Shown here piece by piece: positions 1 through 64,000 of a stretch of 64,000 bases of DNA (positions are counted from its first letter, which is position 1; every line of letters begins with the position of its first letter). Source of the stretch: Clostridiales bacterium (GTDB taxonomy: Bacteria; Bacillota; Clostridia; Oscillospirales; Oscillospiraceae); contig CABIXV010000002.1 of NCBI GenBank assembly GCA_902362775.1, positions 1,679 to 65,678 on the forward strand, given 5' to 3'. The position numbers and the translations under genes were made by a program. The notes beneath the pieces were generated by a model. The model searched no databases, was not told the DNA's origin, and worked only from the letters and a program-made list of their open reading frames with translations.

Positions 1-168
1 ATACCAGGCGGTCAGGCCGGGGATCTGCTGCTCCTGGATCAGGGACAGCATATCGGTCCTCCACGCGGTGCCCTTAGCCGCGTTCAGGGCGCGGATGGGA
101 AGAATGCCGTTCTTGGCTACGATGCCGGCCATCTCCGTATCGTTCCACTTGATAGTTGCCAGTCTCAT
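1..168 (-). CDS. FAH-family hydrolase/isomerase, N-terminal fragment
   Basis: Only the first 56 codons are in the window; the gene runs off the left edge. The protein begins MRLATIKWN and continues with a short GIVAKNGILPI strand, which resembles the N-terminal domain of fumarylacetoacetate hydrolase (FAH) superfamily enzymes such as acylpyruvate hydrolases and 2-keto-3-deoxy acid dehydratases. The metal-binding catalytic domain is outside the window, so the family call is tentative. The ATG follows AAAGGAATGAG. It lies 50 nt downstream of the aldo/keto reductase gene on the same strand and is probably cotranscribed with it. Confidence 0.5.
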   Translation of the reverse strand, partial: MRLATIKWNDTEMAGIVAKNGILPIRALNAAKGTAWRTDMLSLIQEQQIPGLTAWY

Positions 169-218
169 ATTTCACTCATTCCTTTTCTATAAAAATTGAA
201 TTGATCGATGCTCGTTGA

Positions 219-1043
219 TCAGCCGTTGTAAGTCAACGGATCGTTTCCCCGTCGGCCGCCGCACTCTAAGGAGTTAATGAGCTGTGTTTCCTCTGGCGTT
301 AGGGAGAAATCGAACACATCAAAGTTCTCTCGGATGCGGTCGTAGTGGCTGGATTTGGGGATGGGGATCTGCTGGCGTTCCAAGTGCCACCGCAGCACTA
401 CCTGATTGGCCGTTTTCCCGTATTTTTCCCCAATGGACAATATGCGGGGATCCCCCATAAAGGCCCCACGCTTGATGGGACTGTAAGCCACCAGGGCGAT
501 ACCCCGATCCAGACAGAACTGGCGCAGCTCCCGCTGCTGAAAGGCGGGGTGTAACTCGATCTCGTTGATAGGGGGATAAGCCCCAAAGACTTCCTTTATT
601 CGTTCCAACTGATCTACCTGAAAGTTGGACACGGCCACCGATCGGATCAATCCCTGGTCTTTCAACCTGAGAAGCTGCTCATAGGCGGACAGACGTCGCT
701 TCTCCTCCATTCCAGGCCAATGGAGCAGGCAGCAATCCAGATAATCCACGCCCAGATCCCTGAGGGACTGTTGGGCCGAGTTGGCGGCCACCTCATAGTC
801 CTTAGGCCAAACCTTGGAGAGTATGTAGACCTTCTTCCGGTCTAACCCCGCCAATCTGAGTCCTTCGCCCACGTCTTTCTCATTGGCATACATAGCGGCG
901 GAGTCGATATAGCGATAGCCGCACTCCAGCGCCCAGGCAACAGCCTGGGATATCTCATGTCCATAGGAGGCATAACATCCAAACCCATACCGCGGCATCT
1001 CGGTTCCATCCAGCAATGGCATCATTCCAGGCTTTGTTTCCAT
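219..1043 (-). CDS. Aldo/keto reductase
   Basis: A single-domain NAD(P)H-dependent aldo/keto reductase of 274 residues, the usual size for bacterial AKR5-type enzymes that reduce aldehydes or keto acids in the cytoplasm. The catalytic tetrad is recognisable: Asp in RYIDSA, Tyr in AAMYANE, Lys in ILSKVW and His in LLHWPG. The C-terminal cofactor loop IPIPKSSHYDRIREN is typical. GGAGGTGAAGTC precedes the ATG. The gene is followed by the FAH-family gene, which suggests a small sugar-acid operon, but the substrate cannot be read from the sequence. Confidence 0.9.
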   Translation of the reverse strand: METKPGMMPLLDGTEMPRYGFGCYASYGHEISQAVAWALECGYRYIDSAAMYANEKDVGEGLRLAGLDRKKVYILSKVWPKDYEVAANSAQQSLRDLGVDYLDCCLLHWPGMEEKRRLSAYEQLLRLKDQGLIRSVAVSNFQVDQLERIKEVFGAYPPINEIELHPAFQQRELRQFCLDRGIALVAYSPIKRGAFMGDPRILSIGEKYGKTANQVVLRWHLERQQIPIPKSSHYDRIRENFDVFDFSLTPEETQLINSLECGGRRGNDPLTYNG

Positions 1044-1086
1044 GACTTCACCTCCATCGAATTCAGTTTGCCCACCTTGTTTTTTA

Positions 1087-1114
1087 TTTTATCACGATTT
1101 TTTTAAAAGTAAAA
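1087..1114 (-). promoter_or_regulatory. Putative sigma-70 promoter of the aldo/keto reductase gene
   Basis: Minus-strand TTTACT (1109-1114) and TAAAAT (1087-1092) are separated by 16 nt in an AT-rich stretch about 45 nt upstream of the AKR start. It matches the -35 and -10 consensus moderately well. Confidence 0.45.
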
Positions 1115-1215
1115 TACTCTGTTACATAACTTGGTATAAGAATTACCATATAAGTTACATCATTAATGTCATCTATGTTCCTCTCTATGTGGTATGTGGA
1201 TCAGTAAGACCTTTT

Positions 1216-1314
1216 AAATCTCTCATCGAGTTTTACAACACACAGAGGCCGCATCGCACATTGAAAAACCGAACGCCCTGTCAGATGGAAGATACGTTCA
1301 TGAGCGACAAATAA
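1216..1314 (+). pseudogene. IS3-family transposase C-terminal remnant
   Basis: About 32 codons read SLIEFYNTQRPHRTLKNRTP and on to a TAA stop. This is the end of an IS3-family DDE integrase core, whose usual pattern is FI.YYN..RPH..L...TP. The upstream part of the transposase is missing and the AT-rich sequence before it shows no homology. No inverted repeats or target duplication were recognised. It is a dead scrap in the 485-nt gap between the AKR gene and the KDG kinase gene. Confidence 0.65.
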
Positions 1315-1424
1315 AGAGAGCAGCTTGCTGACATAACGGGGGTTCAAATCTCGCCATTTAGACGTTTTGCGTTTTTATTTTACTCGATTTATATGATTGG
1401 TAAGAGTGGCACTCCGCATAAGAA

Positions 1425-1457
1425 TGCCAGAACCCCTTGCCGAAAGAGGTTCTGGCA
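1425..1457. repeat. Hairpin 3' of the KDG kinase operon
   Basis: An 11-of-12 bp inverted repeat (TGCCAGAACCCC with GAGGTTCTGGCA) encloses a 9-nt loop. Together with the next hairpin it forms a double stem-loop downstream of the kdgK stop, probably terminating or stabilising the operon transcript. Confidence 0.55.
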
Positions 1458-1460
1458 TAA

Positions 1461-1518
1461 AACACCCCCAACTGATCGAAACCATGACAAGCATTTGTTC
1501 AGATCGGATGGGGGTGTT
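1461..1518 (-). terminator. Long hairpin with conserved loop, copy 1
   Basis: A stem of about 21 bp (ACACCCCC paired with GGGGGTGT plus inner pairs) lies 11 nt past the kdgK stop. Read on the minus strand, its upper part holds TCTGAAC and a loop containing TTGTCAT. The same inner sequence sits on a different outer stem at 11771-11822, downstream of tRNA-Ser. Likely an operon terminator; see findings for the shared loop. Confidence 0.6.
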
Positions 1519-1528
1519 CATTCGCAGT

Positions 1529-2551
1529 TTACCGTTGTACACGTCCGGAGCCGTCTCCGCCCACCAGGCGCTTGACCTCGTCAGCGGTGGACAGGTTGAA
1601 GTCCAGCTCAATGGTCTGCTTGAGACAGGATGCGGCGGCGGCATATTCAATAGTCTCCTGGGGGCCGTAGTCGTTCATAATTCCGTAGAGCAGACCAGCG
1701 GTGAAGGAATCTCCGCCCCCCACCCGGTCTACTAGGTGGATCATGTACTGCTTGGAGAAGTAGGGCTTACCGTTTGTATACAGCATTGCGCTCCACTCAT
1801 TGTCCGAGGCACTGATGCTGCGCCGCAGGGTGACGGCTACCATCTTGGTTCCGTAGGTCTGGCAGATCTGCTCCGCCACATCTATGTAGCCCTCCCGGTT
1901 GAGCTTACCCTGGGTCACATCAGTATCACGGGCCTTAATGCCCAACACCTTCTCTGCATCCTCCTCGTTGGCCACCAGCACGTCGATGTAGGGCATCAGC
2001 TGGACCATGCACGCATTGGCCTCAGCCTCAGTCCACAGATTTTTGCGGTAATTCAGGTCACAGCTGACGGTCAGTCCCATCTCCTTGGCCTTTCTGCACG
2101 CCTTGATACACACCGAGGGGATGGTTTTACTCAAGGCGGGGGTGATGCCCGTCATGTGGAAATGGGTGGCCCCGGCAAAAATATCTTCCCAGTCAAAATC
2201 CTCATAGGCGCAGGTGGCGATAGAGGTATATTTGCGGTCATAGACGATCTTGGAGGGGCGTTGGGATGCCCCCTTCTCCGCATAAAACACACCCATCCGC
2301 TCCCCGCCGTAGGCGATATGGCTGGTCCCCACATTGAACTTGCGCAACTCCGCCACACCGCAGGCGGCAATATCGTTGTCAGGCAGCCGAGTCACGAATT
2401 CCGTGTCCATCCCCATCATCGCCAGGGAGACGCACACGTTGGCCTCCGCACCAGTATAATTGATCTGGAAGTGGTCCGCCTGGATAAAGTGCAGATACCC
2501 CTCTGGATTGAGACGGAGCAGATAATCTCCGAAGCCTACCATTTTCTTCAT
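1529..2551 (-). CDS. kdgK: 2-keto-3-deoxygluconate kinase (PfkB family)
   Basis: A 340-residue PfkB-family sugar kinase that would phosphorylate 2-dehydro-3-deoxy-D-gluconate (KDG) with ATP to KDPG. The N-terminus (GFGDYLLRLNPEG, then GAEANVCVSLAMMG) is the KdgK-type substrate lid and first PfkB signature. The second signature with catalytic Asp is DRVGGGDSFTAG near the C-terminus. The start follows AGGAGAGATCACA. It is the last gene of the operon that also encodes a KDPG aldolase, the next enzyme of the pathway, which supports the KDG assignment over other sugar kinases. Confidence 0.85.
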   Translation of the reverse strand: MKKMVGFGDYLLRLNPEGYLHFIQADHFQINYTGAEANVCVSLAMMGMDTEFVTRLPDNDIAACGVAELRKFNVGTSHIAYGGERMGVFYAEKGASQRPSKIVYDRKYTSIATCAYEDFDWEDIFAGATHFHMTGITPALSKTIPSVCIKACRKAKEMGLTVSCDLNYRKNLWTEAEANACMVQLMPYIDVLVANEEDAEKVLGIKARDTDVTQGKLNREGYIDVAEQICQTYGTKMVAVTLRRSISASDNEWSAMLYTNGKPYFSKQYMIHLVDRVGGGDSFTAGLLYGIMNDYGPQETIEYAAAASCLKQTIELDFNLSTADEVKRLVGGDGSGRVQR

Positions 2552-2563
2552 TGTGATCTCTCC

Positions 2564-3199
2564 TTATTTCTGGATACCGTTATACAGGCCCTGAACGAGC
2601 AGCATCCCGGCAGTGGCGCCCTGGTCCTCAGTTCCCAGGGCCTTGGCCGCAAAGACGGCGGCCTTGCCGTATTTGGGCGTCATCTCTTTGGTGGACTCCA
2701 GGCCCCGCTTTGCCCCCTCCAGGGCCGCAGCGGCGGTGTCCTCCAATCCGCTTCCAGATGCGGCCGCCTGCTCCGCCGCGTCGGCAGCCGGGAAGATGGC
2801 GTCCAGCACAGTGCGCTCTCCGGGGACACACTTGCCCCGCTTGGCAATTCCATCCGCGAAGCCACGCAGGAATGCCGCAAAGGCGGAGGCGTCCACATCT
2901 TCCTTCCCTATCAGGCGCTTACCGCCCTCCATCCATCCGGAGGACATCAGTGTACCCATGGTAGAAGGAACTACGCTGGACATCTTCATGCCGGCCTTGG
3001 ACAAGCGCTTGCCCATGTCTGCTTCCTCCAAGCCAGCATAAATCTCCGGCAGGGCACAATAGCCTTTCTTCATGGTCAGGCCCAGGTCCCCGTCGCCCAT
3101 GCGGGCGTCCATCTCGCACAGGTGGTCTGCCTGCTCGGTCATTATCTGAGCTACCGCCTCCATAACAGCGGTCCAATCTTTCGCTTGAATGACTTTCAT
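2564..3199 (-). CDS. dhaL: Dihydroxyacetone kinase-type ADP-binding subunit DhaL
   Basis: A 211-residue DAK2/DhaL-domain protein. The nucleotide and Mg2+-binding segment DARMGDGDLG (residues about 32-41) carries the conserved aspartates, and MGTLMSSGWMEGGK corresponds to the phosphate-binding helix cap. DhaL carries the nucleotide and transfers phosphate to the substrate held by DhaK. The ATG at 3199 follows AAGGAGCGTTGACC; a TTG two codons upstream has no proper spacing. It lies 12 nt after dhaK. No DhaM (PTS phosphodonor) gene is present, so the phosphate source is uncertain and the natural substrate may not be dihydroxyacetone. Confidence 0.85.
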   Translation of the reverse strand: MKVIQAKDWTAVMEAVAQIMTEQADHLCEMDARMGDGDLGLTMKKGYCALPEIYAGLEEADMGKRLSKAGMKMSSVVPSTMGTLMSSGWMEGGKRLIGKEDVDASAFAAFLRGFADGIAKRGKCVPGERTVLDAIFPAADAAEQAAASGSGLEDTAAAALEGAKRGLESTKEMTPKYGKAAVFAAKALGTEDQGATAGMLLVQGLYNGIQK

Positions 3200-3211
3200 G
3201 GTCAACGCTCC

Positions 3212-4204
3212 TTACTTCTGGCAGTAGAAGGGGGTGCTGACGGGCATATCCAGCATGGCCTTAGTCTCGCTGTCCACCTTCATGATGGAGATGGACGCCC
3301 CCATCATCTCCATGGAGGTAGCGAACTCGCCCACAAAGGTGCGGTAGATGGAGATGCCTTTGTCCTCCAGCTGCTGGGAAACGCTGTTGGACAGAATGTA
3401 CAGCTCCTCAATAGAGGTGGCGCCCAGGCCGTTGATGAGCAGGGCGACCTCATCGCCGGAGGCAAGGGGCATATCCTTCAGCATGGTGTCCAGAGATTCA
3501 GCGGCCAGCTCGTCGGCCGTCTTGATGGGGCCGTTCCACACGCCGGGCTCTCCGTGGATACCCATGCCCATGGCCATCTCGTTCTCGCCCAGGGTGAAGT
3601 TGGAGTGACCCACCTCAGGAATGACACAGGGGGTCAGGGCAAAGCCCACAGTACGGGTGTTGTCCTTGGCCTTCTGGGCCGCAGCCAGCACCTCGTCCAG
3701 AGTGCCCATCTGGGCGGCCTTGGCGCCGGCGCACTTGTACATAAAGAAGATGCCGGCCACACCCCGGCGGGCGGCCGGATCGGCGTTGGAGTTGACGTCG
3801 TCCGCGCCCACAATGGAAGCAGTCTTGATATCCTCCAGGTCGCACATCTCGCCGGCCATGTCAAAATTCATGATATCACCGGTATAGTTGCCATAGAGGT
3901 ACAGGATGCCGCCGCCGTTGTTGACCTCTTTGCTGATCTCAAAAATCTGCTCGGCGCTGGGTGACTGGAACACGCTGCCCACAGCGCAGCCGTCCAACAG
4001 GTTCTCCCCCACATAGCCCAGGAACAGGGGCAGGTGGCCAGTGCCGCCACCAGTGATGATGGAAACCTTACCGGGAACCTTTTTCTTTGTGCAGTAGCAG
4101 CGCAGATCGTTATTGACATATCCCACCTGGTCGCTGTGGGCACGGTAGATACCCTTGAGCATATCGTCGGTGTACTGGGCGGGATCGTTGATGATCTTTT
4201 TCAT
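3212..4204 (-). CDS. dhaK: Dihydroxyacetone kinase-type substrate-binding subunit DhaK
   Basis: A 330-residue DAK1/DhaK-domain protein that binds a short-chain ketose or aldose covalently through a histidine hemiaminal. Visible family motifs are ITGGGTGHLP near the N-terminus, GNYTGD, VGADDVNS and GMGIHGEPG; the latter contains a conserved histidine. The start at 4204 (MKKIIND) lies 7 nt after GGAGGT; a longer frame begins 18 nt earlier without a ribosome site. It is followed by dhaL, as in two-subunit kinases. Within this KDG-pathway operon it probably phosphorylates a triose or related product. Confidence 0.88.
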   Translation of the reverse strand: MKKIINDPAQYTDDMLKGIYRAHSDQVGYVNNDLRCYCTKKKVPGKVSIITGGGTGHLPLFLGYVGENLLDGCAVGSVFQSPSAEQIFEISKEVNNGGGILYLYGNYTGDIMNFDMAGEMCDLEDIKTASIVGADDVNSNADPAARRGVAGIFFMYKCAGAKAAQMGTLDEVLAAAQKAKDNTRTVGFALTPCVIPEVGHSNFTLGENEMAMGMGIHGEPGVWNGPIKTADELAAESLDTMLKDMPLASGDEVALLINGLGATSIEELYILSNSVSQQLEDKGISIYRTFVGEFATSMEMMGASISIMKVDSETKAMLDMPVSTPFYCQK

Positions 4205-4218
4205 GGAACAGACCTCCT

Positions 4219-5181
4219 TCAAGCTTTTTTTACAATGTGGACGGCAAAGCCGCCGACTTCTTCCTCCAGGTAGACCGCCACCAGGTTGCCCTTGGCGTCC
4301 ACGTTCTTAAACTCCTCCCGCGTAGGGATACCCTTGGCCTTGAAATAAGCCAAGGCCCGATCGGGGGAATAGGTAAAGATGCCGATGTGTCCGAACTTGC
4401 CCGGGAACTGCTGGTTGCAGCACTCCACATAGGTACCGGCGAAGTTGGAGCGGCCGCCCTCCTTGACCTGGAAGCCGAAGCGCTCGGCGAACCAACGCGC
4501 GGTGGCCAGCCCCTCCTCCTTGCTATCCCCGTTGATGCCGATGTGGGCCAGGGAGAAGCCCAGGGATTTCTCCACTGACTTCTGGCACAGGGCGGTGATT
4601 CCTTCCCAGTCCTGGGCTTCCACCATGGCGGCGGGAGCCATGAAGCTGCCACCCACCGCGGCGATCTTGTCGCTGGAGAGATACTCCTCCATATTACTCA
4701 GGTTGATGCCGGCGGTGGGAATGAACTGGATGCTGCCGTAAGGGCCGCACAACTGCTTAATAGTGGCCATGCCGTTCATGGGCTCGGAGGGGAAGAACTT
4801 AAAGGTGGTCAGACCCATCTCCAGCCCCGCTTCAATCTCAGTTGGGGTGATGCAGCCCGGAACTACAGGCATCTCCAGCTCCAGGCAGCGGGCTACCACC
4901 TTGGGATTGAAGCCTGGTGTGACAACGAAGTCCGCTCCGGCCTCCTTGGCCTGGTCCACCTGCTCGCAGCGCAGGATAGTACCGGCGCCAGCCAGCATCT
5001 GGGAGTCAGTTGACTTGATGGCCCGCAGACAGTCCATGGCCTTTTCCGCCCGCATGGTGACCTCGATGAGAGGCAGTCCGCCGCGGCGCAGGGCGGCGGC
5101 GACTTGGGGCGCGGTGTCCGGGTCCTTCAGGCCCAGAACGGGAACGACCCCGTGCTCCTTGATGATTTTTATTGCATCCAT
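4219..5181 (-). CDS. KHG/KDPG aldolase fused to a VOC-like domain
   Basis: Residues 1-205 are a class I KHG/KDPG aldolase (Eda): GVVPVLGLKD, LIEVTMR, GAGTIL, FVVTPGFNP and the Schiff-base Lys segment TFKFFPSE. Residues about 213-320 form a separate domain beginning FSLAHIGINGD and ending GGFAVHIVKKA, with the beta-alpha-beta-beta-beta look and His/Glu positions of vicinal-oxygen-chelate (glyoxalase-like) proteins. Normal Eda is only about 205-215 residues. The first domain would cleave KDPG to pyruvate and glyceraldehyde 3-phosphate; the role of the second is unknown. The ATG at 5181 follows AAAGGAA; the longer frame starts at an unsupported TTG. Confidence 0.85.
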   Translation of the reverse strand: MDAIKIIKEHGVVPVLGLKDPDTAPQVAAALRRGGLPLIEVTMRAEKAMDCLRAIKSTDSQMLAGAGTILRCEQVDQAKEAGADFVVTPGFNPKVVARCLELEMPVVPGCITPTEIEAGLEMGLTTFKFFPSEPMNGMATIKQLCGPYGSIQFIPTAGINLSNMEEYLSSDKIAAVGGSFMAPAAMVEAQDWEGITALCQKSVEKSLGFSLAHIGINGDSKEEGLATARWFAERFGFQVKEGGRSNFAGTYVECCNQQFPGKFGHIGIFTYSPDRALAYFKAKGIPTREEFKNVDAKGNLVAVYLEEEVGGFAVHIVKKA

Positions 5182-5259
5182 ATGAAGAAAATTCCTTTCC
5201 AATGGCCGTGATGAGCTGCCGCGGGCAGCTCATCACGGACCACATACATTCGATTTAAC

Positions 5260-6789
5260 TCAGCCAGCCTTCTGAGCGCTGGCCTCCTTGCGCTTGCGCA
5301 GGACAGCCTTCAAAACGGGCCAGCACAAGGTGAGGATGATGGCGATGAAAAGCACACAGGACACCGGACGGGTCACAAAGGTGGCCCAGCTGCCGTGGCT
5401 CATGACCAGGGCGCGGCGCATATTGGACTCCAGCATGGAACCCAGCAGCAAGCCGAGAACGAAGGGGCCATTGGGGAATTTGAATACCTTCAGGAAGAAG
5501 CCCAGAACGGCGGCGGCAAACATAATAGCCACATCAAAGAAGGTGTTGTTCAGGGCGAAAGACCCCACCACGCACAGGATACACACGGCGGTCCAGACGG
5601 TGGGCTGGGAGACATTGAGCACCTTGGCCGAGATCTTAGCAGTAGCCAGGCCGAAGATGAGGAATACCACGTTGGCCAGCAGCATCATCAGCATGATCTG
5701 GGCAGTAAAGGAGGCGTTCTCAGTGAACATCTTGATGCCGGGCTGCATTCCGTACATGGTCAAAGAACCAATCAGGATGGCGGTCACCGCATCGCCTGGA
5801 ATACCCAGGGTCATCATGGTGGTCATGGCGCCGCCGATGACGGCATTGTTGGCGGTGGAGCTGACGGCCAAGCCCTCCAGCGAGCCCTTGCCGTACTCCT
5901 CGGGGTGCTTACTCATTTTCTTGGCGTTGCCCCAGGAGATAATGGAGGCGATGTCGCCGCCCGCCGCGGGGATGGCGCCAATAATGGTGCCCTCAACTGC
6001 CGCAATCAGGGTAGGAACTGCAAGCTCCTTAGCCTGCTTGGCTGTGGGCAGGACGCGGCCAAGGGCCAAGTTGACTTTCCGAGCCTCCAACTCCTTCTCC
6101 TGGTCGGCCTTGCGGAAGGTGTAAATCTGATAGAACACCTCACCGATGCCGAACATACCAATCATGACTGGGATGAAGGAGATACCGCCCAGCAGAGCAG
6201 TCTGGCCGAAGGTGAACCGTTTGATGGACAGGATGGGGTCCAGGCCTACACAGGAAAGCAGAATGCCGGCCATACCCAGGATCAGACCCTTGAGCACGCT
6301 GCCCTCTGAGACAGCCACCATCATCGACAGGCCAAACAGGGCCAGCATACAGTATTCGGGCGCATTAAAGGAAATGGTAAAGTTGGCAATGGGGGTAGAA
6401 AACAGAATGAGGCAAAAGGTGGAGAAAATGCCTCCAATGAAGGAGTAAATGACGTTGATGCCCAGCGCCAGACCACCTTTACCCTGACGGTAGAGGGAAT
6501 AGCCGTCAAAGGACTGGGTAATGGACGCAGGGGTGCCGGGGGTGTTGACCAGAATCGCGGAAATACCGCCGGCAAAGATGGCAGCGTTCCATAGGCCCAT
6601 CAGCATGGCGAAGCCGTCCGCCGGCTCAAACCAGAAGGTGATGGGCGTCATGATGGCAATGCCCATGGTGGCAGACAGGCCGGGCAGAGCACCGATGACC
6701 GTTCCAATACAAACGCCGATACACAAAAACAGGATAACAGAGGGCTGCAGGCACAGCTGTAGTGCGCCGAGCCAAACTTCAGCAGACAT
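5260..6789 (-). CDS. Tripartite tricarboxylate transporter large membrane subunit (TctA family)
   Basis: A 509-residue polytopic protein with about 12 hydrophobic segments and the TctA signatures GALPGLSATMGIA near the N-terminus, NTPGTPASI and AAGGDIASIISWG mid-protein. TctA forms the channel of secondary TTT transporters, which import carboxylates captured by a TctC lipoprotein and are driven by an ion gradient. It follows tctB by 32 nt and precedes the aldolase gene by 78 nt. The substrate is likely an acid sugar, judging from the neighbouring catabolic genes. Confidence 0.93.
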   Translation of the reverse strand: MSAEVWLGALQLCLQPSVILFLCIGVCIGTVIGALPGLSATMGIAIMTPITFWFEPADGFAMLMGLWNAAIFAGGISAILVNTPGTPASITQSFDGYSLYRQGKGGLALGINVIYSFIGGIFSTFCLILFSTPIANFTISFNAPEYCMLALFGLSMMVAVSEGSVLKGLILGMAGILLSCVGLDPILSIKRFTFGQTALLGGISFIPVMIGMFGIGEVFYQIYTFRKADQEKELEARKVNLALGRVLPTAKQAKELAVPTLIAAVEGTIIGAIPAAGGDIASIISWGNAKKMSKHPEEYGKGSLEGLAVSSTANNAVIGGAMTTMMTLGIPGDAVTAILIGSLTMYGMQPGIKMFTENASFTAQIMLMMLLANVVFLIFGLATAKISAKVLNVSQPTVWTAVCILCVVGSFALNNTFFDVAIMFAAAVLGFFLKVFKFPNGPFVLGLLLGSMLESNMRRALVMSHGSWATFVTRPVSCVLFIAIILTLCWPVLKAVLRKRKEASAQKAG

Positions 6790-6821
6790 TCGGGTTCATC
6801 TCCTTTTACTGCTCTACTGCC

Positions 6822-7286
6822 TTATCGGTTGAACTGGATGGAGAAGCCGACAACAAAGGCCAGGTAGATAAACGCGGTAAAGACCACGGTATAAATGATG
6901 TTGTACTTCAGCTTTCGGCCGAAAATGGCGTTCAGGGCAAAGCACAAAATGGGCACACAGACAATAAACCGCTTTGTGGTCTGCCACAGGATGAAAAAGA
7001 TTACAATGGACACAGCAGTCAGGCCCAGGCGCTTGAGGTTGAACTTGATTTCGGGGTCGACTTGGAAATACTGCACGGATCCTTTTTGCAGGATTCCGCG
7101 CACAAACAAGATGGTACCTAGAATGCCCACAGCAAAGCCCAGCAGCACTGGGAAGAAGCCCGCACCGGGCACACCGTCGGAGGACTGGGCGTTGACTCGC
7201 ATGGTATCCTCCAAAAGCGTATAAATCGCCACCGAGTATCCAAAAATGGCGGTAATCAGGCCGGGAATTGTATCGCCCTTATGCAT
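6822..7286 (-). CDS. Tripartite tricarboxylate transporter small membrane subunit (TctB family)
   Basis: A 154-residue protein with four predicted membrane segments, the size and topology of TctB. It starts MHKGDTIPGLITAIFG; the motif GAGFFPVLLG after the first segment is typical of the family. AGGAGGG precedes the ATG. It lies between the TctC and TctA genes in the usual order for TTT systems. TctB is needed for transport, but its exact task is unclear. Confidence 0.88.
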   Translation of the reverse strand: MHKGDTIPGLITAIFGYSVAIYTLLEDTMRVNAQSSDGVPGAGFFPVLLGFAVGILGTILFVRGILQKGSVQYFQVDPEIKFNLKRLGLTAVSIVIFFILWQTTKRFIVCVPILCFALNAIFGRKLKYNIIYTVVFTAFIYLAFVVGFSIQFNR

Positions 7287-7316
7287 GGGAACCCTCCTTT
7301 TTTTATCAGCGAGGAA

Positions 7317-7352
7317 AAGCCGCGCTCACGCCCGAAGGCCTGAGCGCGGCTT
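7317..7352 (-). terminator. Intercistronic stem-loop between tctC and tctB
   Basis: A perfect 12-bp inverted repeat (AAGCCGCGCTCA / TGAGCGCGGCTT) with a 12-nt loop lies between the binding-protein gene and the permease genes. Only TTTTCC follows, so it is a weak terminator or 3'-end stabiliser. The usual role would be to give more binding protein than permease. A similar hairpin is present in the second TTT operon at 27035-27070. Confidence 0.65.
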
Positions 7353-7366
7353 GCAACGGTTATAGG

Positions 7367-8395
7367 TTAGGCAATGCCCAGTTCAGGAATCAGTTCGCTG
7401 TAGTAGGCCAGCTCCTCCGCGGCCTTAGCGTCCATGTCGGCGCCGTTCAGATAGGCATGCTCATAGCCGCGGTCGGCCAGAGTCTGCTTAACGGAGTCGG
7501 AGTTGATAGCGACCTCGGAAGCTTCCTCCAGGATGTCCACGATAGCCTGAGGGGTATCCTTGGGAACAGCGAAGCCGCCCCAGCCTTGGATGGTAATGTC
7601 GTAGCCCATCTCCTGCGCTGTCTCAACCTCAGGCACTACGGAGGAACGACTCTCGCCCAGGATACACAACACCTTGAAGTCACCGGAGTCCACGTTGTTC
7701 TTTACCTCAGAGGGGCTGACGGTAACAGCCTGGATATTCTTGCCCAACAGAGCGGCCACAGCGGGAGCCGCGCCGTCGAAGGGCACATGGGTAAACTCTA
7801 CGCCGCACTCCTTCTCAATGGAAGCTGCAGCAATATGCCAGATGGAACCAGTGCCGGAGTTGCCGACCTGGACCTCACCGGGATGCTCTTTGGCATAAGC
7901 CAGGAAGTCCTCAAAGGTATCCCAGGGAGCGTCAGCACGGACAGTGACGGCGGCAGGGATAGTCATAGCACGGCCCACAAACTTGAAGTCGTTGGTAGAC
8001 AGGTCAGTGAAGCCCAAGGCGCTAAGCATGGTGGACTCAACGGGCATATAGGCCATGGTATAGCCGTCGGGATCGGCGTTGCGGACCTGCTCCAGGCCGA
8101 TGGCGCCAGAAGCTCCCTCAACATTGGAGACGATGACGCTGGTGTCAAGGGACTGTTCCAGCTCAGAGGCGTAAATACGGGCCACGGTGTCAGAGGCGCC
8201 GCCAGCAGCGTAGGGAACGATCAGAGAGATCTGCTTTCCGTTGGGGAAATTGACCTCTTCCTGCTGGCTGGTGTTTCCAGAGTTGGAAGCGCTGCCGGAA
8301 TTGCTGCTCTGAGAGGTCTGGCTACCGTTGTTACCACAGGCGGCCAGTGACAGGGCCATCGCCGCTGCCAAGGCAAGTGAAAGAATCTTTTTCAT
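7367..8395 (-). CDS. TTT transporter substrate-binding lipoprotein (TctC/Bug family)
   Basis: A 342-residue lipoprotein. The signal peptide ends in LSLAAC with the lipidated Cys at residue 20, followed by a Ser/Asn/Gln-rich linker to residue 47. The mature part shows the TctC/Bug fold signatures: ISLIVPYAAGGASDT at the start and VGNSGTGS and GYDITIQGWGGFAVP later. It would bind a carboxylated substrate outside the membrane and deliver it to TctA/TctB. It lies 65 nt after the DapA-family gene. Confidence 0.92.
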   Translation of the reverse strand: MKKILSLALAAAMALSLAACGNNGSQTSQSSNSGSASNSGNTSQQEEVNFPNGKQISLIVPYAAGGASDTVARIYASELEQSLDTSVIVSNVEGASGAIGLEQVRNADPDGYTMAYMPVESTMLSALGFTDLSTNDFKFVGRAMTIPAAVTVRADAPWDTFEDFLAYAKEHPGEVQVGNSGTGSIWHIAAASIEKECGVEFTHVPFDGAAPAVAALLGKNIQAVTVSPSEVKNNVDSGDFKVLCILGESRSSVVPEVETAQEMGYDITIQGWGGFAVPKDTPQAIVDILEEASEVAINSDSVKQTLADRGYEHAYLNGADMDAKAAEELAYYSELIPELGIA

Positions 8396-8460
8396 TTTTC
8401 TGCTCCTTTTCTAGATCATAGTTATTTCACACGCTTACGCAGTGGAATACAAGGTAAGAA

Positions 8461-9345
8461 TTAAATGTAGGGAGCAACTTGCTGCTTCAGCTGGGCGACC
8501 TGCTCGTCGGTCAGGTCCAGCAGAGGCTTGCGCATATGTCCTCCTGTCACACCGCGGAAGGTGAGGATGTTTTTAAAGATGGACATGTCTCCGCCAAACT
8601 GCATCAGCTTGACCAACTCGGTAGCGGCCACCTGCGCCTTGCGGGCTCCCTCCAGATCGCCGCTCTGGAATGCATTGTAGACCGCTACAAAGGCTTCGGG
8701 GAATGGGCCGGAGCAGCCGGAGACAACGCCGTCGCAGCCGCACACCAGAGCAGGCAGGAACAGGTCGTCCGCGCCGGGCACCACAGAGAAGTTTCCATTT
8801 CGCACTTGCAGATATTCGTTGATGCGACGCATATCGGCGAAGCTGTACTTGACGCCCACCACATTCTTGCAGGCAGCCGCAATCCGCTCCATCGTGGCAG
8901 CGCTGATGTCGTTATGCGCCAGCTGGGGAATGACGTACACATATACCGGGAAGTCATCAGGCAGGGCGGCGCACACGGTCTTGTAGTACTCCACCATGGC
9001 CCGATCGTTTACCGTAAAGTAGCTGGGGGTAACGACGCCCACGCCGTCGGCACCAATTTTGTGGGCGTGCTGGGCCAGGCGAATGGTCTCGTCCACCGTC
9101 ATTGCACCCACGTGGATGAACACTGTAACTCGTCCCGCAGCCTTTTTCACAACGGTCTCGGCCACCAGTTCTCGCTCCTCCGCGGACATGAGGTACATCT
9201 CCCCCGTCGTTCCGCAGGGATACAGACACTGAATGCCCTTTTCAATCAGGTATTCTGTCTGCTCCTCCAGCGCCGCCGTATCTACCTTCCCGTCTGCGGT
9301 AAAAGGGGTAGTCATGGCGGTGATGACACCATATAGTTTCTTCAA
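8461..9345 (-). CDS. DapA/NanA-family aldolase or dehydratase
   Basis: A 294-residue class I lyase of the dihydrodipicolinate synthase/N-acetylneuraminate lyase superfamily. The pyruvate carboxylate loop GTTGE is at 45-49, the conserved Tyr at 137 (YVYVIP) and the Schiff-base Lys at 166 (VVGVKYS). Members in this context are KDG aldolases, 5-keto-4-deoxyglucarate dehydratases or related enzymes; dapA itself is unlikely because the gene heads a transporter/KDG operon. Translation starts at TTG (9345), 5 nt after GGGAGGAGA; no nearer ATG is in frame. It is the first gene after the palindromic control region. Confidence 0.85.
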   Translation of the reverse strand: MKKLYGVITAMTTPFTADGKVDTAALEEQTEYLIEKGIQCLYPCGTTGEMYLMSAEERELVAETVVKKAAGRVTVFIHVGAMTVDETIRLAQHAHKIGADGVGVVTPSYFTVNDRAMVEYYKTVCAALPDDFPVYVYVIPQLAHNDISAATMERIAAACKNVVGVKYSFADMRRINEYLQVRNGNFSVVPGADDLFLPALVCGCDGVVSGCSGPFPEAFVAVYNAFQSGDLEGARKAQVAATELVKLMQFGGDMSIFKNILTFRGVTGGHMRKPLLDLTDEQVAQLKQQVAPYI

Positions 9346-9384
9346 GTTTCTCTCCTCCCAACAATAGGATAAAATGCTTTTGTG

Positions 9385-9411
9385 TTCAGTATTACTGAAT
9401 GTTTATTCAGT
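9385..9411. promoter_or_regulatory. Overlapping palindromes, candidate IclR operator
   Basis: A perfect 15-nt palindrome, TTCAGTATTACTGAA (9385-9399), overlaps a second inverted repeat, ACTGAAT-gttt-ATTCAGT (9394-9411). Together they present three alternating TTCAGT/ACTGAA half-sites just upstream of the transporter operon and in the divergent gap with the IclR-type regulator gene. It is the best candidate operator for that regulator. Confidence 0.6.
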
Positions 9412-9507
9412 TATTTCACACTTTATTTGGATTTTAGCACGGCTAGTTATCATTGTCAATATAGTTTTATTATTTTTGGAATATTTGTTCTCTTTTTCAC
9501 TTTCCAT

Positions 9508-9536
9508 TTGACAAATACGTCAATGGAGGTTAGGAT
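9508..9536 (+). promoter_or_regulatory. Promoter of the IclR regulator gene
   Basis: TTGACA (9508-9513) and TAGGAT (9531-9536) are separated by 17 nt. The -35 box also forms one arm of an inverted repeat, TTGAC-aaatac-GTCAA (9508-9523), which may be an additional repressor contact. Confidence 0.55.
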
Positions 9537-9634
9537 AATATACGATAGCAGATGTAAATGCCTCTGCATCTGTATTTTATTTGGACCAATCGCGGGCATT
9601 TTTCTTCAATATGGATTGCAAAGGATGTTGCACC

Positions 9635-10465
9635 ATGATTCTTTTAAAAGAGGATTCCGCTGAGATGGAACCCGCCTCTACTGTCAGCAGTAGAGTCACG
9701 TCTACCGCCAAAGCGCTGCGGATTCTAGACTGTTTTTCTCCTGCCAGGACTGAACTGACATTGGCCCAGATCAGCCGGCTGCTATCCATGCCCAAAAGCA
9801 CACTGCTCAACCAGATTCGCACGCTGGAGGAAGCCGGCTATCTGCTGCGTATCCGGGACGGCCAGGCCTACCGCCTTGGGTACAAGGTCATGCAGCTCAG
9901 CTACTGCGCCCAGGCAGGCAGTCCTGTGGCCCAGTATGCCATCCCTGTGATGGAGGACCTGCAGTCCGCCACCGGAGACATCATCTACCTTACCTCCCAT
10001 ATTGACGGCAAGGTGTTCTATATGGAGTGCGTCTATCCCAGCCGGCGCTCCATCTCATACTCCGTCTCCGGCAAAACACTCCCCATGCACTGTACCGGCT
10101 GCGGGAAGGCCATGCTCAGTCAAATGCCCACCGAACAGGTGGAAGCCATCATTCGCAAGCATGGCCTGCCTCCCATCACACAGAACACCATCACCGACCA
10201 CGACCAACTGATGGAGGCACTTGCCACATACCGCCGTAAGGGATATGCACTGGATAATGAGGAGGAAACCATGGGTGTAAAGTGCGTAGCCATGGCCATC
10301 CGCACCGGACGTGGAGACGTGGCGGGTGCCATCAGTATTTCCGGCCCCGCCATCTCTATCACACCCGAAGTAGTAGATCAATACTCCGACCTACTGGCCA
10401 GGGCCTGCAACACACTGACCCAGTGCGCCCACCTATTTCCCGCCATTCAGTTGGCCTCCAACTGA
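9635..10465 (+). CDS. IclR-family transcriptional regulator
   Basis: A 276-residue IclR-type regulator: an N-terminal winged helix-turn-helix (about residues 17-77, with LTLAQISRLLSMPKSTLLNQIRTLEEAGYL) and a C-terminal effector-binding domain (MHCTGCGKAML, ALDNEE, VAGAISISGPA). IclR proteins often sense ketoacids or sugar acids and control adjacent catabolic genes; KdgR is one. ATG 9635 lies 7 nt after AAAGGATG; ATG 9665, after AGAGG, is a possible shorter start. It is divergent from the KDG/TTT operon and sits 57 nt before a ribokinase gene. Confidence 0.9.
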   Translation: MILLKEDSAEMEPASTVSSRVTSTAKALRILDCFSPARTELTLAQISRLLSMPKSTLLNQIRTLEEAGYLLRIRDGQAYRLGYKVMQLSYCAQAGSPVAQYAIPVMEDLQSATGDIIYLTSHIDGKVFYMECVYPSRRSISYSVSGKTLPMHCTGCGKAMLSQMPTEQVEAIIRKHGLPPITQNTITDHDQLMEALATYRRKGYALDNEEETMGVKCVAMAIRTGRGDVAGAISISGPAISITPEVVDQYSDLLARACNTLTQCAHLFPAIQLASN

Positions 10466-10522
10466 ATGGCCGGATGTGGTCTGGTCGATCTGTACCTTTG
10501 AATTCTGAAAGGATGGTCGCTT

Positions 10523-11419
10523 ATGTCTCGTATCCTCAGTTACGGCTCCCTAAATCTGGATTATGTCTATCATGTCCCCCACTTCGTTGCTCCAGGAGAG
10601 ACCCTCGCCTCCTGCAGCCGGGATGTCAACTGCGGCGGGAAAGGACTTAACCAGTCAATCGCATCTGCCCGGGCAGGGGCCACCGTCTGTCACGCTGGAA
10701 AAATTGGGCCGGATGGACAGCTTTTGGCCGACACACTGGCTTCCAGCGGTGTCGACACCTCCCTCATCTCACTCAGCAGCGGCCCCAGCGGCCACACTAT
10801 TATCCAAGTGGATTCCCAGGGGCAAAATTGTATCCTGCTATATGGCGGCAGCAATCAGGAGATCACACACCAGGAGGTGGACCTGGCGCTGGAAGGCTTT
10901 GGTCCAGGTGACTACCTGATTGTGCAAAACGAAATCAACTGCCTGGATTACATCATGGAACAGGGCGCCAAAAAGGGCCTGTCCATCGTATTCAACCCCT
11001 CCCCCATTGACGAACATATCTCCACCCTCCCCCTGCATCTTGTCTCGCTTCTGGTTTTCAACGAAATTGAGGGGGCCGCCCTAGCCGGCACCAGCGAGGA
11101 GGGGCAGATTCTGGATATACTGCGCAGCCGCTGGCCCTCCTGCCAGCTGCTGCTCACGCTAGGGAGCCGTGGATGCATATATGATGACGGCACACAGCGA
11201 ATCACCCAAGGCGTTTACCGCACCAAGGCTGTAGACACCACAGCTGCCGGAGATACCTTCACGGGGTACTTTGTAGCCTGTTTAGCTGCCGGTATGGATG
11301 CGCCGTCCTGTCTGAACCTCGCCTCCCGTGCCGCCGCCATTGCTGTCTCCCGTCCAGGTGCCGCTCCCTCTATCCCTACAATGGATGAGGTACGCGGCTC
11401 CACCCTCTCTCTGGCATGA
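10523..11419 (+). CDS. Ribokinase-like PfkB sugar kinase
   Basis: A 298-residue PfkB-family kinase close to ribokinase. The first signature is GGKGLNQSIASARAG (residues about 39-53) and the second, with catalytic Asp, is DTTAAGDTFTGY. It lacks any transporter or ribose genes beside it, so the substrate may be another pentose or a deoxy sugar from the neighbouring pathway. It starts after AAAGGATGGTCGCTT and follows the IclR gene on the same strand, ending at a clear terminator. Confidence 0.85.
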   Translation: MSRILSYGSLNLDYVYHVPHFVAPGETLASCSRDVNCGGKGLNQSIASARAGATVCHAGKIGPDGQLLADTLASSGVDTSLISLSSGPSGHTIIQVDSQGQNCILLYGGSNQEITHQEVDLALEGFGPGDYLIVQNEINCLDYIMEQGAKKGLSIVFNPSPIDEHISTLPLHLVSLLVFNEIEGAALAGTSEEGQILDILRSRWPSCQLLLTLGSRGCIYDDGTQRITQGVYRTKAVDTTAAGDTFTGYFVACLAAGMDAPSCLNLASRAAAIAVSRPGAAPSIPTMDEVRGSTLSLA

Positions 11420-11456
11420 TGCCGCAGACTTTATCTGATTCTCATCTGTTTGAAAA

Positions 11457-11482
11457 ACGCAGGCAAAACGCCTGCGTTTTTT
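11457..11482 (+). terminator. Rho-independent terminator after the ribokinase gene
   Basis: The arms ACGCAGGC and GCCTGCGT enclose AAAAC and are followed by a run of six T. It lies 37 nt past the stop codon. Confidence 0.85.
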
Positions 11483-11655
11483 CCTGCCCCGCCCTTGTGT
11501 ACTGCCTCATTTTGTGCCAGAAAACTTGTTATGGAAATATTCTGCAGACTCCCGCTTTGCTTCGATGTGTCTCCATTCATCAAATCATAGCTATATAAAA
11601 GTTTCATCGCTTTCTGACTTTATACAGTATGCTTTGATTCGTAAGGTGTTCAATT
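11483..11655. other. AT-rich spacer without a recognisable gene
   Basis: No coding frame with homology or a ribosome site was recognised between the ribokinase terminator and the IS3 scrap. Short open frames here look random. Confidence 0.5.
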
Positions 11656-11727
11656 ATGTTCTGGGAACGACGCAGTCCAGAAGCCAAGCTTATTTTTCAT
11701 AGTGACAGAGGTTCTCAATATACATAA
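11656..11727 (+). pseudogene. IS3-family transposase core remnant
   Basis: The frame reads FWERRSPEAKLIFHSDRGSQYT then TAA. HSDRGSQYT surrounds the second catalytic Asp of IS3-family DDE transposases. Only about 23 codons survive, with no N-terminal part, no C-terminal Glu region and no terminal repeats. A different piece of an IS3 transposase lies at 1216-1314. Confidence 0.6.
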
Positions 11728-11770
11728 GAAGCCTGAACCCTTTGATACAACAGGATTCTAGGTAAAAATT

Positions 11771-11822
11771 GACCCTACCTAATCCGAACAATGACAACAA
11801 ATCGTTCAGATTGGGTAGGGTC
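11771..11822 (-). terminator. Hairpin terminator of tRNA-Ser with conserved loop, copy 2
   Basis: On the minus strand a 19-bp stem (two pairs G-U) begins 9 nt after the tRNA CCA end and is followed by AATTTTTACC. The inner stem and loop (TCTGAAC, TTGTCAT) match the hairpin at 1461-1518, while the outer stem differs but still pairs. Confidence 0.7.
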
Positions 11823-11830
11823 ATTCATTT

Positions 11831-11921
11831 TGGCGGAGTAGGAGGGATTCGAACCCTCGAGCCGTGTTAGCGGCTACACGATTTCCAGTCGTGCTCGTTA
11901 TGACCACTTCGATACTACTCC
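11831..11921 (-). tRNA. tRNA-Ser (anticodon GGA)
   Basis: 91 nt including an encoded CCA. The acceptor GGAGTAG pairs with CTACTCC, the anticodon loop is CTGGAAA, the long variable arm expected for a class II tRNA is present, and the T arm contains GGTTCGAATCC. Confidence 0.95.
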
Positions 11922-11983
11922 ATAGCTGAAAAGGAAATCTACTACATTCCCTGCTGTCGACAGTCACAACGACAGCGTATTGT

Positions 11984-12011
11984 ATTATACCAGTTTTTTT
12001 CGTTCCGTCAA
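11984..12011 (-). promoter_or_regulatory. Promoter of tRNA-Ser
   Basis: Minus-strand TTGACG (12006-12011) and TATAAT (11984-11989) with a 16-nt spacer lie about 60 nt upstream of the tRNA. Confidence 0.75.
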
Positions 12012-12093
12012 CCCCTTTTCGAAAATTTTTCTCGTTTTTTCTCGGATAGAGCTCCAGATCAAAAAACGTCTCTATTCCAAGCCCCTGTGCCTC

Positions 12094-12122
12094 TTGACTA
12101 TGGCTCTCTTTCCTTTTATATT
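12094..12122 (+). promoter_or_regulatory. Promoter of rsmA
   Basis: TTGACT (12094-12099), a 17-nt spacer and TATATT (12117-12122) lie about 40 nt upstream of the rsmA start. Confidence 0.65.
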
Positions 12123-12163
12123 TTTATTGGAATTCAGAATATCGATCCAGGAAGGAGCACATC

Positions 12164-13030
12164 ATGAGTCTGTGCGACATCGACCAGATCAAAGCCCTGC
12201 TGGCCCGGCACGGCTTCCGTTTTTCCAAATCCATGGGACAAAATTTTTTGATCCAGTCGTGGGTACCGCGGGATATCGCCTGTTCTTCTGGCGCCGGCTC
12301 CGGTAAAGGGGTGCTGGAAATCGGTCCAGGCATCGGCCCTCTCACCCGGGAGTTGTCCCTGCTGGCCGACCAGGTGGTTTCCGTGGAGTTGGACCGCTCC
12401 CTTCTCCCTATCCTGACAGAAACTCTGGGGGACAGGGACAATGTGGAGATTGTCTCCGGTGATATCCTGAAGCTGGACATCCCGTCCCTGGTCCGGGAGC
12501 GATTCCAGGGGCTGGAGCCCATCGCCTGTGCCAACCTGCCCTATAACATTACCACTCCTGCCATCACCGCCCTTCTGGATGCGGGCTGCTTCTCCTCGAT
12601 TACTATCATGATTCAGCGGGAGGTGGCTCGGCGCATCTGTGCCACTCCGGGCAGTGGAGATTACGGCGCCTTTTCCGTCTATTGTCAGTATCACGCCGAG
12701 ACGGAACTGCTTTTTGATGTCCCCCCGGACTGTTTCCTCCCCGCACCCAAGGTGACCTCCTCCGTCCTCCGTCTCACTCCCAAGGATCCGCCCGATGAGG
12801 TGGATGACCCGGACCACTTCTTCCGCGTGGTAAAGGCCGCCTTCTCCCAGCGGAGAAAAACCCTGCTAAATGGGTTAAGCGGCACCTTCCGTTCTAATTT
12901 TTCCAAAGAACAGCTATTAAGCGCCATCTTAAGCTGCAATCTCCCCGCTGATATCCGGGGAGAACGGCTGTCCATTCCCCAGTTCGCAGCCCTGTCAAAG
13001 GCCCTAAGGCAGCGGGATATCAGGCCTTAG
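12164..13030 (+). CDS. rsmA: 16S rRNA dimethyladenosine transferase RsmA (KsgA)
   Basis: A 288-residue SAM-dependent methyltransferase that dimethylates two adjacent adenosines at the 3' end of 16S rRNA during 30S assembly. The N-terminus FSKSMGQNFL, SAM-binding motif VLEIGPGIGPLT, acidic VSVELDR and catalytic motif NLPYNI are all present. The C-terminal small helical domain contains FSQRRKTLLNGL. Its length matches the family. GGAAGGAG precedes the ATG. It is flanked by its own promoter and the pckA promoter, so it is probably monocistronic. Confidence 0.95.
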   Translation: MSLCDIDQIKALLARHGFRFSKSMGQNFLIQSWVPRDIACSSGAGSGKGVLEIGPGIGPLTRELSLLADQVVSVELDRSLLPILTETLGDRDNVEIVSGDILKLDIPSLVRERFQGLEPIACANLPYNITTPAITALLDAGCFSSITIMIQREVARRICATPGSGDYGAFSVYCQYHAETELLFDVPPDCFLPAPKVTSSVLRLTPKDPPDEVDDPDHFFRVVKAAFSQRRKTLLNGLSGTFRSNFSKEQLLSAILSCNLPADIRGERLSIPQFAALSKALRQRDIRP

Positions 13031-13100
13031 CTTGGGCAAGAGCTCCTTTATTTTCCAAAAAGCAATAAGACCTATAACTAAATTGTCGTCACCAATAACA

Positions 13101-13129
13101 TTGACTTTATCCCTTTCAGCGTGTATGAT
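13101..13129 (+). promoter_or_regulatory. Promoter of pckA
   Basis: TTGACT (13101-13106), 17 nt, TATGAT (13124-13129), with about 68 nt of leader before the pckA start. Confidence 0.75.
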
Positions 13130-13197
13130 TATATCGATTTTAAGCTATTCCCTGCCGCCCTGTGCAGGAAGATCATTTCAGAAAAGAGGTCACAAAC

Positions 13198-14805
<1,608 letters not shown>

Positions 14806-14819
14806 GCACTCCGCGGACT

Positions 14820-14851
14820 AAAATCGCGCCCCTGTCAGGGGGCGCGATTTT
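14820..14851 (+). terminator. Terminator after pckA
   Basis: AAAATCGCGCCCC pairs with GGGGCGCGATTTT around a short loop, 14 nt after the stop. Confidence 0.85.
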
Positions 14852-14876
14852 CCTGCTCTAGAGAAGGGAGTCAACG

Positions 14877-15536
14877 ATGAAGCACATTCAACCCTCTGAA
14901 TCCCTTGCCAATGGTCTACTATTGGCCTTCGCCGGTGGAATGATGGACGCTTACACCTACTTGTGCCGGGGGCAGGTCTTTGCCAACGCGGAAACAGGCA
15001 ATCTGGTACTGCTGGGCATTCAGCTAGCACAGCGTAATTGGGGACGCGCCCTCTACTATCTCTGGCCTATCATGTCCTTTGCCCTGGGCGTCCTGCTGAC
15101 CGAGTGGCTCCGCTCTCACTTCACTCCCCTGCCCGGCCTTCCCCACTGGCGGCAGTTGGTGCTGGTTGTGGAGTGCGGCGGGCTACTTCTGGTCTCCCTT
15201 TTGCCTGTGGGACCGCTGGATTGGCTGGCCAACGTGATTGTCTCCTTTGTCAGCGCCATGCAGATCGAGAGCTTCCGCAAATTTGAGGGCAACCCATTTT
15301 CCACCACCATGTGCACTGGAAACTTGCGCAGCGGCACAGAGAAGTTGTATCGCTGCCTGTTCCTTCGAGAGGAACGGGCAGGCCGTGGAGCCCAGGATTA
15401 TTACTCTGTCATCCTCCTCTTTGTGTTGGGCGCTCTTGTGGGTGGCCTGTGCACCGACCTGTTGGCTGGACGCTCGATCCTGTTGGCCTGTCTCCCCCTG
15501 TCCCTTGCCTTTCTGCTGATGCTCCGCGAACCATAG
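14877..15536 (+). CDS. YoaK/DUF1275-family membrane protein
   Basis: A 219-residue protein with about six hydrophobic segments. LLLAFAGGMMDAYTYLCRGQVFANAETGNLVLLG is typical of the DUF1275 (YoaK) family, as is FRKFEGNPFSTTMCTGNLRS. The function of the family is not established; transport has been suggested. AGAAGGGAG precedes the ATG. It lies alone between two terminators. Confidence 0.85.
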   Translation: MKHIQPSESLANGLLLAFAGGMMDAYTYLCRGQVFANAETGNLVLLGIQLAQRNWGRALYYLWPIMSFALGVLLTEWLRSHFTPLPGLPHWRQLVLVVECGGLLLVSLLPVGPLDWLANVIVSFVSAMQIESFRKFEGNPFSTTMCTGNLRSGTEKLYRCLFLREERAGRGAQDYYSVILLFVLGALVGGLCTDLLAGRSILLACLPLSLAFLLMLREP

Positions 15537-15540
15537 TAAT

Positions 15541-15589
15541 AATCAAAAGAGGTGTGGATATCTTTTGGTATCCACACCTCTTTTTGATT
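15541..15589. terminator. Bidirectional terminator between the YoaK-like and MATE genes
   Basis: A 20-bp inverted repeat with AAAAGAGGTGTGGATA and its complement is flanked by A and T runs on both sides, serving two convergent genes. Its last base touches the MATE stop codon. Confidence 0.85.
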
Positions 15590-16917
15590 CAATACCCATA
15601 GCTCTTTCGCTTTGCCAGCAACAGGGTCACGGAGATGACCGCTCCTATGCCTTCCGCCGCCACAACAGCGCTCCAGATACCGTCGATACCGAAGATCAAT
15701 GGCATCACCAATACCATACCTCCCCGTAGGAGGAAGGACCGCATAAAGGAGATAAACGCGGAGACCGCTCCGTTGCACAGGGCTGTGAAAAAGGCGGAGG
15801 CGTAGATATTCAGCCCGCAGAAAATATAACACAGCGCAAACAGACGGAATCCATGCACTGTCATCTTATACAGCTCCGCATCGAAGCCCACAAAGGCGGC
15901 GGCAAGGGGCGCGCTGGCCAGCTCAGACACTGCCACCATCGCAGCCGACGTGATTCCAATCATCATTAGATTCCTTCGGCAGATTCCCTTCAGCTCTACG
16001 GAATCTCCGGCGCCAAAGTGGTAACTCACGACGGGGGCACAGCCGATGGAGTATCCCAGAAAAACAGCAATAAATATGAAATCCACATACATCATCACGG
16101 AGTAAGCGGCCACTCCCATCTCCCCTACCAGGCGCATAAGCTGGATATTATAGAGAATCCCTACTACCGATGCAGATATATTGCTCATCAGCTCAGAGGA
16201 TCCGTTAATGCAAGCATCCCACAGAGCTTTAGGATAGAGGGCGGTAGGGACCAGGCGGAGCTCCTTCTCTCCACCCCTCAGGAAACAGGCAACGGGGAGC
16301 AGCCCACCTACACAGTATCCCAGCACGGTGGCAAGCCCCGCTCCGGCTATCCCCATATCAAACAGCGCAATAAATACATAGTCCAACACGATGTTGGTCA
16401 GCCCGGAGGCTATTGAGAACATCAGGCCCACATGGGGTTTCTCCGCTACTACAAGAAAACTCTGAAAGCTAGTCTGGAGCATAAAGGGTACACTGCCCGC
16501 CAGCAGGATGCGGCCATAAATGACGCAGTCCCCGATCAAAAGGTCGCTGGCCCCGGCCAGCCGTGAGATTGGCTCCACCAATATCACGCACACAACTGAG
16601 AGGGCCGCCCCCAATATAGCCACACAGAGGATAAACATAGAAAAGTAGCGGTCGGCCAGCTCCTTTTTCTTCTCCCCAAGCGTCCTGGCCACAATGGCGC
16701 TGCCACCCGTTCCCAGCATGAAGCCAAAGGCCCCAATAATCATCGCCACTGGAAAGATGATATTAACCGCCGACAGGGCCAAATCCCCCACCAAATTGGC
16801 AACGAATAGACCGTCCACCACACTGTAAAGAGATGTGAATACCATCATCACTACGGAAGGGAATGTAAAGCGCAGCAACTTTCCATATGTGAAATGATCC
16901 GACAACTTGATCTTCAT
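15589..16917 (-). CDS. MATE-family multidrug/cation efflux transporter
   Basis: A 442-residue polytopic membrane protein with about 12 segments in two homologous halves, as in DinF/NorM-like MATE exporters driven by H+ or Na+. Typical stretches are FTFPSVVMMVFTSLYSVVDGLFVAN near the N-terminus and FMLGTGGSAIVARTLGEK. The start at 16917 (MKIKLSDH) shares ATGA with the marR stop, implying translational coupling; an ATG 9 nt upstream is only 3 nt from AGAGGG. Coexpression with a MarR repressor suggests induction by its substrate drug. Confidence 0.92.
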   Translation of the reverse strand: MKIKLSDHFTYGKLLRFTFPSVVMMVFTSLYSVVDGLFVANLVGDLALSAVNIIFPVAMIIGAFGFMLGTGGSAIVARTLGEKKKELADRYFSMFILCVAILGAALSVVCVILVEPISRLAGASDLLIGDCVIYGRILLAGSVPFMLQTSFQSFLVVAEKPHVGLMFSIASGLTNIVLDYVFIALFDMGIAGAGLATVLGYCVGGLLPVACFLRGGEKELRLVPTALYPKALWDACINGSSELMSNISASVVGILYNIQLMRLVGEMGVAAYSVMMYVDFIFIAVFLGYSIGCAPVVSYHFGAGDSVELKGICRRNLMMIGITSAAMVAVSELASAPLAAAFVGFDAELYKMTVHGFRLFALCYIFCGLNIYASAFFTALCNGAVSAFISFMRSFLLRGGMVLVMPLIFGIDGIWSAVVAAEGIGAVISVTLLLAKRKSYGY

Positions 16918-17396
16918 CTTTCCCATATTCCCTCTGGGCTTTCCCGTTTAAAAAGGGGGCGTGCGGCTTCCCACAGGGCGTCCAGGTAATGCCGCTCGGC
17001 TTTGATTCTGGACAGGCGCTCTCCAGCTCCCAAGTCCAGGAATGCCTTTTCCTCAAAGGCAACTACCTGGTCCACACTTTCCTGTGAAAACGCCTCTCCC
17101 TTTTCTGTTAAGCAGATCTCCTTGTTGCGCTTATCCTCTGACGAGCTTCTCAGCTTAAGCAAGCCCCGCTCCTCCAGACTTCTCACCCCGGAATGTATGG
17201 TCTGCTTGCTTAAAAACAGCGCACCCCCCAGATCAGTGGCAGACAGGGGCCGTCCCTCCTCACGCAATGTATAGAGGATCCAGAACGCGCTGTCCGACAG
17301 CCCGAAGTGTTTAGCCAAGGCGTGATAAAACTCGTTACATTCCTTATACATACGATTGAGCTCTCGATTGAATTGGCTAAACGTCAACTCTTTCAT
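16914..17396 (-). CDS. MarR-family transcriptional repressor
   Basis: A 160-residue MarR-type winged helix protein. The HTH is SATDLGGALFLSKQTIHSGVRSLEERGLL and the wing follows with SSEDKRNKEICLTEKG. Start 17396 is just after GGAGGGAACT. Its promoter contains a perfect palindrome centred in the spacer, so autoregulation is very likely; it would control itself and the MATE pump, probably releasing DNA on binding an aromatic ligand. Confidence 0.92.
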   Translation of the reverse strand: MKELTFSQFNRELNRMYKECNEFYHALAKHFGLSDSAFWILYTLREEGRPLSATDLGGALFLSKQTIHSGVRSLEERGLLKLRSSSEDKRNKEICLTEKGEAFSQESVDQVVAFEEKAFLDLGAGERLSRIKAERHYLDALWEAARPLFKRESPEGIWER

Positions 17397-17410
17397 AGTT
17401 CCCTCCAAAG

Positions 17411-17459
17411 GTCCGAATTCAGACTTTTCTAGTATAGTCTGAATTCAGACTATTGTCAA
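17411..17459 (-). promoter_or_regulatory. marR-MATE promoter with two operators
   Basis: Minus-strand TTGACA (17454-17459) and TATACT (17431-17436) are exactly 17 nt apart. A perfect 20-nt palindrome, ATAGTCTGAATTCAGACTAT (17434-17453), fills the spacer. A second near-copy, GTCCGAATTCAGAC (17411-17424), lies over the expected +1. Both share the core GTCTGAATTCAGAC with centres 26 nt apart. Confidence 0.85.
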
Positions 17460-17489
17460 TCTCTTTTTTAGGATATTTTAAAAAAACGC

Positions 17490-17520
17490 TTGACTTGGAG
17501 TATACTCCAGTGTATACAGT
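17490..17520 (+). promoter_or_regulatory. MerR-type promoter of the cupin/CMD/AKR operon
   Basis: TTGACT (17490-17495) is followed by the palindrome TGGAGTATACTCCA (17496-17509), then TACAGT (17515-17520) at a 19-nt spacing or TATACA (17513-17518) at 17 nt. An operator in an overlong spacer is the hallmark of MerR-activated promoters. The gene at 19943-20341 encodes the expected activator. Confidence 0.8.
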
Positions 17521-17554
17521 AGGAGCGATCAAACTACACTGTGAGGTCTGCCAA

Positions 17555-17971
17555 ATGAAACATGGTTTGTCTAATTCTGTAATCTTCGCACGCGGAGAGG
17601 AAAACACCGACTTTGCCCAGTATTTTGTTGGACGAAGCTATCTGAACATACTGTCTCTCCAAGGCGTAGTCATCGGCAACGTCACCTTTGAACCAGGCTG
17701 CCGCAATAACTGGCACATCCACCAAGCATCCCAGAGTGGTGGTCAGATCCTGCTATGTACCGGAGGCCGGGGCTGGTATCAGGAGTGGGGCCAGGAACCC
17801 AGAGAACTCCATGCTGGTGATGTGGTCCATATCCCCGCAGGCGTCAAGCACTGGCATGGCGCAGCCAAAAACAGTTGGTTCGTCCACTTGGCGGTAGAAG
17901 TTCCTGGACAGGATACCTACAATCAGTGGTTGGAGCCGGTGGATCAGAGCCAGTATGACCTGCTGCCCTGA
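17555..17971 (+). CDS. Cupin-domain protein
   Basis: A 138-residue single-domain cupin. Motif 1 is NNWHIHQASQSGGQILLCTGG (His-x-His with downstream Glu replaced by Gln) and motif 2 is AGDVVHIPAGVKHWHGA, giving a plausible metal site. It probably acts as a small oxidoreductase, isomerase or sensor in the cytoplasm. Such cupins are often paired with carboxymuconolactone-decarboxylase-like proteins, as here. The start at 17555 follows GAGGTCTGCCAA; a longer frame would begin upstream of the promoter and is rejected. Confidence 0.85.
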   Translation: MKHGLSNSVIFARGEENTDFAQYFVGRSYLNILSLQGVVIGNVTFEPGCRNNWHIHQASQSGGQILLCTGGRGWYQEWGQEPRELHAGDVVHIPAGVKHWHGAAKNSWFVHLAVEVPGQDTYNQWLEPVDQSQYDLLP

Positions 17972-18010
17972 CAATCAGTTCTTCATGGCAATACAAGGAG
18001 GAGATCACCT

Positions 18011-18763
18011 ATGCCGCTGTCTGAAACCGCCCAAAAAAATTATACTCGGATGTTTGGAGATTTTCCGCCTCCCCTGGCTGACTCCGACCCAGAATTTACC
18101 CGTCTGTTTCTGGATTTTGCGCTGGATGAGGTACCAAGCCAGACAAAGCCAGACGACCGGACCCACTTTTTGACTGTTCTGGCTGCCCTCATGGGGTGCC
18201 AGGGACTAGACTGTTTTCAGGCCATGGCCCCTGCCGCTCTTCGTTCCGGCCTCTCTCCAGTGGAACTGAAAGAACTAGTCTACCAGGGAACCGCCTATCT
18301 GGGTCTGGGGCGGGTGCTCCCTTTTTTGAAGGCCGTCAATGAGGCTCTCACCGCTGCCGGTGTCCCTCTGCCCCTGGAGGAGCAGGGCACCACTGATCCC
18401 GACAGCCGTCTGGAAGCAGGCAATCAGGCCCAAGTGGATATTTTTGGGACACATATGCGTGGCTTTCAAAATAGCGGGCCCCAGGAAAGCCGCCACATCA
18501 ACCGCTGGCTGGCCGGCAACTGCTTTGGCGATTATTATACCCGCGGCGGGCTGGATTACCGGGACCGAGAGCTTATCACCTTCTGCTTTCTGGCCGCCCA
18601 AGGTGGCTGTGAACCTCAGCTCACTAGCCACGCCGCCGCTAATCTGCGGCTGGGAAATGATAAGCCCCTTCTAATCCGGGTGATCTCCCAATGTCTGCCC
18701 TATATTGGCTATCCTAGGAGTCTCAACGCCCTTACCTGCATTAATCAGGCAGCTACAAAATAA
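18011..18763 (+). CDS. Carboxymuconolactone decarboxylase/AhpD-like protein
   Basis: A 250-residue protein with two tandem CMD-type helical domains (about residues 30-115 and 135-240). The second contains RELITFCFLAAQGGCEPQLTSHAAAN. The first, around AALMGCQGLDCFQ, has a Cys pair with an unusual spacing rather than the standard CxxC of AhpD. It may be a peroxidase-partner or a decarboxylase-like protein. GGAGGAGATCACCT precedes the ATG. It sits between the cupin and the Fe-S aldo/keto reductase in a MerR-controlled operon. Confidence 0.85.
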   Translation: MPLSETAQKNYTRMFGDFPPPLADSDPEFTRLFLDFALDEVPSQTKPDDRTHFLTVLAALMGCQGLDCFQAMAPAALRSGLSPVELKELVYQGTAYLGLGRVLPFLKAVNEALTAAGVPLPLEEQGTTDPDSRLEAGNQAQVDIFGTHMRGFQNSGPQESRHINRWLAGNCFGDYYTRGGLDYRDRELITFCFLAAQGGCEPQLTSHAAANLRLGNDKPLLIRVISQCLPYIGYPRSLNALTCINQAATK

Positions 18764-18783
18764 AAGAACAGGAGAACTACAAC

Positions 18784-19929
18784 ATGAAATACCGCATACT
18801 GGGCCGCACTGGCCTTCGGGTCAGTGAGATTGGCATGGGCTGCGAGGGGCTGGTAGACAAGCCCTATACAACCGTGAAGGAATTTATTGACCAGATGGAG
18901 GAGAGCGGCATCAACTGCATCGACCTCTACTCCCCTGACCCGGATATGAGGTCTAACCTGGGCCGCGCCCTCCGGGGGCGCCGCAACAAGTTTGTCCTTC
19001 AGGCCCACCTGTGCACCATCTGGAAGAACGGTCAATACAAGCGGACCAGGAACATCGACGAGGTGCGCGAGAGCTTTGAGGATCAGCTCCACCGCCTGGA
19101 AACGGACCATGTGGAGATCGGCATGGTCCACTATGTGGATTCTCTCTCTGACTGGGAGGCGGTCCAGTCTGGGCCGGTCATGGCCTATGCCCAGCAGCTG
19201 AAGGCGGCGGGCCGCATCGGCTGCATCGGTCTGTCCAGCCACAACCCCCAAGTAGCCCAGGCGGCAGTGGGCAGCGGTCTTATCGACGTGCTCATGTTCA
19301 GTGTCAATCCCTGCTACGATCTGCAGCCCGCCAGCGAGGATGTAGAGGAGTTGTGGGCGGAGAAAAACTATGAAAAAGACCTAGTCAACATGGACCCACA
19401 GCGCCAGGCCCTCTATGAGAGCTGCCAGAGGCAGGGAGTGGGCATCACCGTGATGAAGGCTTTTGGGGGCGGCGACCTGCTCAGTCAGTATTCCCCTGCC
19501 GGAAAGGCTCTTACCCCCTTTCAGTGCCTCCACTATGCCCTGACCCGCCCCGGTGTGGCCTCAGTCATGTCAGGGGCCCGAACTCTGGAGGAACTGCGTG
19601 TTTGTTTGGACTATGAGCAGGCCAGTGAAGAGGAAAAGGACTATGCCGCCGCCTTTGCCTCCCTGCCTAAGATCAGTTGGAAGGGACACTGTATGTACTG
19701 CGGTCACTGCGCTCCCTGCCCTAAGGGGATTGACGTGGCCTCCGTCACCAAGTTTTTCAATCTTGCCAAGGCGCAGGGCCAGATTCCGGAAACGGTGCGG
19801 GAGCATTATATGGGCCTCCCCAGCCACGCTGGGGCGTGTATCGCCTGCGGCGCCTGTGAGAATCGCTGTCCCTTTGGCGTCCCTATCATCCGAAATATGG
19901 CGGACGCCGCCGCTCTGTTTGGACTGTAA
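18784..19929 (+). CDS. Aldo/keto reductase with C-terminal 2x[4Fe-4S] domain
   Basis: A 381-residue fusion: an AKR barrel (residues 1 to about 285) and a ferredoxin-like tail with CMYCGHCAPCP and CIACGACENRCP, each able to hold a [4Fe-4S] cluster. The barrel begins MKYRILGRTGLRVSEIGMGC; the usual Asp is in CIDLYSP, while the catalytic Tyr/Lys positions are less clear. Such proteins are common in anaerobes and probably couple carbonyl reduction to ferredoxin-like electron transfer. AACAGGAGAACTACAAC precedes the ATG. It is cotranscribed with the cupin and CMD genes. Confidence 0.9.
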   Translation: MKYRILGRTGLRVSEIGMGCEGLVDKPYTTVKEFIDQMEESGINCIDLYSPDPDMRSNLGRALRGRRNKFVLQAHLCTIWKNGQYKRTRNIDEVRESFEDQLHRLETDHVEIGMVHYVDSLSDWEAVQSGPVMAYAQQLKAAGRIGCIGLSSHNPQVAQAAVGSGLIDVLMFSVNPCYDLQPASEDVEELWAEKNYEKDLVNMDPQRQALYESCQRQGVGITVMKAFGGGDLLSQYSPAGKALTPFQCLHYALTRPGVASVMSGARTLEELRVCLDYEQASEEEKDYAAAFASLPKISWKGHCMYCGHCAPCPKGIDVASVTKFFNLAKAQGQIPETVREHYMGLPSHAGACIACGACENRCPFGVPIIRNMADAAALFGL

Positions 19930-19942
19930 GGAGGACTGTTCC

Positions 19943-20341
19943 ATGACCATTGCCGAAGTGAGCAGACAATATGGTATCTCTGCCGATACCCTGCGGTACT
20001 ACGAGCGTATCGGACTCATTCCTCCGGTCCCCCGGAACAAGGGCGGCATCCGTGACTATGACCAGGAGTCCTGCGGCTGGATCGAGCTGATGAAGTGTAT
20101 GCGTTCGGCCGGGGTACAGATCGAGGCTCTTATCAAGTATGTGGACCTATTTCAGCAGGGAGACGCCACTCTGGATGCCCGAAAGGCTCTGCTGATGGAC
20201 CAGCGGGATCGGCTGGTGGCCCGCATGGCGGATATGCAGGCCTCGCTGGACCGGCTGAATGACAAAATCCAGCGTTATGAGCAGGGGCTGATGTCCCAGG
20301 AGCGCCTGCTCCAGCGACTCCATACGGAGCGCCAGATGTAA
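19943..20341 (+). CDS. MerR-family transcriptional activator
   Basis: A 132-residue MerR-type regulator. The N-terminal HTH and wing (MTIAEVSRQYGISADTLRYYERIGLIPPV) are followed by a dimerisation coiled coil (about residues 80-120) and a short tail without the Cys residues of metal sensors. It resembles the AdhR group that responds to reactive aldehydes. The real start at 19943 follows AAGGAGGACTGTTCC, 13 nt after the AKR stop; the frame is open much further upstream, but that overlaps the AKR gene. It likely activates the operon through the palindrome at 17496-17509. Confidence 0.9.
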   Translation: MTIAEVSRQYGISADTLRYYERIGLIPPVPRNKGGIRDYDQESCGWIELMKCMRSAGVQIEALIKYVDLFQQGDATLDARKALLMDQRDRLVARMADMQASLDRLNDKIQRYEQGLMSQERLLQRLHTERQM

Positions 20342-20351
20342 AACTGTCCAT

Positions 20352-20383
20352 AAAAGGCGCCCGGCTTATTGACCGGGCGCTTT
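20352..20383 (+). terminator. Terminator after the merR operon
   Basis: AAAGGCGCCCGG and CCGGGCGCTTT form a stem with an 8-nt loop, 10 nt after the merR stop. Confidence 0.75.
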
Positions 20384-20428
20384 CCCCTGTATTTTATTAA
20401 TCGCCCTCCGGCCTCCCACGGAATTCTT

Positions 20429-20458
20429 TTGTCCATTTCCTCTGGAATATGCTATAAT
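20429..20458 (+). promoter_or_regulatory. Promoter of the TauE/anSME pair
   Basis: TTGTCC (20429-20434), 18 nt, TATAAT (20453-20458), with a 50-nt leader to the TauE start. Confidence 0.7.
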
Positions 20459-20512
20459 GAGAGCAAAGCACGTTCTCTTCTGGAGATGGAAGCGGACCGG
20501 GAGGTAATTTCT

Positions 20513-21304
20513 ATGCAGTACATACTATATTTTTTGATCGCCATCGGCGCTACCACAGTGGGCTCCCTCACGGGGATGGGAGGCGGAGTTATCATCAAGC
20601 CGCTGATGGATGTGATGCACCACTTCGATGTGGAGACCATCGGTGTCTTGTCCTCCATCACGGTCTTCTCCATGTCCGCTGTTTCCATTGGAAAGCAGAT
20701 GCTGGCCAAGGTACAGATTCCCTTTCAAATTGCCATTCCCCTCTCTCTTGGTTCTGTGGTGGGCGGCTACATCGGACAGTGGATGTTGAGCGCCATCGTA
20801 TCCGGCGTTCAGGCCCAGGGCTTGGTCACCGTAGTCCAGAACGGACTGCTGGCCGTCCTCATCCTGTGTGTCTACCTCTATATGAAGCATAAGGCGAATA
20901 TCCGGGGGCTCCAGCTCTCCGGGGTCCCGGTATCCCTGGCGGCCGGCTGCTTTCTCGGCATCTGTTCCTCTTTTCTAGGGATCGGCGGCGGCCCGATCAA
21001 CGTAGCCCTTATCATCTACCTATACTCTGTCAGCACGAAAATGGCCACTGTCTGCTCTCTGATGACCATTCTTTTTGCCCAAATCTCCAAGCTGGTCACG
21101 GTGGCCCTTTCTACCGGGTTTCTGGTATATGACCTGTCTGTCGCTCCGGTCATGGTGGTGGGCGCCATCGCCGGCGGCTTTCTCGGCGCCAGCTTGAGCA
21201 AGCGGTTCTCCGAGGCGGGAGTCGAGCGGGCCTTCAACTGCGTTCAGCTCCTGGTGCTGGCCATTGCCCTGTTCAATATCGCCCGCAACCTGATTGGGGG
21301 GTGA
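20513..21304 (+). CDS. TauE/SafE-family sulfite/sulfonate-type permease
   Basis: A 263-residue membrane protein with about eight segments and two related halves, marked by GSLTGMGGGVIIKPL and FLGIGGGPINVALI. TauE/SafE proteins are associated with export or import of sulfite, sulfonates or other small anions. Start 20513 lies 7 nt after GGGAGGT; the frame is open 48 codons upstream through the terminator and promoter. It overlaps the sulfatase-maturase gene closely, so export of sulfate or sulfite produced by sulfatase action is a reasonable inference. Confidence 0.85.
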   Translation: MQYILYFLIAIGATTVGSLTGMGGGVIIKPLMDVMHHFDVETIGVLSSITVFSMSAVSIGKQMLAKVQIPFQIAIPLSLGSVVGGYIGQWMLSAIVSGVQAQGLVTVVQNGLLAVLILCVYLYMKHKANIRGLQLSGVPVSLAAGCFLGICSSFLGIGGGPINVALIIYLYSVSTKMATVCSLMTILFAQISKLVTVALSTGFLVYDLSVAPVMVVGAIAGGFLGASLSKRFSEAGVERAFNCVQLLVLAIALFNIARNLIGG

Positions 21305-21306
21305 GC

Positions 21307-22425
21307 ATGGGAAATCTCACTTTCTTAGTCAAGCCCGCCTCCAGCCTGTGCGGGATGCGATGCCGCTACTGCTTTTATGAGGACATTTCTGCCCTTCGGT
21401 CCGTCAAGAGCATGGGCGTTATGTCACTGGAAACCGCGCACCGGCTCCTGGAGTCTGGCATACAGGCGGCAGGTCCTCATGGCTCCCTCCAAATCACCTT
21501 CCAGGGCGGCGAACCCACGCTGGCTGGTCTGGACTTTTTCCAAAGTTTTATCGCTTTGGAACGGGAGCTCTGCCCTTCTACAATCCAAATCAGCCACTCC
21601 ATCCAGACCAACGGAATGGCGCTGGATGGAGACTGGGTCCGGTTTTTTCAGGAAAATCGGTTTCTGGTAGGCCTGTCTCTGGATGGAAGCCGGGAGATCC
21701 ACGACCGCTTCCGGGTGGACGCCCAGGGCCGGGGAAGCTGGGACCGGGCGACCCGTTCCCTGGCCCTTTTGGACAAGGCCGGTGTGGAAACCAACCTTCT
21801 GTGCGTCATTACAGGTCCTCTGGCCCGCAGCGCCCAAAAGGTGTATCATTCTCTGAACAAGCTGGGCAGCCATGCCCTTCAGTTCATCCCCTGCCTGGAC
21901 CCCCTAGAGGGGGAACGTGGGTGTATGCCCTGGTCTCTGACCCCCCAGCGGTACAGTCAGTTTCTTCGAGACCTGTTTGACTGCTGGTATCTGGATTTGC
22001 AGCGAGGCCACTATGTGAGCATCCGTCTCTTTGACGACTATCTCCGCATCCTGGCCGGGATGCCCCCCAGCACCTGTGCCTCCTCTGGTGCCTGCGGAAG
22101 CTACTTGGTCGTGGAGGGGGACGGCGGCCTCTATCCCTGCGACTTCTTTGTGCTGGACCAGTGGTATCTGGGCAATATCCACCAAATGTCTGTAGAAGAG
22201 GCCGTCCAGAGTCCGAGAGCCCTGGCCTTTCTGGATGAGGGCCGCCGCCGGCCCCGAGACTGCCTTGGCTGTCCCCACCTCTCCCTCTGCCGGGGCGGGT
22301 GTCCCCGGGATTGGACTGGACTTGGACTGGACAGAGCAAACTACTACTGCCCTGCCTTCCACGCCTTCCTGGACTACGCCCTCCCCCGGCTTCGGCAGGC
22401 CGCGGGAGCCATTCTATCTAAATAA
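21307..22425 (+). CDS. Anaerobic sulfatase-maturating radical SAM enzyme (anSME)
   Basis: A 372-residue radical SAM/SPASM protein. The SAM-cluster motif is C15-GMR-C19-RY-C22; TFQGGEPTLAG is the GGE motif. The C-terminal SPASM Cys set is CASSGAC, LYPCDFF, CLGCPHLSLCRGGCPRDW and a last YYCPAFH. anSMEs oxidise the active-site Cys or Ser of sulfatases to formylglycine. A Cys-type sulfatase gene lies about 1.2 kb away on the other strand, making the partner clear. ATG 21307 follows GGGGGGTGAGC; a GTG two codons earlier overlaps the TauE stop and is also possible. Confidence 0.9.
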   Translation: MGNLTFLVKPASSLCGMRCRYCFYEDISALRSVKSMGVMSLETAHRLLESGIQAAGPHGSLQITFQGGEPTLAGLDFFQSFIALERELCPSTIQISHSIQTNGMALDGDWVRFFQENRFLVGLSLDGSREIHDRFRVDAQGRGSWDRATRSLALLDKAGVETNLLCVITGPLARSAQKVYHSLNKLGSHALQFIPCLDPLEGERGCMPWSLTPQRYSQFLRDLFDCWYLDLQRGHYVSIRLFDDYLRILAGMPPSTCASSGACGSYLVVEGDGGLYPCDFFVLDQWYLGNIHQMSVEEAVQSPRALAFLDEGRRRPRDCLGCPHLSLCRGGCPRDWTGLGLDRANYYCPAFHAFLDYALPRLRQAAGAILSK

Positions 22426-22427
22426 AC

Positions 22428-22473
22428 AAAAAAGCCCTGAGCGGTCCTGTCTGGACTGCTCAGGGCTTTTTTG
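22428..22473. terminator. Bidirectional terminator
   Basis: AAAAAAGCCCTGAGC pairs with GCTCAGGGCTTTTTT between two convergent operons. Confidence 0.9.
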
Positions 22474-22475
22474 TT

Positions 22476-23579
22476 TCAAAGTTCCCGAATGGAGGTGCCG
22501 ATGTAGATTTTGGGTTTCATCACATAGGTATAATTTTTGTCGTCACAGTCCCGGCGCTCGATCATGGTCATCAGGCGGGTAGCCACCAGTTGGCCCACCT
22601 TCCTACCCTGATGGACAGAGCAGGTGATCCCCTCTGCTTCCCAGTCATTCCCAGAGTAGTCAAAGCAGACCAAGGAACAGTCCTCAGGAACCCGCCTTCC
22701 CTGCTCCTCCAACACCTGGCGCACCAGGCGGTAGATCATATAGTTGCAGCATACCACCGCAGTATACTTGGGCAGGCTCCGCAGAAAGCGGTCAATGGAG
22801 CGGGCAAAACGGGGATCGTGGGCCTCGTTAGACACGCACCACTTGATATAGTCGTCCTGGTAATCCACCCCCCGCTTGATCAGGGCGGCGGTGGTTCCCT
22901 GGAATTTCTCAATGCTCTGATAGTTGTCATAGACGAAAATACCCGCAATCTGCCGGTGTCCCGCCTGTACCAAAAGCCCAATCAGCCGGTCAGCGCACTC
23001 CATGTCGTTGACGATGACCCGGGGATAGTGCAGATTTTTATAATAGTTGTTATAGAAGATGACCGGGATGCGCCGGCGATAAATTTCCTGATAGCAGTCC
23101 AGATTTGGGTTGAGCAGACTGGCCTTTACACCGTCGATAATAAAGCCATCAAAATGCTGGTGCACCACTGTCTGTAAGCAGCGCCGTTCCGTGGAAAACT
23201 TGTTGTCTGTAAAGAACACCCGCAGATCCACCCGGTCAGCGGGGAGCACGCTCTTTACCCCTTCCAGCAGACCGGAATTGGCGTTGGAATCCTGCCCCTG
23301 AAGAATCAGTCCAATCTTTTGGGCGGTGGATCCCACATCCAGTTCTCTTGACAGGGCGGCCTCCTTATTGATGTAAGTACCACTGCCCTTTACCCGGCGG
23401 ATCAGTCCCTCCTGGTCCATACGGGCCAGGGCGGACCTGGCCGTCTCCCGGCTGATGTCCAGCCGGCGGCACAGGGCGTTCTCCGAGGGAAGCTTCAAAT
23501 TGCCGGAAAACTTGTTTTCATCAATATAGGCCAGCAACCAGCGGTAGACCTGCTCCGACTTTTTATCGGCGCCTGCCAA
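22476..23579 (-). CDS. GntR-type HTH fused to LacI-type ligand domain (AraR-like regulator)
   Basis: A 367-residue hybrid regulator. Residues about 8-75 are a GntR winged helix (LKLPSENALCRRLDISRETARSALARMDQEGLI, then VKGSGTYI). Residues about 88-365 are a periplasmic-binding-protein fold as in LacI (IGLILQG, FDGFIIDG, YPRVIVND, GHRQIAGI, SLVCFDYSGNDW). Such AraR-like proteins respond to sugars. Translation starts at TTG 23579, after GGAGGGAATTTCC and 13 nt past the sulfatase stop. It closes the sulfatase/TTT operon and probably acts on the palindrome at 28170-28188. Confidence 0.88.
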   Translation of the reverse strand: MAGADKKSEQVYRWLLAYIDENKFSGNLKLPSENALCRRLDISRETARSALARMDQEGLIRRVKGSGTYINKEAALSRELDVGSTAQKIGLILQGQDSNANSGLLEGVKSVLPADRVDLRVFFTDNKFSTERRCLQTVVHQHFDGFIIDGVKASLLNPNLDCYQEIYRRRIPVIFYNNYYKNLHYPRVIVNDMECADRLIGLLVQAGHRQIAGIFVYDNYQSIEKFQGTTAALIKRGVDYQDDYIKWCVSNEAHDPRFARSIDRFLRSLPKYTAVVCCNYMIYRLVRQVLEEQGRRVPEDCSLVCFDYSGNDWEAEGITCSVHQGRKVGQLVATRLMTMIERRDCDDKNYTYVMKPKIYIGTSIREL

Positions 23580-23592
23580 GGAAATTCCCTCC

Positions 23593-24945
23593 TCAGTCAA
23601 CAATGGCCGGCCGGGTCCCCTCCGCCCGCTCGATCCAGTCCGCCAGGCGGGCACGCATATCCTCCTTCACCTGGGCATAGGAGGGATCGGCTACCACGTT
23701 GTTCAACTGCCAGGGATCGACCTTCAGATCATAGAGGAAGTCGTCCGCGTAGAGGTCAGAGGCTGCCGCCTCGCCGCCGTTGACACCGGGGGCATAGACA
23801 GAGTAGAGATAATTGGCCGTACGGACGCAGCGGCCCACCCGGCTCTCCGAAATCTGGGCGAACACCTGGTTAGGTCTATTATCGTCCTTTTTCTCCACTA
23901 CGTCAAGGAGGTTCTCTCCGATCATCTCATCGCCCACGTCTACACCAGCTAGGGCCAGAATGGTCTTGGGCAGGCTTTCGGTGGACACCAGTTCCTCCAC
24001 CGCTACACCGCCCTTGAAGGGGCCGCCGGCGATGACCAGGGGCACATGGAGGGCGCCGTCATGGCAGGATCGCTTGTAGTCATCGTAGCCGTTGAGATGG
24101 CCGTCGGTGTTTCGGGTTTTGAAGTGGGAGCCGTGGTCGGAGGCAAAGATGATGACGGTATTATCGTACAGCCCCTCCTTTTTCAGCCGCTCCACCAGCC
24201 GTCCCAGGTTCTCGTCCAGGCTGGCGCACTGGCCCAGGTAGTCAGGGTACTCCTCCGCGGCGTTGCCTTTGAGCACCTCCAGATCGTGGGGCAGGACGAA
24301 GTTCCTGTACTTCTCCTTGGAGCCCTCGGGTCCCTCGTAGTGCTTGCGGTCATTCTGGTGGTGGGGCTCGATCTGGGAGATGGTCATAAAGAAGGGCTTT
24401 TTCCGGTCATAGGTGTCAAAGAACTCCAGCGCCATGTTGTTGATGCAGTCGGCCCGGTAGCCCTTGAAGTCGACGCGGTTGTTGTTCTCGTCGAACACAT
24501 AGCCGTCATAGCCGTGGGAGGTAAACTCCAACACGTCGGCGGCCCTCCAGTATCCGGTATATCCACCCCGAAGCTCCTTGGGAATGGCAGTGATGGTGTG
24601 GTCAATCGTGGGGGGCTTCTCCAGCTCGCCGTCACTGGCCAGGTGCCACTTGCCGATGTAGGCGGTCTCATATCCCGCCTCCTCGATGTAGTTTGCCAGA
24701 GTCTTGACGCCAGCGGGCAGCATGATGTTGTTGCGGAAGCAGCCCGTCTCGGTGGGATATTTTCCGGTCTGGAACAGGGCGCGGCAGGGGCCGCACACCG
24801 GCTGGGGGGAAAAGGCGTTGTCAAACTTCACGCCTTCCTGGGCCAGTTTGTCCAGATTGGGGGTGATGTCCAGAGGCTGGCCGAAACAGCCGCAGGTATC
24901 CCAGCGCTGCTGGTCGGTGAAGTAAAAGATAATATTATTGGGCAT
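23593..24945 (-). CDS. Cytoplasmic Cys-type sulfatase
   Basis: A 450-residue type I sulfatase. The formylglycine signature is C51-G-P-C-R-A-L-F-Q-T-G, with C51 the residue to be oxidised by anSME. Metal ligands include D11-Q12 near the N-terminus and the D-H pair in FASDHGSHF. The protein starts MPNNIIFYFTDQQRW without a signal peptide, so it should act inside the cell on an imported sulfate ester. GGAGGACAACTGAT precedes the ATG, overlapping the tctA end. It resembles choline-sulfatase/arylsulfatase-type enzymes, but the substrate is unknown; the cotranscribed TTT transporter suggests a carboxylated one. Confidence 0.92.
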   Translation of the reverse strand: MPNNIIFYFTDQQRWDTCGCFGQPLDITPNLDKLAQEGVKFDNAFSPQPVCGPCRALFQTGKYPTETGCFRNNIMLPAGVKTLANYIEEAGYETAYIGKWHLASDGELEKPPTIDHTITAIPKELRGGYTGYWRAADVLEFTSHGYDGYVFDENNNRVDFKGYRADCINNMALEFFDTYDRKKPFFMTISQIEPHHQNDRKHYEGPEGSKEKYRNFVLPHDLEVLKGNAAEEYPDYLGQCASLDENLGRLVERLKKEGLYDNTVIIFASDHGSHFKTRNTDGHLNGYDDYKRSCHDGALHVPLVIAGGPFKGGVAVEELVSTESLPKTILALAGVDVGDEMIGENLLDVVEKKDDNRPNQVFAQISESRVGRCVRTANYLYSVYAPGVNGGEAAASDLYADDFLYDLKVDPWQLNNVVADPSYAQVKEDMRARLADWIERAEGTRPAIVD

Positions 24946-24946
24946 A

Positions 24947-26461
24947 TCAGTTGTCCTCCTTCTGGACGGCGGCCTTGGCAGCCTTGGCCTCTTTCAGCTT
25001 GCCGCGAATGATGGCGGCCAGTGCCACGACGATCAGCGCCAGGAATATCTTGCAGTAGATACTCTGGAAGAAAATGCTGGGGCTGCCGTCGGAGATGAGC
25101 AGGGCACGGCGGAAGTTGGTCTCGGTCATGCTGCCCAGCACCAGGCCCAGCAGGATGGGCACGGGAGGCAGGTCCAGCTTGCGCAAGACCCAGGCCAGCA
25201 CGCCGAAGATGAGGGCCACGCCCACATCAAAGTAGTTTTCGTTGACGGAGTAGGCGCCGGCAAAGCAGAAGATCACAATGATGGGGGTAAGAATCTCCTG
25301 GGGGATGGAGACCACCTTGGCAAACAGGGTGGTAAGGAACTTGCCCTGGAGCAGCATAAAGAGGTTGACCAGGATGAGTCCCAGCATGATGGCATACATG
25401 ATATCGCCATCTGTAGTGAACAGAGAAAGGCCGGGGTTCAGGCCGTTAATCATCAGGGCGGAGAGCATGATGGCCACCGTGCCATCGCCGGGGATGCCCA
25501 GGGTGAGCAGGGGGATCAGAGTTGCGCCGGTAACGGCGTTGTTGGCCGATTCGGCGGCGGCGATACCCTCCACGGAGCCGTGGCCGAACTCCTCTGGATG
25601 CCTGGACAGGTTCTTGGCAGTGTTGTAGCTGAACCAGGACGCCTCGGAGGCGCCGGTGCCGGGGATGATGCCTACCATCACCCCGATAATAGAGGACATG
25701 ATCACCGGGCGGGCCATGCGTTTATACTCCTCCCTGGTGATCTTGCCGTCGTCCTTGATCTTGGTGGTGTCCAGATTTAGGCTGCCCAGCCGCTTTTCCG
25801 CCTTGGCCAGGATCTCCACCAGGGCGAACAGGCCGATCAGGCAGATGGCCAGATCCAGCCCGAGATACAGCCGGGAGATGCCGAAGGTGAAGCGGTCATA
25901 GCTGGTCATGGGGTCCGTGCCCACGCAGGAGATGAGCAGGCCCAAGCAGGCGGAAATCAGGCCCCTGATGATACTCTTGCCGGAGACACCCGCGATGATG
26001 GTCAGACCGAAGACACAGACCATAAAGTACTCCGCAGTGCCCAGCTGGGCGGCCACCTTGGCCACCTGGGGCCCCAGAAACAGCAGCATCAGGGCGGAGA
26101 ACACGCCGCCAAAGGTAGAGGCGTACAGGGCAATCTTCAGGGCCGCCTTGGTCCGCCCCTGCTCAGACAGAGGATGGCCGTCCAGCATGGTGGCCGCGGC
26201 GTGTGGCGTACCCGGCGTATTGATCAGGATGGCGGATACGCTGCCGCCATAACCGCCGGCGCAGTAGATGCCCAGCAGGAACATCATGCCCGGGATGGCG
26301 GTCATGGTATAGGTGACGGGCAGGAACAGGATGACGCACAGGATCACGCTCAGTCCGGGAATAGCGGCAAAGACCGATCCGACGAACACGCCGATATTGA
26401 TCCACAGGATATTTTCCAGCGTGAAAAGAAGGCCGGTAGCGGGAACGATATATTGCATCAT
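24947..26461 (-). CDS. TTT transporter large membrane subunit (TctA family), second system
   Basis: A 504-residue TctA-type permease with about 12 membrane segments. Signatures are GSVFAAIPGLSVILCV, ILINTPGTPHAAATML and IIPGTGASEASWFSY. The C-terminus is Lys/Ala-rich and cytoplasmic. It differs clearly from the first TctA in the window (5260-6789), so the two are not a recent duplication. It follows TctB by 18 nt and ends 1 nt before the sulfatase start codon, indicating tight cotranscription with the sulfatase. Confidence 0.93.
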   Translation of the reverse strand: MMQYIVPATGLLFTLENILWINIGVFVGSVFAAIPGLSVILCVILFLPVTYTMTAIPGMMFLLGIYCAGGYGGSVSAILINTPGTPHAAATMLDGHPLSEQGRTKAALKIALYASTFGGVFSALMLLFLGPQVAKVAAQLGTAEYFMVCVFGLTIIAGVSGKSIIRGLISACLGLLISCVGTDPMTSYDRFTFGISRLYLGLDLAICLIGLFALVEILAKAEKRLGSLNLDTTKIKDDGKITREEYKRMARPVIMSSIIGVMVGIIPGTGASEASWFSYNTAKNLSRHPEEFGHGSVEGIAAAESANNAVTGATLIPLLTLGIPGDGTVAIMLSALMINGLNPGLSLFTTDGDIMYAIMLGLILVNLFMLLQGKFLTTLFAKVVSIPQEILTPIIVIFCFAGAYSVNENYFDVGVALIFGVLAWVLRKLDLPPVPILLGLVLGSMTETNFRRALLISDGSPSIFFQSIYCKIFLALIVVALAAIIRGKLKEAKAAKAAVQKEDN

Positions 26462-26479
26462 AAAACGTTCAGCCTCCTT

Positions 26480-26995
26480 CTAAAATTCCACATTCAGGAC
26501 GAAACGGAAGCACGCCCAAATGACCACAGCCAAGGTGATGGTGATCACATAATAAGAGGGCTTTTTGCAGCGGAAATAGACCAAAAAGCCCAGACAGCAG
26601 AACACAGCGCCCACCACAAACAAGTCGGTGAAGCGGCACAGCAGATAGGTGATAACCAGAATGGTCAGGATAGCCAATGCTTTCAGCTCGGTCTGGAGGT
26701 TGATCACCTTCCAGTTGAGGGGCTGCTTGGTAAAGAGCTTATACAGCTCCTTGACAATCAGCATCCCGCAGCAAATCATCATCACGACCATCAGCAGGGT
26801 GGGGAAGGCGCGGCCATTCACTACGTCCTTTTCCGACACGATCACCTGCTGGGGCATAACGAACAGGATTGCCAGCGCAAAGAGAAAAAAGAGAATTCCC
26901 ACCGTCAAGTCCACAGGGATGCGGATCTCTTTTTCACAGAGCTTTTCTCCCCATGCGTCCAGACGGGCATGGAATCGATTGATCCAGTTTTTCAT
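26480..26995 (-). CDS. TTT transporter small membrane subunit (TctB family), second system
   Basis: A 171-residue protein with four membrane segments, the size and place of TctB. It begins MKNWINRFHARLDAWGEK and has an amphipathic N-terminus before the first segment VGILFFLFALAILFV. Start 26995 follows GAGGAGGTTTTTATTCGG; a longer frame uses an unsupported GTG. Sequence similarity within TctB is low, so the call rests on topology and context. Confidence 0.8.
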   Translation of the reverse strand: MKNWINRFHARLDAWGEKLCEKEIRIPVDLTVGILFFLFALAILFVMPQQVIVSEKDVVNGRAFPTLLMVVMMICCGMLIVKELYKLFTKQPLNWKVINLQTELKALAILTILVITYLLCRFTDLFVVGAVFCCLGFLVYFRCKKPSYYVITITLAVVIWACFRFVLNVEF

Positions 26996-27034
26996 CCGAA
27001 TAAAAACCTCCTCAGTCTGCACACACATAAAACC

Positions 27035-27070
27035 GGGGAATGGGTGGGATATTTCCCCATCCCATTCCCC
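27035..27070 (-). terminator. Intercistronic stem-loop between tctC and tctB, second system
   Basis: GGGGAATGGG and CCCATTCCCC form the outer stem, extended by GTGGG/CCCAT. No U-run follows. It sits at the same position as the hairpin at 7317-7352 in the first TTT operon. Confidence 0.6.
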
Positions 27071-27091
27071 AGTTATTGTGGTTGGTCAGGA

Positions 27092-28132
27092 TCAGCCGGC
27101 AACGATATCCTTGTACTCGTTGACGATGTTCTTTACATTCTCCACATGGGCGTCCACATCCTCCTGGGACATGGGGTCAACCTCCAGCAGCATGGTATCC
27201 TGCAGCCAGGCGGCAACTTCCTCATCGGCCAGGATCTTGCCATACAGCTCCTTCAGAGCAGCTACAGTGGCCTCGTCCGTACCAGCACGGGCCATGATGA
27301 AGCAGCGGTTGCGGAAGTAGGGATAGCCCTTCTCACCGACGCCCTCCACGCCCGCGAAGGGTCCATGCTCCAGAGCCTTCTCATCAAAGGCGCAGGGGAT
27401 GGTCACGCCGCCCTGCTGATAGGTCTCCAGAATTTGGGACTGGTGGGAGACGGCAAACTGGGTCTCGCCCTTGGCCACAGCCTGAGCGGCCTCGGCGGCG
27501 GACTGATAGGGAGTCAGCTTCAGCTTGTCACCGGCGCCCATCTTTCCGAACAGGGCTGCGGCCAGGAATGCCTCAGAGCTGGTGGCGCCGTTGACAGCCA
27601 CACTAATCTCATTGCCGGCGGCTACATAGGCCTCCAGGTCGGCGATGGTCTTGATATTCAAATCAGCGGAGGCGGAGAGCACAAAGATGGAGGAGTAGAG
27701 GTTTTCCACATAGGCAAAGTCCTCAGCGGTAAACTTCATTTTGGCAGGATCGATGATGGAGGTAATAGACAGCAGGCCCTCGCCCACAAATACCAGCTCG
27801 GGATCATTGGCCTTGGTGTCCATGACCCAGGTATTGACAGTGGCGGCATCGCCCTTAATTGCCTCGGCGACCAGAGTGATCGCGTCGGAATACTCAGTGG
27901 ACTTAGAGGCGGCCTTCTGGCTCACCATAGCCGCTACACCGGAGGGGGCCCAGGGGCAGGTCACCTTCCAGCTGGACTTCTTGACAGTAGTGGAGGGGGT
28001 GCTGGTGCTTGTACTAGAATTGCTAGAGCTTCCGTCATTGGTTCCGGTGTTTTTTCCACTGTCGCCGCAGCCAGCCAGCAGACCAACGGCCATTGCAAGA
28101 GCAAGAGATAAGCTAAGTAAACGCTTTTTCAT
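27092..28132 (-). CDS. TTT transporter substrate-binding lipoprotein (TctC/Bug family), second system
   Basis: A 346-residue lipoprotein with lipobox LLAGC (Cys22) and a Ser/Thr-rich linker to about residue 50. The mature protein has a Bug-like start, WKVTCPWAPSGVAAMVSQ, in which the usual Gly-Gly of PxxxGG is altered, and later GNEISVAVNGATSSE. It is divergent from the first TctC and probably binds another ligand. AAAAAGGAGAATGAATC precedes the ATG. It heads the operon that includes the sulfatase. Confidence 0.85.
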   Translation of the reverse strand: MKKRLLSLSLALAMAVGLLAGCGDSGKNTGTNDGSSSNSSTSTSTPSTTVKKSSWKVTCPWAPSGVAAMVSQKAASKSTEYSDAITLVAEAIKGDAATVNTWVMDTKANDPELVFVGEGLLSITSIIDPAKMKFTAEDFAYVENLYSSIFVLSASADLNIKTIADLEAYVAAGNEISVAVNGATSSEAFLAAALFGKMGAGDKLKLTPYQSAAEAAQAVAKGETQFAVSHQSQILETYQQGGVTIPCAFDEKALEHGPFAGVEGVGEKGYPYFRNRCFIMARAGTDEATVAALKELYGKILADEEVAAWLQDTMLLEVDPMSQEDVDAHVENVKNIVNEYKDIVAG

Positions 28133-28169
28133 GATTCATTCTCCTTTTTCACAAATTTTCCAGAATTGG

Positions 28170-28227
28170 GGTGTGTGACCACCACACCTGTTGTCCTCAA
28201 TATATCATGGTGGATTTTTTGAATCAA
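28170..28227 (-). promoter_or_regulatory. Promoter and candidate operator of the sulfatase/TTT operon
   Basis: Minus-strand TTGATT (28222-28227), 17 nt, TATATT (28199-28204). Just downstream, over the likely start of transcription, lies GGTGTGTGACCACCACACC (28170-28188), with arms GGTGTG/CACACC. The position fits repression by the operon's own GntR/LacI-type regulator. Confidence 0.65.
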
Positions 28228-28640
28228 CAGATTTAAAACAAATTTTTATAAAGTTGTATGGCAATAACCTCTTTTTAGAAATGCTGTATTCTTTTCATTA
28301 AAATTTTGTTTATTTTATACAATTTTTATGGTCCTTTTTTGACAGACTCACTCAGTGGCTGATAAGAAGTTTTATATTCAACAGATCTATTTCATATAAA
28401 CTCTTTTGAATGAAAACCAAACAATTAATTGAAAGAAACCGCACTCTTTATAGTTTAAGAAAGCAAAATCTTAATCTAGTGTGTGGTTCGAATGCTAAAT
28501 GCAAAAAAGATAACTTACTCAGATTGGCTCAACCTATTTCTGAGTATTTAATGCTCCAAAAGTACAAACCGCCCTTCCGGCGGAAACACAGAAAAACCTA
28601 AGAAGTAGTCCATACAATAGTTGAATAAAATTTTTAGATG
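28228..28640. other. AT-rich gap with no recognisable gene
   Basis: This stretch is much richer in A+T than its surroundings. A 63-codon frame at 28410-28601 has no ribosome site and no recognised homology. It may be left over from an integrated element next to tRNA-Arg. Confidence 0.5.
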
Positions 28641-28682
28641 CAATAAAAAAGACGCCGAAGCAAGACTTACTTACTTCGACGT
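28641..28682 (-). terminator. Terminator-like hairpin
   Basis: ACGCCGAAG and CTTCGACGT pair around a loop and, on the minus strand, TTTTTTATTG follows. No gene feeds it directly, apart from read-through from the tRNA-Arg side. Confidence 0.5.
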
Positions 28683-28754
28683 AAAAAATAGTTAAAATTG
28701 ATATTGCTGCTCAATAAAATAAGAGCGCCACAAATCGGCGGCCCTAAAGCACCT

Positions 28755-28830
28755 CAACAACCAAGAGTTCTATCTGAAGATGAGAAGCAACTATTTAGGT
28801 GCGCTTTGACTTTAAAAAAAGTCGGAGCAA
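28755..28830 (+). pseudogene. Possible tyrosine integrase scrap
   Basis: About 18 codons read QQPRVLSEDEKQLFRCAL, which resembles the start of the catalytic domain of phage-type tyrosine recombinases (RVLS.EE...F..AL). No other integrase part was found. The position beside a tRNA gene is typical for integration, but the match is short. Confidence 0.25.
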
Positions 28831-28851
28831 GCCATTATAGCTTGCTCCGAC
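28814..28851 (-). terminator. Terminator of tRNA-Arg
   Basis: On the minus strand GTCGGAGCAAG pairs with CTTGCTCCGAC and is followed by seven T. It starts 2 nt after the tRNA CCA. Confidence 0.9.
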
Positions 28852-28852
28852 G

Positions 28853-28929
28853 TGGTACGGCTGAAGGGATTCGAACCCCCGACCTACTGGTTCGTAGCCA
28901 GTCACTCTATCCAACTGAGCTACAGCCGC
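28853..28929 (-). tRNA. tRNA-Arg (anticodon ACG)
   Basis: 77 nt with encoded CCA. The acceptor GCGGCTG pairs with CAGCCGT, the D arm contains AGCTCAGTTGGATAGAG, the anticodon loop is CTACGAA and the T arm contains GGTTCGAATCC. Confidence 0.96.
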
Positions 28930-28965
28930 ATACCGCAAAGAGGATTTCCTCTTGACAGCTTGGTT

Positions 28966-28994
28966 ATTATAGCACAGTCAGATTTAAAATGCAA
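28966..28994 (-). promoter_or_regulatory. Promoter of tRNA-Arg
   Basis: Minus-strand TTGCAT (28989-28994), 17 nt, TATAAT (28966-28971), ending about 37 nt before the tRNA. Confidence 0.75.
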
Positions 28995-29093
28995 CCATTT
29001 TATTCAAATTTTTTGACTAATTTCTTTTTTTCTTTACACTCATAATTTTTTCTTCCAAATTACCTTGGCCTTCGGAATTATTTTTAAAATAAA

Positions 29094-29123
29094 GCGGCCC
29101 CACGGCGTTTGCCGTGGGGCCGC
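29094..29123 (-). terminator. Terminator of the gcdCDB operon
   Basis: GCGGCCCCACGGC and GCCGTGGGGCCGC form a perfect 13-bp stem with a 4-nt loop, followed on the minus strand by TTTATTTTAAAA. It lies 20 nt past gcdB. Confidence 0.88.
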
Positions 29124-29143
29124 CCTGCTTATCAAACAGAGGA

Positions 29144-30325
29144 TCAGCCACCGAATACCTTGATCATAAAGCCAGCAGCGCAAGCGGAGCCGATAACACC
29201 GGCCACGTTGGGGCCCATAGCGTGCATGAGCAGGAAGTTCGTGGGATTCTCCTTCTGGCCGACGACCTGGGAAACACGGGCGGCCATAGGCACCGCAGAT
29301 ACACCAGCGGAGCCAATCAAGGGGTTGACTTTACCGCCAGTCAGGACATACATCAAGTCTCCCAGCAACAGACCGCCAGCGGTAGACAGCAGGAAGGCAG
29401 TCAAGCCCAGAGCAACGATACCCAGAGTCTGGGGAGTCAGGAACTGATCAGCAGTGGCTTTAAAGCCCACAGACAGTCCCAGAGGAATGGTCACGATGTT
29501 GATCAGAGCATTCTGAGCAGTATCGGACAGGCGCTCGGTGACGCCGCACTCACGGAACAAGTTACCCAGCATCAGCATACCGATCAGAGGAGCTGTATCG
29601 GGGATCAACAGCACCACGAAGATGGTTACAGCGATGGGGAAGATAATCTTCTCCGTCTTGGAAACCACACGAAGCTGGCTCATCTTGACCTGACGCATCT
29701 TCTTGGTGGTCATCAGCTTCATCAGCGGAGGCTGGATCAGAGGTATCAGAGCCATGTAGGAATAAGCCGCAATGGCAATCGCCGGCAGTAGATTCACAGA
29801 CAGCTTCGATGCCGTCAGAATGGCCGTCGGGCCATCAGCACCGCCGATCACGCCGATAGCGGCCGCGTCAGCGGGAGTAAAGCTGATCAGGCCGTTGGTA
29901 ATGGGACCCAGAGCCAAAGCCATCAGGAAGGCCGCAAAGATACCCAACTGGGCGGCGGCGCCCAGCATCAGAGATACGGGGTTGGCCAGCAGAGGGCCAA
30001 AATCCGTCATAGCGCCAATACCCATAAAGATAATGGATGGGTATATGGCGTATTGGACGCCCTGATAGAGCACCCACATAAAGCCCACCGTTCCGCTGTG
30101 GGTGGCGGCATCATAGACGGGCTCGTTGAACAGCCCGGTGACCGGCAGGTTAGCCAGCAGCATACCAAAGGCGATGGGAACCAGCAACAAAGGCTCGAAG
30201 CCCTTGCCAATGCCCATATATAGCAGGACACAGGCAATAAACAGCATGAGCGCGGTTTTCCAATCCAGAGCGGCAAAGCCAGAACCCTGCATGATCTTAG
30301 TCAAAACTTCCGTTACAAAATTCAT
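29144..30325 (-). CDS. gcdB: Glutaconyl-CoA decarboxylase beta subunit (Na+ pump)
   Basis: A 393-residue integral membrane protein of the OadB/GcdB/MmdB family. It decarboxylates carboxybiotin and couples this to Na+ export. About 10 membrane segments are visible, with the family stretches IGGADGPTAI (around the conserved Asp), GNLFRECGVTERL and PLIGSAGVSAVPMAARVSQ. AAAGGAGGGGTAAAGT precedes the ATG. It is the last gene after gcdC and the gcdD fusion, all needed for the membrane complex. Family size is normally 370-400 residues, as here. Confidence 0.94.
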   Translation of the reverse strand: MNFVTEVLTKIMQGSGFAALDWKTALMLFIACVLLYMGIGKGFEPLLLVPIAFGMLLANLPVTGLFNEPVYDAATHSGTVGFMWVLYQGVQYAIYPSIIFMGIGAMTDFGPLLANPVSLMLGAAAQLGIFAAFLMALALGPITNGLISFTPADAAAIGVIGGADGPTAILTASKLSVNLLPAIAIAAYSYMALIPLIQPPLMKLMTTKKMRQVKMSQLRVVSKTEKIIFPIAVTIFVVLLIPDTAPLIGMLMLGNLFRECGVTERLSDTAQNALINIVTIPLGLSVGFKATADQFLTPQTLGIVALGLTAFLLSTAGGLLLGDLMYVLTGGKVNPLIGSAGVSAVPMAARVSQVVGQKENPTNFLLMHAMGPNVAGVIGSACAAGFMIKVFGG

Positions 30326-30340
30326 ACTTTACCCCTCCTT

Positions 30341-31000
30341 TCAACCGATGGTGACCAACAGGTCATCGGTATTGACAGCGGTACCCACCACAGCGGAAAC
30401 GGACTTGACGGTGCCGTCCGCAGGGGCGGAAACTTCGATTTCCATCTTCATGGCCTCCAGAACCACCAGGACATCGCCTGCCTTTACGGACTGGCCTACG
30501 GAGCACTCTACCTTAAAGATGTTGCCGGGCATAGGGCTCTTGACCGCTGTCTCACCAGCCGCCACCGCAACGGGGGCGGCTGCGGTCGGAACCGCGGCCG
30601 GAGCAGGCGTAGCGGCGGGAGCAGGGGCGGCAGCCACAGGGGCAGCCGCGGCAGGAGCCGCAGGGGCGGCGGCAATATTGGTGATGCGGAAGGAGTTGGG
30701 CGCCATCCCGGACTCCTCAGCAACCGCAGCCATCATAACCGCAACCAGCTCACCCTCATCCACAGCCGGTGCGGCAGGCGCAGCCGCAGGGGCGGGCGCG
30801 GGGGCGGCTTTCTTTTGCGGAGCGGGAGCGGCAGACTTTCCCTCGATGGCGTTCACGATCTTGGAAATAACCATGATAACCAGCATCAGGATGGCCAGCA
30901 TCAGGAATACCACAAGCAGACCACAAACGGCGACCATTAGCGCCTCCGGGACTGAAAGCGGTTCAAATGGATTCAGGATTGCGATATCTGCATTAGGCAT
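30341..31000 (-). CDS. gcdD: Glutaconyl-CoA decarboxylase delta (OadG-like) subunit fused to a biotinyl domain
   Basis: A 219-residue protein in three parts. Residues about 18-47 are one membrane helix and 48-110 an OadG-like segment (DEGELVAVMMAAVAEESG). An Ala/Pro-rich linker (about 111-146) follows. Residues 147-219 are a complete biotin carrier domain with VLEAMKMEIEV, the Lys being the biotinylation site. In Acidaminococcus GcdD is about 107 residues and lacks the carrier domain. The biotinyl domain is almost identical to that of the adjacent gcdC product, pointing to recent duplication or gene conversion. It anchors the complex and may add a second swinging arm. Confidence 0.88.
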   Translation of the reverse strand: MPNADIAILNPFEPLSVPEALMVAVCGLLVVFLMLAILMLVIMVISKIVNAIEGKSAAPAPQKKAAPAPAPAAAPAAPAVDEGELVAVMMAAVAEESGMAPNSFRITNIAAAPAAPAAAAPVAAAPAPAATPAPAAVPTAAAPVAVAAGETAVKSPMPGNIFKVECSVGQSVKAGDVLVVLEAMKMEIEVSAPADGTVKSVSAVVGTAVNTDDLLVTIG

Positions 31001-31016
31001 AGATCATAGTCCTCCC

Positions 31017-31436
31017 TTAACCCAGAGTGACCAGCAGATCGTCCGTATTGACAGCGGTGCCTACCACAGCAGAAACAGCCTTGACCGTACCATCCACAGG
31101 TGCGGAAACCTCAATTTCCATCTTCATGGCCTCTAGAACCACCAAGACATCGCCTGCCTTCACGGACTGGCCCACAGAGCACTCCACCTTAAAAATGTTG
31201 CCAGGCATGGGGCTCTTGACTGCCGTCTCACCGGCGGCCACGGTGGCGGCAGGAGCCGCAGCGGGAGCAGGCGCTGGGGCGGGAGCGGGAGCGGCGGCAG
31301 GAGCAGCCACAGGGGCGGCCACGGGAGCGGCAGCCACAGGGGCGGCGGCAGGAGCAACGGCCGCGGGAGCGGCGGCGCCAGTTTTCTCCACGGTCACGCT
31401 GTAAACCTTGCCGTTCACTGTAACGTTGTAGTTCAT
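31017..31436 (-). CDS. gcdC: Glutaconyl-CoA decarboxylase gamma subunit (biotin carrier)
   Basis: A 139-residue biotin carrier. A short N-terminal beta strand pair (NVTVNGKVYSVTVEKTG) is followed by an Ala/Pro linker (residues about 20-66) and a biotinyl domain with EAMKMEI. It carries CO2 from the GcdA transferase to the GcdB pump. The flexible linker fits the long path between subunits. It is the first gene behind its own strong promoter and a 5' stem-loop. AAGGGGAAAAC precedes the ATG. Confidence 0.92.
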   Translation of the reverse strand: MNYNVTVNGKVYSVTVEKTGAAAPAAVAPAAAPVAAAPVAAPVAAPAAAPAPAPAPAPAAAPAATVAAGETAVKSPMPGNIFKVECSVGQSVKAGDVLVVLEAMKMEIEVSAPVDGTVKAVSAVVGTAVNTDDLLVTLG

Positions 31437-31519
31437 AGCTTGTTTTCCCCTTTACAATTTATTAATCGGCCGCTTAAATACTGACACGGGTATTTCTACT
31501 CCAGTATTCACGGCTTATG

Positions 31520-31554
31520 GTTCTCTCCCGCCTGTTTTAGAGGCGGGAGAGAAC
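31520..31554 (-). promoter_or_regulatory. 5' leader stem-loop of the gcdC transcript
   Basis: A perfect 14-bp inverted repeat (GTTCTCTCCCGCCT / AGGCGGGAGAGAAC) with a 7-nt loop starts only a few nt downstream of the predicted +1. There is no U-run, so it is unlikely to be a terminator for hgdB; a 5' mRNA stabiliser is more likely. Confidence 0.65.
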
Positions 31555-31568
31555 TTAAAATCGTGGAT

Positions 31569-31598
31569 ATTATACCAGTTTTATCCGTCTTATGTCAA
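31569..31598 (-). promoter_or_regulatory. Internal promoter of gcdCDB
   Basis: Minus-strand TTGACA (31593-31598), 18 nt, TATAAT (31569-31574): both boxes match the consensus perfectly. It lies between hgdB and gcdC, so the membrane subunits can be expressed separately from the upstream operon. Confidence 0.85.
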
Positions 31599-31637
31599 GG
31601 TCCGGGTAAATGAGATAAAAATATCTATATAGAAACT

Positions 31638-32774
31638 TTACAGCACGTCGGCAAATGCCTGGATCGCGGTGCTGGCCTGGCCAAAGTCCCGCATCTGCTG
31701 GTCCACACCCAGCTTGATGTGGGGGATGCCCGCCCCATCCAGAGCTTTCTTCAGGTAGGGATACTCCATCTCCTCGGGGTCGCAGAACTGCTGCATGAAC
31801 AGGACCAGACCCTGAGCGCCGGAGTCCTTGACCAGCTTGACCACAAACTCGCCACGGCGGTTCTGGTTAGAGTGCTCATCGTACAGCAGCACGTCGTAGT
31901 CCTGATCAGCGAACTGCTGGGCCAGCGCCATCATGGGGTCGCCGGTCTCAGCAGCGTCCACCAGACAGGGACGGCTCTCATGGGCCACATCGTCGGCGAC
32001 AATGGCGATCTTATTGTCGTCAAAGATTTGCAACAGCTTGGGGTTGTCGCAGATGATGCCGGAGGTGACCACCTTCTTACCCTTCCAGTTGCAGGCGGGC
32101 AGCTTGGACAGCTCCGCGTTCAGCCGCTCCAGCAGATCGGTGTGCTCATCCTTCAGCATGAACCAAGAAGAGCGGAAGACTGCGGAACGGTTGACAGCGG
32201 AGATTACATCAGGGTGCTGGCCGGCCAGCTTGGCAAACTCCCTGCGGGCGGCCCGGCTGCGGTTATACACCTTGATAGCATTCGGCAACGCCTCGTCCGT
32301 AATAGGAGCGCCGGAGATCTTCTCTAACTCGTTCTTCACATGAGTGTACTGGTCCACGCAGAACTGCAGACCGAAAGCGGGCTTGCGGTGCTGAGGGTGG
32401 GCCAGGAAAATGCAGGGCAGCTTGCCCTCCATAGCCACCCGGAAGTTCTGGCTCATGGGGCGCAGGGTGTCACAAATGGTGGGGGTAATCAGGCCGTCCA
32501 GGTCGTCCAGTGTGCCATCCAGCAGCATCTCCAGCGCCAACTGGGCGATGGTGCAGTAGAAGGTGGCACAATACTCCTTGGCCTGGGCGATGGTCTTGCT
32601 GTTGCTGCCCCAGATGCCCATGGGCACCATCCCAGCGGCATAGACCAGCTCCTCAGGGGCGTAATAGGGCAGGACGCCGATGACCTTCTTACCCTGCTCC
32701 TTATAGGCCTTGATCCGACGATAGGGGTGGTCGGAGGCCTCCTTAAACTGATTCAGCAGTACCTCGATGCTCAT
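31638..32774 (-). CDS. hgdB: 2-hydroxyglutaryl-CoA dehydratase beta subunit
   Basis: A 378-residue subunit of the (R)-2-hydroxyacyl-CoA dehydratase family (HgdB/BcrC-like). With HgdA it forms component D, which eliminates water from (R)-2-hydroxyglutaryl-CoA through a ketyl radical, using a [4Fe-4S] cluster. GVLPYYAPEELVYAAGMVPMGIWG is a typical N-terminal segment; conserved Cys residues occur in YCATFYC, PTICDT and QFCDPEE. The ATG overlaps the hgdA stop by 4 nt (ATGA). Length fits the 379 residues of the Acidaminococcus enzyme. Confidence 0.95.
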   Translation of the reverse strand: MSIEVLLNQFKEASDHPYRRIKAYKEQGKKVIGVLPYYAPEELVYAAGMVPMGIWGSNSKTIAQAKEYCATFYCTIAQLALEMLLDGTLDDLDGLITPTICDTLRPMSQNFRVAMEGKLPCIFLAHPQHRKPAFGLQFCVDQYTHVKNELEKISGAPITDEALPNAIKVYNRSRAARREFAKLAGQHPDVISAVNRSAVFRSSWFMLKDEHTDLLERLNAELSKLPACNWKGKKVVTSGIICDNPKLLQIFDDNKIAIVADDVAHESRPCLVDAAETGDPMMALAQQFADQDYDVLLYDEHSNQNRRGEFVVKLVKDSGAQGLVLFMQQFCDPEEMEYPYLKKALDGAGIPHIKLGVDQQMRDFGQASTAIQAFADVL

Positions 32775-34234
32775 TTCTCAGCAGCCTCCTTCGCAGCTTT
32801 GTTAGCCTCCATGGCCTCTACCAGGCCCTGGACACGGGTCTCATACTGGGCCTCGTTGAAGTTACGGGGATCGGCCTGGTCGCCGTCAAAGCCGGCGCAG
32901 GGCACACCCAGATCCTTAGTAAAGCGGCGCTGCATCTCGGCCATGTAACCGGACCAGGGCTTGCAGGAACGGTTATAGTGGACCAGCACGCCGTCCACCT
33001 TGTTGTCCCGGCAGATGCCCTCACGCCAATCCACGCCCTGCTCGATACACACGGAGTTGGGGGCCTTGCAGTAGGCGCGGACCATCTCGTCCATGTTATT
33101 GTACACGAAGCCGAAAGCGGGGGCGTACACAACGGCGGTGACGTTGACGCCATGCTCCTTCAAGGGCTTGAACAGGGAGGGCAGCTTGGGCCAGCAGGGG
33201 ATGCCCTCGAACATGACGCGGTACTGCTCCGGGAAGGGCGTTGTAGACTTACCCTCCTTGATGGCCTCATCCAAATCGCGGGAGAGCTGCTCAAAAGCCT
33301 CGGCAGCCTCCACACGGCCGCGGGCGGTCACAACGTCGGCCATGTGGTTGAACAGGTCGAAGCCGGAGTAAGGAGCGGGCTTGTACTGCAGATAGTCGCA
33401 CACCTTCAGCCAGGCCTTGGCGGTCCGATTGGCGTTGGCGCAGGCTTCGTCAAACTTCTTCTCGTCAAACTTTTTGCCGGTCAGCTTCTCCAGGTCATGA
33501 ATAGCGTTGTCAAACTGGCCGCGGATATAGGCCACATAGGTATCGTCTACTTCTACCGTATTGTTATAGGGGATATCGATCATGATCAGTGGGATATCGC
33601 ACATACGGGCAATATTCTCATACCACTTGGTCATGCAGTTGCAGATGTTGTTGCAGCACAGCACAAAGTCGGGCTGAGGCATGCGCATCTGGCGGTAAGG
33701 CTTGATGGCCTCCCGGCGGAAGTTCTTATAGGCGATCTCCTTCTCGGTGGTTTCAGGCAGAGCCTCGATCTCATAGATGTCATCCAGCACGGTGTAAGGC
33801 TGCATGGTCTTGGGATCCTTCTTGGGCTTGCCAGTCTCAGGGTCGATGACCACCTTGCCGTTCTCGTCCTTCAGGGGCTTTCCGCTGTTGGGGTTGATGA
33901 CAAACTCCAGCGTTTCAGGGTCAAATTTGCGGCTGGCGCGCTTACCGGCGGCATAGGCCAGGCTGATACGGGCGTAGCCGCAGATGTCGTTGTCAAAGCC
34001 CAGGTCCTCGGCGGCCTGACACATGATCTCGCCGTCCCGGTTGGCGGCAATACCGGCGGCCTGGTTTTCAGGGTACATTACGTTCAGGTCAAAGGCGGCG
34101 GCCAGCTCACAGGGGAACTTGGAGCTGGACCAGCCCACCAGCTTGCCCTCTTTCTTGGCCACACGGGCGTCGGCGTAGACGTCCTCAACGACCTTACGCA
34201 GAGCCTTTACGCCAGGACTTACTTCTTTAGCCAT
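32771..34234 (-). CDS. hgdA: 2-hydroxyglutaryl-CoA dehydratase alpha subunit
   Basis: A 487-residue alpha subunit of component D. The Cys-rich FVLCCNNICNCMTKWYENIAR, the cluster-ligand region and NRSCKPWSGYMAEMQRR are visible. An unusual loop of repeated GKPLKD/GKPKKD units lies near residues 110-145; Acidaminococcus HgdA has a comparable insertion. AAGGAGGAATTTACA precedes the ATG. It follows a small membrane-protein gene and hgdC, whose product activates it by ATP-driven electron transfer. Confidence 0.95.
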   Translation of the reverse strand: MAKEVSPGVKALRKVVEDVYADARVAKKEGKLVGWSSSKFPCELAAAFDLNVMYPENQAAGIAANRDGEIMCQAAEDLGFDNDICGYARISLAYAAGKRASRKFDPETLEFVINPNSGKPLKDENGKVVIDPETGKPKKDPKTMQPYTVLDDIYEIEALPETTEKEIAYKNFRREAIKPYRQMRMPQPDFVLCCNNICNCMTKWYENIARMCDIPLIMIDIPYNNTVEVDDTYVAYIRGQFDNAIHDLEKLTGKKFDEKKFDEACANANRTAKAWLKVCDYLQYKPAPYSGFDLFNHMADVVTARGRVEAAEAFEQLSRDLDEAIKEGKSTTPFPEQYRVMFEGIPCWPKLPSLFKPLKEHGVNVTAVVYAPAFGFVYNNMDEMVRAYCKAPNSVCIEQGVDWREGICRDNKVDGVLVHYNRSCKPWSGYMAEMQRRFTKDLGVPCAGFDGDQADPRNFNEAQYETRVQGLVEAMEANKAAKEAAEK

Positions 34235-34299
34235 TGTAAATTCCTCCTTACCGGAAAATCAATTTTGCAATCGGCCGCCGAGACAGCGGCCATACTGCG

Positions 34300-34470
34300 T
34301 TACTTCTCTTTGAATGCGCCAATTCCGGCAATCACCAGACCGATGACCGCTATCAAAACCGCAAACTCTCCCCTGCTCATCAGGTCTCCCACAATTGGGA
34401 GCCATATCTCCGACAGCAGTAAGACCAGCGCAAACAAAATCAGCGCGATTCCAAAGAAGATCTGTTTCAT
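34300..34470 (-). CDS. Small two-helix membrane protein between hgdC and hgdA
   Basis: A 56-residue frame beginning [19 protein letters not shown] and ending GIGAFKEK. It has two hydrophobic helices (residues about 4-20 and 36-52) joined by a short loop with EIWLP. Its ATG overlaps the hgdC stop (ATGA), so translation is coupled to hgdC, and AGAAGGG lies just upstream. No homologous family was recognised. The conserved-looking placement suggests a role with the membrane-associated decarboxylase or simply a small unknown protein. It is below the usual size cut-off for automatic gene calls. Confidence 0.7.
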
Positions 34471-35261
34471 CCCTTCTGCTCCTTCAGATACTTCTGATAG
34501 GCAAACAGGGCGGCGCCCAGGGCGCCGTTATACTGGGTCAGAGGCGAGGTATGGATGGTGTGGCCCAGCTGCTCCTCCAGAGCACTGACGATGCCGATGT
34601 TCTGGGCCACGCCTCCGGTCATAACTACCTGGTCCCTAATGCCCACCCGGTGGGCCAAACCGGCCACCCGGTTGGCCACAGAGTGGTGGATGCCGTTGAT
34701 GATATCCCGCTTATCCGTGTCCTGAGCCAGTTGGCTGATGACCTCACTCTCGGCGAAAACCGTGCAGGTGGAGCTGATGCCCACGTTTTTGGTGGACTGG
34801 GCGCCCAGAGTGCCCAAATCCTCCACCTTCACCTCCAGCACTCGGGCCATGACGTCCAGGAACCGGCCGGTGCCAGCGGCGCACTTGTCATTCATAACGA
34901 AGTTGGTCATCACGCCGTTCTCAATCTGGAGGACCTTTACATCCTGGCCGCCGATGTCGATAACCGTGCGGACCTCAGGGAAAAGGAAGGAGGCCCCTTT
35001 GGCGTGGCAGCTCAACTCGCTCATCTGTTGATCGGCAAACTCCTCCAGGGAGTTGCGGCCATAGCCGGTAGCCAGGATATAGCTCATCTCCTCCCGTGCC
35101 TTGCCCGCGTTCTCCAGCACCTGGGAGATAGCCCGCTGGGGCCCGCTGGTGCCGGCACCCACGGGAATCAGGGACTTGGCGACGATGTCCTTGCCATCGG
35201 CCAGCATAATGCATTTGGAAGCGGTGGAACCGATATCGATCCCAAGGGTATAGATACTCAT
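34467..35261 (-). CDS. hgdC: 2-hydroxyglutaryl-CoA dehydratase activator (component A)
   Basis: A 264-residue homodimeric ATPase of the BadF/BadG/BcrA/BcrD family. It uses ATP hydrolysis to inject an electron into HgdAB. The ASKHA motifs are [10 protein letters not shown] and [25 protein letters not shown] and [13 protein letters not shown] hold the two Cys that, from both subunits, bind the shared [4Fe-4S] cluster. Acidaminococcus HgdC is 260 residues. AAGGAGAAATTGACCGT precedes the ATG. It is oxygen-sensitive in known cases, in line with a strict anaerobe. Confidence 0.95.
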
Positions 35262-35406
35262 ACGGTCAATTTCTCCTTGTATTGCTTAGATCGGCCGGAT
35301 CGCAGCGCGGCAAAAAGGCCGCTCCCCCATCGATCCCATCCACACCCGCATCCGGGGACCTGCCGGCTGGGCAGCTCCCCGGCCGGATGATAGCGCAGGT
35401 GTCAGA

Positions 35407-37170
35407 TCACCGGTGGCCCTCGTCGTAGTCCTTGATGGTCCGGGGCAGCAGCATCTGGTGGAAGGGGCAAATGCTCTCAGGATTCTGATAGCAGGAGTCG
35501 GTGAAGGCCACGATGTAGTTGCGCATCATGGGCAGGTCCACCACCTCGTCCACCAGACCGGCCTGGGCGCAGAACAGGGGCTTGGACTTGACATCGTAGT
35601 CGTCGATCAAGGCGTTCATCTTGTCGATGGTGGGCTGCAGATCCTTGCCCGCCTTCTGGTCCTTGGCCAGACGGCCGGTGTACATGGCGTTGGCGGCGGT
35701 CTTGCCGTTCATGACGTTGATCTCGGTGGCGGCGGTGCCCAGGGAGAAGGCGTTGTTGTCGTTGCCCTGGGGCCCACCCAGGACATAGTGGGCGGCGGCG
35801 GTGCCGCGGCGCAGGGTAATCTCCATCATGGGCAGCTTGCTGCTCTGGATGGAGTAGATCAGGGACTGGCCCAGGCCCAGCAGCTCGGCCACCTCGGCGT
35901 CGTCACCCACGTCGATGCCGGTGGTATCCTGAATCCAGATCATAGGCAGGCGGTCACGGGCACACAGGGTGACAAACTCGTTCATCTTGATCAGCCCCTG
36001 GCGGTACAGCTTGCCGCCCGCGCCCATAGACTGGCCGTATTTGGCCACTTTATACTCAGGGTAGTTGGGGAACACGCCCTGCTGATTGGCCACCACGCCC
36101 ACCAGCAGGCCGTCCACCTTGGCGATGCCGGTGATCATCTCGGGGCCGTAGCCCTTCTTGTACTCCATGAACTGGCTGCCGTCAAACAGGCGGCCGATGA
36201 CAGAGTACATATCATAGGGACGGTTCTTGTTGTTCAGCACCAGGTCGTACAGCTCGATATCGGACATGGCGGGGGACTGGGGCGCGTCCACACGGAAGAA
36301 CTCCAGGTCGAAGGTGGGCAGCATATCCACATACTTCTTGATACCGGCGATGACACCCTCCTGATCGGCGTACACCTCGCGGAAGAAGCCGGTCTGACCG
36401 TAGTGGATGGAGACGGATCCGGGAGGATCGGCACGCAGGCCCTTGGTGGCCTCGATCTGGGCCAGAGCGGCCTCCATATCCACATGGGGCTTGGGATTCA
36501 TGCCGCCTACGATACCGGCGCCGCCTACGGCCATATTGGCCTTCTCATGGGCGATCAACACGGTGGGAGAGATGGAGTGGTAGCCGCCGCCGGCGGGGTT
36601 GGTGCCGTGAATGCCTACGATAACGGGAATACCCATCTGGTTCAGCTCAGAGTTGCGGTAGAAGGGGGTGCCGCCGCCCCGGCGGTTGGGGTACACCTTC
36701 TCCTGCTTGTCCAGCTCCACACCAGCGCACTCCAGCAGATAGATCAGAGGGATGCGCAGCCGCTTGGCAGTATCAGAGCCACGGAGCAGGTTATCCGCCT
36801 GACCGGGAACCCAGGTACCGGCGTGCTTCTTGTTATCGGAAGCGATGATGCAGCACCACTTGCCGTTGACCCGGCCCAGGCCCTTTACGATGGAGGTAGA
36901 GCCGTTTTTGTTGTGCTCGGGGTTGTACAGGCTGTTCAGGGGGCACCAGGTGCCGGCGTCCACCAGCAGCGCGACACGCTGCATAGCGGTGAGCTGTCCC
37001 TTGGCGTTCATGTCCTCGTCCGCCTTGCCGGCAGACAGGGCGTCTACAATATGGGCGTGGATGTCGTCCTCGATGGCCCTCAGCTCGGCCACGTTCTCGG
37101 CGTTGACCTTAACAGGCTTGCCCACCACAGGCATGTTCTGGAAATAGCGGGGCATGGAATAGTTACCCAA
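35407..37170 (-). CDS. gcdA: Glutaconyl-CoA decarboxylase alpha subunit (carboxyltransferase)
   Basis: A 587-residue carboxyltransferase, the same length as the Acidaminococcus protein. It moves the carboxyl group from glutaconyl-CoA to biotin on GcdC, giving crotonyl-CoA. It has two crotonase-fold halves, with GGGTPFYRNSE and GGYHSISPT in the first and GAGGKLYRQGL, DTTGIDVGDDAE and RRGTAAAHYVLGGPQGN in the second. Translation probably starts at TTG 37170, 8 nt after AAGGAGGAAATT; the next ATG is five codons further in and too far from the ribosome site. Confidence 0.95.
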   Translation of the reverse strand: MGNYSMPRYFQNMPVVGKPVKVNAENVAELRAIEDDIHAHIVDALSAGKADEDMNAKGQLTAMQRVALLVDAGTWCPLNSLYNPEHNKNGSTSIVKGLGRVNGKWCCIIASDNKKHAGTWVPGQADNLLRGSDTAKRLRIPLIYLLECAGVELDKQEKVYPNRRGGGTPFYRNSELNQMGIPVIVGIHGTNPAGGGYHSISPTVLIAHEKANMAVGGAGIVGGMNPKPHVDMEAALAQIEATKGLRADPPGSVSIHYGQTGFFREVYADQEGVIAGIKKYVDMLPTFDLEFFRVDAPQSPAMSDIELYDLVLNNKNRPYDMYSVIGRLFDGSQFMEYKKGYGPEMITGIAKVDGLLVGVVANQQGVFPNYPEYKVAKYGQSMGAGGKLYRQGLIKMNEFVTLCARDRLPMIWIQDTTGIDVGDDAEVAELLGLGQSLIYSIQSSKLPMMEITLRRGTAAAHYVLGGPQGNDNNAFSLGTAATEINVMNGKTAANAMYTGRLAKDQKAGKDLQPTIDKMNALIDDYDVKSKPLFCAQAGLVDEVVDLPMMRNYIVAFTDSCYQNPESICPFHQMLLPRTIKDYDEGHR

Positions 37171-37342
37171 TGTAATTTCCTCCTTTTATATCGTATCATC
37201 TCTGATGCGCGCCGTGCCACCCAGGCGACCATAAATTGTATTGGGTCGCCGACGCCCCCGATCAACACTTGTGTCGGCGGCAGTACGGGCAGGGGAACAC
37301 GGTCCGAAAGAAAGCATTTCTTCCCATCAGCAACTTATTTTT

Positions 37343-38146
37343 TTACTCCTTGGGAACTTTAATAAAGGCCTGACCGGGATCGATCTCCTCGCGGATGACC
37401 TTGATGATCTCGGGAGAGGGGCCCTCAAAGAGCTGGGCGCGGGACACATCCACCTCGAAGCCGGTGTTCTCCTGAACCATCTCAGGGGAGGAGAAGGGAT
37501 AGTAGTAGGCCAGGTACATCCGCTTGGTCTCCTCATCGAACTTCATAATGCCCAGGTCGGTGACCACCATCTGGGGGCCGCGGTTGCCAGGCAGGCCGGC
37601 GCGCTCGCGGCCGCCGGGGCCATCCATCCAGCCGCAGGAGGTAATGTAGTCGATCTTCTCCATAAAGCGGCGCTTCTGGTGCTGCATCATAATGATGGTG
37701 TTGCAGTAGGTGGCGATGCCGTTGGCGCCGCCGGAGCCGGTAAACCGGGTCTGGGGCTTGATGTAGTCACCCTTGCCGTAGATACAGGTGGAGTTCACAT
37801 TGCCATAGGGGTCGATCTGGGCGCCGCCGATAAAGGCGATGAGCCGGTCCTCGTCGTGGAGCCACTCGTTGGCCTCAAACCCGATGAAGCGCACGTTGGG
37901 CCACTGGACAGCGCAGTGAGCCATAAAGCGGTTGTCACCCACAGAGCGGGGGACCTCCACAGGGGAACAGTCCATCAGCCCGCTCTCCACGATGGGGTGG
38001 CAGGAGGGGCATACCACCCGCTTGGCAAGGGAGGCGCCGATCAGTGGAAGACCGGTGCCCACAATGACGATCTGGTTCTCTTTGATGTTCTTGGCGATGG
38101 CGTAAGCCTGCATCTCCTGCTTGGTATACTTGGTATAATCAGCCAT
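37343..38146 (-). CDS. gctB: Glutaconate CoA-transferase subunit B
   Basis: A 267-residue beta subunit. It carries the catalytic glutamate in PIVESGLM, at residue 54, the position known for Acidaminococcus GctB, where it forms the glutamyl-CoA intermediate. GCT transfers CoA from acetyl-CoA (or glutaconyl-CoA) to (R)-2-hydroxyglutarate. Other family stretches are FIGGAQIDPYGNVNST and GSGGANGIA. GGGAGGTACATAGAC precedes the ATG. It follows gctA by 20 nt. A 172-nt gap with a small GGCGACC/GGTCGCC hairpin (37224-37250) separates it from gcdA. Confidence 0.95.
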   Translation of the reverse strand: MADYTKYTKQEMQAYAIAKNIKENQIVIVGTGLPLIGASLAKRVVCPSCHPIVESGLMDCSPVEVPRSVGDNRFMAHCAVQWPNVRFIGFEANEWLHDEDRLIAFIGGAQIDPYGNVNSTCIYGKGDYIKPQTRFTGSGGANGIATYCNTIIMMQHQKRRFMEKIDYITSCGWMDGPGGRERAGLPGNRGPQMVVTDLGIMKFDEETKRMYLAYYYPFSSPEMVQENTGFEVDVSRAQLFEGPSPEIIKVIREEIDPGQAFIKVPKE

Positions 38147-38166
38147 GTCTATGTACCTCCCTGTTC

Positions 38167-39264
38167 TTAGTGTCTGGTGGAGTAGCCCAGATGGGGCTCG
38201 TTCTTCAACCGCATCAAACGGGAACCGCCCACCTTATCCAGCAACTCATCGTGGTCCTTGACGGAGTAAACCCACTTGTCTACATAGTCCTTAAAGGTCT
38301 CAGGGATGGCGATGCCGGCGGCGGCATCGTCAGCGGCCTTCTTGGCCTTGGCGGCAGCCTCGGCCAGCTTCTCATCCTCAGGCTTGGCGGCGGCGGCCTT
38401 CTCAGCCTTGGCGGCGGCCTTGGCCAGTTGGACCTTGGCGTCCTCGGCATCCTGGTACTTAGATGCCTTGTCATACTCCTTCAAAGCATGGGAGTCGTTG
38501 TCATAGTAGTTATAGCACTGAGAGGGCCAGGCTCCATAAGGGGCGTGGACTACGGCGGAGACACATTCACCGAAGATACGGGTCAGAGTGGGGTCGCGGC
38601 GGATATACTCGTCGCTGACCAGCTCCTCACAGGTGACAATGACCTTGCGGGCAGCCACGGCGATATCCACATCGTGGAACTCGTCGCCCTCGACGATACA
38701 GGTGCCGTCGGGGCTGGCCTTCTGCACGTGGATGATGGCGGTGTCCAGCTTGGGCACAGGGACGGCCACCACCTTCTCGCCAGGCTTGAAGGGATTTTCG
38801 ATCTCGACGCACTTCAGGTCGTCTACCTTGTCCATGGTCTTGCGCTGCTCCTCGCTGATGCCCCAGTATTTCATCAGGCCGGAGCCCTGCATCAGACGGA
38901 CAGGCAGGAAGGGCAGGCCCAGGGAGGCGGCGTGGAGCTGGAGCATCAGGACGTCCTGGGAATAGTCCTCATAGGTCAGTTCGCCCTTCTCGATGGCAGC
39001 ACGGAAACGACGGGAGACATTGGTATAGCCGGAGTTGGCGGTGTAGCAGTTGATGTACGCTTTGACGCGGCCCTCGCCAATCATCATATCCCAATCACCG
39101 CCGGCGGGGCCGGCCCAGACAGTAAAGTCCTTCTGACCCTGGCGCAGGATCTCACTCACAGCGGCATAGGGCTTGCGGTTGGTGGTGAAGCCGCCGAAGC
39201 AGATACAATCTCCGTTCTCGACGAATTTCGCCACGGCGTCATGCAAGGAATACACTTTGTTCAT
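38167..39264 (-). CDS. gctA: Glutaconate CoA-transferase subunit A with Ala/Lys-rich insertion
   Basis: A 365-residue alpha subunit of glutaconate CoA-transferase. The N-terminus (HDAVAKFVENGDCICFGGFTTNRKP) and GSGLMKYWG are typical of class I CoA-transferase alpha chains. Residues 277-319 form a helix-prone insertion built of repeats such as AKAAAKAEKAAAAK and AEAAAKAKKAADD, absent from the 320-residue Acidaminococcus protein. The rest aligns to the end (HLGYSTRH). AATGGGGGTTTTACC precedes the ATG. It is the first gene of the 2-hydroxyglutarate operon, divergent from an AraC regulator. Confidence 0.93.
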   Translation of the reverse strand: MNKVYSLHDAVAKFVENGDCICFGGFTTNRKPYAAVSEILRQGQKDFTVWAGPAGGDWDMMIGEGRVKAYINCYTANSGYTNVSRRFRAAIEKGELTYEDYSQDVLMLQLHAASLGLPFLPVRLMQGSGLMKYWGISEEQRKTMDKVDDLKCVEIENPFKPGEKVVAVPVPKLDTAIIHVQKASPDGTCIVEGDEFHDVDIAVAARKVIVTCEELVSDEYIRRDPTLTRIFGECVSAVVHAPYGAWPSQCYNYYDNDSHALKEYDKASKYQDAEDAKVQLAKAAAKAEKAAAAKPEDEKLAEAAAKAKKAADDAAAGIAIPETFKDYVDKWVYSVKDHDELLDKVGGSRLMRLKNEPHLGYSTRH

Positions 39265-39400
39265 GGTAAAACCCCCATTACAAAAGATTTTTTCATTCGC
39301 TTCTTTTTCTCAAATTTTCAAGGTACTGATATGCGCTCTATATCGGCTATTATTTTAACACAACTGACACAAGAGGTCTATCTTTAATTTATCAAAAAGT

Positions 39401-39429
39401 TTGCATATCTTCGCCTGCTGTGCTATAAT
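39401..39429 (+). promoter_or_regulatory. Promoter of the AraC regulator gene
   Basis: TTGCAT (39401-39406), 17 nt, TATAAT (39424-39429), about 90 nt before the start codon. The 254-nt divergent gap must also contain the gctA promoter, which I could not place with confidence. Confidence 0.7.
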
Positions 39430-39518
39430 GCTCCTGGCCCTCTCCCCCACGCCGGCCGGGGGGCCTTCCAGGGGCGCTTTGCCCTGAGAAATGAGCCATA
39501 CAAACGGAGGTTTGCCGT

Positions 39519-40364
39519 ATGACCAATGTGGAGTTTCATCTGCAGCTCAACCACAACGACACCTGGAACATGAGCCGGCTCCATTTTCATGACCACTTCG
39601 AACTCCTCCTCCCTCTGACCAGCCCCGGCAACATCTTTGTCAACGACCAGGTGTACCCCCTTCGCCGGGGCACCCTGTACCTCATTGGGGAGAACACCCT
39701 CCACCGGACCATGGCCACCGGGGCGCACGCCAGGTATGTCCTCCACATCAGCCGTAAATCCCTGATGCAACTGTCCACCGTTCAAACCGATTTCACCCAG
39801 CTCACCCACGACTCCTTCCGCCGGGCTAACCTGAACGGTATGCAGATGACCGAGATCATCGAGCTGTTCCAGGCCCTGGAGCGCAATAAAAACGACGGTT
39901 CCTTCGGCAGCGACATCCATCAAATGGTGGCCCTGCTCAATCTGCTGATTCGGGTAGCTCCTACCTTGAATGCCGCCACTGCCGGAGAGGCCATCCACAA
40001 CAAGGACTTCCTCCGGGTGGCCCCCATTCTAGATTATATCCGGGACAACCTGTCCGAGCCCCTGTCCCTGGATCAGATCGCCAGCCAGTTTTTCATCAGC
40101 AAACACTATCTATGCCGCGTCTTCAAGGCGGCCACTGGCTTCTCCGTAATGGAATATATCATCTACAGCCGGGTACTGCGGGCCCGCCAGCTTCTCCAGG
40201 AGGGCACCAGCGTCCAGCAGGCCGGCGAGTTGTCCGGCTTCTCAGACAACTCTCATTTCATCCGCACCTTTGGCCATCTCACCGGGGTCACGCCCGGCCG
40301 GTATGCCAAGGAGTATCAGAGCAGCGATCAGATCCTGCTCCGTGAAAATCTGAAGCATAGATAG
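39519..40364 (+). CDS. AraC-family transcriptional regulator
   Basis: A 281-residue AraC/XylS-type regulator. Residues about 10-100 are an AraC-type cupin sensor domain (FHDHFELLLPLTSPGNIFVNDQVYPL), and residues 175-275 hold the two HTH motifs (LSLDQIASQFFISKHYLCRVFKAATG and VQQAGELSGFSDNSHFIRTFGHLTGVTPGRY). ACGGAGGTTTGCCGT precedes the ATG. It is divergent from gctA, so control of the 2-hydroxyglutarate operon is likely but not shown by the sequence. Confidence 0.92.
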   Translation: MTNVEFHLQLNHNDTWNMSRLHFHDHFELLLPLTSPGNIFVNDQVYPLRRGTLYLIGENTLHRTMATGAHARYVLHISRKSLMQLSTVQTDFTQLTHDSFRRANLNGMQMTEIIELFQALERNKNDGSFGSDIHQMVALLNLLIRVAPTLNAATAGEAIHNKDFLRVAPILDYIRDNLSEPLSLDQIASQFFISKHYLCRVFKAATGFSVMEYIIYSRVLRARQLLQEGTSVQQAGELSGFSDNSHFIRTFGHLTGVTPGRYAKEYQSSDQILLRENLKHR

Positions 40365-40472
40365 GGACAGGCCCCTTTTTTTCCCGATTTTCCCAGATGA
40401 GGCCCCCACTACGGGTCAACATCTGCAAATCAGCTTCTTCTCTTCCTTTTGTCTATTTTGACCGGATATACC

Positions 40473-40515
40473 AAAGGGCGCTGTGTGCCGCGGCACACAG
40501 CGCCCTTTCTTTTTC
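40473..40515. terminator. Terminator between the AraC and YitT genes
   Basis: A perfect 36-nt palindrome (AAAGGGCGCTGTGTGCCG and its complement) is followed by TCTTTTT on the plus strand, between convergent genes. Confidence 0.85.
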
Positions 40516-41392
40516 AATCCCTTGGCCTTCGATAGAACTTCCCGTGGACCCGCTCAGTCCGGATGACATTGACAAAGGCTTTGGGGTCGGCCTGACGTAC
40601 CTTACGGACCAGGCCCTTGCTTTCTCCCACGCTGACCACCGTATAGATCATGACGCAGGGCTCCCCATTGTACAGGCCAACCCCCTCGATCAAAGTAGCG
40701 GTATGGTGGGTATCCTGTATCTGGGCACACACGCCCCCCACCGTTTCCCGTCCCGTGACGATAAACAGGGTGGCCCGGCCGCTGTCCGGGTCCAGCAGAC
40801 GGATGGTCTGAGTGCTGGTAAACTGGAAAATGATGGAATACAGGGCCCGCTCCCATCCGAAAAGCAGTCCGGCCACCGTCAGCATCACCGCATTGCCCGC
40901 CAGAATATAGTTCCAGGCATCGATATTCTTCCGTTCGGACAGGGCGATAGCAATAAAATCAGTACCTCCGCTGGTGGCTCTGGCCCGCAGGCAGAGGCTG
41001 ACCGCGAAACCGGTGATCAAGCCGCCGAACACACAGATCAGCAGCAGGTCCTCTGTAATGGGGATGGTAGGCACCAGGTCAGTGAAAATGCTGACCAGGA
41101 CAATACACTGACAGGAATAGAGGGTAAACTTCTTTCCCACAAACCTGAAGCTAATAGCGGCGGGCACCGCATTGAGCAGCAGATATACTGGCGAGAAGGG
41201 GATGTCTACTCCCCAAAACTCCCAAGCCGCGCGCTGGGTCAGACGGGCAAGCCCCGTAAAGCCGCCGGGAAACAGGTCGCCGGCCTGGACAAAGCTTTTC
41301 ATATTGACGGCGATGATAAGCGACGCCAGCGTCACCAGGACCAGGCGGAACAGGATATCTCTGACAGGGGACCGCACCGCTTTTTCCGACAT
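40514..41392 (-). CDS. YitT-family membrane protein (DUF161/DUF2179)
   Basis: A 292-residue protein with about five membrane segments followed by a cytoplasmic DUF2179 domain (from about residue 205: TLFIVTGRETVGGVCAQIQ, HHTATLIEGVGLYNGEP). GDLFPGGFTGLARL and ARATSGGTDFIAIAL are YitT signatures. The function of the family is not settled. Start 41392 follows GGAGGAAGCGGCT; a start five codons earlier would place the ribosome site inside the gene. It lies 24 nt from pgsA, possibly in one operon. Confidence 0.9.
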   Translation of the reverse strand: MSEKAVRSPVRDILFRLVLVTLASLIIAVNMKSFVQAGDLFPGGFTGLARLTQRAAWEFWGVDIPFSPVYLLLNAVPAAISFRFVGKKFTLYSCQCIVLVSIFTDLVPTIPITEDLLLICVFGGLITGFAVSLCLRARATSGGTDFIAIALSERKNIDAWNYILAGNAVMLTVAGLLFGWERALYSIIFQFTSTQTIRLLDPDSGRATLFIVTGRETVGGVCAQIQDTHHTATLIEGVGLYNGEPCVMIYTVVSVGESKGLVRKVRQADPKAFVNVIRTERVHGKFYRRPRD

Positions 41393-41416
41393 AGCCGCTT
41401 CCTCCATATTACTGGT

Positions 41417-41941
41417 CTATTTCACATCGGCCAATACGTCCAGGTTCTTCATAAAGTATTCCACGCCGGAATAGATGGTAGCCAGCACGATGACAGCCAC
41501 ACAGATATTGTTGACCCAGGGGGCGATGGGCAACAGCATCAGCACGATGCACACCATAGTGGAGGCGGTCTTTACCTTGCCGGACCAGCCGGCGGCGATG
41601 ACTCTGCCTTTGTCAGCGGCCACCATACGCAGGCCAGACACCCCGAACTCCCGGATGATGACCACCAGCAGCGCCCAGCCGGGCATCTGGCCAATCTCTA
41701 CAAACCAGAGCATGGCGGCGGTGACCAGACATTTGTCCGCCAGAGGGTCCATAAACTTTCCAAAGTCAGTGGTCTGGTTATAGTGGCGAGCGATATAGCC
41801 GTCCAGGGTATCGGTGAGGCTGGCAATCACAAAAATGGCCAAGGCCCAATAGTTCGCCCCAGGCACATCCAGATAGAGGACCAGCAGGAACAGCGGGATC
41901 ATAACGACCCGCAGCAAAGTCAGCTTGTTGGCGGTATTCAT
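41417..41941 (-). CDS. pgsA: CDP-diacylglycerol-glycerol-3-phosphate 3-phosphatidyltransferase
   Basis: A 174-residue membrane enzyme making phosphatidylglycerophosphate, the precursor of phosphatidylglycerol and cardiolipin. The CDP-alcohol phosphotransferase motif is complete: DTLDGYIARHY...DFGKFMDPLADK. About four membrane segments are visible, and the start MNTANKLTLLRVVMIP is typical of PgsA. Start 41941 follows AGAGGAGAAACGATAAG. Its ATG overlaps the stop codon of a small upstream frame (ATGA), suggesting translational coupling. Confidence 0.94.
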   Translation of the reverse strand: MNTANKLTLLRVVMIPLFLLVLYLDVPGANYWALAIFVIASLTDTLDGYIARHYNQTTDFGKFMDPLADKCLVTAAMLWFVEIGQMPGWALLVVIIREFGVSGLRMVAADKGRVIAAGWSGKVKTASTMVCIVLMLLPIAPWVNNICVAVIVLATIYSGVEYFMKNLDVLADVK

Positions 41942-42108
41942 CTTATCGTTTCTCCTCTTTTTCCGGAACATACTCTATCAATGTCCTCGAATTGATCATC
42001 CAGGTAAGCGCAGAGGTATTCAATGACGCGGGATTCCACATAGACCTTTTTCCGTGTGTATAGTCTCCAGATCAGACACCTCAGCCGCTTTATCCTCTCT
42101 AATGACAT
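41938..42108 (-). CDS. Small protein, possibly Spo0E-like
   Basis: A 56-residue frame (begins MSLERIKRLRCLIWRLYTRK) whose TGA overlaps the pgsA ATG. It predicts two helices: residues 2-18 and VIEYLCAYLDDQFEDID (28-44). This spacing and the LD in helix 2 resemble Spo0E-like aspartyl phosphatases, which dephosphorylate Spo0A, but the full SQELD motif is missing. The upstream AAAGGG is 11 nt away. A competing 66-codon frame at 42020-42220 overlaps in another phase. The ATGA junction favours this frame; functional assignment is weak. Confidence 0.4.
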   Translation of the reverse strand: MSLERIKRLRCLIWRLYTRKKVYVESRVIEYLCAYLDDQFEDIDRVCSGKRGETIR

Positions 42109-42279
42109 ATTTTTTCAGGCCCTTTTGTTTCAAGAGCTGGAACAGCTTATTATCGAGCAAGGACACCCAGATCACATATATGTGCACATTATCAGCACTG
42201 GACAAAGCTGGATTCAACATAAAATCTCACTTTATTCTGCGTCAGCCAAAATCACGCTTCATCCAGCGCCGCGTTTGTA

Positions 42280-43605
42280 TCAGTCCTCAATTTCGCCGGT
42301 CAAATCTCCATCAGACACGCCGGTGATACGCACCTTGACAAATTCCCCCGCGGGCACCAGCCCGGCGGCGGTAAAATACACATGGCCGTCGATATCCACC
42401 GAGTCGGCATAGGTGCGCCCGACGTAACAGCCGGCCTGACTGTCAAAGCCCTCGCACAGCACTTCCATCACTGTTCCCAGGCGTTCTTCGTTGTACGAGT
42501 CCATGATCCGGGACTGGAGGTCCACCACCAGCTCTACCCGGCGGGCGGCTACCTCTCCATCCACCTGGTCCTCCATGGCGGCGGCCAGAGTGCCTTCCTC
42601 GGGGGAGAACTGAAACACACCGGCCCGCTGGATCTTTTCCTCCCGCAGGAAAGCACACAGCTCCTCGAACTCCTCCTCCCCCTCTCCAGGCAGGCCGCAG
42701 ATCAGGGAAGTACGGATGACCACGTCCGGCATCGCCGCCCGCAGCTTGGCGAAGAGGGCCCGTATCTCCGCCTTGGTGTTTCGGCGGCGCATGGCCTTCA
42801 AAATGTTGTCGTTGCAGTGCTGGATGGGGATGTCCAGATAGTGGAGTATCTTGGGTTCAGAGGCGATGACCTGGATAAGCTCATCGGTGACGGCCTCAGG
42901 ATAGAGGTAGTGGAGTCGGATCCAGTGGAAGTCCAGCCGGCACAGCTCCTTCAACAGCTGGGCCAAAGTGGCTTTCTCCTCCAGGTCCAGGCCATACCGG
43001 GTAATGTCCTGGGCAATGACGATGAGCTCCTTCACCCCGGAGGCGGCCAGCTTTTTGGCCTCAGCCACCAACGACGCTACGGTACGGCTGCGATAGCGAC
43101 CACGGAGTTTCGGGATGATACAGAAGGCACAGCCATTGCTGCACCCCTCGGCGATCTTTAGATAGGCGGTGTAGGGGGGCGTAGTGACAATGCGCTCGCC
43201 GTCCTCATAAGTGCGGTGGATGTTGCCGAAGTGCTCCGCCTTCTCCCCCTCCATCAGTTCCTCTACGGCGGCCACCACGTCGCTGTAGCTGCCGGTGCCC
43301 AGCATCCCATCCACTTCGGGCAGCTCGGCACGGATATCGTCGGGGTACCGCTGACTCAGACAGCCCGCCACTAACAGCTTCTTCAGCTTACCCTGGTCCT
43401 TCAGTTGAGCCAGCTCCAGGATGTTGTCAATGGCCTCGCTCTTGGCAGACTCGATGAAGCCGCAGGTATTGAGGACGGCCACATCGGCCCCCTCTGGGTC
43501 GCCGGTGACGATGTGGCCCGCCTGGCGGCACAGGGCCATCATCTGCTCGGTATTCACCAGATTCTTGGCGCAGCCCAGAGACACAAACGCTACTTTATAA
43601 GTCAT
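42280..43605 (-). CDS. rimO: Ribosomal protein S12 methylthiotransferase RimO
   Basis: A 441-residue radical SAM methylthiotransferase that modifies Asp of ribosomal protein S12. Domains in order are UPF0004 with Cys ligands (FVSLGCAKNLVNTE, LNTCGFIESAK, VAGCLSQRY), the radical SAM core with C-SNG-C-AF-C (about residues 152-159) and a TRAM domain at the C-terminus. The start SLGCAKN and GTG.Y segments separate RimO from MiaB. CGGAGCGATCCT precedes the ATG. Confidence 0.95.
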   Translation of the reverse strand: MTYKVAFVSLGCAKNLVNTEQMMALCRQAGHIVTGDPEGADVAVLNTCGFIESAKSEAIDNILELAQLKDQGKLKKLLVAGCLSQRYPDDIRAELPEVDGMLGTGSYSDVVAAVEELMEGEKAEHFGNIHRTYEDGERIVTTPPYTAYLKIAEGCSNGCAFCIIPKLRGRYRSRTVASLVAEAKKLAASGVKELIVIAQDITRYGLDLEEKATLAQLLKELCRLDFHWIRLHYLYPEAVTDELIQVIASEPKILHYLDIPIQHCNDNILKAMRRRNTKAEIRALFAKLRAAMPDVVIRTSLICGLPGEGEEEFEELCAFLREEKIQRAGVFQFSPEEGTLAAAMEDQVDGEVAARRVELVVDLQSRIMDSYNEERLGTVMEVLCEGFDSQAGCYVGRTYADSVDIDGHVYFTAAGLVPAGEFVKVRITGVSDGDLTGEIED

Positions 43606-43625
43606 AGGATCGCTCCGTTTATCAT

Positions 43626-43859
43626 TTATTTCCCCCGCCAGGCAGGGTCATCTGTAATTCCCAGAAGATAATCTGTGGAGACATGAAAATAGCAGGAAAG
43701 AGCAACCAATTTATCAATGGTCGTTCCCCGCGCTCCGCTCTCTATCGTACTGATTGCTTTGTGTGAGAGCCCAATCGCTTCTCCCAGTTCCTTTTGATTC
43801 AGGCCCGCCCGTTTTCTCAATGCAAGCAAACGGCTGCCGAACACATTTGAATTTGTCAT
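43626..43859 (-). CDS. Xre-family transcriptional regulator
   Basis: A 77-residue protein that is essentially one HTH_3 domain: FGSRLLALRKRAGLNQKELGEAIGLSHKAISTIESG, then DKLVALSCYFHVSTDYLLGI. AAGGAGCATTT precedes the ATG. The 5' side is a perfect 15-bp-arm palindrome that also contains a consensus promoter for the opposite strand, so it likely represses itself and the divergent small gene, as in phage- or toxin-type switches. Confidence 0.9.
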   Translation of the reverse strand: MTNSNVFGSRLLALRKRAGLNQKELGEAIGLSHKAISTIESGARGTTIDKLVALSCYFHVSTDYLLGITDDPAWRGK

Positions 43860-43868
43860 AAATGCTCC

Positions 43869-43911
43869 TTGACATTTACCTTTTAGTAGACTATAATCTA
43901 CTAAAAGGTAA
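43869..43911 (+). promoter_or_regulatory. Consensus promoter inside a perfect Xre-type palindrome
   Basis: TTGACA (43869-43874), 17 nt, TATAAT (43892-43897) fit the sigma-70 consensus perfectly. The palindrome TTACCTTTTAGTAGA (43876-43890) / TCTACTAAAAGGTAA (43897-43911) surrounds the -10 box, so a bound dimer would block both divergent directions. Confidence 0.85.
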
Positions 43912-43928
43912 GAAAGGGTGTTTTATTT

Positions 43929-44182
43929 ATGTACGATTATATCTCCGCGCTCTGCCTGGGCGAAAGCCTGCGGGATCCCCCGGTCAACCCCCTTGAGAAC
44001 ATACCGCCAGCCTGAAGAAGCAGTTGGAGGGCATCGCTCCGGCTATGGGCGAGCAGTTCAACCAAGAGTTCCTGCGGCAGCTTCGGCTGGTCCTCACCCG
44101 CACGGAGCTAAAGAGCTACCGGGACGGCTTTCAGACCGGGGCCCAGCTGATGCTCTCCATGCTGGAGGACTGCGGCAGCTAG
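43929..44182 (+). pseudogene. Frameshifted small gene, resembles DUF6809-type proteins
   Basis: The frame starting at ATG 43929 (GAAAGGGTG upstream) reads MYDYISALCLGESLRDPPVN and stops near 44012. From about 44000 another phase continues to TAG 44182 with LKKQLEGIAPAMGEQF and SYRDGFQTGAQLMLSMLED. Joined, they look like one protein of about 84 residues with the GF..GA.LML..LED ending seen in small phage-associated proteins of Clostridia. The shift must fall between the stop codons of the two phases (about 43992-44014). It may be a true mutation or a sequence error. It is driven by the promoter at 43869. Confidence 0.5.
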
Positions 44183-44799
44183 TCCAGCTCCACCTCCGCC
44201 CCGCAGCGCCCCAGGGCCTCGTTGATCTCGCTCCAGTGGTAGCCCCGGCGGGCCAGGGCGTCAGACAGCTTCTTCAGCTCCTGACGGTCAGGCGTCCTGC
44301 CCCCCAGCTTTTTGGTCAGGAAGGCGTCGATGGCCGTGGAGGAGTCCTGCGCCTGGTCGAGGGCATCCTCCCACAGCTCCCTTGGGACGCCCCGGCAATA
44401 CAGCTCGTCCCGCAGCTTCCGCTCCCCGTATCCCTTAGCGGAGTAGTAGCGGACTACTTGGGCAGCGTAAGCCGCGTCGTCCAGGTAGCCCAGCTCCGCC
44501 ATCCGTTCACAGATGGCGGCGGCCTCCTCCTGGGTGGCCTCCCACTGGGACAGCTTTCGCTCCAGTTCCTTTCGGGACTGGGGCTTTCTTGCCAGCAGGG
44601 ACAGTGCCTTCTCCTTCAGGCCGCTCCGGTGGAGAGAGGCCATCAGTCCCTCGGCCTCCTCTTCGGTCAGCTCCTTCCCGGCGCAGAGGGCAAAATCAAT
44701 GATTTCGTTCTCCCCCAGACGCAGGATGGAGCCGTCCTCCAGCACAGCCAGCCACCGGCCCTGGACCCGCTTGGAGGGCTTCAACTCCTGGATGACCAC
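44179..44799 (-). CDS. recX: Regulatory protein RecX
   Basis: A 206-residue all-helical protein with three tandem three-helix repeats, as in RecX: LLARKPQSRKELERKLSQW, ICERMAELGYLDDAAYAAQVVRYYSAKGYGERKLRDELYCRGV and a C-terminal repeat ending RRGYHWSEINEAL. RecX modulates RecA filaments. It starts at GTG 44799 directly after the recA stop (TAA-GTG), implying coupled translation. The first 60 residues form a small beta-like extension typical of Firmicute RecX. Confidence 0.92.
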   Translation of the reverse strand: MVIQELKPSKRVQGRWLAVLEDGSILRLGENEIIDFALCAGKELTEEEAEGLMASLHRSGLKEKALSLLARKPQSRKELERKLSQWEATQEEAAAICERMAELGYLDDAAYAAQVVRYYSAKGYGERKLRDELYCRGVPRELWEDALDQAQDSSTAIDAFLTKKLGGRTPDRQELKKLSDALARRGYHWSEINEALGRCGAEVELD

Positions 44800-45909
44800 T
44801 TAGTCCTCTCCATCCTCGAAATCGTCCGCAGCCACGTCCACCGCCCGCCCGGCGGCCCTGGCGGCAATCTGGGCCTGCTTGCTCATCAGCTTGAAGGCGT
44901 TGGCCCGTACCTGGGCCTCAATGTCCTCGGCCAGCTCCGGGTGGTCCTGGAGATACTGCTTCACCGCGTCCCGGCCTTGCCCCAGGCGCAGCTCACCCAT
45001 GGCGAACCAGGAGCCGGACTTCTGGACGATATCCAGCTTGACCGCCAGGTCCACCAGCTCGCCCCACTTGGAGATGCCCTCGCCGTAGAGGATGTCAAAC
45101 TCCGCCTCCCGGAAGGGGGGCGCGACTTTATTCTTCACGATCTTGGCTCTGGTGCGGTTGCCGATGATCTCAGAACCGTTCTTCAGAGCCTCCACCCGCC
45201 GCACATCGATACGCACGGAGGAGTAAAATTTCAGTGCCCGGCCGCCGGTAGTCACCTCGGGGTTGCCGTACATGACCCCCACCTTTTCCCGGAGCTGATT
45301 GATGAAGATGACAATGCAGTTGGTCTTTGCAATAGAGCCGGCCAGCTTGCGCAGGGCCTGGCTCATCAGCCGGGCCAGCAACCCCACATGGCTGTCCCCC
45401 ATGTCCCCCTCGATCTCCGCGCGGGGAGTCAGGGCAGCCACAGAGTCCACCACCACCACATCGACGGCACCGGAGCGGACCAGGGCCTCGCAGATCTCCA
45501 GTCCCTGCTCACCGGTGTCGGGCTGGGAGATAAGCATAGAGTCGATATCCACTCCCAGGGCCCGGGCATAGCCAGGATCCAAGGCGTGCTCCGCGTCGAT
45601 GAAGGCCACCTCGCCCCGCCGCTTCTGGGCCTCGGCGACAATGTGGAGGGCCAGGGTAGTCTTGCCGGAGGACTCGGGCCCGTATATCTCAATGATGCGG
45701 CCCTTAGGCACGCCGCCGATGCCCAAAGCTATATCCAGGGACAGGGAGCCGGTAGGGATGGAGTCCACCACAATATCGGTATTCTCTCCCAGGCGCATGA
45801 TAGAGCCCTTGCCATAAGCCCGCTCGATCTGGGCCATAGCGGTCTCTAATGCCTTTTTCTTGTCAGACGCGGGAGTTGCCGACTCCACCACGGGTTTTTT
45901 AGCAGCCAT
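44800..45909 (-). CDS. recA: Recombinase RecA
   Basis: A 369-residue RecA. The Walker A motif is GPESSGKTT and Walker [11 protein letters not shown]; the catalytic Glu lies in [10 protein letters not shown]. Loop L1/L2 regions [10 protein letters not shown] and [22 protein letters not shown] are canonical. The acidic tail ends DDFEDGED. Start 45909 is chosen because AAAGGAAAG is 2 nt from the first ATG (45915) but properly spaced from the second. It forms an operon with recX. A GC-rich hairpin lies just upstream of the ribosome site; no LexA box was seen. Confidence 0.98.
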
Positions 45910-45927
45910 GTACATCTTTCCTTTCTC

Positions 45928-45950
45928 GCCGGCGGCTCTCAGCCGCCGGC
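45928..45950 (-). promoter_or_regulatory. Leader hairpin of recA
   Basis: GCCGGCGGCT / AGCCGCCGGC, a perfect 10-bp stem with a 3-nt loop, ends about 3-4 nt before the recA ribosome-binding site on the minus strand. It may affect translation or mRNA stability. Confidence 0.55.
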
Positions 45951-46028
45951 CTCTGTCTGTCCCATATATTACCCTTTTATCTATCCGATAAACGGTACTT
46001 TTTGTGGGGGGCGGCCCCCTGTTCTACC

Positions 46029-46892
46029 TCAGCTGTTGATGGTCCCCTCCACCACCCGCCAGATCCCCTGGGTATCGGCTGTGGTCTTAATGTCCTCAAA
46101 GCCGTTTCGGGCCAGAATCTCCTCCACCTCGGGCGCCTGGCCGATCCCCACCTCGAAGAGCAGGGTGCCTCCCAGCCGGAGGGCGGATTTCCATTTGGCG
46201 GAAATGAAGCGGTAAAAGTCTAGCCCGTCTTCGCCGCCGTCCAGAGCCATATGGGGCTCGTAGTCCCGGACAGAGTGTTCCAGACCCAGAATGTCCGCGG
46301 TAGGTATGTAGGGGGGGTTACAGACGATGGCGTCAAAATCCCAGAGTGCGGAGCTGGGCGGCTCCATCGCGTTGACGGATAAGCAGGTGACTCTGGAGTT
46401 CAGGTCGTTGCGGCGGACATTCTGCTTGCACAGCCGCAGGGCTCCCTCGGACAGCTCCGCCAGCACCACCCGGCAGTTGGGCGCATTGGCGGCCACCGCC
46501 AGCCCCACACAGCCGCTCCCGGCGCATAGGTCCAGCACTCTGGCACCCTCGCCGGCCTCCCGTGCCTTCAAAATCCCCCGCTCGGCCAGCACCTCGGTGT
46601 CCATCCGGGGGATAAGGACATCCTGGGAGATATTGAGCGGCAGGCCATAGAACTCCCACTCGCCGATGATATAGGCCACCGGCTCCCCGGCCAGACGGCG
46701 CTGGACCAGCTCCTCTACCCGGCGCTCCAGCTCGGCGGACACATAGAGGGACATATCTCGGTACAGCTGCTCACGGCTCTTGTCTGAGGCGTAGCACAGG
46801 ATTTCTCTGGCCTCCAGCTGGGCCCCCTCCACTCCGGCCTTTTTCAGCCGGGCCCTAGTATCCAGAAACAGATTGTTATAGGTGGTGGCCAT
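46029..46892 (-). CDS. prmC: Peptide chain release factor N5-glutamine methyltransferase PrmC
   Basis: A 287-residue SAM-dependent methyltransferase that modifies the GGQ glutamine of release factors. An N-terminal helical domain (residues 1-85) precedes the Rossmann fold with VLDLCAGSGCVGLAVA and catalytic NPPYIP; DVLIPRMDTE is also typical. Start 46892 (MATTYNN) follows GGGGAAGGTGATAGT; the longer frame has no ribosome site. It is probably cotranscribed with the YqhQ gene 102 nt upstream. Confidence 0.94.
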   Translation of the reverse strand: MATTYNNLFLDTRARLKKAGVEGAQLEAREILCYASDKSREQLYRDMSLYVSAELERRVEELVQRRLAGEPVAYIIGEWEFYGLPLNISQDVLIPRMDTEVLAERGILKAREAGEGARVLDLCAGSGCVGLAVAANAPNCRVVLAELSEGALRLCKQNVRRNDLNSRVTCLSVNAMEPPSSALWDFDAIVCNPPYIPTADILGLEHSVRDYEPHMALDGGEDGLDFYRFISAKWKSALRLGGTLLFEVGIGQAPEVEEILARNGFEDIKTTADTQGIWRVVEGTINS

Positions 46893-46994
46893 ACTATCAC
46901 CTTCCCCGTTTATTTGTATACGGACATAGGCGCACAGGGCTCCCGTTAACGGCCGGAGACGGCCTATCAAAACGGAGCCCGCTTTCCTTTGGCG

Positions 46995-47981
46995 CTACCA
47001 GGCGTCCTCCCCCTGCTTCTCCGGCAGGACCAGCTCCAGGGCCCGGATGCCCACCTCGATCATGGAGTCATCCGGCTCGAAGGTAGTGAAGTTCTGAAGC
47101 CACAGGCCGGGGGCGGTAAGGAGCTTGGTCACAGGTCCGTCATGGCGGCCTGCCCAACGATTAAACTCATAGCTGATGCCCACGATAAGGGGCAGCATGG
47201 CCAAGTGGGCAAGAAAGCGTAAAAAGGCATTCTCCACCGGCCAGATGGCAAAAACTACTGTGGACACTAAAATGGAGACCGCGATGACCATAAACAGGAA
47301 GCTGGTACCGCAGCGCGGGTGGTGCCGCGGCTGTTTTCTCACGTTCTCCACCGTAAGGGGCAGCCCAGCCTCATAGCAGAAGATAGTCTTGTGCTCCGCC
47401 CCGTGGTAGGAGAATACCCGTTTCATCTCCTTCATCCGGGAGCACAGGGCCAGATAGCCCACAAAAATTACGATCTTCAACAGACTCTCCGCCACGTTCC
47501 GAACCAGCATAGACGGGGTAAAAAACCGGACCGCTGTACCCAGCAGGGTGGGCAGCAGAAAAAACAGGGCAATGGACATCCCGATGCCCAAAATCACGGC
47601 CAAGGTAGTGAAGAACGCGGTGGCCTTCTCGCTGCCCAGCCTGTTGTTGAGCCAATTTTCAAATCTGGAGGGCTCTTCTTCCTCCCCGTCCTCAGGGTAG
47701 AAATCCGCCGAAAACATCAGGGCAGTCACTCCGTTGTACATGGAGTCGCAGAAGGTGACCACGCCGCGGATCAGGGGCAGCCCCAGGATGGGATATCGGT
47801 CCCGGATTAGCTTAATATCTTTCTCCTGTATCTCCAGCTCTCCGTCCGGCCGGCGGACCACCACAGACTGCTTTTTTGGGCCCCGCATCATAATGCCCTC
47901 AATCAGAGCCTGTCCACCGCACATGGTCTTAAAACCCTTTTGGCAAGCCCCTTGTCTTTCTTGTTCTGTCTGAATCGACAT
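46995..47981 (-). CDS. YqhQ/DUF1385 membrane protein
   Basis: A 328-residue DUF1385 protein. GGQALIEGIMMRGP near the N-terminus, RVFSYHGAEHKTIFCYEAGLPLTVENVRKQPRHHPRCGTSF and SYEFNRWAGRH are family hallmarks; the His/Cys-rich part could bind a metal. Four or five membrane segments are visible. Function is unknown; the gene is often found beside prmC and prfA in Firmicutes. Start 47981 follows AAGGAGAATCAA. Confidence 0.9.
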   Translation of the reverse strand: MSIQTEQERQGACQKGFKTMCGGQALIEGIMMRGPKKQSVVVRRPDGELEIQEKDIKLIRDRYPILGLPLIRGVVTFCDSMYNGVTALMFSADFYPEDGEEEEPSRFENWLNNRLGSEKATAFFTTLAVILGIGMSIALFFLLPTLLGTAVRFFTPSMLVRNVAESLLKIVIFVGYLALCSRMKEMKRVFSYHGAEHKTIFCYEAGLPLTVENVRKQPRHHPRCGTSFLFMVIAVSILVSTVVFAIWPVENAFLRFLAHLAMLPLIVGISYEFNRWAGRHDGPVTKLLTAPGLWLQNFTTFEPDDSMIEVGIRALELVLPEKQGEDAW

Positions 47982-48154
47982 TTGATTCTCCTTATGTTGG
48001 CACTGATAGAATAGGTATATCCAACTATGTCCGGGGAGCTCCCGGCAGTTTCGCCCCCTGTCCTCCAGAGGTCTCACCGTCCCATTCTGAATATTCTCCC
48101 CGATATTGTACCAGAGTTGAACGAAAATAGCAAGGCAAAATAGAACTTATGTTC

Positions 48155-49582
48155 TCATTTGTCCAATGGGAGCCGGATGACCACCAGGCACCCTCCCCCT
48201 TCGGCATTTCCAATGAACAGCTGTCCCTCATGCCGAACCACAATCTCCTCACACACCGCCAGACCGATACCGGAACCCCGTGCTTTAGAGCTGCCTTTAT
48301 AGAATTTATTTTTAATAAATGGCAGCTCTCCCTCCGGGATACCGGGTCCATAGTCCCGGATGCGGATGACGGCTTCCTCCCCCTCCCGGGCGATAGACAC
48401 ATCAATGCGCTTTCCAGAACCTCCATGCTTGGCGGCGTTGTCCAGCAGATTACAGAACACTTGGCGCAGCCGGTGGGGGTCACCGGAAATCGGCAGCATT
48501 TCCTCCGGGCAGTCCGTGTACTCCAGTGCGATCCCCTCTCTACGGAAGAACTCGGTATAGGTATACACCGCGTCCTCCAGCTCTGCCTTCAGATCCAGGG
48601 GCTCCACCGACAGGGTAAAGCGGCCGTCAGAAATACGGGAAAACTCCAGCAGCTCCTCCACCATATTGGTCAGCCGCCTGGCTTCGGACAGGATGATCTC
48701 CATTCCTTTCTTCATATCCTCCGGGTCCCGCAGCTCGCCGCTCTGCATGGTTTCAGCCCAGCCGGTGATGGCGGTCAGGGGGGTACGCAGCTCATGGGAC
48801 ACCGAGGAGATGAACTCACTCTGGGTCTTTTCCGACTGGCGTATCTTCAGGGACATATCGTTGATGGTGTCGGTCAGCTCCCCGATCTCGTCGTCAAATT
48901 TCTTCTCGATCTGGACTCCATAGCTTCCGTCCGCAATGAGCCTGGCCGTTTCCGTGATGCTGGCCAGAGGCTCCACAATGGAGCGCACAAAATAGAGGTT
49001 GGAGAAATAGACCATGGCAAAAATGGCCAGAGCGACCACCGTGATGAGGGACACTGTCAGGATGAACTGGCGGTCGATACCTGACATGGAGGTGACATAG
49101 CGGATCAGCCCCTCGGTATGGCCCTGATAGACCACTGGGCTGCAGGCGGCAGCGATGCGCTCCCCCGTACTCGGGTCCCGCCCAATCCACGGTGTCGTCT
49201 CCTGATCCTCCAGCGCCCCCTGGATATCCGGCGTATCCGGCGTAGTTCCGGCCGCCAAGTCATTTCCTGAATAAAGAACGGCCCCCGTCTCGTCCAGGAA
49301 CTGGAGCTCCAGCAGCCCCTTTTCCTCGTATTCGCTGACTGTGCGCTGGGCCACGGTACTATACTCACTGCTGGTATAGTTGCGGAAGCTGTACGCCGTG
49401 GAACTGGCCCGGCTCATCAGATCGTCGGTAGTGCCTGTATAATAGTAACTCCGCAGGCTGGCAATGAAGGTGCCCAGGGCCAGAGCTAAAATCAACAGCA
49501 CTACGCCGACGCTGTTCAGCAGCCAGCGCCGACGAATGCCTCTTATCTTACCCTTATCGTGAAGTTCCATCTTTTTTGCCAC
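48155..49582 (-). CDS. Sensor histidine kinase
   Basis: A 475-residue class I kinase. An N-terminal membrane helix (about 17-40), an extracellular domain (about 45-175), a second helix, a HAMP linker (VEPLASITETARLIADGSYG) and the H-box SEFISSVSHELRTPLTAI follow in order; N-box FCNLLDNAAKHG and G-box KGSSKARGSGIGLAVCEEI complete the ATPase. Translation starts at GTG 49582, 6 nt after AAAGGAGGT. A response-regulator gene lies upstream across a 250-nt gap with an unusual repeat. Confidence 0.93.
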   Translation of the reverse strand: MAKKMELHDKGKIRGIRRRWLLNSVGVVLLILALALGTFIASLRSYYYTGTTDDLMSRASSTAYSFRNYTSSEYSTVAQRTVSEYEEKGLLELQFLDETGAVLYSGNDLAAGTTPDTPDIQGALEDQETTPWIGRDPSTGERIAAACSPVVYQGHTEGLIRYVTSMSGIDRQFILTVSLITVVALAIFAMVYFSNLYFVRSIVEPLASITETARLIADGSYGVQIEKKFDDEIGELTDTINDMSLKIRQSEKTQSEFISSVSHELRTPLTAITGWAETMQSGELRDPEDMKKGMEIILSEARRLTNMVEELLEFSRISDGRFTLSVEPLDLKAELEDAVYTYTEFFRREGIALEYTDCPEEMLPISGDPHRLRQVFCNLLDNAAKHGGSGKRIDVSIAREGEEAVIRIRDYGPGIPEGELPFIKNKFYKGSSKARGSGIGLAVCEEIVVRHEGQLFIGNAEGGGCLVVIRLPLDK

Positions 49583-49661
49583 TGGAGCACCTCCTTTCCC
49601 GTTTTCTGTCCCCTTATGGAGCGGTGGCAACAGTTCTTTTTCAGCATCAGCTTCCTTACGA

Positions 49662-49709
49662 ATAGCCGCAGCCCCAGACCGTATTGACAAACACCGGCTT
49701 TGGGGCGTT
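49662..49709. repeat. Direct repeat of the response-regulator 3' end, downstream copy
   Basis: 48 nt match 49849-49896 with only a few differences. On the minus strand it would encode the last KPVFVNTVWG-GY residues of the regulator again, outside its reading frame's end. The 139 nt between the copies carry no gene. Confidence 0.85.
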
Positions 49710-49833
49710 GCTTTCCCATAGAGCAGGTACCCAGAAGTAAATTCCGCCTTCGGAAATTCTCCAGCCCCCTGGGCCTAAGAATTTATGGCCGGACCCGTCG
49801 AGCGGGGAGGACAACGCCCAAACGCCGTCAGGC

Positions 49834-50523
49834 TTAACTGCCCCACTTATAGCCGTAGCCCCAGACCGTATTGACAAACACCGGTTTTTGGGCGTTATCC
49901 TCAATCTTGATCCGCAGGCGGCGGATGTTCACGTCCACAATCTTCAGCTCCCCAAAGTAGTCTTTTCCCCACACAGTATCCAGGATCTCTTCACGGGACA
50001 GGGCCTTTCCTGGGTTCTCCATAAACAGCTTGACGATGGAATACTCCACCTGGGTCAGCTTTACCTTCTGCCCATCCTTTTCCAGTGTCCGGTTCCTAGT
50101 GTTGAGCAGAAAGGGGGGATCGCTAATCTCATCAGGGCTGGCCGCCGTCTCATCCCCGCCTGTACGGCGAAATAGGGCGTCCACACGCGCGGTAAGCTCC
50201 GCCGGGGAGAAGGGCTTGGTCACATAGTCATCCGCTCCGGTCATAAGCCCGGTTACCTTGTCCATCTCCTGGGTCCGGGCAGTAAGCATGATAATGCCGA
50301 TTTTGTTGTCCATGGCCCGGATACGGCGGCAGACCTCAAACCCGTCAATGTCAGGCAGCATGATATCCAGCAGGGCCACCTTAATCCCTGGATTGGCCTT
50401 CAGTGCGGCCAACGCCTCCTCGCCGGTTCCGGCCTCTATCGTCTGGTAGCCCGCCCGCTTCAAGTTGATGACCACGAAGCTGCGAATATTCTCCTCGTCC
50501 TCCAGGACCAAAATTTTTCTCAT
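49834..50523 (-). CDS. OmpR-family response regulator
   Basis: A 229-residue regulator. The receiver domain (1-120) has the acidic pocket DEE, phosphoacceptor Asp in VALLDIMLPDIDGF, Thr in MLTART and Lys in VTKPFSPAEL. The OmpR/PhoB winged helix (140-227) ends in FVNTVWGYGYKWGS. Start 50523 follows GGAGGAAAACAGAG. It lies 22 nt after the lipoprotein gene and upstream of the kinase, making a three-gene unit. The last 48 nt of coding sequence are duplicated further downstream. Confidence 0.94.
   Translation of the reverse strand: MRKILVLEDEENIRSFVVINLKRAGYQTIEAGTGEEALAALKANPGIKVALLDIMLPDIDGFEVCRRIRAMDNKIGIIMLTARTQEMDKVTGLMTGADDYVTKPFSPAELTARVDALFRRTGGDETAASPDEISDPPFLLNTRNRTLEKDGQKVKLTQVEYSIVKLFMENPGKALSREEILDTVWGKDYFGELKIVDVNIRRLRIKIEDNAQKPVFVNTVWGYGYKWGS
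49849..49896. repeat. Direct repeat of the response-regulator 3' end, coding copy
   Basis: This is the copy within the regulator gene, encoding the end of its winged-helix domain. Its partner is at 49662-49709. Confidence 0.85.
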
Positions 50524-50545
50524 CTCTGTTTTCCTCCGTCGTCTG

Positions 50546-52024
50546 TCACTGGCTATACCAGTCTGCCTGGATCGTCCTGAAATACTCCAGCAGGCTGGTC
50601 TCGTCCAAGCCGCAGTCCCAGTCGCTGTCATAGAAGGCAGCGGAATAAATCACATTCTCCTCCTCCCGGAGAACGAACCGGCCCTCTCGTGTGGATCGGG
50701 CCGCCCGGTTCAGCCCGGTCAGCCGGTAAATGCTTAGGAAGGGCACAGGCTCCTTATCCTCGCCCTGCCAAAGAGAGAAGATAACCTCACGCTGGCCGAT
50801 GACCTGGTCATTGCGGGAAATGGTAATCTTGCCCTCCCACTCCTGTGGGATGACCAGATACCAAGAATCAGTCACATTGTGATAGGTGGTCATCACATGG
50901 TCCCGCTCCCCTGTTTCCTGATACTGATACCAGTCGATCAGCCAGAAATTGGTGGCGGCATTGTCTCCGTATACCGGCAGGCGGCTGGGAGAGGGCAGCT
51001 CTATCACATAGTCGCCGTTGATGTCAGTGGGGTCCACCTCAGTATAGCCCAGCATGACTTCCCGGCTTACCCCGGTCAGCGGATCCATTGTTAGATTGGT
51101 CAGCCGCCCATTCTGATAGGAGAGCACATCGATCACCCGCCGGCCGTCGGAAAGGGTGCTGGTCACATAGAGAGCCGGTGGATAGAACTCTCCTCCCAGG
51201 TAATTGGCTCGGATACGGGTCAGGGACACGATGCCGGCAGACAATGGCACGCTGCCCAAGCTGACCATGGCTCCATCTCTCCATCCGTAGACCTCCACAT
51301 GGCTGCCCACGCCAGCGGAGTCAATACGGACCACTGCTACCTCGCTCCTGGTGTCCCGGTCAATATCCAGCAGACGGTAACCACTGGAGAAGGAGGAGCC
51401 CTCCGTAGCGGCACTGCACCGAGTCAGCAGCAGTTCAGTAGCCAGCAGCTCCGCCCGTTCGGCAGGAGCCGCGCCCCATACCGTGGGGCCGGCCTCCGCA
51501 GCCTCCGTTCCTCCGGACACTGGAAGCATCAGCTCGTCCAGAGTATAGACACCCAGCTGATATACGCCAGTGCTGATCTGCCAGTTGACCACCAGCTCCT
51601 TATATCCGCTGCCGTTCAGGTCCACATAGTCTATGGAATAGATGGCCGAGCCGTCCCCCTCTACCACAGCGGACACCCGGTATTCCTCTCCTATCTGGGT
51701 AAAGATAAATATTTTAATGGACTTCTCAATACTGGGGATACGCAGGAAGGTGATCGCGCTCTCCCGGGTCCCATCCCCGTCCAAATCCTGGAGCTGGATG
51801 GTGGCAGTATTGTCGCCTGCCAGGATGACTGCTGTTTCCGCACTGGCGTCAAACTCCATTTCCAGGGCGGTGCGCACCTCCTGAATGACTGCGTTCAGCT
51901 TCTCATAGCCGGCTGACTTCTCCGGCTGGCGGTAGAGGTCCTGGGGAGACTGGAACAGGCAGCCGGACAGCAGCAGCGTCATCAGCGCCGCCGGAAAGAG
52001 TATCTTATACCATTTTCTCCTCAT
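50546..52024 (-). CDS. Lipoprotein with VCBS/FG-GAP-like repeats, in two-component operon
   Basis: A 492-residue predicted lipoprotein (lipobox LLSGC, Cys22). The mature part has several D-x-D/N-x-D calcium-loop-like units separated by beta strands: LQDLDGDGTRES, DYVDLNGSGYKE, LDIDRDTRSEV and DPTDINGDY. These resemble FG-GAP/VCBS propeller repeats. It has no recognised enzymatic motif. It is the first gene before a response regulator and kinase, so it may be an extracellular sensor or accessory protein. Start 52024 follows AGGAGAGTGGAGGGC. Confidence 0.75.
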   Translation of the reverse strand: MRRKWYKILFPAALMTLLLSGCLFQSPQDLYRQPEKSAGYEKLNAVIQEVRTALEMEFDASAETAVILAGDNTATIQLQDLDGDGTRESAITFLRIPSIEKSIKIFIFTQIGEEYRVSAVVEGDGSAIYSIDYVDLNGSGYKELVVNWQISTGVYQLGVYTLDELMLPVSGGTEAAEAGPTVWGAAPAERAELLATELLLTRCSAATEGSSFSSGYRLLDIDRDTRSEVAVVRIDSAGVGSHVEVYGWRDGAMVSLGSVPLSAGIVSLTRIRANYLGGEFYPPALYVTSTLSDGRRVIDVLSYQNGRLTNLTMDPLTGVSREVMLGYTEVDPTDINGDYVIELPSPSRLPVYGDNAATNFWLIDWYQYQETGERDHVMTTYHNVTDSWYLVIPQEWEGKITISRNDQVIGQREVIFSLWQGEDKEPVPFLSIYRLTGLNRAARSTREGRFVLREEENVIYSAAFYDSDWDCGLDETSLLEYFRTIQADWYSQ

Positions 52025-52217
52025 GCCCTCCACTCTCCTCTCATTTCAGCCTTCTGCCGCTTCCCATAAAAATCCTATTTATCATCATACCACAAACCCG
52101 GTAAAAAGGATATACTTTTTTATTTATTGGTTTTCTAAGCTGGCAGCGGCGGATGTCCTTGGGAACTCGCTCTCGGGTACGGCTTCCCTCTTAATGCAGC
52201 CGGTATGGATATAAAAG

Positions 52218-52246
52218 CAGACCGCCCGCGAGATGCGGGCGGTCTG
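52218..52246 (-). terminator. Terminator after the second sensor kinase gene
   Basis: CAGACCGCCCGC / GCGGGCGGTCTG with a 5-nt loop is followed on the minus strand by CTTTTAT. It lies 11 nt past the kinase stop. The rest of 52025-52217 holds no recognisable gene. Confidence 0.8.
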
Positions 52247-52257
52247 TCAGTTTACCC

Positions 52258-54339
52258 TCAATTCGCCTGGGGCAAGGTGATACACGCTTTGAACAGGTCC
52301 CCATCCACCTTCAGCTGGAAAATGCCCCCCTGAAGCTCAGTCAGGCTTCGGGCGATGGACAGTCCCAAGCCGGAACCCTCGGTGGTGCGGGACTCATCCC
52401 CCCGGACAAACCGCTCCATCAGACGCTCCGGCGCCACGTTCAGCGCCTCTCGGGAGATATTCTTCACCGATAGGACCACCTGTCCGTGCCCCCGCTCCAG
52501 GTCCAGGTAGATTCGGGTGCCCTCCATGGCATATTTGGCACAGTTGGACAGCAGATTATCGATGACCCGCCACAGATGACGTCCGTCAGCATAGACCCAG
52601 GTTTCCCCATCCTGAAGATTCCTTACCACGGTCAGATGGCGGGCGGCCAGCTTCTCCTCCCACTCCCCTAGGGCCTGGTCAATCAACTGGACCATACCGA
52701 TCTTCTCCCGGCTGACGGACAGCACGCCGGTAGACGCCTTGGACGCCTCCACCAGATCCTCCGTCAGCTTCTTCAGCCGCTGGGATTTGCGGTCCAGCAC
52801 CTCAATGTATTCCTGGGCCTTGGGGTCGGTCTGCTCCGTAGTTTTTAACAGGTTGACATAATTTATAATGGAGGTGAGCGGCGTCTTCAAGTCGTGGGAC
52901 ACGTTGGTAATCAGCTCCGCCTTAAATCGCTCGCTTTTCATCTTCTCATCCACAGCACTGGACAGGCCCACCGAGATGTTATTCAGGTCCTCGGCCTGGA
53001 GACGCAGGTCATGGAACATCCTGTTGGTGTCGATCTGATGCTCCAAGTCCCCTGCGGCGATAGCCCGGCTCCCTTTTCGCAGGCGGTGGAACCCGATGGC
53101 CCACCAGGCCAGAAAGAGGAACACCACACCGTTGAGGCCAAACCACAGCAGCCCCGCCAGGCCGTTGTAGCGGGCCGAGGTAAACAGCATGACATTGGCA
53201 AAGAAATAGATCAAAAAGCCCAGGAGCACCTTCCAGATGAAGGGCAGGTTGACAATCAGCTCGTGGACAGTGCGCACTGTCCACCCGACCACCCTGCACA
53301 GCAGGGTGGTCCGCGCCAACGCCCCGGCCTTAACTCGGACCACCAGGGTACGCAGCGCCAGACAGATGACCCCGACCAGCGCCGCTGTGAGCAGGGAGAG
53401 GGCCAAATATATGACCCAGAGCACCCACTGCTCCTCCTGGGAATAGAAATGGACTTGCACGATGAATTGGTACAGGTAGTCCCCAAAATAGAGGCCTCCG
53501 GCGGCCAGGGCGGTCCCCACAGTCAACAGGAAAAACCAATGGAACTCCAGGAATATCTTATCCTGCCAGGAGAGTATGATCTCCTCTTTTCCCTCCTTAT
53601 GTCCCGCCGACCACAGCAGAAATAGCAGGCACAGCAGACTGGCCGCCATCAGGGACAGAGCGGCGGTACACCGGGGGCGGAAGCTCTCTAGGGCCTGGTC
53701 AAAGCTGGTGGATAGCTGGTAAAATTCGTCTGCCCGGCTCTCATCCACGTTCAGTGGGAGCCCGCACTCAATGACCATCTGTTCCACGGCGCTCTTGCCC
53801 TCAAGCTCCGCCTCACCCGGCACCTGCTCGCTCCCCTGTCCCGACACGCCGATTGAGAATACATAATCATTTTCACTGTTATAGAGGTCGTATTCTTCCT
53901 GTGTAAAATGCTCGCCCACCACAAAGGTGGAGTACCACACGGAGGACACCGTTGCAGAGAGAGTCTCCCCCTCCTTCAGATTGGTGGCCAGGACCTGGCC
54001 GCCGTCGGCGGTCTTGACCTGAAACCGAAACCAGGTGCTTTCAGCGTCCATCCGCTCCTCCAGCTCCTCCAAGCTCTCCTGGATAGACTGGACAGCCAGA
54101 TAAGACAGGCTCTCCCCATTTCGTTCCAGCTGGATGGCATCCGCCACCCCGCCGGCCAGCTGGCCCTCTCGGTCTCGCAGCAAAACATAGTAGATACCTG
54201 TCTGCTGCCAGTTCTCGGCACCCACGCAGGACAGAGCGGTCAGTGCCCTGTATCCGAACCAGCTACTAGAAAAAGCAAGGGCCAGCATCAGAAAGGCAGC
54301 CGTCAGTTTAGCCCATGGGCTCTTCCGTACCGCTTCCAT
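52258..54339 (-). CDS. Sensor histidine kinase with multiple membrane segments
   Basis: A 693-residue kinase. A first helix (about 12-32), a long extracellular part to about residue 220, then a group of about five membrane helices (220-430), a HAMP-like segment, the H-box LITNVSHDLKTPLTSI (about 478), N-box NLLSNCAKYAMEG and G-box DESRTTEGSGLGLSIARS. It resembles kinases of the VanS/YcbM type in Clostridia. Its ATG comes immediately after the response-regulator stop (TGA-ATG), showing translational coupling. Confidence 0.92.
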   Translation of the reverse strand: MEAVRKSPWAKLTAAFLMLALAFSSSWFGYRALTALSCVGAENWQQTGIYYVLLRDREGQLAGGVADAIQLERNGESLSYLAVQSIQESLEELEERMDAESTWFRFQVKTADGGQVLATNLKEGETLSATVSSVWYSTFVVGEHFTQEEYDLYNSENDYVFSIGVSGQGSEQVPGEAELEGKSAVEQMVIECGLPLNVDESRADEFYQLSTSFDQALESFRPRCTAALSLMAASLLCLLFLLWSAGHKEGKEEIILSWQDKIFLEFHWFFLLTVGTALAAGGLYFGDYLYQFIVQVHFYSQEEQWVLWVIYLALSLLTAALVGVICLALRTLVVRVKAGALARTTLLCRVVGWTVRTVHELIVNLPFIWKVLLGFLIYFFANVMLFTSARYNGLAGLLWFGLNGVVFLFLAWWAIGFHRLRKGSRAIAAGDLEHQIDTNRMFHDLRLQAEDLNNISVGLSSAVDEKMKSERFKAELITNVSHDLKTPLTSIINYVNLLKTTEQTDPKAQEYIEVLDRKSQRLKKLTEDLVEASKASTGVLSVSREKIGMVQLIDQALGEWEEKLAARHLTVVRNLQDGETWVYADGRHLWRVIDNLLSNCAKYAMEGTRIYLDLERGHGQVVLSVKNISREALNVAPERLMERFVRGDESRTTEGSGLGLSIARSLTELQGGIFQLKVDGDLFKACITLPQAN

Positions 54340-55035
54340 TCAGGCCCCTCCCTTCTCCATCTTGTAGCCCAGCCCCCACACCACCTTCAGCCAGCGGGGG
54401 TCCGCCGGGTCGATCTCGATCTTCTCCCTCAGATGGCGGATATGGACGGCTACCGTGTTCTCCGATCCGTAGGCCGGATCGTTCCATACCTGCTCATAGA
54501 TTTGGGCGGAGGAGAATACCTGGCCGGGGTGGGAGATCAGCAGCTTTAAAATGTTGTATTCAATGGGCGTCAGCGCCACGGGCTCTCCATCCACTGTGAC
54601 CCGTTTGGCACTGTCATCCATGGACACCGGGCCAACGGTGATGAGGCCAGTGCTCTTTTCTGAACCTCCCAGGCTGGTATAGCGCCGCAGCTGACTCTTG
54701 ACCCGGGCTATGACCTCCAGGGGGTTAAAGGGCTTTGTGATATAGTCGTCCGCCCCGATGTTTAACCCCAGTATCTTATCTGTGTCCTCGCTCTTGGCCG
54801 TCAGCAGAATAATGGGCACATTGTTCTCCTCCCGCAGCTTGGCTGTGGCTCGAATCCCGTCCAGCTCCGGCATCATGATGTCCATCAGGATCAGATGGAT
54901 CTCCCTCTGCTCCACAGCCTTGAGCGCCTCTCTCCCATTATAGGCCTTGACCGTCTGATAGCCCTCACTGGTCAAATAGATATCCAGCGCCGACACAATG
55001 TCCCTGTCATCATCGCAGATCAGGATAGTATACAT
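54340..55035 (-). CDS. OmpR-family response regulator (VanR-like)
   Basis: A 231-residue regulator. The receiver has DDDRD, phosphoacceptor Asp in LILMDIMMPELDGI, Thr in LLTAKSED and Lys in ITKPFNPLEV. The DNA-binding domain ends in WLKVVWGLGYKMEKGG. GGGAGGAGAGGGACC precedes the ATG. A possible weak promoter (TTGCAA, 16 nt, TATCCT) lies upstream. It forms a two-gene operon with the kinase that follows directly. Confidence 0.94.
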   Translation of the reverse strand: MYTILICDDDRDIVSALDIYLTSEGYQTVKAYNGREALKAVEQREIHLILMDIMMPELDGIRATAKLREENNVPIILLTAKSEDTDKILGLNIGADDYITKPFNPLEVIARVKSQLRRYTSLGGSEKSTGLITVGPVSMDDSAKRVTVDGEPVALTPIEYNILKLLISHPGQVFSSAQIYEQVWNDPAYGSENTVAVHIRHLREKIEIDPADPRWLKVVWGLGYKMEKGGA

Positions 55036-55133
55036 GGTCCCTCTCCTCCCGCTTTCCGTGCTTGTTGCTCTAAGGATAACATACAGAGTTTAAGTTGCAA
55101 GTGGGAAAATATTAAGAAGTGCTTAAATTGAGC

Positions 55134-55179
55134 AGAACAGGGGGCGGACCAGCAAAGCCAGTCCACCCCCTGCTGTTCT
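55134..55179 (-). terminator. Hairpin after the exonuclease gene
   Basis: GAACAGGGGGCGGACC pairs with GTCCACCCCCTGCTGTTC. The T-run lies on the plus-strand side; on the minus strand it may act as a 3' stabiliser or weak terminator. Confidence 0.6.
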
Positions 55180-55182
55180 TTT

Positions 55183-56133
55183 TTAAGACGCCTTCTCCCT
55201 CGCTTCGTCCCCGGATCGTCTTCTTCCGCCGCGCCTCCGCCGCCGGCCGCCCAGCGCCTTGCAGGAATGGAGTTGACCCTTCATGGCCTCGGAGTATGCC
55301 TGGATGGTGGCATCCGTCAGAGGTGGGAGGGACAGCCTGCCCCGGAACAGCCCGTCCTCCCCAGGGCTCATCACAAACCGAACCAAGAATCTGCCGTGTT
55401 CGCGGCAGGGGAAGGTACCGAAATAGACTCCCTCCCGTCTGGAGCGCCACTGGATGACCCAACCTTTCTCCCCGCACAGCGGGCAGCTCATCAGACGGCT
55501 GGTCCGGCTATTCAGTCCGCTCCTGGCCGTTTGAAATGGCCCGATCTCGCGGCTGCTCCCCTCCGGTTCAGAGGTCCAGGTAAATTTTTTTACCCAAGCG
55601 GGCGACGACAGCTCGTCGATAGCCGCCGGGGAGATCCACTGGCTGACCACCGCCGTATAGACGCAGTCGTTCAGCGCGTTGTGAAATTCAAAGGGCGCTG
55701 GAACGCCGCAGTATTCCACCGCCCGGTACAGAGCCACGCTCTGGCCTGTGCCCACAGTGATGGAGAACGCGCGCTGGAGGTCCCACACCTTTTTTGACAG
55801 GTCGGCCTCCATCTTCCAGTACCGGCAGTTCTGGGCCAGCACCTCCATATCGCCGCTGCCCCAGGCGCCAAATTCCCGCTCGTCGCCGCACCAATCCAGG
55901 AAGGCTCCCATGGCCTCTGGAAAGGTGGTCTCCGAATCCAGGGACCGCCGCAGCTCCGGCAGATACCTGGCCATCTGTTTCATCTTCTTGTGGACGCGGG
56001 GCCGGATAAAGGCGCAAAAGATATCTGTAATGGGGCCACCCAGCCGGTCTACCCGCACCGCGCCGATCTGGAGGACCTCGTCTAAAACGGTCTTGTCATA
56101 TCCCTGGTTCCACTCCAGGTCCAAAATGATCAT
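55183..56133 (-). CDS. DEDDh 3'-5' exonuclease with C-terminal zinc ribbon
   Basis: A 316-residue protein. The exonuclease domain (1-180) has ExoI LDLEWNQ, ExoII in DWCGDEREFGAWGSGDMEVL and ExoIII HNALNDCVY, as in KapD and RNase T/DnaQ-like enzymes. A Zn-ribbon-like segment CPLCGEKG...FPCREHGRF follows (about 215-250). The C-terminus is very basic (GGRRRRRGGRRR), suiting nucleic-acid binding. Start 56133 follows AGGTGACAGG; the longer frame is unsupported. Probable substrates are RNA or DNA 3' ends. Confidence 0.88.
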   Translation of the reverse strand: MIILDLEWNQGYDKTVLDEVLQIGAVRVDRLGGPITDIFCAFIRPRVHKKMKQMARYLPELRRSLDSETTFPEAMGAFLDWCGDEREFGAWGSGDMEVLAQNCRYWKMEADLSKKVWDLQRAFSITVGTGQSVALYRAVEYCGVPAPFEFHNALNDCVYTAVVSQWISPAAIDELSSPAWVKKFTWTSEPEGSSREIGPFQTARSGLNSRTSRLMSCPLCGEKGWVIQWRSRREGVYFGTFPCREHGRFLVRFVMSPGEDGLFRGRLSLPPLTDATIQAYSEAMKGQLHSCKALGGRRRRRGGRRRSGDEAREKAS

Positions 56134-56287
56134 CCTGTCACCTGCCTGTATCTTCTGTATACGACCATACCACATCCTCCTGGAAACGTCAATGGATATC
56201 CATGGTTCACCCGTCCCGCGCCTTCGACAAGGCGGCGCGAAAAACCACCCCGGCGGCCAGCGCATAGAATGACCGGGGGTGGTTGTA

Positions 56288-56536
56288 TTGGGTCAACTTT
56301 TCCGCGGCGGCAGCCAGGAACTGCTGGCCATAGCCGTCATACTGGCCCTACTCCTGGCCCAGGACCAGGACAGCGGCCAGTTAGGCCGTATGTCCGCTTT
56401 TTTTACCGTGCTGGGAGATATCCTGGCCCTTTTCGCCCTCCAGCCCGACCTTGTAGAGCGGTATCAGGGGCTCTGCTCCCTGCCGGCCAAGGAGTCGGAC
56501 TGCCCAGCGGACGGGAGGCGGCACCTCATCGGCTGA
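56288..56536 (+). CDS. Small hydrophobic protein, unknown function
   Basis: An 82-residue frame starting at TTG 56288 (GGGGGTGG 5 nt upstream; GTG 56279 is an alternative). It begins LGQLFRGGSQELLAIAVILALLLAQDQD and has two hydrophobic stretches separated by SGQLGRMS. Similar small proteins with a GSEELLLLALILALLLA core are common, uncharacterised, in Clostridia. It overlaps the convergent patatin gene by 11 nt. Real coding is likely but not certain. Confidence 0.5.
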   Translation: MGQLFRGGSQELLAIAVILALLLAQDQDSGQLGRMSAFFTVLGDILALFALQPDLVERYQGLCSLPAKESDCPADGRRHLIG

Positions 56537-57377
56537 AAAAGTCCTGGATCTCCTCCAGCCGGTCCACAGCGTCCTGATAGCCGGCCGCCCACAGCAGCCG
56601 CAGCTTCTCCGTGTTCCGCTCTGTCCGTGAGACGCCCAGGGTGGAACGGGGCGCGATGACCAGAAGCCGGCCCTCCCGCTCCGCGCGGAAGAGCTCCTCC
56701 CGGTCCTGGTTATAGGCCTGGGCCCGCTGTTCCATAGCCGCCACAAAATTGGGATATTCCCGGTACTTCTTCCGCACCAGGGGCAGCAGCTTATCTGGCC
56801 TGCGCCGGTATTCCCTGGGCCTGGTCAGCACCACCAGAACACGGTCGCAGCCCTGCTCCAGCGCCCTCCGCCATGGGATAGCGTCTCCAACACCGCCGTC
56901 CAGATAGGGCTGACCATTGATATGATAGATGGGAAACATCAGGGGCATGGCGCAGGTAGCCTGGAGCACCAGGGACTCCCGGTCCTGCCGGGGGATCTCC
57001 AGATAGTCCGCCCCGCCGGTGTTCAGGTTGGTGACCACCGCCTCCGCCTTTCCGGGATAGGCCTGAAAGGCGTCGTAGTCAAAGGGGACCAGCTCGTTTG
57101 GGATAGTCTGATAGGAAAACTCCAGACCGAAATAACTCTGATTCTTCTTATCTGCCAGATTACGCATCCCCATGTAGCGCCGGTCAGGGGCAAAGCGAGT
57201 GACCACCTCCAGATTTCTGCGGGGCTGCCGGGACAGATAGCTGACGCCGTAGGCCGCCCCTGCCGACACCCCGATGAAATAGTCTGTCATGATACCGCCC
57301 TCCAGCAGGCCGTCGCACACCCCGCTGGAAAAAATGGCACGGAGGGCCCCGCCCTCCAGGACCAGTCCTGTTTTCAT
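56526..57377 (-). CDS. Patatin-like phospholipase
   Basis: A 283-residue patatin-family acyl hydrolase. The nucleophile Ser is in GVSAGA (about residue 39), the dyad Asp in YLDGGVGD, and the oxyanion loop LEGGALR is near the N-terminus. The family includes RssA/YlbK-type proteins. No signal peptide is present, so it should act on cytoplasmic-face lipids. AAGAAAGGAAAACCT precedes the ATG. It is divergent from cysK. Confidence 0.92.
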   Translation of the reverse strand: MKTGLVLEGGALRAIFSSGVCDGLLEGGIMTDYFIGVSAGAAYGVSYLSRQPRRNLEVVTRFAPDRRYMGMRNLADKKNQSYFGLEFSYQTIPNELVPFDYDAFQAYPGKAEAVVTNLNTGGADYLEIPRQDRESLVLQATCAMPLMFPIYHINGQPYLDGGVGDAIPWRRALEQGCDRVLVVLTRPREYRRRPDKLLPLVRKKYREYPNFVAAMEQRAQAYNQDREELFRAEREGRLLVIAPRSTLGVSRTERNTEKLRLLWAAGYQDAVDRLEEIQDFFSR

Positions 57378-57413
57378 AGGTTTTCCTTTCTTGACATACT
57401 AAGAGATAAGAGC

Positions 57414-57443
57414 ATTATACCCCCTATCTCCCGTCCTTTGCAA
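57414..57443 (-). promoter_or_regulatory. Promoter of the patatin gene
   Basis: Minus-strand TTGCAA (57438-57443), 18 nt, TATAAT (57414-57419). Its -35 box is 5 nt from that of the divergent cysK promoter. Confidence 0.75.
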
Positions 57444-57448
57444 TCGCA

Positions 57449-57477
57449 TTGACAAAAAACTCTGCCGGGGGTATGAT
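57449..57477 (+). promoter_or_regulatory. Promoter of cysK
   Basis: TTGACA (57449-57454), 17 nt, TATGAT (57472-57477). The leader to the start codon is about 75 nt and shows no recognised riboswitch. Confidence 0.8.
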
Positions 57478-57558
57478 TTTTAATATCAGGCAACTGGGAC
57501 AGGCAGTGCCTATCCTCGGCTGCTTTGTATCATTTTGAATGGAGAAAGGTTGGTCATC

Positions 57559-58491
57559 ATGGCCCGTATCTATACTGGAATCGAGCCGCTGGTGGGAGGA
57601 ACACCTCTCCTGGCACTGACACGCTACGGAAAAGCCCACCACTTCACCGCCACTGTTCTGGCGAAATTGGAATACCTTAACCCAGCCGGCTCTGCTAAGG
57701 ACCGGGTGGGGCTGTCCCTCATTCTGGACGCGGAGGAACGGGGTCTGCTCAAGCCAGGCGCCACCATTATCGAACCCACCTCTGGCAACACTGGCATTGG
57801 TCTAGCCTGTATCGCTGCCGCACGGGGATACAAGGTCATTTTAACCATGCCGGATACCATGAGCGCAGAGCGGCGGTCCATGCTGGCGGCCTATGGTGCC
57901 CAGCTCGTCCTCACTCCTGGCGCCCAAGGGATGCAGGGAGCGGTGGGAAAAGCCCAGGAGCTGGCCGACTCGATCCCCGGCAGCTTTATCCCCGGCCAGT
58001 TTGAAAATCCAGCCAATCCCCATGCCCACTACCAGACCACCGGGCCGGAGATCTGGCGTGACACAGATGGAAACGTGGATATTTTTGTAGCCACTGTTGG
58101 GACGGGTGGGACTTTGTCCGGTACTGGCCGGTATTTGAAGGAGCAAGATTCCAATATCAAGGTAGTAGCGGTGGAACCTGACGCCTCTCCCCTGCTGTCC
58201 GGGGGCCAAGCCGGCCCTCACGGCATACAGGGCATTGGGGCCAATTTTATTCCCCAGACCCTGGATCGCTCTGTCTACGACCAGGTTATCCGTGTAAGGG
58301 ATCAGGACGCCTTCCAAGCTGGGCGGGAGCTTGTCCGGACCGAGGGAGTGCTGGCCGGCATCTCCTCCGGCGCCGCCCTGTGGGCGGCGGGAGAGCTGGC
58401 CCGACTGGAGGAGAACCGCGGGAAGACCATCGTGGTCCTCCTGCCCGACTCTGGGGACCGATATCTCTCCTCCCCCATGTTTGCAGACTGA
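57559..58491 (+). CDS. cysK: Cysteine synthase A
   Basis: A 310-residue PLP enzyme making cysteine from O-acetylserine and sulfide. The PLP Lys is in NPAGSAKDRVG; PTSGNTGIGLA is the substrate loop; GTGGTLSGTGRYLKE binds the phosphate; and the C-terminal LPDSGDRYLSS is typical. Start 57559 follows GAAAGGTTGGTCATC; the longer frame adds eight residues without support. It has its own promoter and terminator. Confidence 0.95.
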   Translation: MARIYTGIEPLVGGTPLLALTRYGKAHHFTATVLAKLEYLNPAGSAKDRVGLSLILDAEERGLLKPGATIIEPTSGNTGIGLACIAAARGYKVILTMPDTMSAERRSMLAAYGAQLVLTPGAQGMQGAVGKAQELADSIPGSFIPGQFENPANPHAHYQTTGPEIWRDTDGNVDIFVATVGTGGTLSGTGRYLKEQDSNIKVVAVEPDASPLLSGGQAGPHGIQGIGANFIPQTLDRSVYDQVIRVRDQDAFQAGRELVRTEGVLAGISSGAALWAAGELARLEENRGKTIVVLLPDSGDRYLSSPMFAD

Positions 58492-58495
58492 CCGG

Positions 58496-58529
58496 AGCTC
58501 CCCGCATCCGTTGCTGGATGCGGGGAGCT
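58496..58529 (+). terminator. Terminator after cysK
   Basis: AGCTCCCCGCATCC / GGATGCGGGGAGCT with a 6-nt loop, then TTGTCT, 4 nt past the stop. Confidence 0.85.
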
Positions 58530-58631
58530 TTGTCTGAAAGGCAGAATCTTTTCTGGTAATTTCTGTGTTCGCATAATTTGGCTCCAATGGCAAAAGAATA
58601 GGGATACACCTAATTTTGAAGGAGGTATCCC

Positions 58632-59945
58632 ATGAATCGCTTTCATCCGTTCCGCCGGGTCATGGCTCCCATCCTAGCCCTGGCTCTGGCCTTTACCCTG
58701 TCCCTTCCCGCCTCCGCTTTCTTCTGGAATAAAAAGGAGAGCGCCGCTGTCAACGACTTCTCCAAAAACGGGCTTATCGGCACCATCATCTCCTTCTCTC
58801 TGGAGGACTTCGCGGTCACCGGAGATAAGAAGACCCAGCTGACTGCCATCACCATCGAGAGCCTGCCTGACCCCGGCGCTGGCACACTAGTCATCGGCGG
58901 CCAGCCCCTCCAGGTAGGCACTGTGGTAGACTGTACCGCTCTGGACGGGCTCCGGTTCCAGAGCTCTCCTGTCCCCACCGTGACCACCACCACCTTTACC
59001 TTCACCCCCAGCCTCGCCCCCACGCAGGACTGCGGGCCCGTTACCGTCACCTTGTACCTTCTGGACCAGGAAAATCAGGCCCCAATCGCTCGGAATATGG
59101 AGCTGTCCACCTATAAAAACGTGGCCATCACCGGATATTTCGACGCCGTGGACAGCGAGGGGGACGCCCTGTCCTTCCAGCTCACCTCCACCCCCGCCCG
59201 GGGCGCTGTGACTCTGGCAGAGGACGGCTCCAGCCAGTTCGTGTATACCCCCTATGAGAACAAGACAGGGAGCGATTCCTTCACTTATGTAGCCGTAGAC
59301 CCCGCTGGCAACACCTCCGCGGAGGCCAAGATCACTGTCCACATCGAAAAGGCCGACACCAAGGTGACTTATGCCGACATGGAGGGGAATCCCGCCCATA
59401 AGGCTGCGATTCACCTGGCCGAGGAGGGCATCTATGTGGGCCAGTATATGAACGGCCACTACTTCTTCGACCCCAAGCAGCCCGTCAGCCGGGCCCAGTT
59501 CTTGACCATGGCCATGGCCGTGTCTGGTCTGGAAGCCATGGAGGGCGTAACACTCACCGGCTTCTCTGACGACAGCGCCATCCCCACCTGGGCCAAGGGC
59601 TCTGTTTCCGCGGCTCTGAAGGCCGGCACCATCCAGGGCTCCAAAGATGAGAGCGGCGCCCCCGTCTTTGGGGCGGATACCCCGATCACTCGTGCCGAGG
59701 CCACAGTGATGCTAAACAACCTGCTGGACGTGACTGATGTGCCCGTAGAGGTATTTTCTTCTGACAGCCAGGGTCACTGGGCCTCCCAGGCCGCGGCCAA
59801 CCTAGCCTCCTCCGGCGTCATCCGAATGGAGAGCACCGGCGCCGCAGCTCTATCCAATCAGCTGACCCGGGCCGAGGCGGCCGAGATGCTGGACGGGGCC
59901 ATAGATGTGCTGGCTGACCGGGAGGACGGCTGGCTGCCCTGGTGA
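58632..59945 (+). CDS. Secreted SLH-domain protein with cadherin-like domain
   Basis: A 437-residue surface protein. The signal peptide (about 1-29) ends in LPASAFF. Residues about 150-240 are a bacterial cadherin/Big-type beta domain (NQAPIARNMELSTYKN, DAVDSEGDALSF, YENKTGSDSFTYVAVD). Residues 250-437 hold three S-layer homology repeats (AAIHLAEEGIYVGQ, VSRAQFLTMAMAVSG; ADTPITRAEATVMLNN; NQLTRAEAAEMLDG), which bind pyruvylated cell-wall polymers. GAAGGAGGTATCCC precedes the ATG. It is probably monocistronic. Confidence 0.92.
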   Translation: MNRFHPFRRVMAPILALALAFTLSLPASAFFWNKKESAAVNDFSKNGLIGTIISFSLEDFAVTGDKKTQLTAITIESLPDPGAGTLVIGGQPLQVGTVVDCTALDGLRFQSSPVPTVTTTTFTFTPSLAPTQDCGPVTVTLYLLDQENQAPIARNMELSTYKNVAITGYFDAVDSEGDALSFQLTSTPARGAVTLAEDGSSQFVYTPYENKTGSDSFTYVAVDPAGNTSAEAKITVHIEKADTKVTYADMEGNPAHKAAIHLAEEGIYVGQYMNGHYFFDPKQPVSRAQFLTMAMAVSGLEAMEGVTLTGFSDDSAIPTWAKGSVSAALKAGTIQGSKDESGAPVFGADTPITRAEATVMLNNLLDVTDVPVEVFSSDSQGHWASQAAANLASSGVIRMESTGAAALSNQLTRAEAAEMLDGAIDVLADREDGWLPW

Positions 59946-59998
59946 AGCTAAGTCTCCATTCGCCCCCACTTCGCCGTGATCCCCTGACTCAGACAAAG

Positions 59999-60032
59999 CA
60001 GCGCCGCTGGAAGCTTCCTTCCAGCGGCGCTG
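59999..60032. terminator. Terminator between the SLH and coiled-coil genes
   Basis: CAGCGCCGCTGGAAG / CTTCCAGCGGCGCTG, a perfect 15-bp stem with a 4-nt loop, followed by TTTCATTTTG; it sits between convergent genes. Confidence 0.85.
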
Positions 60033-60045
60033 TTTCATTTTGTTC

Positions 60046-60573
60046 TCAATCCTCGTCAGCCGCGGCGTCATAGATAGGCCGGGAGCCGGTGCTCCCCGCC
60101 TGGGGCACAGCAGACGCTCCAGCGGCAGCCCGGAAGCTGGCCCGAGACTTCTTGATCTCATCATAGGCGGCAGCCACTGCCTCCTCCGTACGACGCAGCA
60201 CATCTTCGCAGTATTCGTTGGCCGACCGCTTCAGATCCCGGCTTCGCTCCTCAGTCTCCCGCTTCAGATCGTTGGCCTTCTGCTTGGCCTGGAGGGTGAT
60301 GACATCCTCCGCCAGCAGCTGGCGCGCCTTATCCTCCGCCGCCTTGCGGATGGAGTCGGCCTCGCGTTTTGCGGAGGCGACCAATTCAGCCCGGTTGGCC
60401 ATCATCTTTCTGGCCTCAGACAGCTCTACCGGGAACTGGCTTCGGATATCGTCGATTAGATCCAGCGCCCGGTCCCGTTCGATCATACACTTATCACCGG
60501 AGAGAGGGACGTTCTTCGCCTCGTCAATCATCTCAAAGAGCATATCCAGCAATTCTTCTACTCCGCTTGCCAT
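60046..60573 (-). CDS. Coiled-coil protein, function unknown
   Basis: A 175-residue protein, mostly one long charged helix (about 20-145: MIERDRALDLIDDIRSQFP, KREADSIRKAAEDKARQLL, LKRETEERSRDLKRSANEYC), followed by an Ala/Ser-rich acidic tail. It resembles ATP-synthase b-subunit-like or DivIVA-like coiled coils that accompany coaD in Clostridia. No catalytic motif is visible. It lies 4 nt after coaD, in one operon with rsmD. Confidence 0.8.
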   Translation of the reverse strand: MASGVEELLDMLFEMIDEAKNVPLSGDKCMIERDRALDLIDDIRSQFPVELSEARKMMANRAELVASAKREADSIRKAAEDKARQLLAEDVITLQAKQKANDLKRETEERSRDLKRSANEYCEDVLRRTEEAVAAAYDEIKKSRASFRAAAGASAVPQAGSTGSRPIYDAAADED

Positions 60574-60577
60574 GCCA

Positions 60578-61075
60578 TTACCCTTCCTTTCTTTCCATCT
60601 GCCCCATGCGCTGGTTCACATCGTTGACGATCTCTCTGGGGACGAAGTCCGCCAGATTGGCTCCGTAGCGGGCCATCTCCTTCACGATGGTAGAGCTGAG
60701 GTAAGTATATTTTTCACTGGAGGCCAAAAACATGGTCTCCAACTTGGGATTCAGCTTGCGGTTAATGACCGCCATCTGGACCTCCTGCTCAAAATCCGAT
60801 ACCGCCCGCAGGCCCTTGACCACCACATGAGCCCGACGGCGCTTGGCGTATTCCGCCAACAGCTCGTTGGAGGAATCCACCTCTACATTGGGGAAACGGG
60901 CGGTGGAGCGGCGCAGCAATTCCACCCGCTCCTCCGGGGTGAACATCCCCTGTTTTTTGGAATTGACCATGACGCACACGATCAGCTTGTCAAAGCAGGC
61001 GGCAGCCCGCTTGATGATATTCAGGTGCCCCAGAGTCACTGGATCAAAACTGCCGGGATAGATGGCAGTACTCAT
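60578..61075 (-). CDS. coaD: Phosphopantetheine adenylyltransferase
   Basis: A 165-residue nucleotidyltransferase of CoA synthesis. The N-terminal YPGSFDPVTLGHLNII (T/HxGH motif) and C-terminal YTYLSSTIVKEMARYG are diagnostic. It converts 4'-phosphopantetheine to dephospho-CoA. The ATG overlaps the rsmD stop by 4 nt. Length fits the family. Confidence 0.97.
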   Translation of the reverse strand: MSTAIYPGSFDPVTLGHLNIIKRAAACFDKLIVCVMVNSKKQGMFTPEERVELLRRSTARFPNVEVDSSNELLAEYAKRRRAHVVVKGLRAVSDFEQEVQMAVINRKLNPKLETMFLASSEKYTYLSSTIVKEMARYGANLADFVPREIVNDVNQRMGQMERKEG

Positions 61076-61629
61076 CGTCTATCACTCCCCGCCCGGCGGC
61101 AGACTGTCAGCCTGATCTTGCCGTAGCGATACTCTCTCCCCCGTTCATAGGGGGGCGGCAGGGCGGGCAGCTCCCGTTCCGCCGCGCTTTCACAAATCAT
61201 TATACCATGTTCCCGAAGAATGTCAAACTCTGTGATCCGCTTCACGCTCTTTTCCAGCAGCTCCGTGCGGTAAGGCGGGTCCAACAGGATCACATCAAAT
61301 TTTTCCCCGCAGGAGGAAAGGAAGGACAGGGCGTCCCCTTGGACTACCCGAGACCGCTCACTCAGGCCGGTCAGCCTCAGGTTCTCCCGAATCAGGGCGG
61401 CGGCCTCCTTTCTCATGTCCACAAAGGTACAGTGGTCCGCACCCCTTGACAGGGCCTCGATGCCCAGCTGACCAGTTCCGCCAAAGAGATCCAGCACCCT
61501 TCTGCCCTCAATCTCGAACTGGATAATATTGAATAGGGACTCCTTGACCTTATCTGTGGTGGGGCGGGTATCCATCCCCTGAAGCTCCTTCAGTCTTCTG
61601 CCTCTAGCCGAGCCGGAGATTACACGCAT
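61072..61629 (-). CDS. rsmD: 16S rRNA (guanine966-N2)-methyltransferase RsmD
   Basis: A 185-residue SAM methyltransferase. MRVISGSARGRRLKELQG at the N-terminus, TDKVKESLFNI, VLDLFGGTGQLGIEALSRGA (SAM site) and the catalytic LLDPPY are all present. AAAGGAAGAAAAAAC precedes the ATG. It begins the rsmD-coaD-coiled-coil operon. Confidence 0.95.
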   Translation of the reverse strand: MRVISGSARGRRLKELQGMDTRPTTDKVKESLFNIIQFEIEGRRVLDLFGGTGQLGIEALSRGADHCTFVDMRKEAAALIRENLRLTGLSERSRVVQGDALSFLSSCGEKFDVILLDPPYRTELLEKSVKRITEFDILREHGIMICESAAERELPALPPPYERGREYRYGKIRLTVCRRAGSDRR

Positions 61630-61668
61630 GTTTTTTCTTCCTTTCCTTTGCCGTACTTGGACAATGTT

Positions 61669-62265
61669 TCAGGCTTCTGATCCATTTTCTTCCAGAGCCT
61701 GTCTAGTATCCACATCCTCAAGTTCCCGTGGGGTGTCCACTTGGATTCGCTGACACCGTTCCCCACAGGCCTCCAGGACAGCCCGCCCACCCCGGTCGCC
61801 GGTGAGATCCAATAATCGGGGTATCAGCTCCGCAGAAAAGAGGGTGGGATTGCCTACCCTATCTCCCCAGGCGGCGGTGGCGGCCAGCAGTCCGGGCCGG
61901 GCCGCATCCAGCAGTCGGGACACAGTCCCCGCCCCCAGCCAGGGCTGGTCCGCCACGGCAAACAGCAAAAAATCCTCTGGAGCAAATCCATCCAAAGCTT
62001 GGATAGCGCTCTTTATTGTAAAGGATAATCCCTTGTCACTTTCAGGGCTATCCACAACCCTGGCACCTAACGCGGCGGCCATCTCCCGAATCTCCAGATA
62101 ACTGGAGACCACGGTCAAGGTACAGTCTTCCCGCCTTTGGACCAAATCAGCCAGCATATCCAGGCCATATCTATAAAGTGATTTTCCTTTCCAGTTGTAG
62201 AGCAGCTTGTTGCTTCCAAACCGGAGGCCGCTGCCTGCGGCCAGATAGAGGATGTGCTTACTCAT
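61669..62265 (-). CDS. MocA/MobA-like nucleotidyltransferase
   Basis: A 198-residue NTP-transferase. It begins MSKHILYLAAGSGLRFGSNKLLYNWKGK, a variant of the LAAGxxxRxGxxKxLL signature, and has LLFAVADQPWLG and GNPTLF, typical of MocA, which makes molybdopterin cytosine dinucleotide for xanthine-dehydrogenase-type enzymes. Start 62265 lies inside the end of the molybdenum hydroxylase gene (8-nt overlap), implying coupled expression and a cofactor role for that enzyme. Confidence 0.85.
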   Translation of the reverse strand: MSKHILYLAAGSGLRFGSNKLLYNWKGKSLYRYGLDMLADLVQRREDCTLTVVSSYLEIREMAAALGARVVDSPESDKGLSFTIKSAIQALDGFAPEDFLLFAVADQPWLGAGTVSRLLDAARPGLLAATAAWGDRVGNPTLFSAELIPRLLDLTGDRGGRAVLEACGERCQRIQVDTPRELEDVDTRQALEENGSEA

Positions 62266-64000
62266 CCCGGCCAAGGAGCACCTTTTCCGGCGTGATGGGC
62301 AGGGAGTGGTGCCGCAGGCCGGTGGCCCGGTACACGGCATGGGCGATAGCTGGGGCCGGCGTATTGATGACGATCTCCCCAATTGACTTTGCGCCAAAGG
62401 GGCCAGTCTGCTCATAGCTGGATTCAAATTCCACCTGAAGCCTGCCCATATCCAGACGGGTTGGGATCTTATAGCGCATGAGGGAATCCTCCCGGATACG
62501 CCCCTCCCTGTTGTAGGTCACATCCTCAAACAGTGCCATGCCAATCCCCTGAACAATGCCCCCCTCGGTCTGGACTCTGGCCAGATTGGGGTTGATGGGC
62601 GTGCCGCAGTCCACCACGGCCGTATAGTTTAAAACCTTTACAGATCCAGTTTCTTTGTCCACCTCCACCTCGGCCATGCCTACCATAAAGGGCGGCGGCG
62701 AGATGGGGGAGGAGTGGGAAACCGTGGTCTGGACCGCTGTTCCGTTTCCGCACATGGACTTGGTAGCGATATCAAAGAGGGATACCTGGGCGGATCCGTC
62801 CAACCGACGCACCGCCTTCCTGGCGTACTCCACTTCCTCTCTGGGGCAGTCCAGCAGCTCCGCCCCAATGGCGCAAAGCCGCTCTTTTAACTCGGCACAG
62901 GCTTTCTCCACAGCCTTTCCGGTGACATAGGTGGTGCTGGAGGCATAGGAGCCGGAATCATAGGGGGAGGCGTCGGAGTCAGCGCCAAAGACAGCTACTT
63001 CATCCACCTCGCACTCCATGCACTCGGCGGCCATCTGGGCCAATATAGTATCGCACCCAGTCCCCATGTCCGCGGCGCCGATGGTCAGGTTAAAAAATCC
63101 CTCATCACTCAGCTTGATAGTGGCGGAGCCCACGTCCACCCCAGAGATTCCGGACCCCTGCATGGCCATGGCTACGCCTGCCGCCCGAATCTTTCCGCCG
63201 CCCAAATCCCGGACGGGGTACTTCTCCTCCCAGTGGAACAGCTCCTTACAGCGGGTCATGCACCGGTCCAGGGCGCAGGCGTCCGCCCGCTCGTTATAAT
63301 AGGCGGGCATGACCTGCCCCTGGCGGACCATATTCTTCTCCCGCAGGGCCACCGGGTCCACCCCAAGCCGGTCGGCCAGCTCGTTCACCGCCGACTCCAC
63401 AGCAAAGATGCCCTGAGTGGCCCCATAACCCCGGTAGGCCCCGGCAGACTGGACATTGGTGTACACCACGTCATAAGCGAAGCGGAAGGCCTCCAGGCTG
63501 TTGGTATACAGGGGAATGGATTTGTGGCCGGACAACCCCACTGTGGTAGGGCCATGCTCACCGTAGGCCCCGGTATTGGATAAGGTATACACATCCAGGG
63601 CCCGGATGGTCCCATCCAGGCTGGCTCCCAAGCGCACCTTGATCTCCATCTCGTGGCGGGGAGAGCCGGCAGTCTGGCACTCCTGCCGGGTATAGATCAT
63701 CTTGGCCGGCCGGCCCGTCTTCCAGGTGACCAGAGCGGGGTATACCTCGGCCACCACCGTCTGCTTGGCCCCGAAGCCGCCGCCGATGCGGGGCTTCTCC
63801 ACATGGATCTTGGACTTTGGGATATCCAGAGCGTTGGCCAGAATACGCCTGACATGGAATACGATCTGAGTGGAGCTGACCACATGGAGCCGGCCATATG
63901 GGTCCATCTCCGTATAGGTGCGGAAGGTCTCCATCATGGCCTGCTGGCAGGCTTTGGTGTGATAGGTCCCCTCTACCACGATATCACACTGGGCGAGCAC
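62258..64000 (-). CDS. Xanthine dehydrogenase-type molybdenum hydroxylase large subunit, partial
   Basis: 580 residues of the molybdopterin-binding subunit; the N-terminus lies beyond the right edge. PRIGGGFGAKQ, AYRGYGATQ, the central GAADMGTGCDT and QTGPFGAKSIGEI (containing the catalytic Glu) are the family motifs. It hydroxylates purines, aldehydes or nicotinate-type substrates together with FAD and [2Fe-2S] subunits not in this window. The family includes selenium-dependent members, but no selenium-related gene is seen here. The downstream MocA-like gene overlaps its stop. Confidence 0.93.
   Translation of the reverse strand: MLAQCDIVVEGTYHTKACQQAMMETFRTYTEMDPYGRLHVVSSTQIVFHVRRILANALDIPKSKIHVEKPRIGGGFGAKQTVVAEVYPALVTWKTGRPAKMIYTRQECQTAGSPRHEMEIKVRLGASLDGTIRALDVYTLSNTGAYGEHGPTTVGLSGHKSIPLYTNSLEAFRFAYDVVYTNVQSAGAYRGYGATQGIFAVESAVNELADRLGVDPVALREKNMVRQGQVMPAYYNERADACALDRCMTRCKELFHWEEKYPVRDLGGGKIRAAGVAMAMQGSGISGVDVGSATIKLSDEGFFNLTIGAADMGTGCDTILAQMAAECMECEVDEVAVFGADSDASPYDSGSYASSTTYVTGKAVEKACAELKERLCAIGAELLDCPREEVEYARKAVRRLDGSAQVSLFDIATKSMCGNGTAVQTTVSHSSPISPPPFMVGMAEVEVDKETGSVKVLNYTAVVDCGTPINPNLARVQTEGGIVQGIGMALFEDVTYNREGRIREDSLMRYKIPTRLDMGRLQVEFESSYEQTGPFGAKSIGEIVINTPAPAIAHAVYRATGLRHHSLPITPEKVLLGRDE

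Follow-up and report, generated by a model that had tools for sequence, protein, structure and literature searches.

A candidate module for transporter-linked uptake and cytoplasmic desulfation of a small sulfate ester in Oscillospiraceae

Does a tripartite tricarboxylate transporter (TTT) encoded directly beside a sulfatase bring a sulfated molecule into the cell for desulfation there? The question is raised by a locus in a 64,000-nt stretch of an Oscillospiraceae genome (GCA_902362775.1, contig CABIXV010000002.1), hereafter the window, within which all coordinates are given. An original prediction had described two convergent operons combining TctC, TctB and TctA, a sulfatase, its maturase, a TauE/SafE permease and a sugar-type regulator. 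Each of these genes was found where it had been placed, with tctC-tctB-tctA-sulfatase-regulator on the minus strand and tauE-anSME on the plus strand meeting at one strong bidirectional terminator:

20513..21304, plus strand: tauE, TauE/SafE-family anion permease, proposed sulfate exporter (PF01925, 99.7 bits)
21301..22425, plus strand: anSME, radical SAM sulfatase maturase (TIGR03942; PF04055 and SPASM domains)
about 22424..22476, both strands: bidirectional terminator between the convergent operons (folding z-scores)
22476..23579, minus strand: regulator, GntR helix-turn-helix with LacI-type sensor, TTG start (PF00392 and PF13377)
23593..24945, minus strand: Cys-type S1-fold sulfatase, 450 aa, without signal peptide (PF00884, 164.5 bits)
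24781..24795, minus strand: C51-G-P-C-R, predicted formylglycine site (C51, P53 and R55 conserved in the aligned sulfatases)
24947..26461, minus strand: tctA, large membrane subunit of the TTT (PF01970, 501.4 bits)
26480..27028, likely start 26995, minus strand: tctB, small membrane subunit of the TTT (PF07331, 32.7 bits)
27092..28132, minus strand: tctC, lipoprotein-type solute-binding protein (PF03401, 39.8 bits)
28199..28257, minus strand: promoter TTGATT-17-TATATT with a conserved element, ACAACTTT-N15-AAANNTRTTG, overlapping the -35 (sequence scan)

The three tct genes of the minus-strand operon encode a TTT by their profile matches (cut-offs of 29.1 bits for PF07331 and 27 bits for PF03401), and the fold of TctC agrees with this assignment. 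The tctB frame probably begins at the inner ATG at 26995, because many relatives align only from residue 12, and TTG 23579, rather than 23654, is the most likely start of the regulator; a Shine-Dalgarno-like GAGGAGG, read by eye, precedes this TTG. The gap of a single nucleotide between tctA and the sulfatase was confirmed. On the opposite strand, tauE follows a sigma-70-like promoter (TTGTCC-18-TATAAT, 20429-20458), and the anSME start overlaps the tauE stop. The intervening terminator folds at -42.6 and -38.6 kcal/mol, with z-scores of -12.0 on the plus strand (24-pair stem) and -10.8 on the minus strand; it is absent from the output of a terminator pattern scan. No relative of the locus was found in the viral contigs searched.

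The sulfatase combines the S1 fold with the C/S-x-P-x-R site of type I S1 sulfatases, and C51, P53 and R55 are invariant across a 51-row alignment. Its predicted first strand occupies residues 4-10 and therefore leaves no room for a signal peptide, as originally proposed; a cytoplasmic enzyme is the best reading of this feature. The sulfatase of the Gram-negative Anaerobiospirillum, whose locus was probably acquired by transfer, likewise has no signal peptide. In the 25 TTT-linked enzymes that we selected from the alignment, 197 of the 450 positions are invariant. Carbohydrate sulfatases rank first among its structural neighbors, including chondroitin 4-O-sulfatases and a glucosamine-6-sulfatase, and the nearest solved structures are spread over several S1 subfamilies. 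Assignment as a choline sulfatase (TIGR03417) was rejected, at 120.3 bits against a curated cut-off of 433.45. That this S1-fold enzyme hydrolyzes phosphate or phosphonate esters instead appears very improbable: the letters D11-Q12 and D270-H271 resemble the metal site of phosphonate monoester hydrolases and the PehA model (NF045661) matches at 112.8 bits, but this score lies far below the curated cut-off of 900 bits, anSME and TauE/CHR genes adjoin, and carbohydrate sulfatases head the structural ranking.

The claim of a maturase encoded beside the sulfatase held up. The adjoining anSME scores 349.5 bits with TIGR03942, just over the cut-off of 349.45, and carries PF04055 (48.2 bits) and PF13186 (36.4 bits). 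An anSME lies within 5 kb in 42 of the 50 loci whose downstream flank reaches 3000 bp or more, and exactly one match of at least 260 bits was found in 28 of 34 TTT-bearing genomes; in 22 of these 28 it shares a contig with the sulfatase. The six genomes in which it lies on a different contig count against the reading of a self-contained module, and the anSME-bearing contig of G012 also encodes another PF00884 protein of similar length. Also counted against it are two loci without a nearby anSME (L022 and L034); the genome of the former (G002) has one elsewhere, and that of the latter (G003) yielded none above 40 bits. In G665 and G887, both with genome-sized contigs, the module sulfatase is the sole PF00884 match (E up to 1e-12) with a frame shorter than 600 aa and the only clear anSME lies about 1.2 and 3.4 kb from it, respectively, so that the module is the only clear sulfatase-maturase pair found there.

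Relatives were recovered with exact peptides of the window sulfatase, keeping the best 80 of 104, a scan that therefore favors close kin. Among the 58 loci with a sulfatase 67-94% identical to the query, 43 of the 54 that extend at least 600 bp upstream have tctA immediately ahead of the sulfatase in the same orientation, which backs the coupling suggested by the 1-nt gap; the distance from the tctA match to the sulfatase is at most 7 bp in 27 of these 43. All three tct genes are present in 39 of the 49 loci with at least 2400 bp upstream, and the arrangement is preserved across many related genomes, where the original prediction had proposed to look for it. A gene-order search with the L161 sulfatase returned 6 of 392 genomes, all already among the relatives found. 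Counting against the coupling, ten of the 54 close relatives retain the sulfatase without a directly adjacent tctA. One of them (L050) carries a different TTT one gene away, and no tctA was found in seven of the ten genomes. A further locus (L056), where the tctB frame continues directly into a truncated sulfatase, probably through an assembly fault, is included in the 54 as a negative case but is not one of the ten.

Sulfatases without the TTT genes are what the original prediction had named as evidence against itself, and taken literally they exist; the tree nevertheless suggests that the transporter was lost later. It comprised 47 of the 51 alignment rows (four distant rows left out) and was built by a quick method with midpoint rooting; L140 and L157 were labeled as TTT-linked though their TTT belongs to another subfamily. 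Frames that are split, L042 and L035 among them, were not mended. TTT-linked rows are basal in a 35-row clade, and repeated later loss of the TTT fits best because the transporter-free sulfatases are scattered tips within the transporter-linked clade, two of them with transporter remnants. Ten transporter-free tips keep 186-197 of the 197 positions invariant in the linked enzymes.

The regulator, which couples a GntR helix-turn-helix to a LacI-type sugar sensor, immediately follows the sulfatase in 38 of the 55 loci that extend 900 bp or more downstream, and the promoter element co-occurs with it in 33 of 33 loci. A search for the element ahead of tctC matched in 28 of 32 genomes, all 28 among the 29 TTT carriers; it gave four further matches elsewhere against three for the reversed pattern, and thus shows no wider regulon. 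These data also bear on whether transporter and sulfatase share a promoter yet act on different molecules. Retention of the sulfatase without the TTT in some relatives would suit such an arrangement, but the adjacency in most loci, the constant pairing of regulator and element, and the joint presence of TTT and sulfatase in Anaerobiospirillum make it improbable.

The window TauE clearly carries the TauE/SafE domain (cut-off 32.6 bits), and across relatives the export slot, where found, is occupied by different TauE subfamilies or by CHR pairs. Such genes were seen at 26 of the 58 close loci, and at none of 21 loci of distant sulfatases or of 24 short loci surrounding other tctA genes, a comparison that favors the close loci, since the exporter queries were drawn from them and the other-tctA controls span only about 4 kb. 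Counting against the export step, neither a TauE nor a CHR gene of the kinds searched for turned up at 32 of the 58 close loci, some of which lie on short contigs.

Taken together, gene content, order and conservation, the missing signal peptide and the pairing of regulator and promoter element make it reasonably likely that the locus encodes a self-contained module for TTT import, cytosolic desulfation and sulfate export. TctCBA would take up a small sulfate ester whole, the likeliest cargo being a sulfated sugar acid or sugar derivative set free from glycans of the host or the diet; the neighboring anSME would convert Cys51 of the cytoplasmic sulfatase into formylglycine, and the enzyme would then cut off sulfate in the cytoplasm, passing the carbon skeleton to central metabolism. 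We infer that the anion flows outward, through TauE or, in relatives, through another TauE subfamily or a CHR pair, and the regulator may sense substrate or product and control the tctC promoter.

The class of substrate is approached through the transporter and the neighboring genes. A TTT-type transporter argues for an acid: the ligands listed as characterized in the available portion of PMC5812351 are acids, with two carboxylates or with other groups such as sulfate and amide, and TTTs for sulfolactate and for galactarate/glucarate are described there. The same portion calls the domain-1 loop motif P-F-x-A-G-G-x-x-D of TctC almost ubiquitous in TTT. In the window the loop reads P60-W-A-P-S-G-V-A-A68, keeping the P and one G, with F changed to W, A to P, G to S and D to A; in the relatives L159-L161 it reads P-W-A-V-G-G-L-A-D. 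The window loop thus departs from the carboxylate-binding consensus, which counts against a carboxylate substrate and against our best reading. The best PDB sequence matches of TctC are TphC and terephthalate-binding proteins, all weak (E 0.001-0.002), and the excerpt of PMC8556258 places the aromatic carboxylate importer TphC in the TTT family. Both would suit an aromatic sulfate as substrate, for instance a phenolic acid bearing sulfate or another host-made phase II conjugate; with a sugar-type sensor in the regulator, glycan-related neighbors in TTT-free relatives and no aromatic catabolic genes recognized beside the loci examined, such a substrate is doubtful.

The gene neighborhoods of some relatives suggest amino sugars and host glycans, those of others sugar acids, and in the neighborhoods examined no catabolic gene was seen to recur throughout the family. 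The module might instead serve an amino sugar or hexose that carries sulfate and derives from mucin or glycosaminoglycans, with the TTT recognizing the sulfate itself. In L045 (69%, TTT-free) the order is aldolase-SIS-TauE-sulfatase, and a NagA that exceeds its cut-off lies a few kb off; L182 and L183 (76 and 75%, TTT-free) lie beside GFO/IDH/MocA and a GH20C-type protein, the former also beside a GH35; anSME adjoins a GH112 lacto-N-biose phosphorylase in L011, L024, L029 and L052; and L166 (49%) reads ABC importer (named by eye)-aldolase-SIS-sulfatase. The regulator's sensor and the chondroitin and glucosamine sulfatases among the structural neighbors agree with this. However, beyond the GH112 cases no amino-sugar gene was recognized beside TTT-linked loci, the listed TTT ligands are acids and structural nearness does not fix a substrate; we regard this alternative as a real possibility while leaning away from it.

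A narrower alternative is that the substrate is the sulfate ester of a hexuronate or aldonate and enters the 2-keto-3-deoxy-gluconate/galactonate route; a galactarate/glucarate TTT lends precedent to this. L161 (64% identical to the window) encodes on one strand TTT1, a KDPG/KHG aldolase (PF01081), a DGOK kinase (PF05035) and TTT2-sulfatase; L184/L197 (G665) has an altronate/galactarate-dehydratase-type gene, two mannitol-dehydrogenase-family proteins, PfkB kinases, a TRAP binding protein and a KDPG aldolase about 2 kb from CHR-CHR-anSME; and in L164 (51%) an altronate-dehydratase-type gene lies about 2.8 kb off. Such cases are few, and by our estimate a chance neighbor is expected over some 60 loci. 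In a family sample of 140 genomes, taken as the same 140 for both profile counts, the uronate isomerase UxaC (PF02614) was found in one (G849) of four TTT carriers, which are too few and speak against a uronate route. GH88 exceeded its cut-off in only 6 of 34 TTT-bearing genomes, leaving the route unlikely overall; with GH88 in 3 of 3 TTT-free genomes, unsaturated glycosaminoglycan disaccharides are disfavored as well. Of the intact sulfated carboxylate originally proposed, the acid is favored by the transporter type and by KDPG-aldolase/DGOK or hexuronate genes near two relatives; the amino-sugar and glycan neighbors, the UxaC count and the TctC loop tell against it, and the original interpretation as a whole is partly supported.

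Open-licence papers naming both sulfatase and tripartite tricarboxylate transporter drew no link between the two in their available portions, and the words cytoplasm, intracellular, transporter, Firmicutes and Bifidobacteri are absent from a 2023 review of carbohydrate sulfatases (PMC10154612). The view that the arrangement was undescribed is supported for the TTT as importer of a sulfatase module, which we did not find in print; the logic itself is already published with other importers. A broader proposal, which we advance tentatively as falling somewhat short of an even chance, holds that the module is ancient and mobile and forms the first TTT-coupled sulfatase system: a TTT would import a glycan-derived sulfated acid, desulfation would be wholly cytosolic, and sulfate export would pass between unrelated families, TauE subfamilies on the one hand and CHR pairs on the other. 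The module would extend the range of TTT ligands by one class and point to functions for orphan TauE and CHR genes; if the broader proposal is true, CHR proteins would be physiological sulfate exporters in gut Clostridia.

Gut desulfation has mostly been studied in Bacteroides, where exported enzymes share products with neighbors; an Oscillospiraceae route importing the whole sulfated molecule would keep the carbon private and release sulfate, a possible feed for sulfate reducers. Bacteroides S1_11 sulfatases such as BT4656 (5g2v) and BT3177 (7p24) have the S1 fold in common with the window sulfatase, at 21-29% identity, and are exported and tied to TonB systems. The window module uses a TTT with a solute-binding protein, where the Bifidobacterium breve ats clusters presumably use another transporter type and a ROK regulator. 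In the one-sentence description by which they were compared, rather than by sequence, the ats1/ats2 glycosulfatase clusters likewise unite sulfatase, anSME, transporter and regulator (PMC9239261). The sulfolactate transporter SlcHFG is likewise a TTT for an acid with a sulfur oxyanion group; according to the available portions of PMC5812351 and PMC10507020, its ligand is a sulfonate rather than a sulfate ester, and its pathway desulfonates by other enzymes, none of which was recognized in the window cluster. An accessory island of Streptococcus pneumoniae, as outlined in the excerpt of PMC3283741, encodes a ROK protein, a cellobiose-type PTS, a sulfatase, a sulfatase-modifying factor and a TauE-family protein; like the window module, it brings together sulfatase, maturase-type factor, importer and TauE-family protein, but with a PTS and ROK protein in place of the TTT and GntR/LacI-type regulator.

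The system comprises two convergent operons in the window, and the gene names given in the original prediction concur with both Pfam and NCBIfam; the gene it had called a sugar-type regulator encodes a GntR-type DNA-binding domain fused to a LacI-type sensor.

20513-21304, plus strand: tauE (Pfam/NCBIfam)
21301-22425, plus strand: anSME, the radical SAM sulfatase maturase, overlapping tauE by a few bases (Pfam/NCBIfam)
28132 to 22476, minus strand: tctC, tctB, tctA, sulfatase and regulator, in that order

A single nucleotide separates tctA from the sulfatase, an extended -10 promoter-like site precedes tctC, and one hairpin, able to form on either strand, ends both operons. Our best explanation, which we hold with reasonable but incomplete confidence, is that the tripartite tricarboxylate transporter (TTT) would import a small sulfate ester, the cytosolic sulfatase would desulfate it, and TauE or a CHR-family permease would export the sulfate. 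Upstream of tauE (17453-20341) lie cupin, carboxymuconolactone-decarboxylase-like, ferredoxin-domain aldo-keto reductase and MerR-type genes, the last named by reading; when these were sought around L001-L079, the loci of sulfatase relatives, the sole match was a MerR-type gene in L023. On the other side, at 30341-31436, two neighboring biotin-carrier-type proteins of 219 and 139 aa, with near-identical ends and Ala/Pro-rich linkers, adjoin a GcdB/OadB-type decarboxylase subunit, with an HgdB-like protein further on (all named by reading the sequence).

A scan of GTDB contigs, with the best 80 of 104 relatives kept, yielded 79 loci, comprising close (L001-L058, 67-94% identity to the window sulfatase) and distant (L059-L079, under 31%) sets. 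The search for the same gene set in related genomes bore out the association: of the 54 close loci with at least 600 bp upstream, 43 have a co-oriented tctA immediately upstream of the sulfatase, and of the 50 with 3000 bp or more downstream, 42 have anSME no more than 5 kb away. Complete tctCBA was recovered in 39/49 close loci (at least 2400 bp upstream), and the regulator directly downstream of the sulfatase in 38/55 (at least 900 bp downstream), with 35/40 where tctA is adjacent versus one of eleven tctA misses (L056, an apparent assembly fault). Sulfatases of the window type are abundant in protein collections (6934 matches at E <=1e-30 among 7997 scored; 86-93% identity among the 120 matches listed). 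Across whole genomes, the system is patchy: counting the centre genome, the sulfatase (E <=1e-120) occurs in 21/394 genomes of the order and tctA (E <=1e-200) in 4/140 of the family. In four loci (L025, L027, L044, L055), the regulator is immediately followed by a conserved protein of 578-822 aa whose start is of the exported type; the L027 copy had no Pfam match.

The original prediction was to fall if related genomes carried the sulfatase without TTT genes. To the letter, such relatives exist: in ten close loci tctA is not the immediate neighbor of the sulfatase (L017, L022, L034, L036, L039, L045, L046, L047, L050, L057). In spirit, however, the objection is not borne out. In these genomes, mostly draft assemblies, tctA was not found in seven, was limited in one to a 41-residue stretch directly adjoining the L022 sulfatase on the same contig, and was represented in two by other TTTs only. 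L050 carries another TTT (tctA 44%), with a regulator gene between it and the sulfatase, and L057 retains a tctC remnant. In a 47-row sulfatase tree, a 35-row clade (SH-aLRT 100) unites 25 TTT-linked rows, some basal, with ten scattered TTT-free tips; over the whole tree the TTT label requires 10 changes versus 15.6 by shuffling (2/500 shuffles as low). The TTT-free tips differ at 0-11 of 197 positions invariant in the 25 TTT-linked sulfatases, and in four sister pairs, too few for proof, the TTT-free branch is always longer (0.56 vs 0.082, 0.16 vs 0.09, 0.53 vs 0.22, 0.13 vs 0.072). The simplest reading is that the sulfatase would have retained its substrate, alongside a replacement importer or a decaying system. 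Immediately upstream of the L039 sulfatase lies an Asp-Al_Ex family permease, a possible replacement anion importer.

Anaerobiospirillum carries tctCBA, sulfatase and anSME together, and its four rows form one clade (support 95) nested among Firmicutes rows in the tree, suggesting that the module was transferred. Separately, two further TTT clusters in one genome (L050 and L170, both G009; 26 tctA-like matches) each include two sulfatase-type genes, so other TTT-sulfatase pairings may exist.

Exactly one anSME match of at least 260 bits was found in 28 of 34 TTT-bearing genomes, on the sulfatase contig in 22 and on another contig in six (G012, G021, G027, G031, G038, G849), where several of the sulfatase contigs end early; the G012 anSME contig also bears another PF00884 protein. 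On the genome-sized contigs of G665 and G887, the lone anSME lies ~1.2 kb (G665) and ~3.4 kb (G887) from the sulfatase, and no other PF00884 match (E <=1e-12) there has a frame shorter than 600 aa; the longer ones are presumably of the lipoteichoic-acid-synthase type. In L011, L024, L029 and L052, anSME directly follows a GH112 lacto-N-biose phosphorylase, with ABC sugar importer genes where the contig extends, so in those loci the maturase may have a role in mucin-sugar use.

The exporter position is filled by several families. L001 has a window-like TauE (80%), 16 loci have a TauE of another subfamily (33-37%) and Anaerobiospirillum has one of a third. CHR pairs (PF02417, chromate transporter family) lie near the sulfatase in L003, L038, L043, L056 and L184, occupying the tauE position of the window in L003, L056 and L184. 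TauE or CHR occurs in 26/58 close loci versus 0/21 distant-sulfatase loci and 0/24 short other-tctA loci, a comparison biased towards close loci because the queries were drawn from them. A requirement for sulfate removal would be expected to leave just such a pattern of unrelated anion permeases recurring in one place. The query bias and the six genomes with anSME on another contig slightly reduce our confidence in the best explanation.

An element, ACAACTTT-N15-AAANNTRTTG, overlaps the tctC promoter at its -35. With at most 2 mismatches, it precedes tctC in 33/33 sequences with the regulator at the locus, window included, and 0/7 without (L037, L040, L041, L049, L159-L161), and with at most 1 mismatch it occurs in 28/29 genomes with TTT and 0/3 without (32 genomes), kinship confounding both co-occurrences. 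L048 has the element on a contig that stops before the regulator position. Extra matches elsewhere in the 32 genomes number four versus three for the backward pattern, so near this count that this operon is probably the regulator's only target.

The modeled window TctC is clearly a TctC-family protein. With one exception, characterized TTT substrates seem to carry either two carboxylic groups or functional groups of other kinds, for example sulfate or amide, and TTTs for sulfolactate and for galactarate/glucarate are listed (PMC5812351). The ligand loop retains a proline, an aromatic and one glycine, with serine and alanine replacing the motif glycine and aspartate; family ligands and this partly kept loop make it likely that TctC binds an anion. 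Neighborhoods offer competing indications, among ~60 loci in which lone neighbors can be chance. Sugar acids are suggested by L161 (TTT1, KDPG aldolase, DGOK kinase, TTT2, sulfatase), by L184/L197, where the module has next to it a cluster of hexuronate type that includes a TRAP importer of its own, and by L164, which is more distant. Indications of amino sugars and host glycans come from L045 and L166, whose sulfatase adjoins a class II aldolase and an SIS isomerase (NagA close to L045), a GH20C-type neighbor in L182/L183 (GH35 also in L182), and GH112 adjoining anSME in four loci. Most TTT-bearing genomes tested for uronate isomerase or for GH88 lack it. We favor a sulfated sugar acid, or a different sulfated derivative of a sugar, since the importer is a TTT, and hold this about as probable as the alternatives together.

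New here are the regulator-element pairing, the TauE/CHR interchange and the Anaerobiospirillum occurrence. A TTT as sulfatase partner was likewise not found in print, open papers naming both drawing no link between them in the portions available; to this extent the arrangement appears undescribed, in keeping with the original prediction, but its overall logic has been published with other importers. B. breve ats1/ats2 share importer, maturase, sulfatase and regulator with the window system (PMC9239261), and a pneumococcal island follows the same logic with a TauE-family protein, as here, but with a PTS in place of the TTT (PMC3283741).
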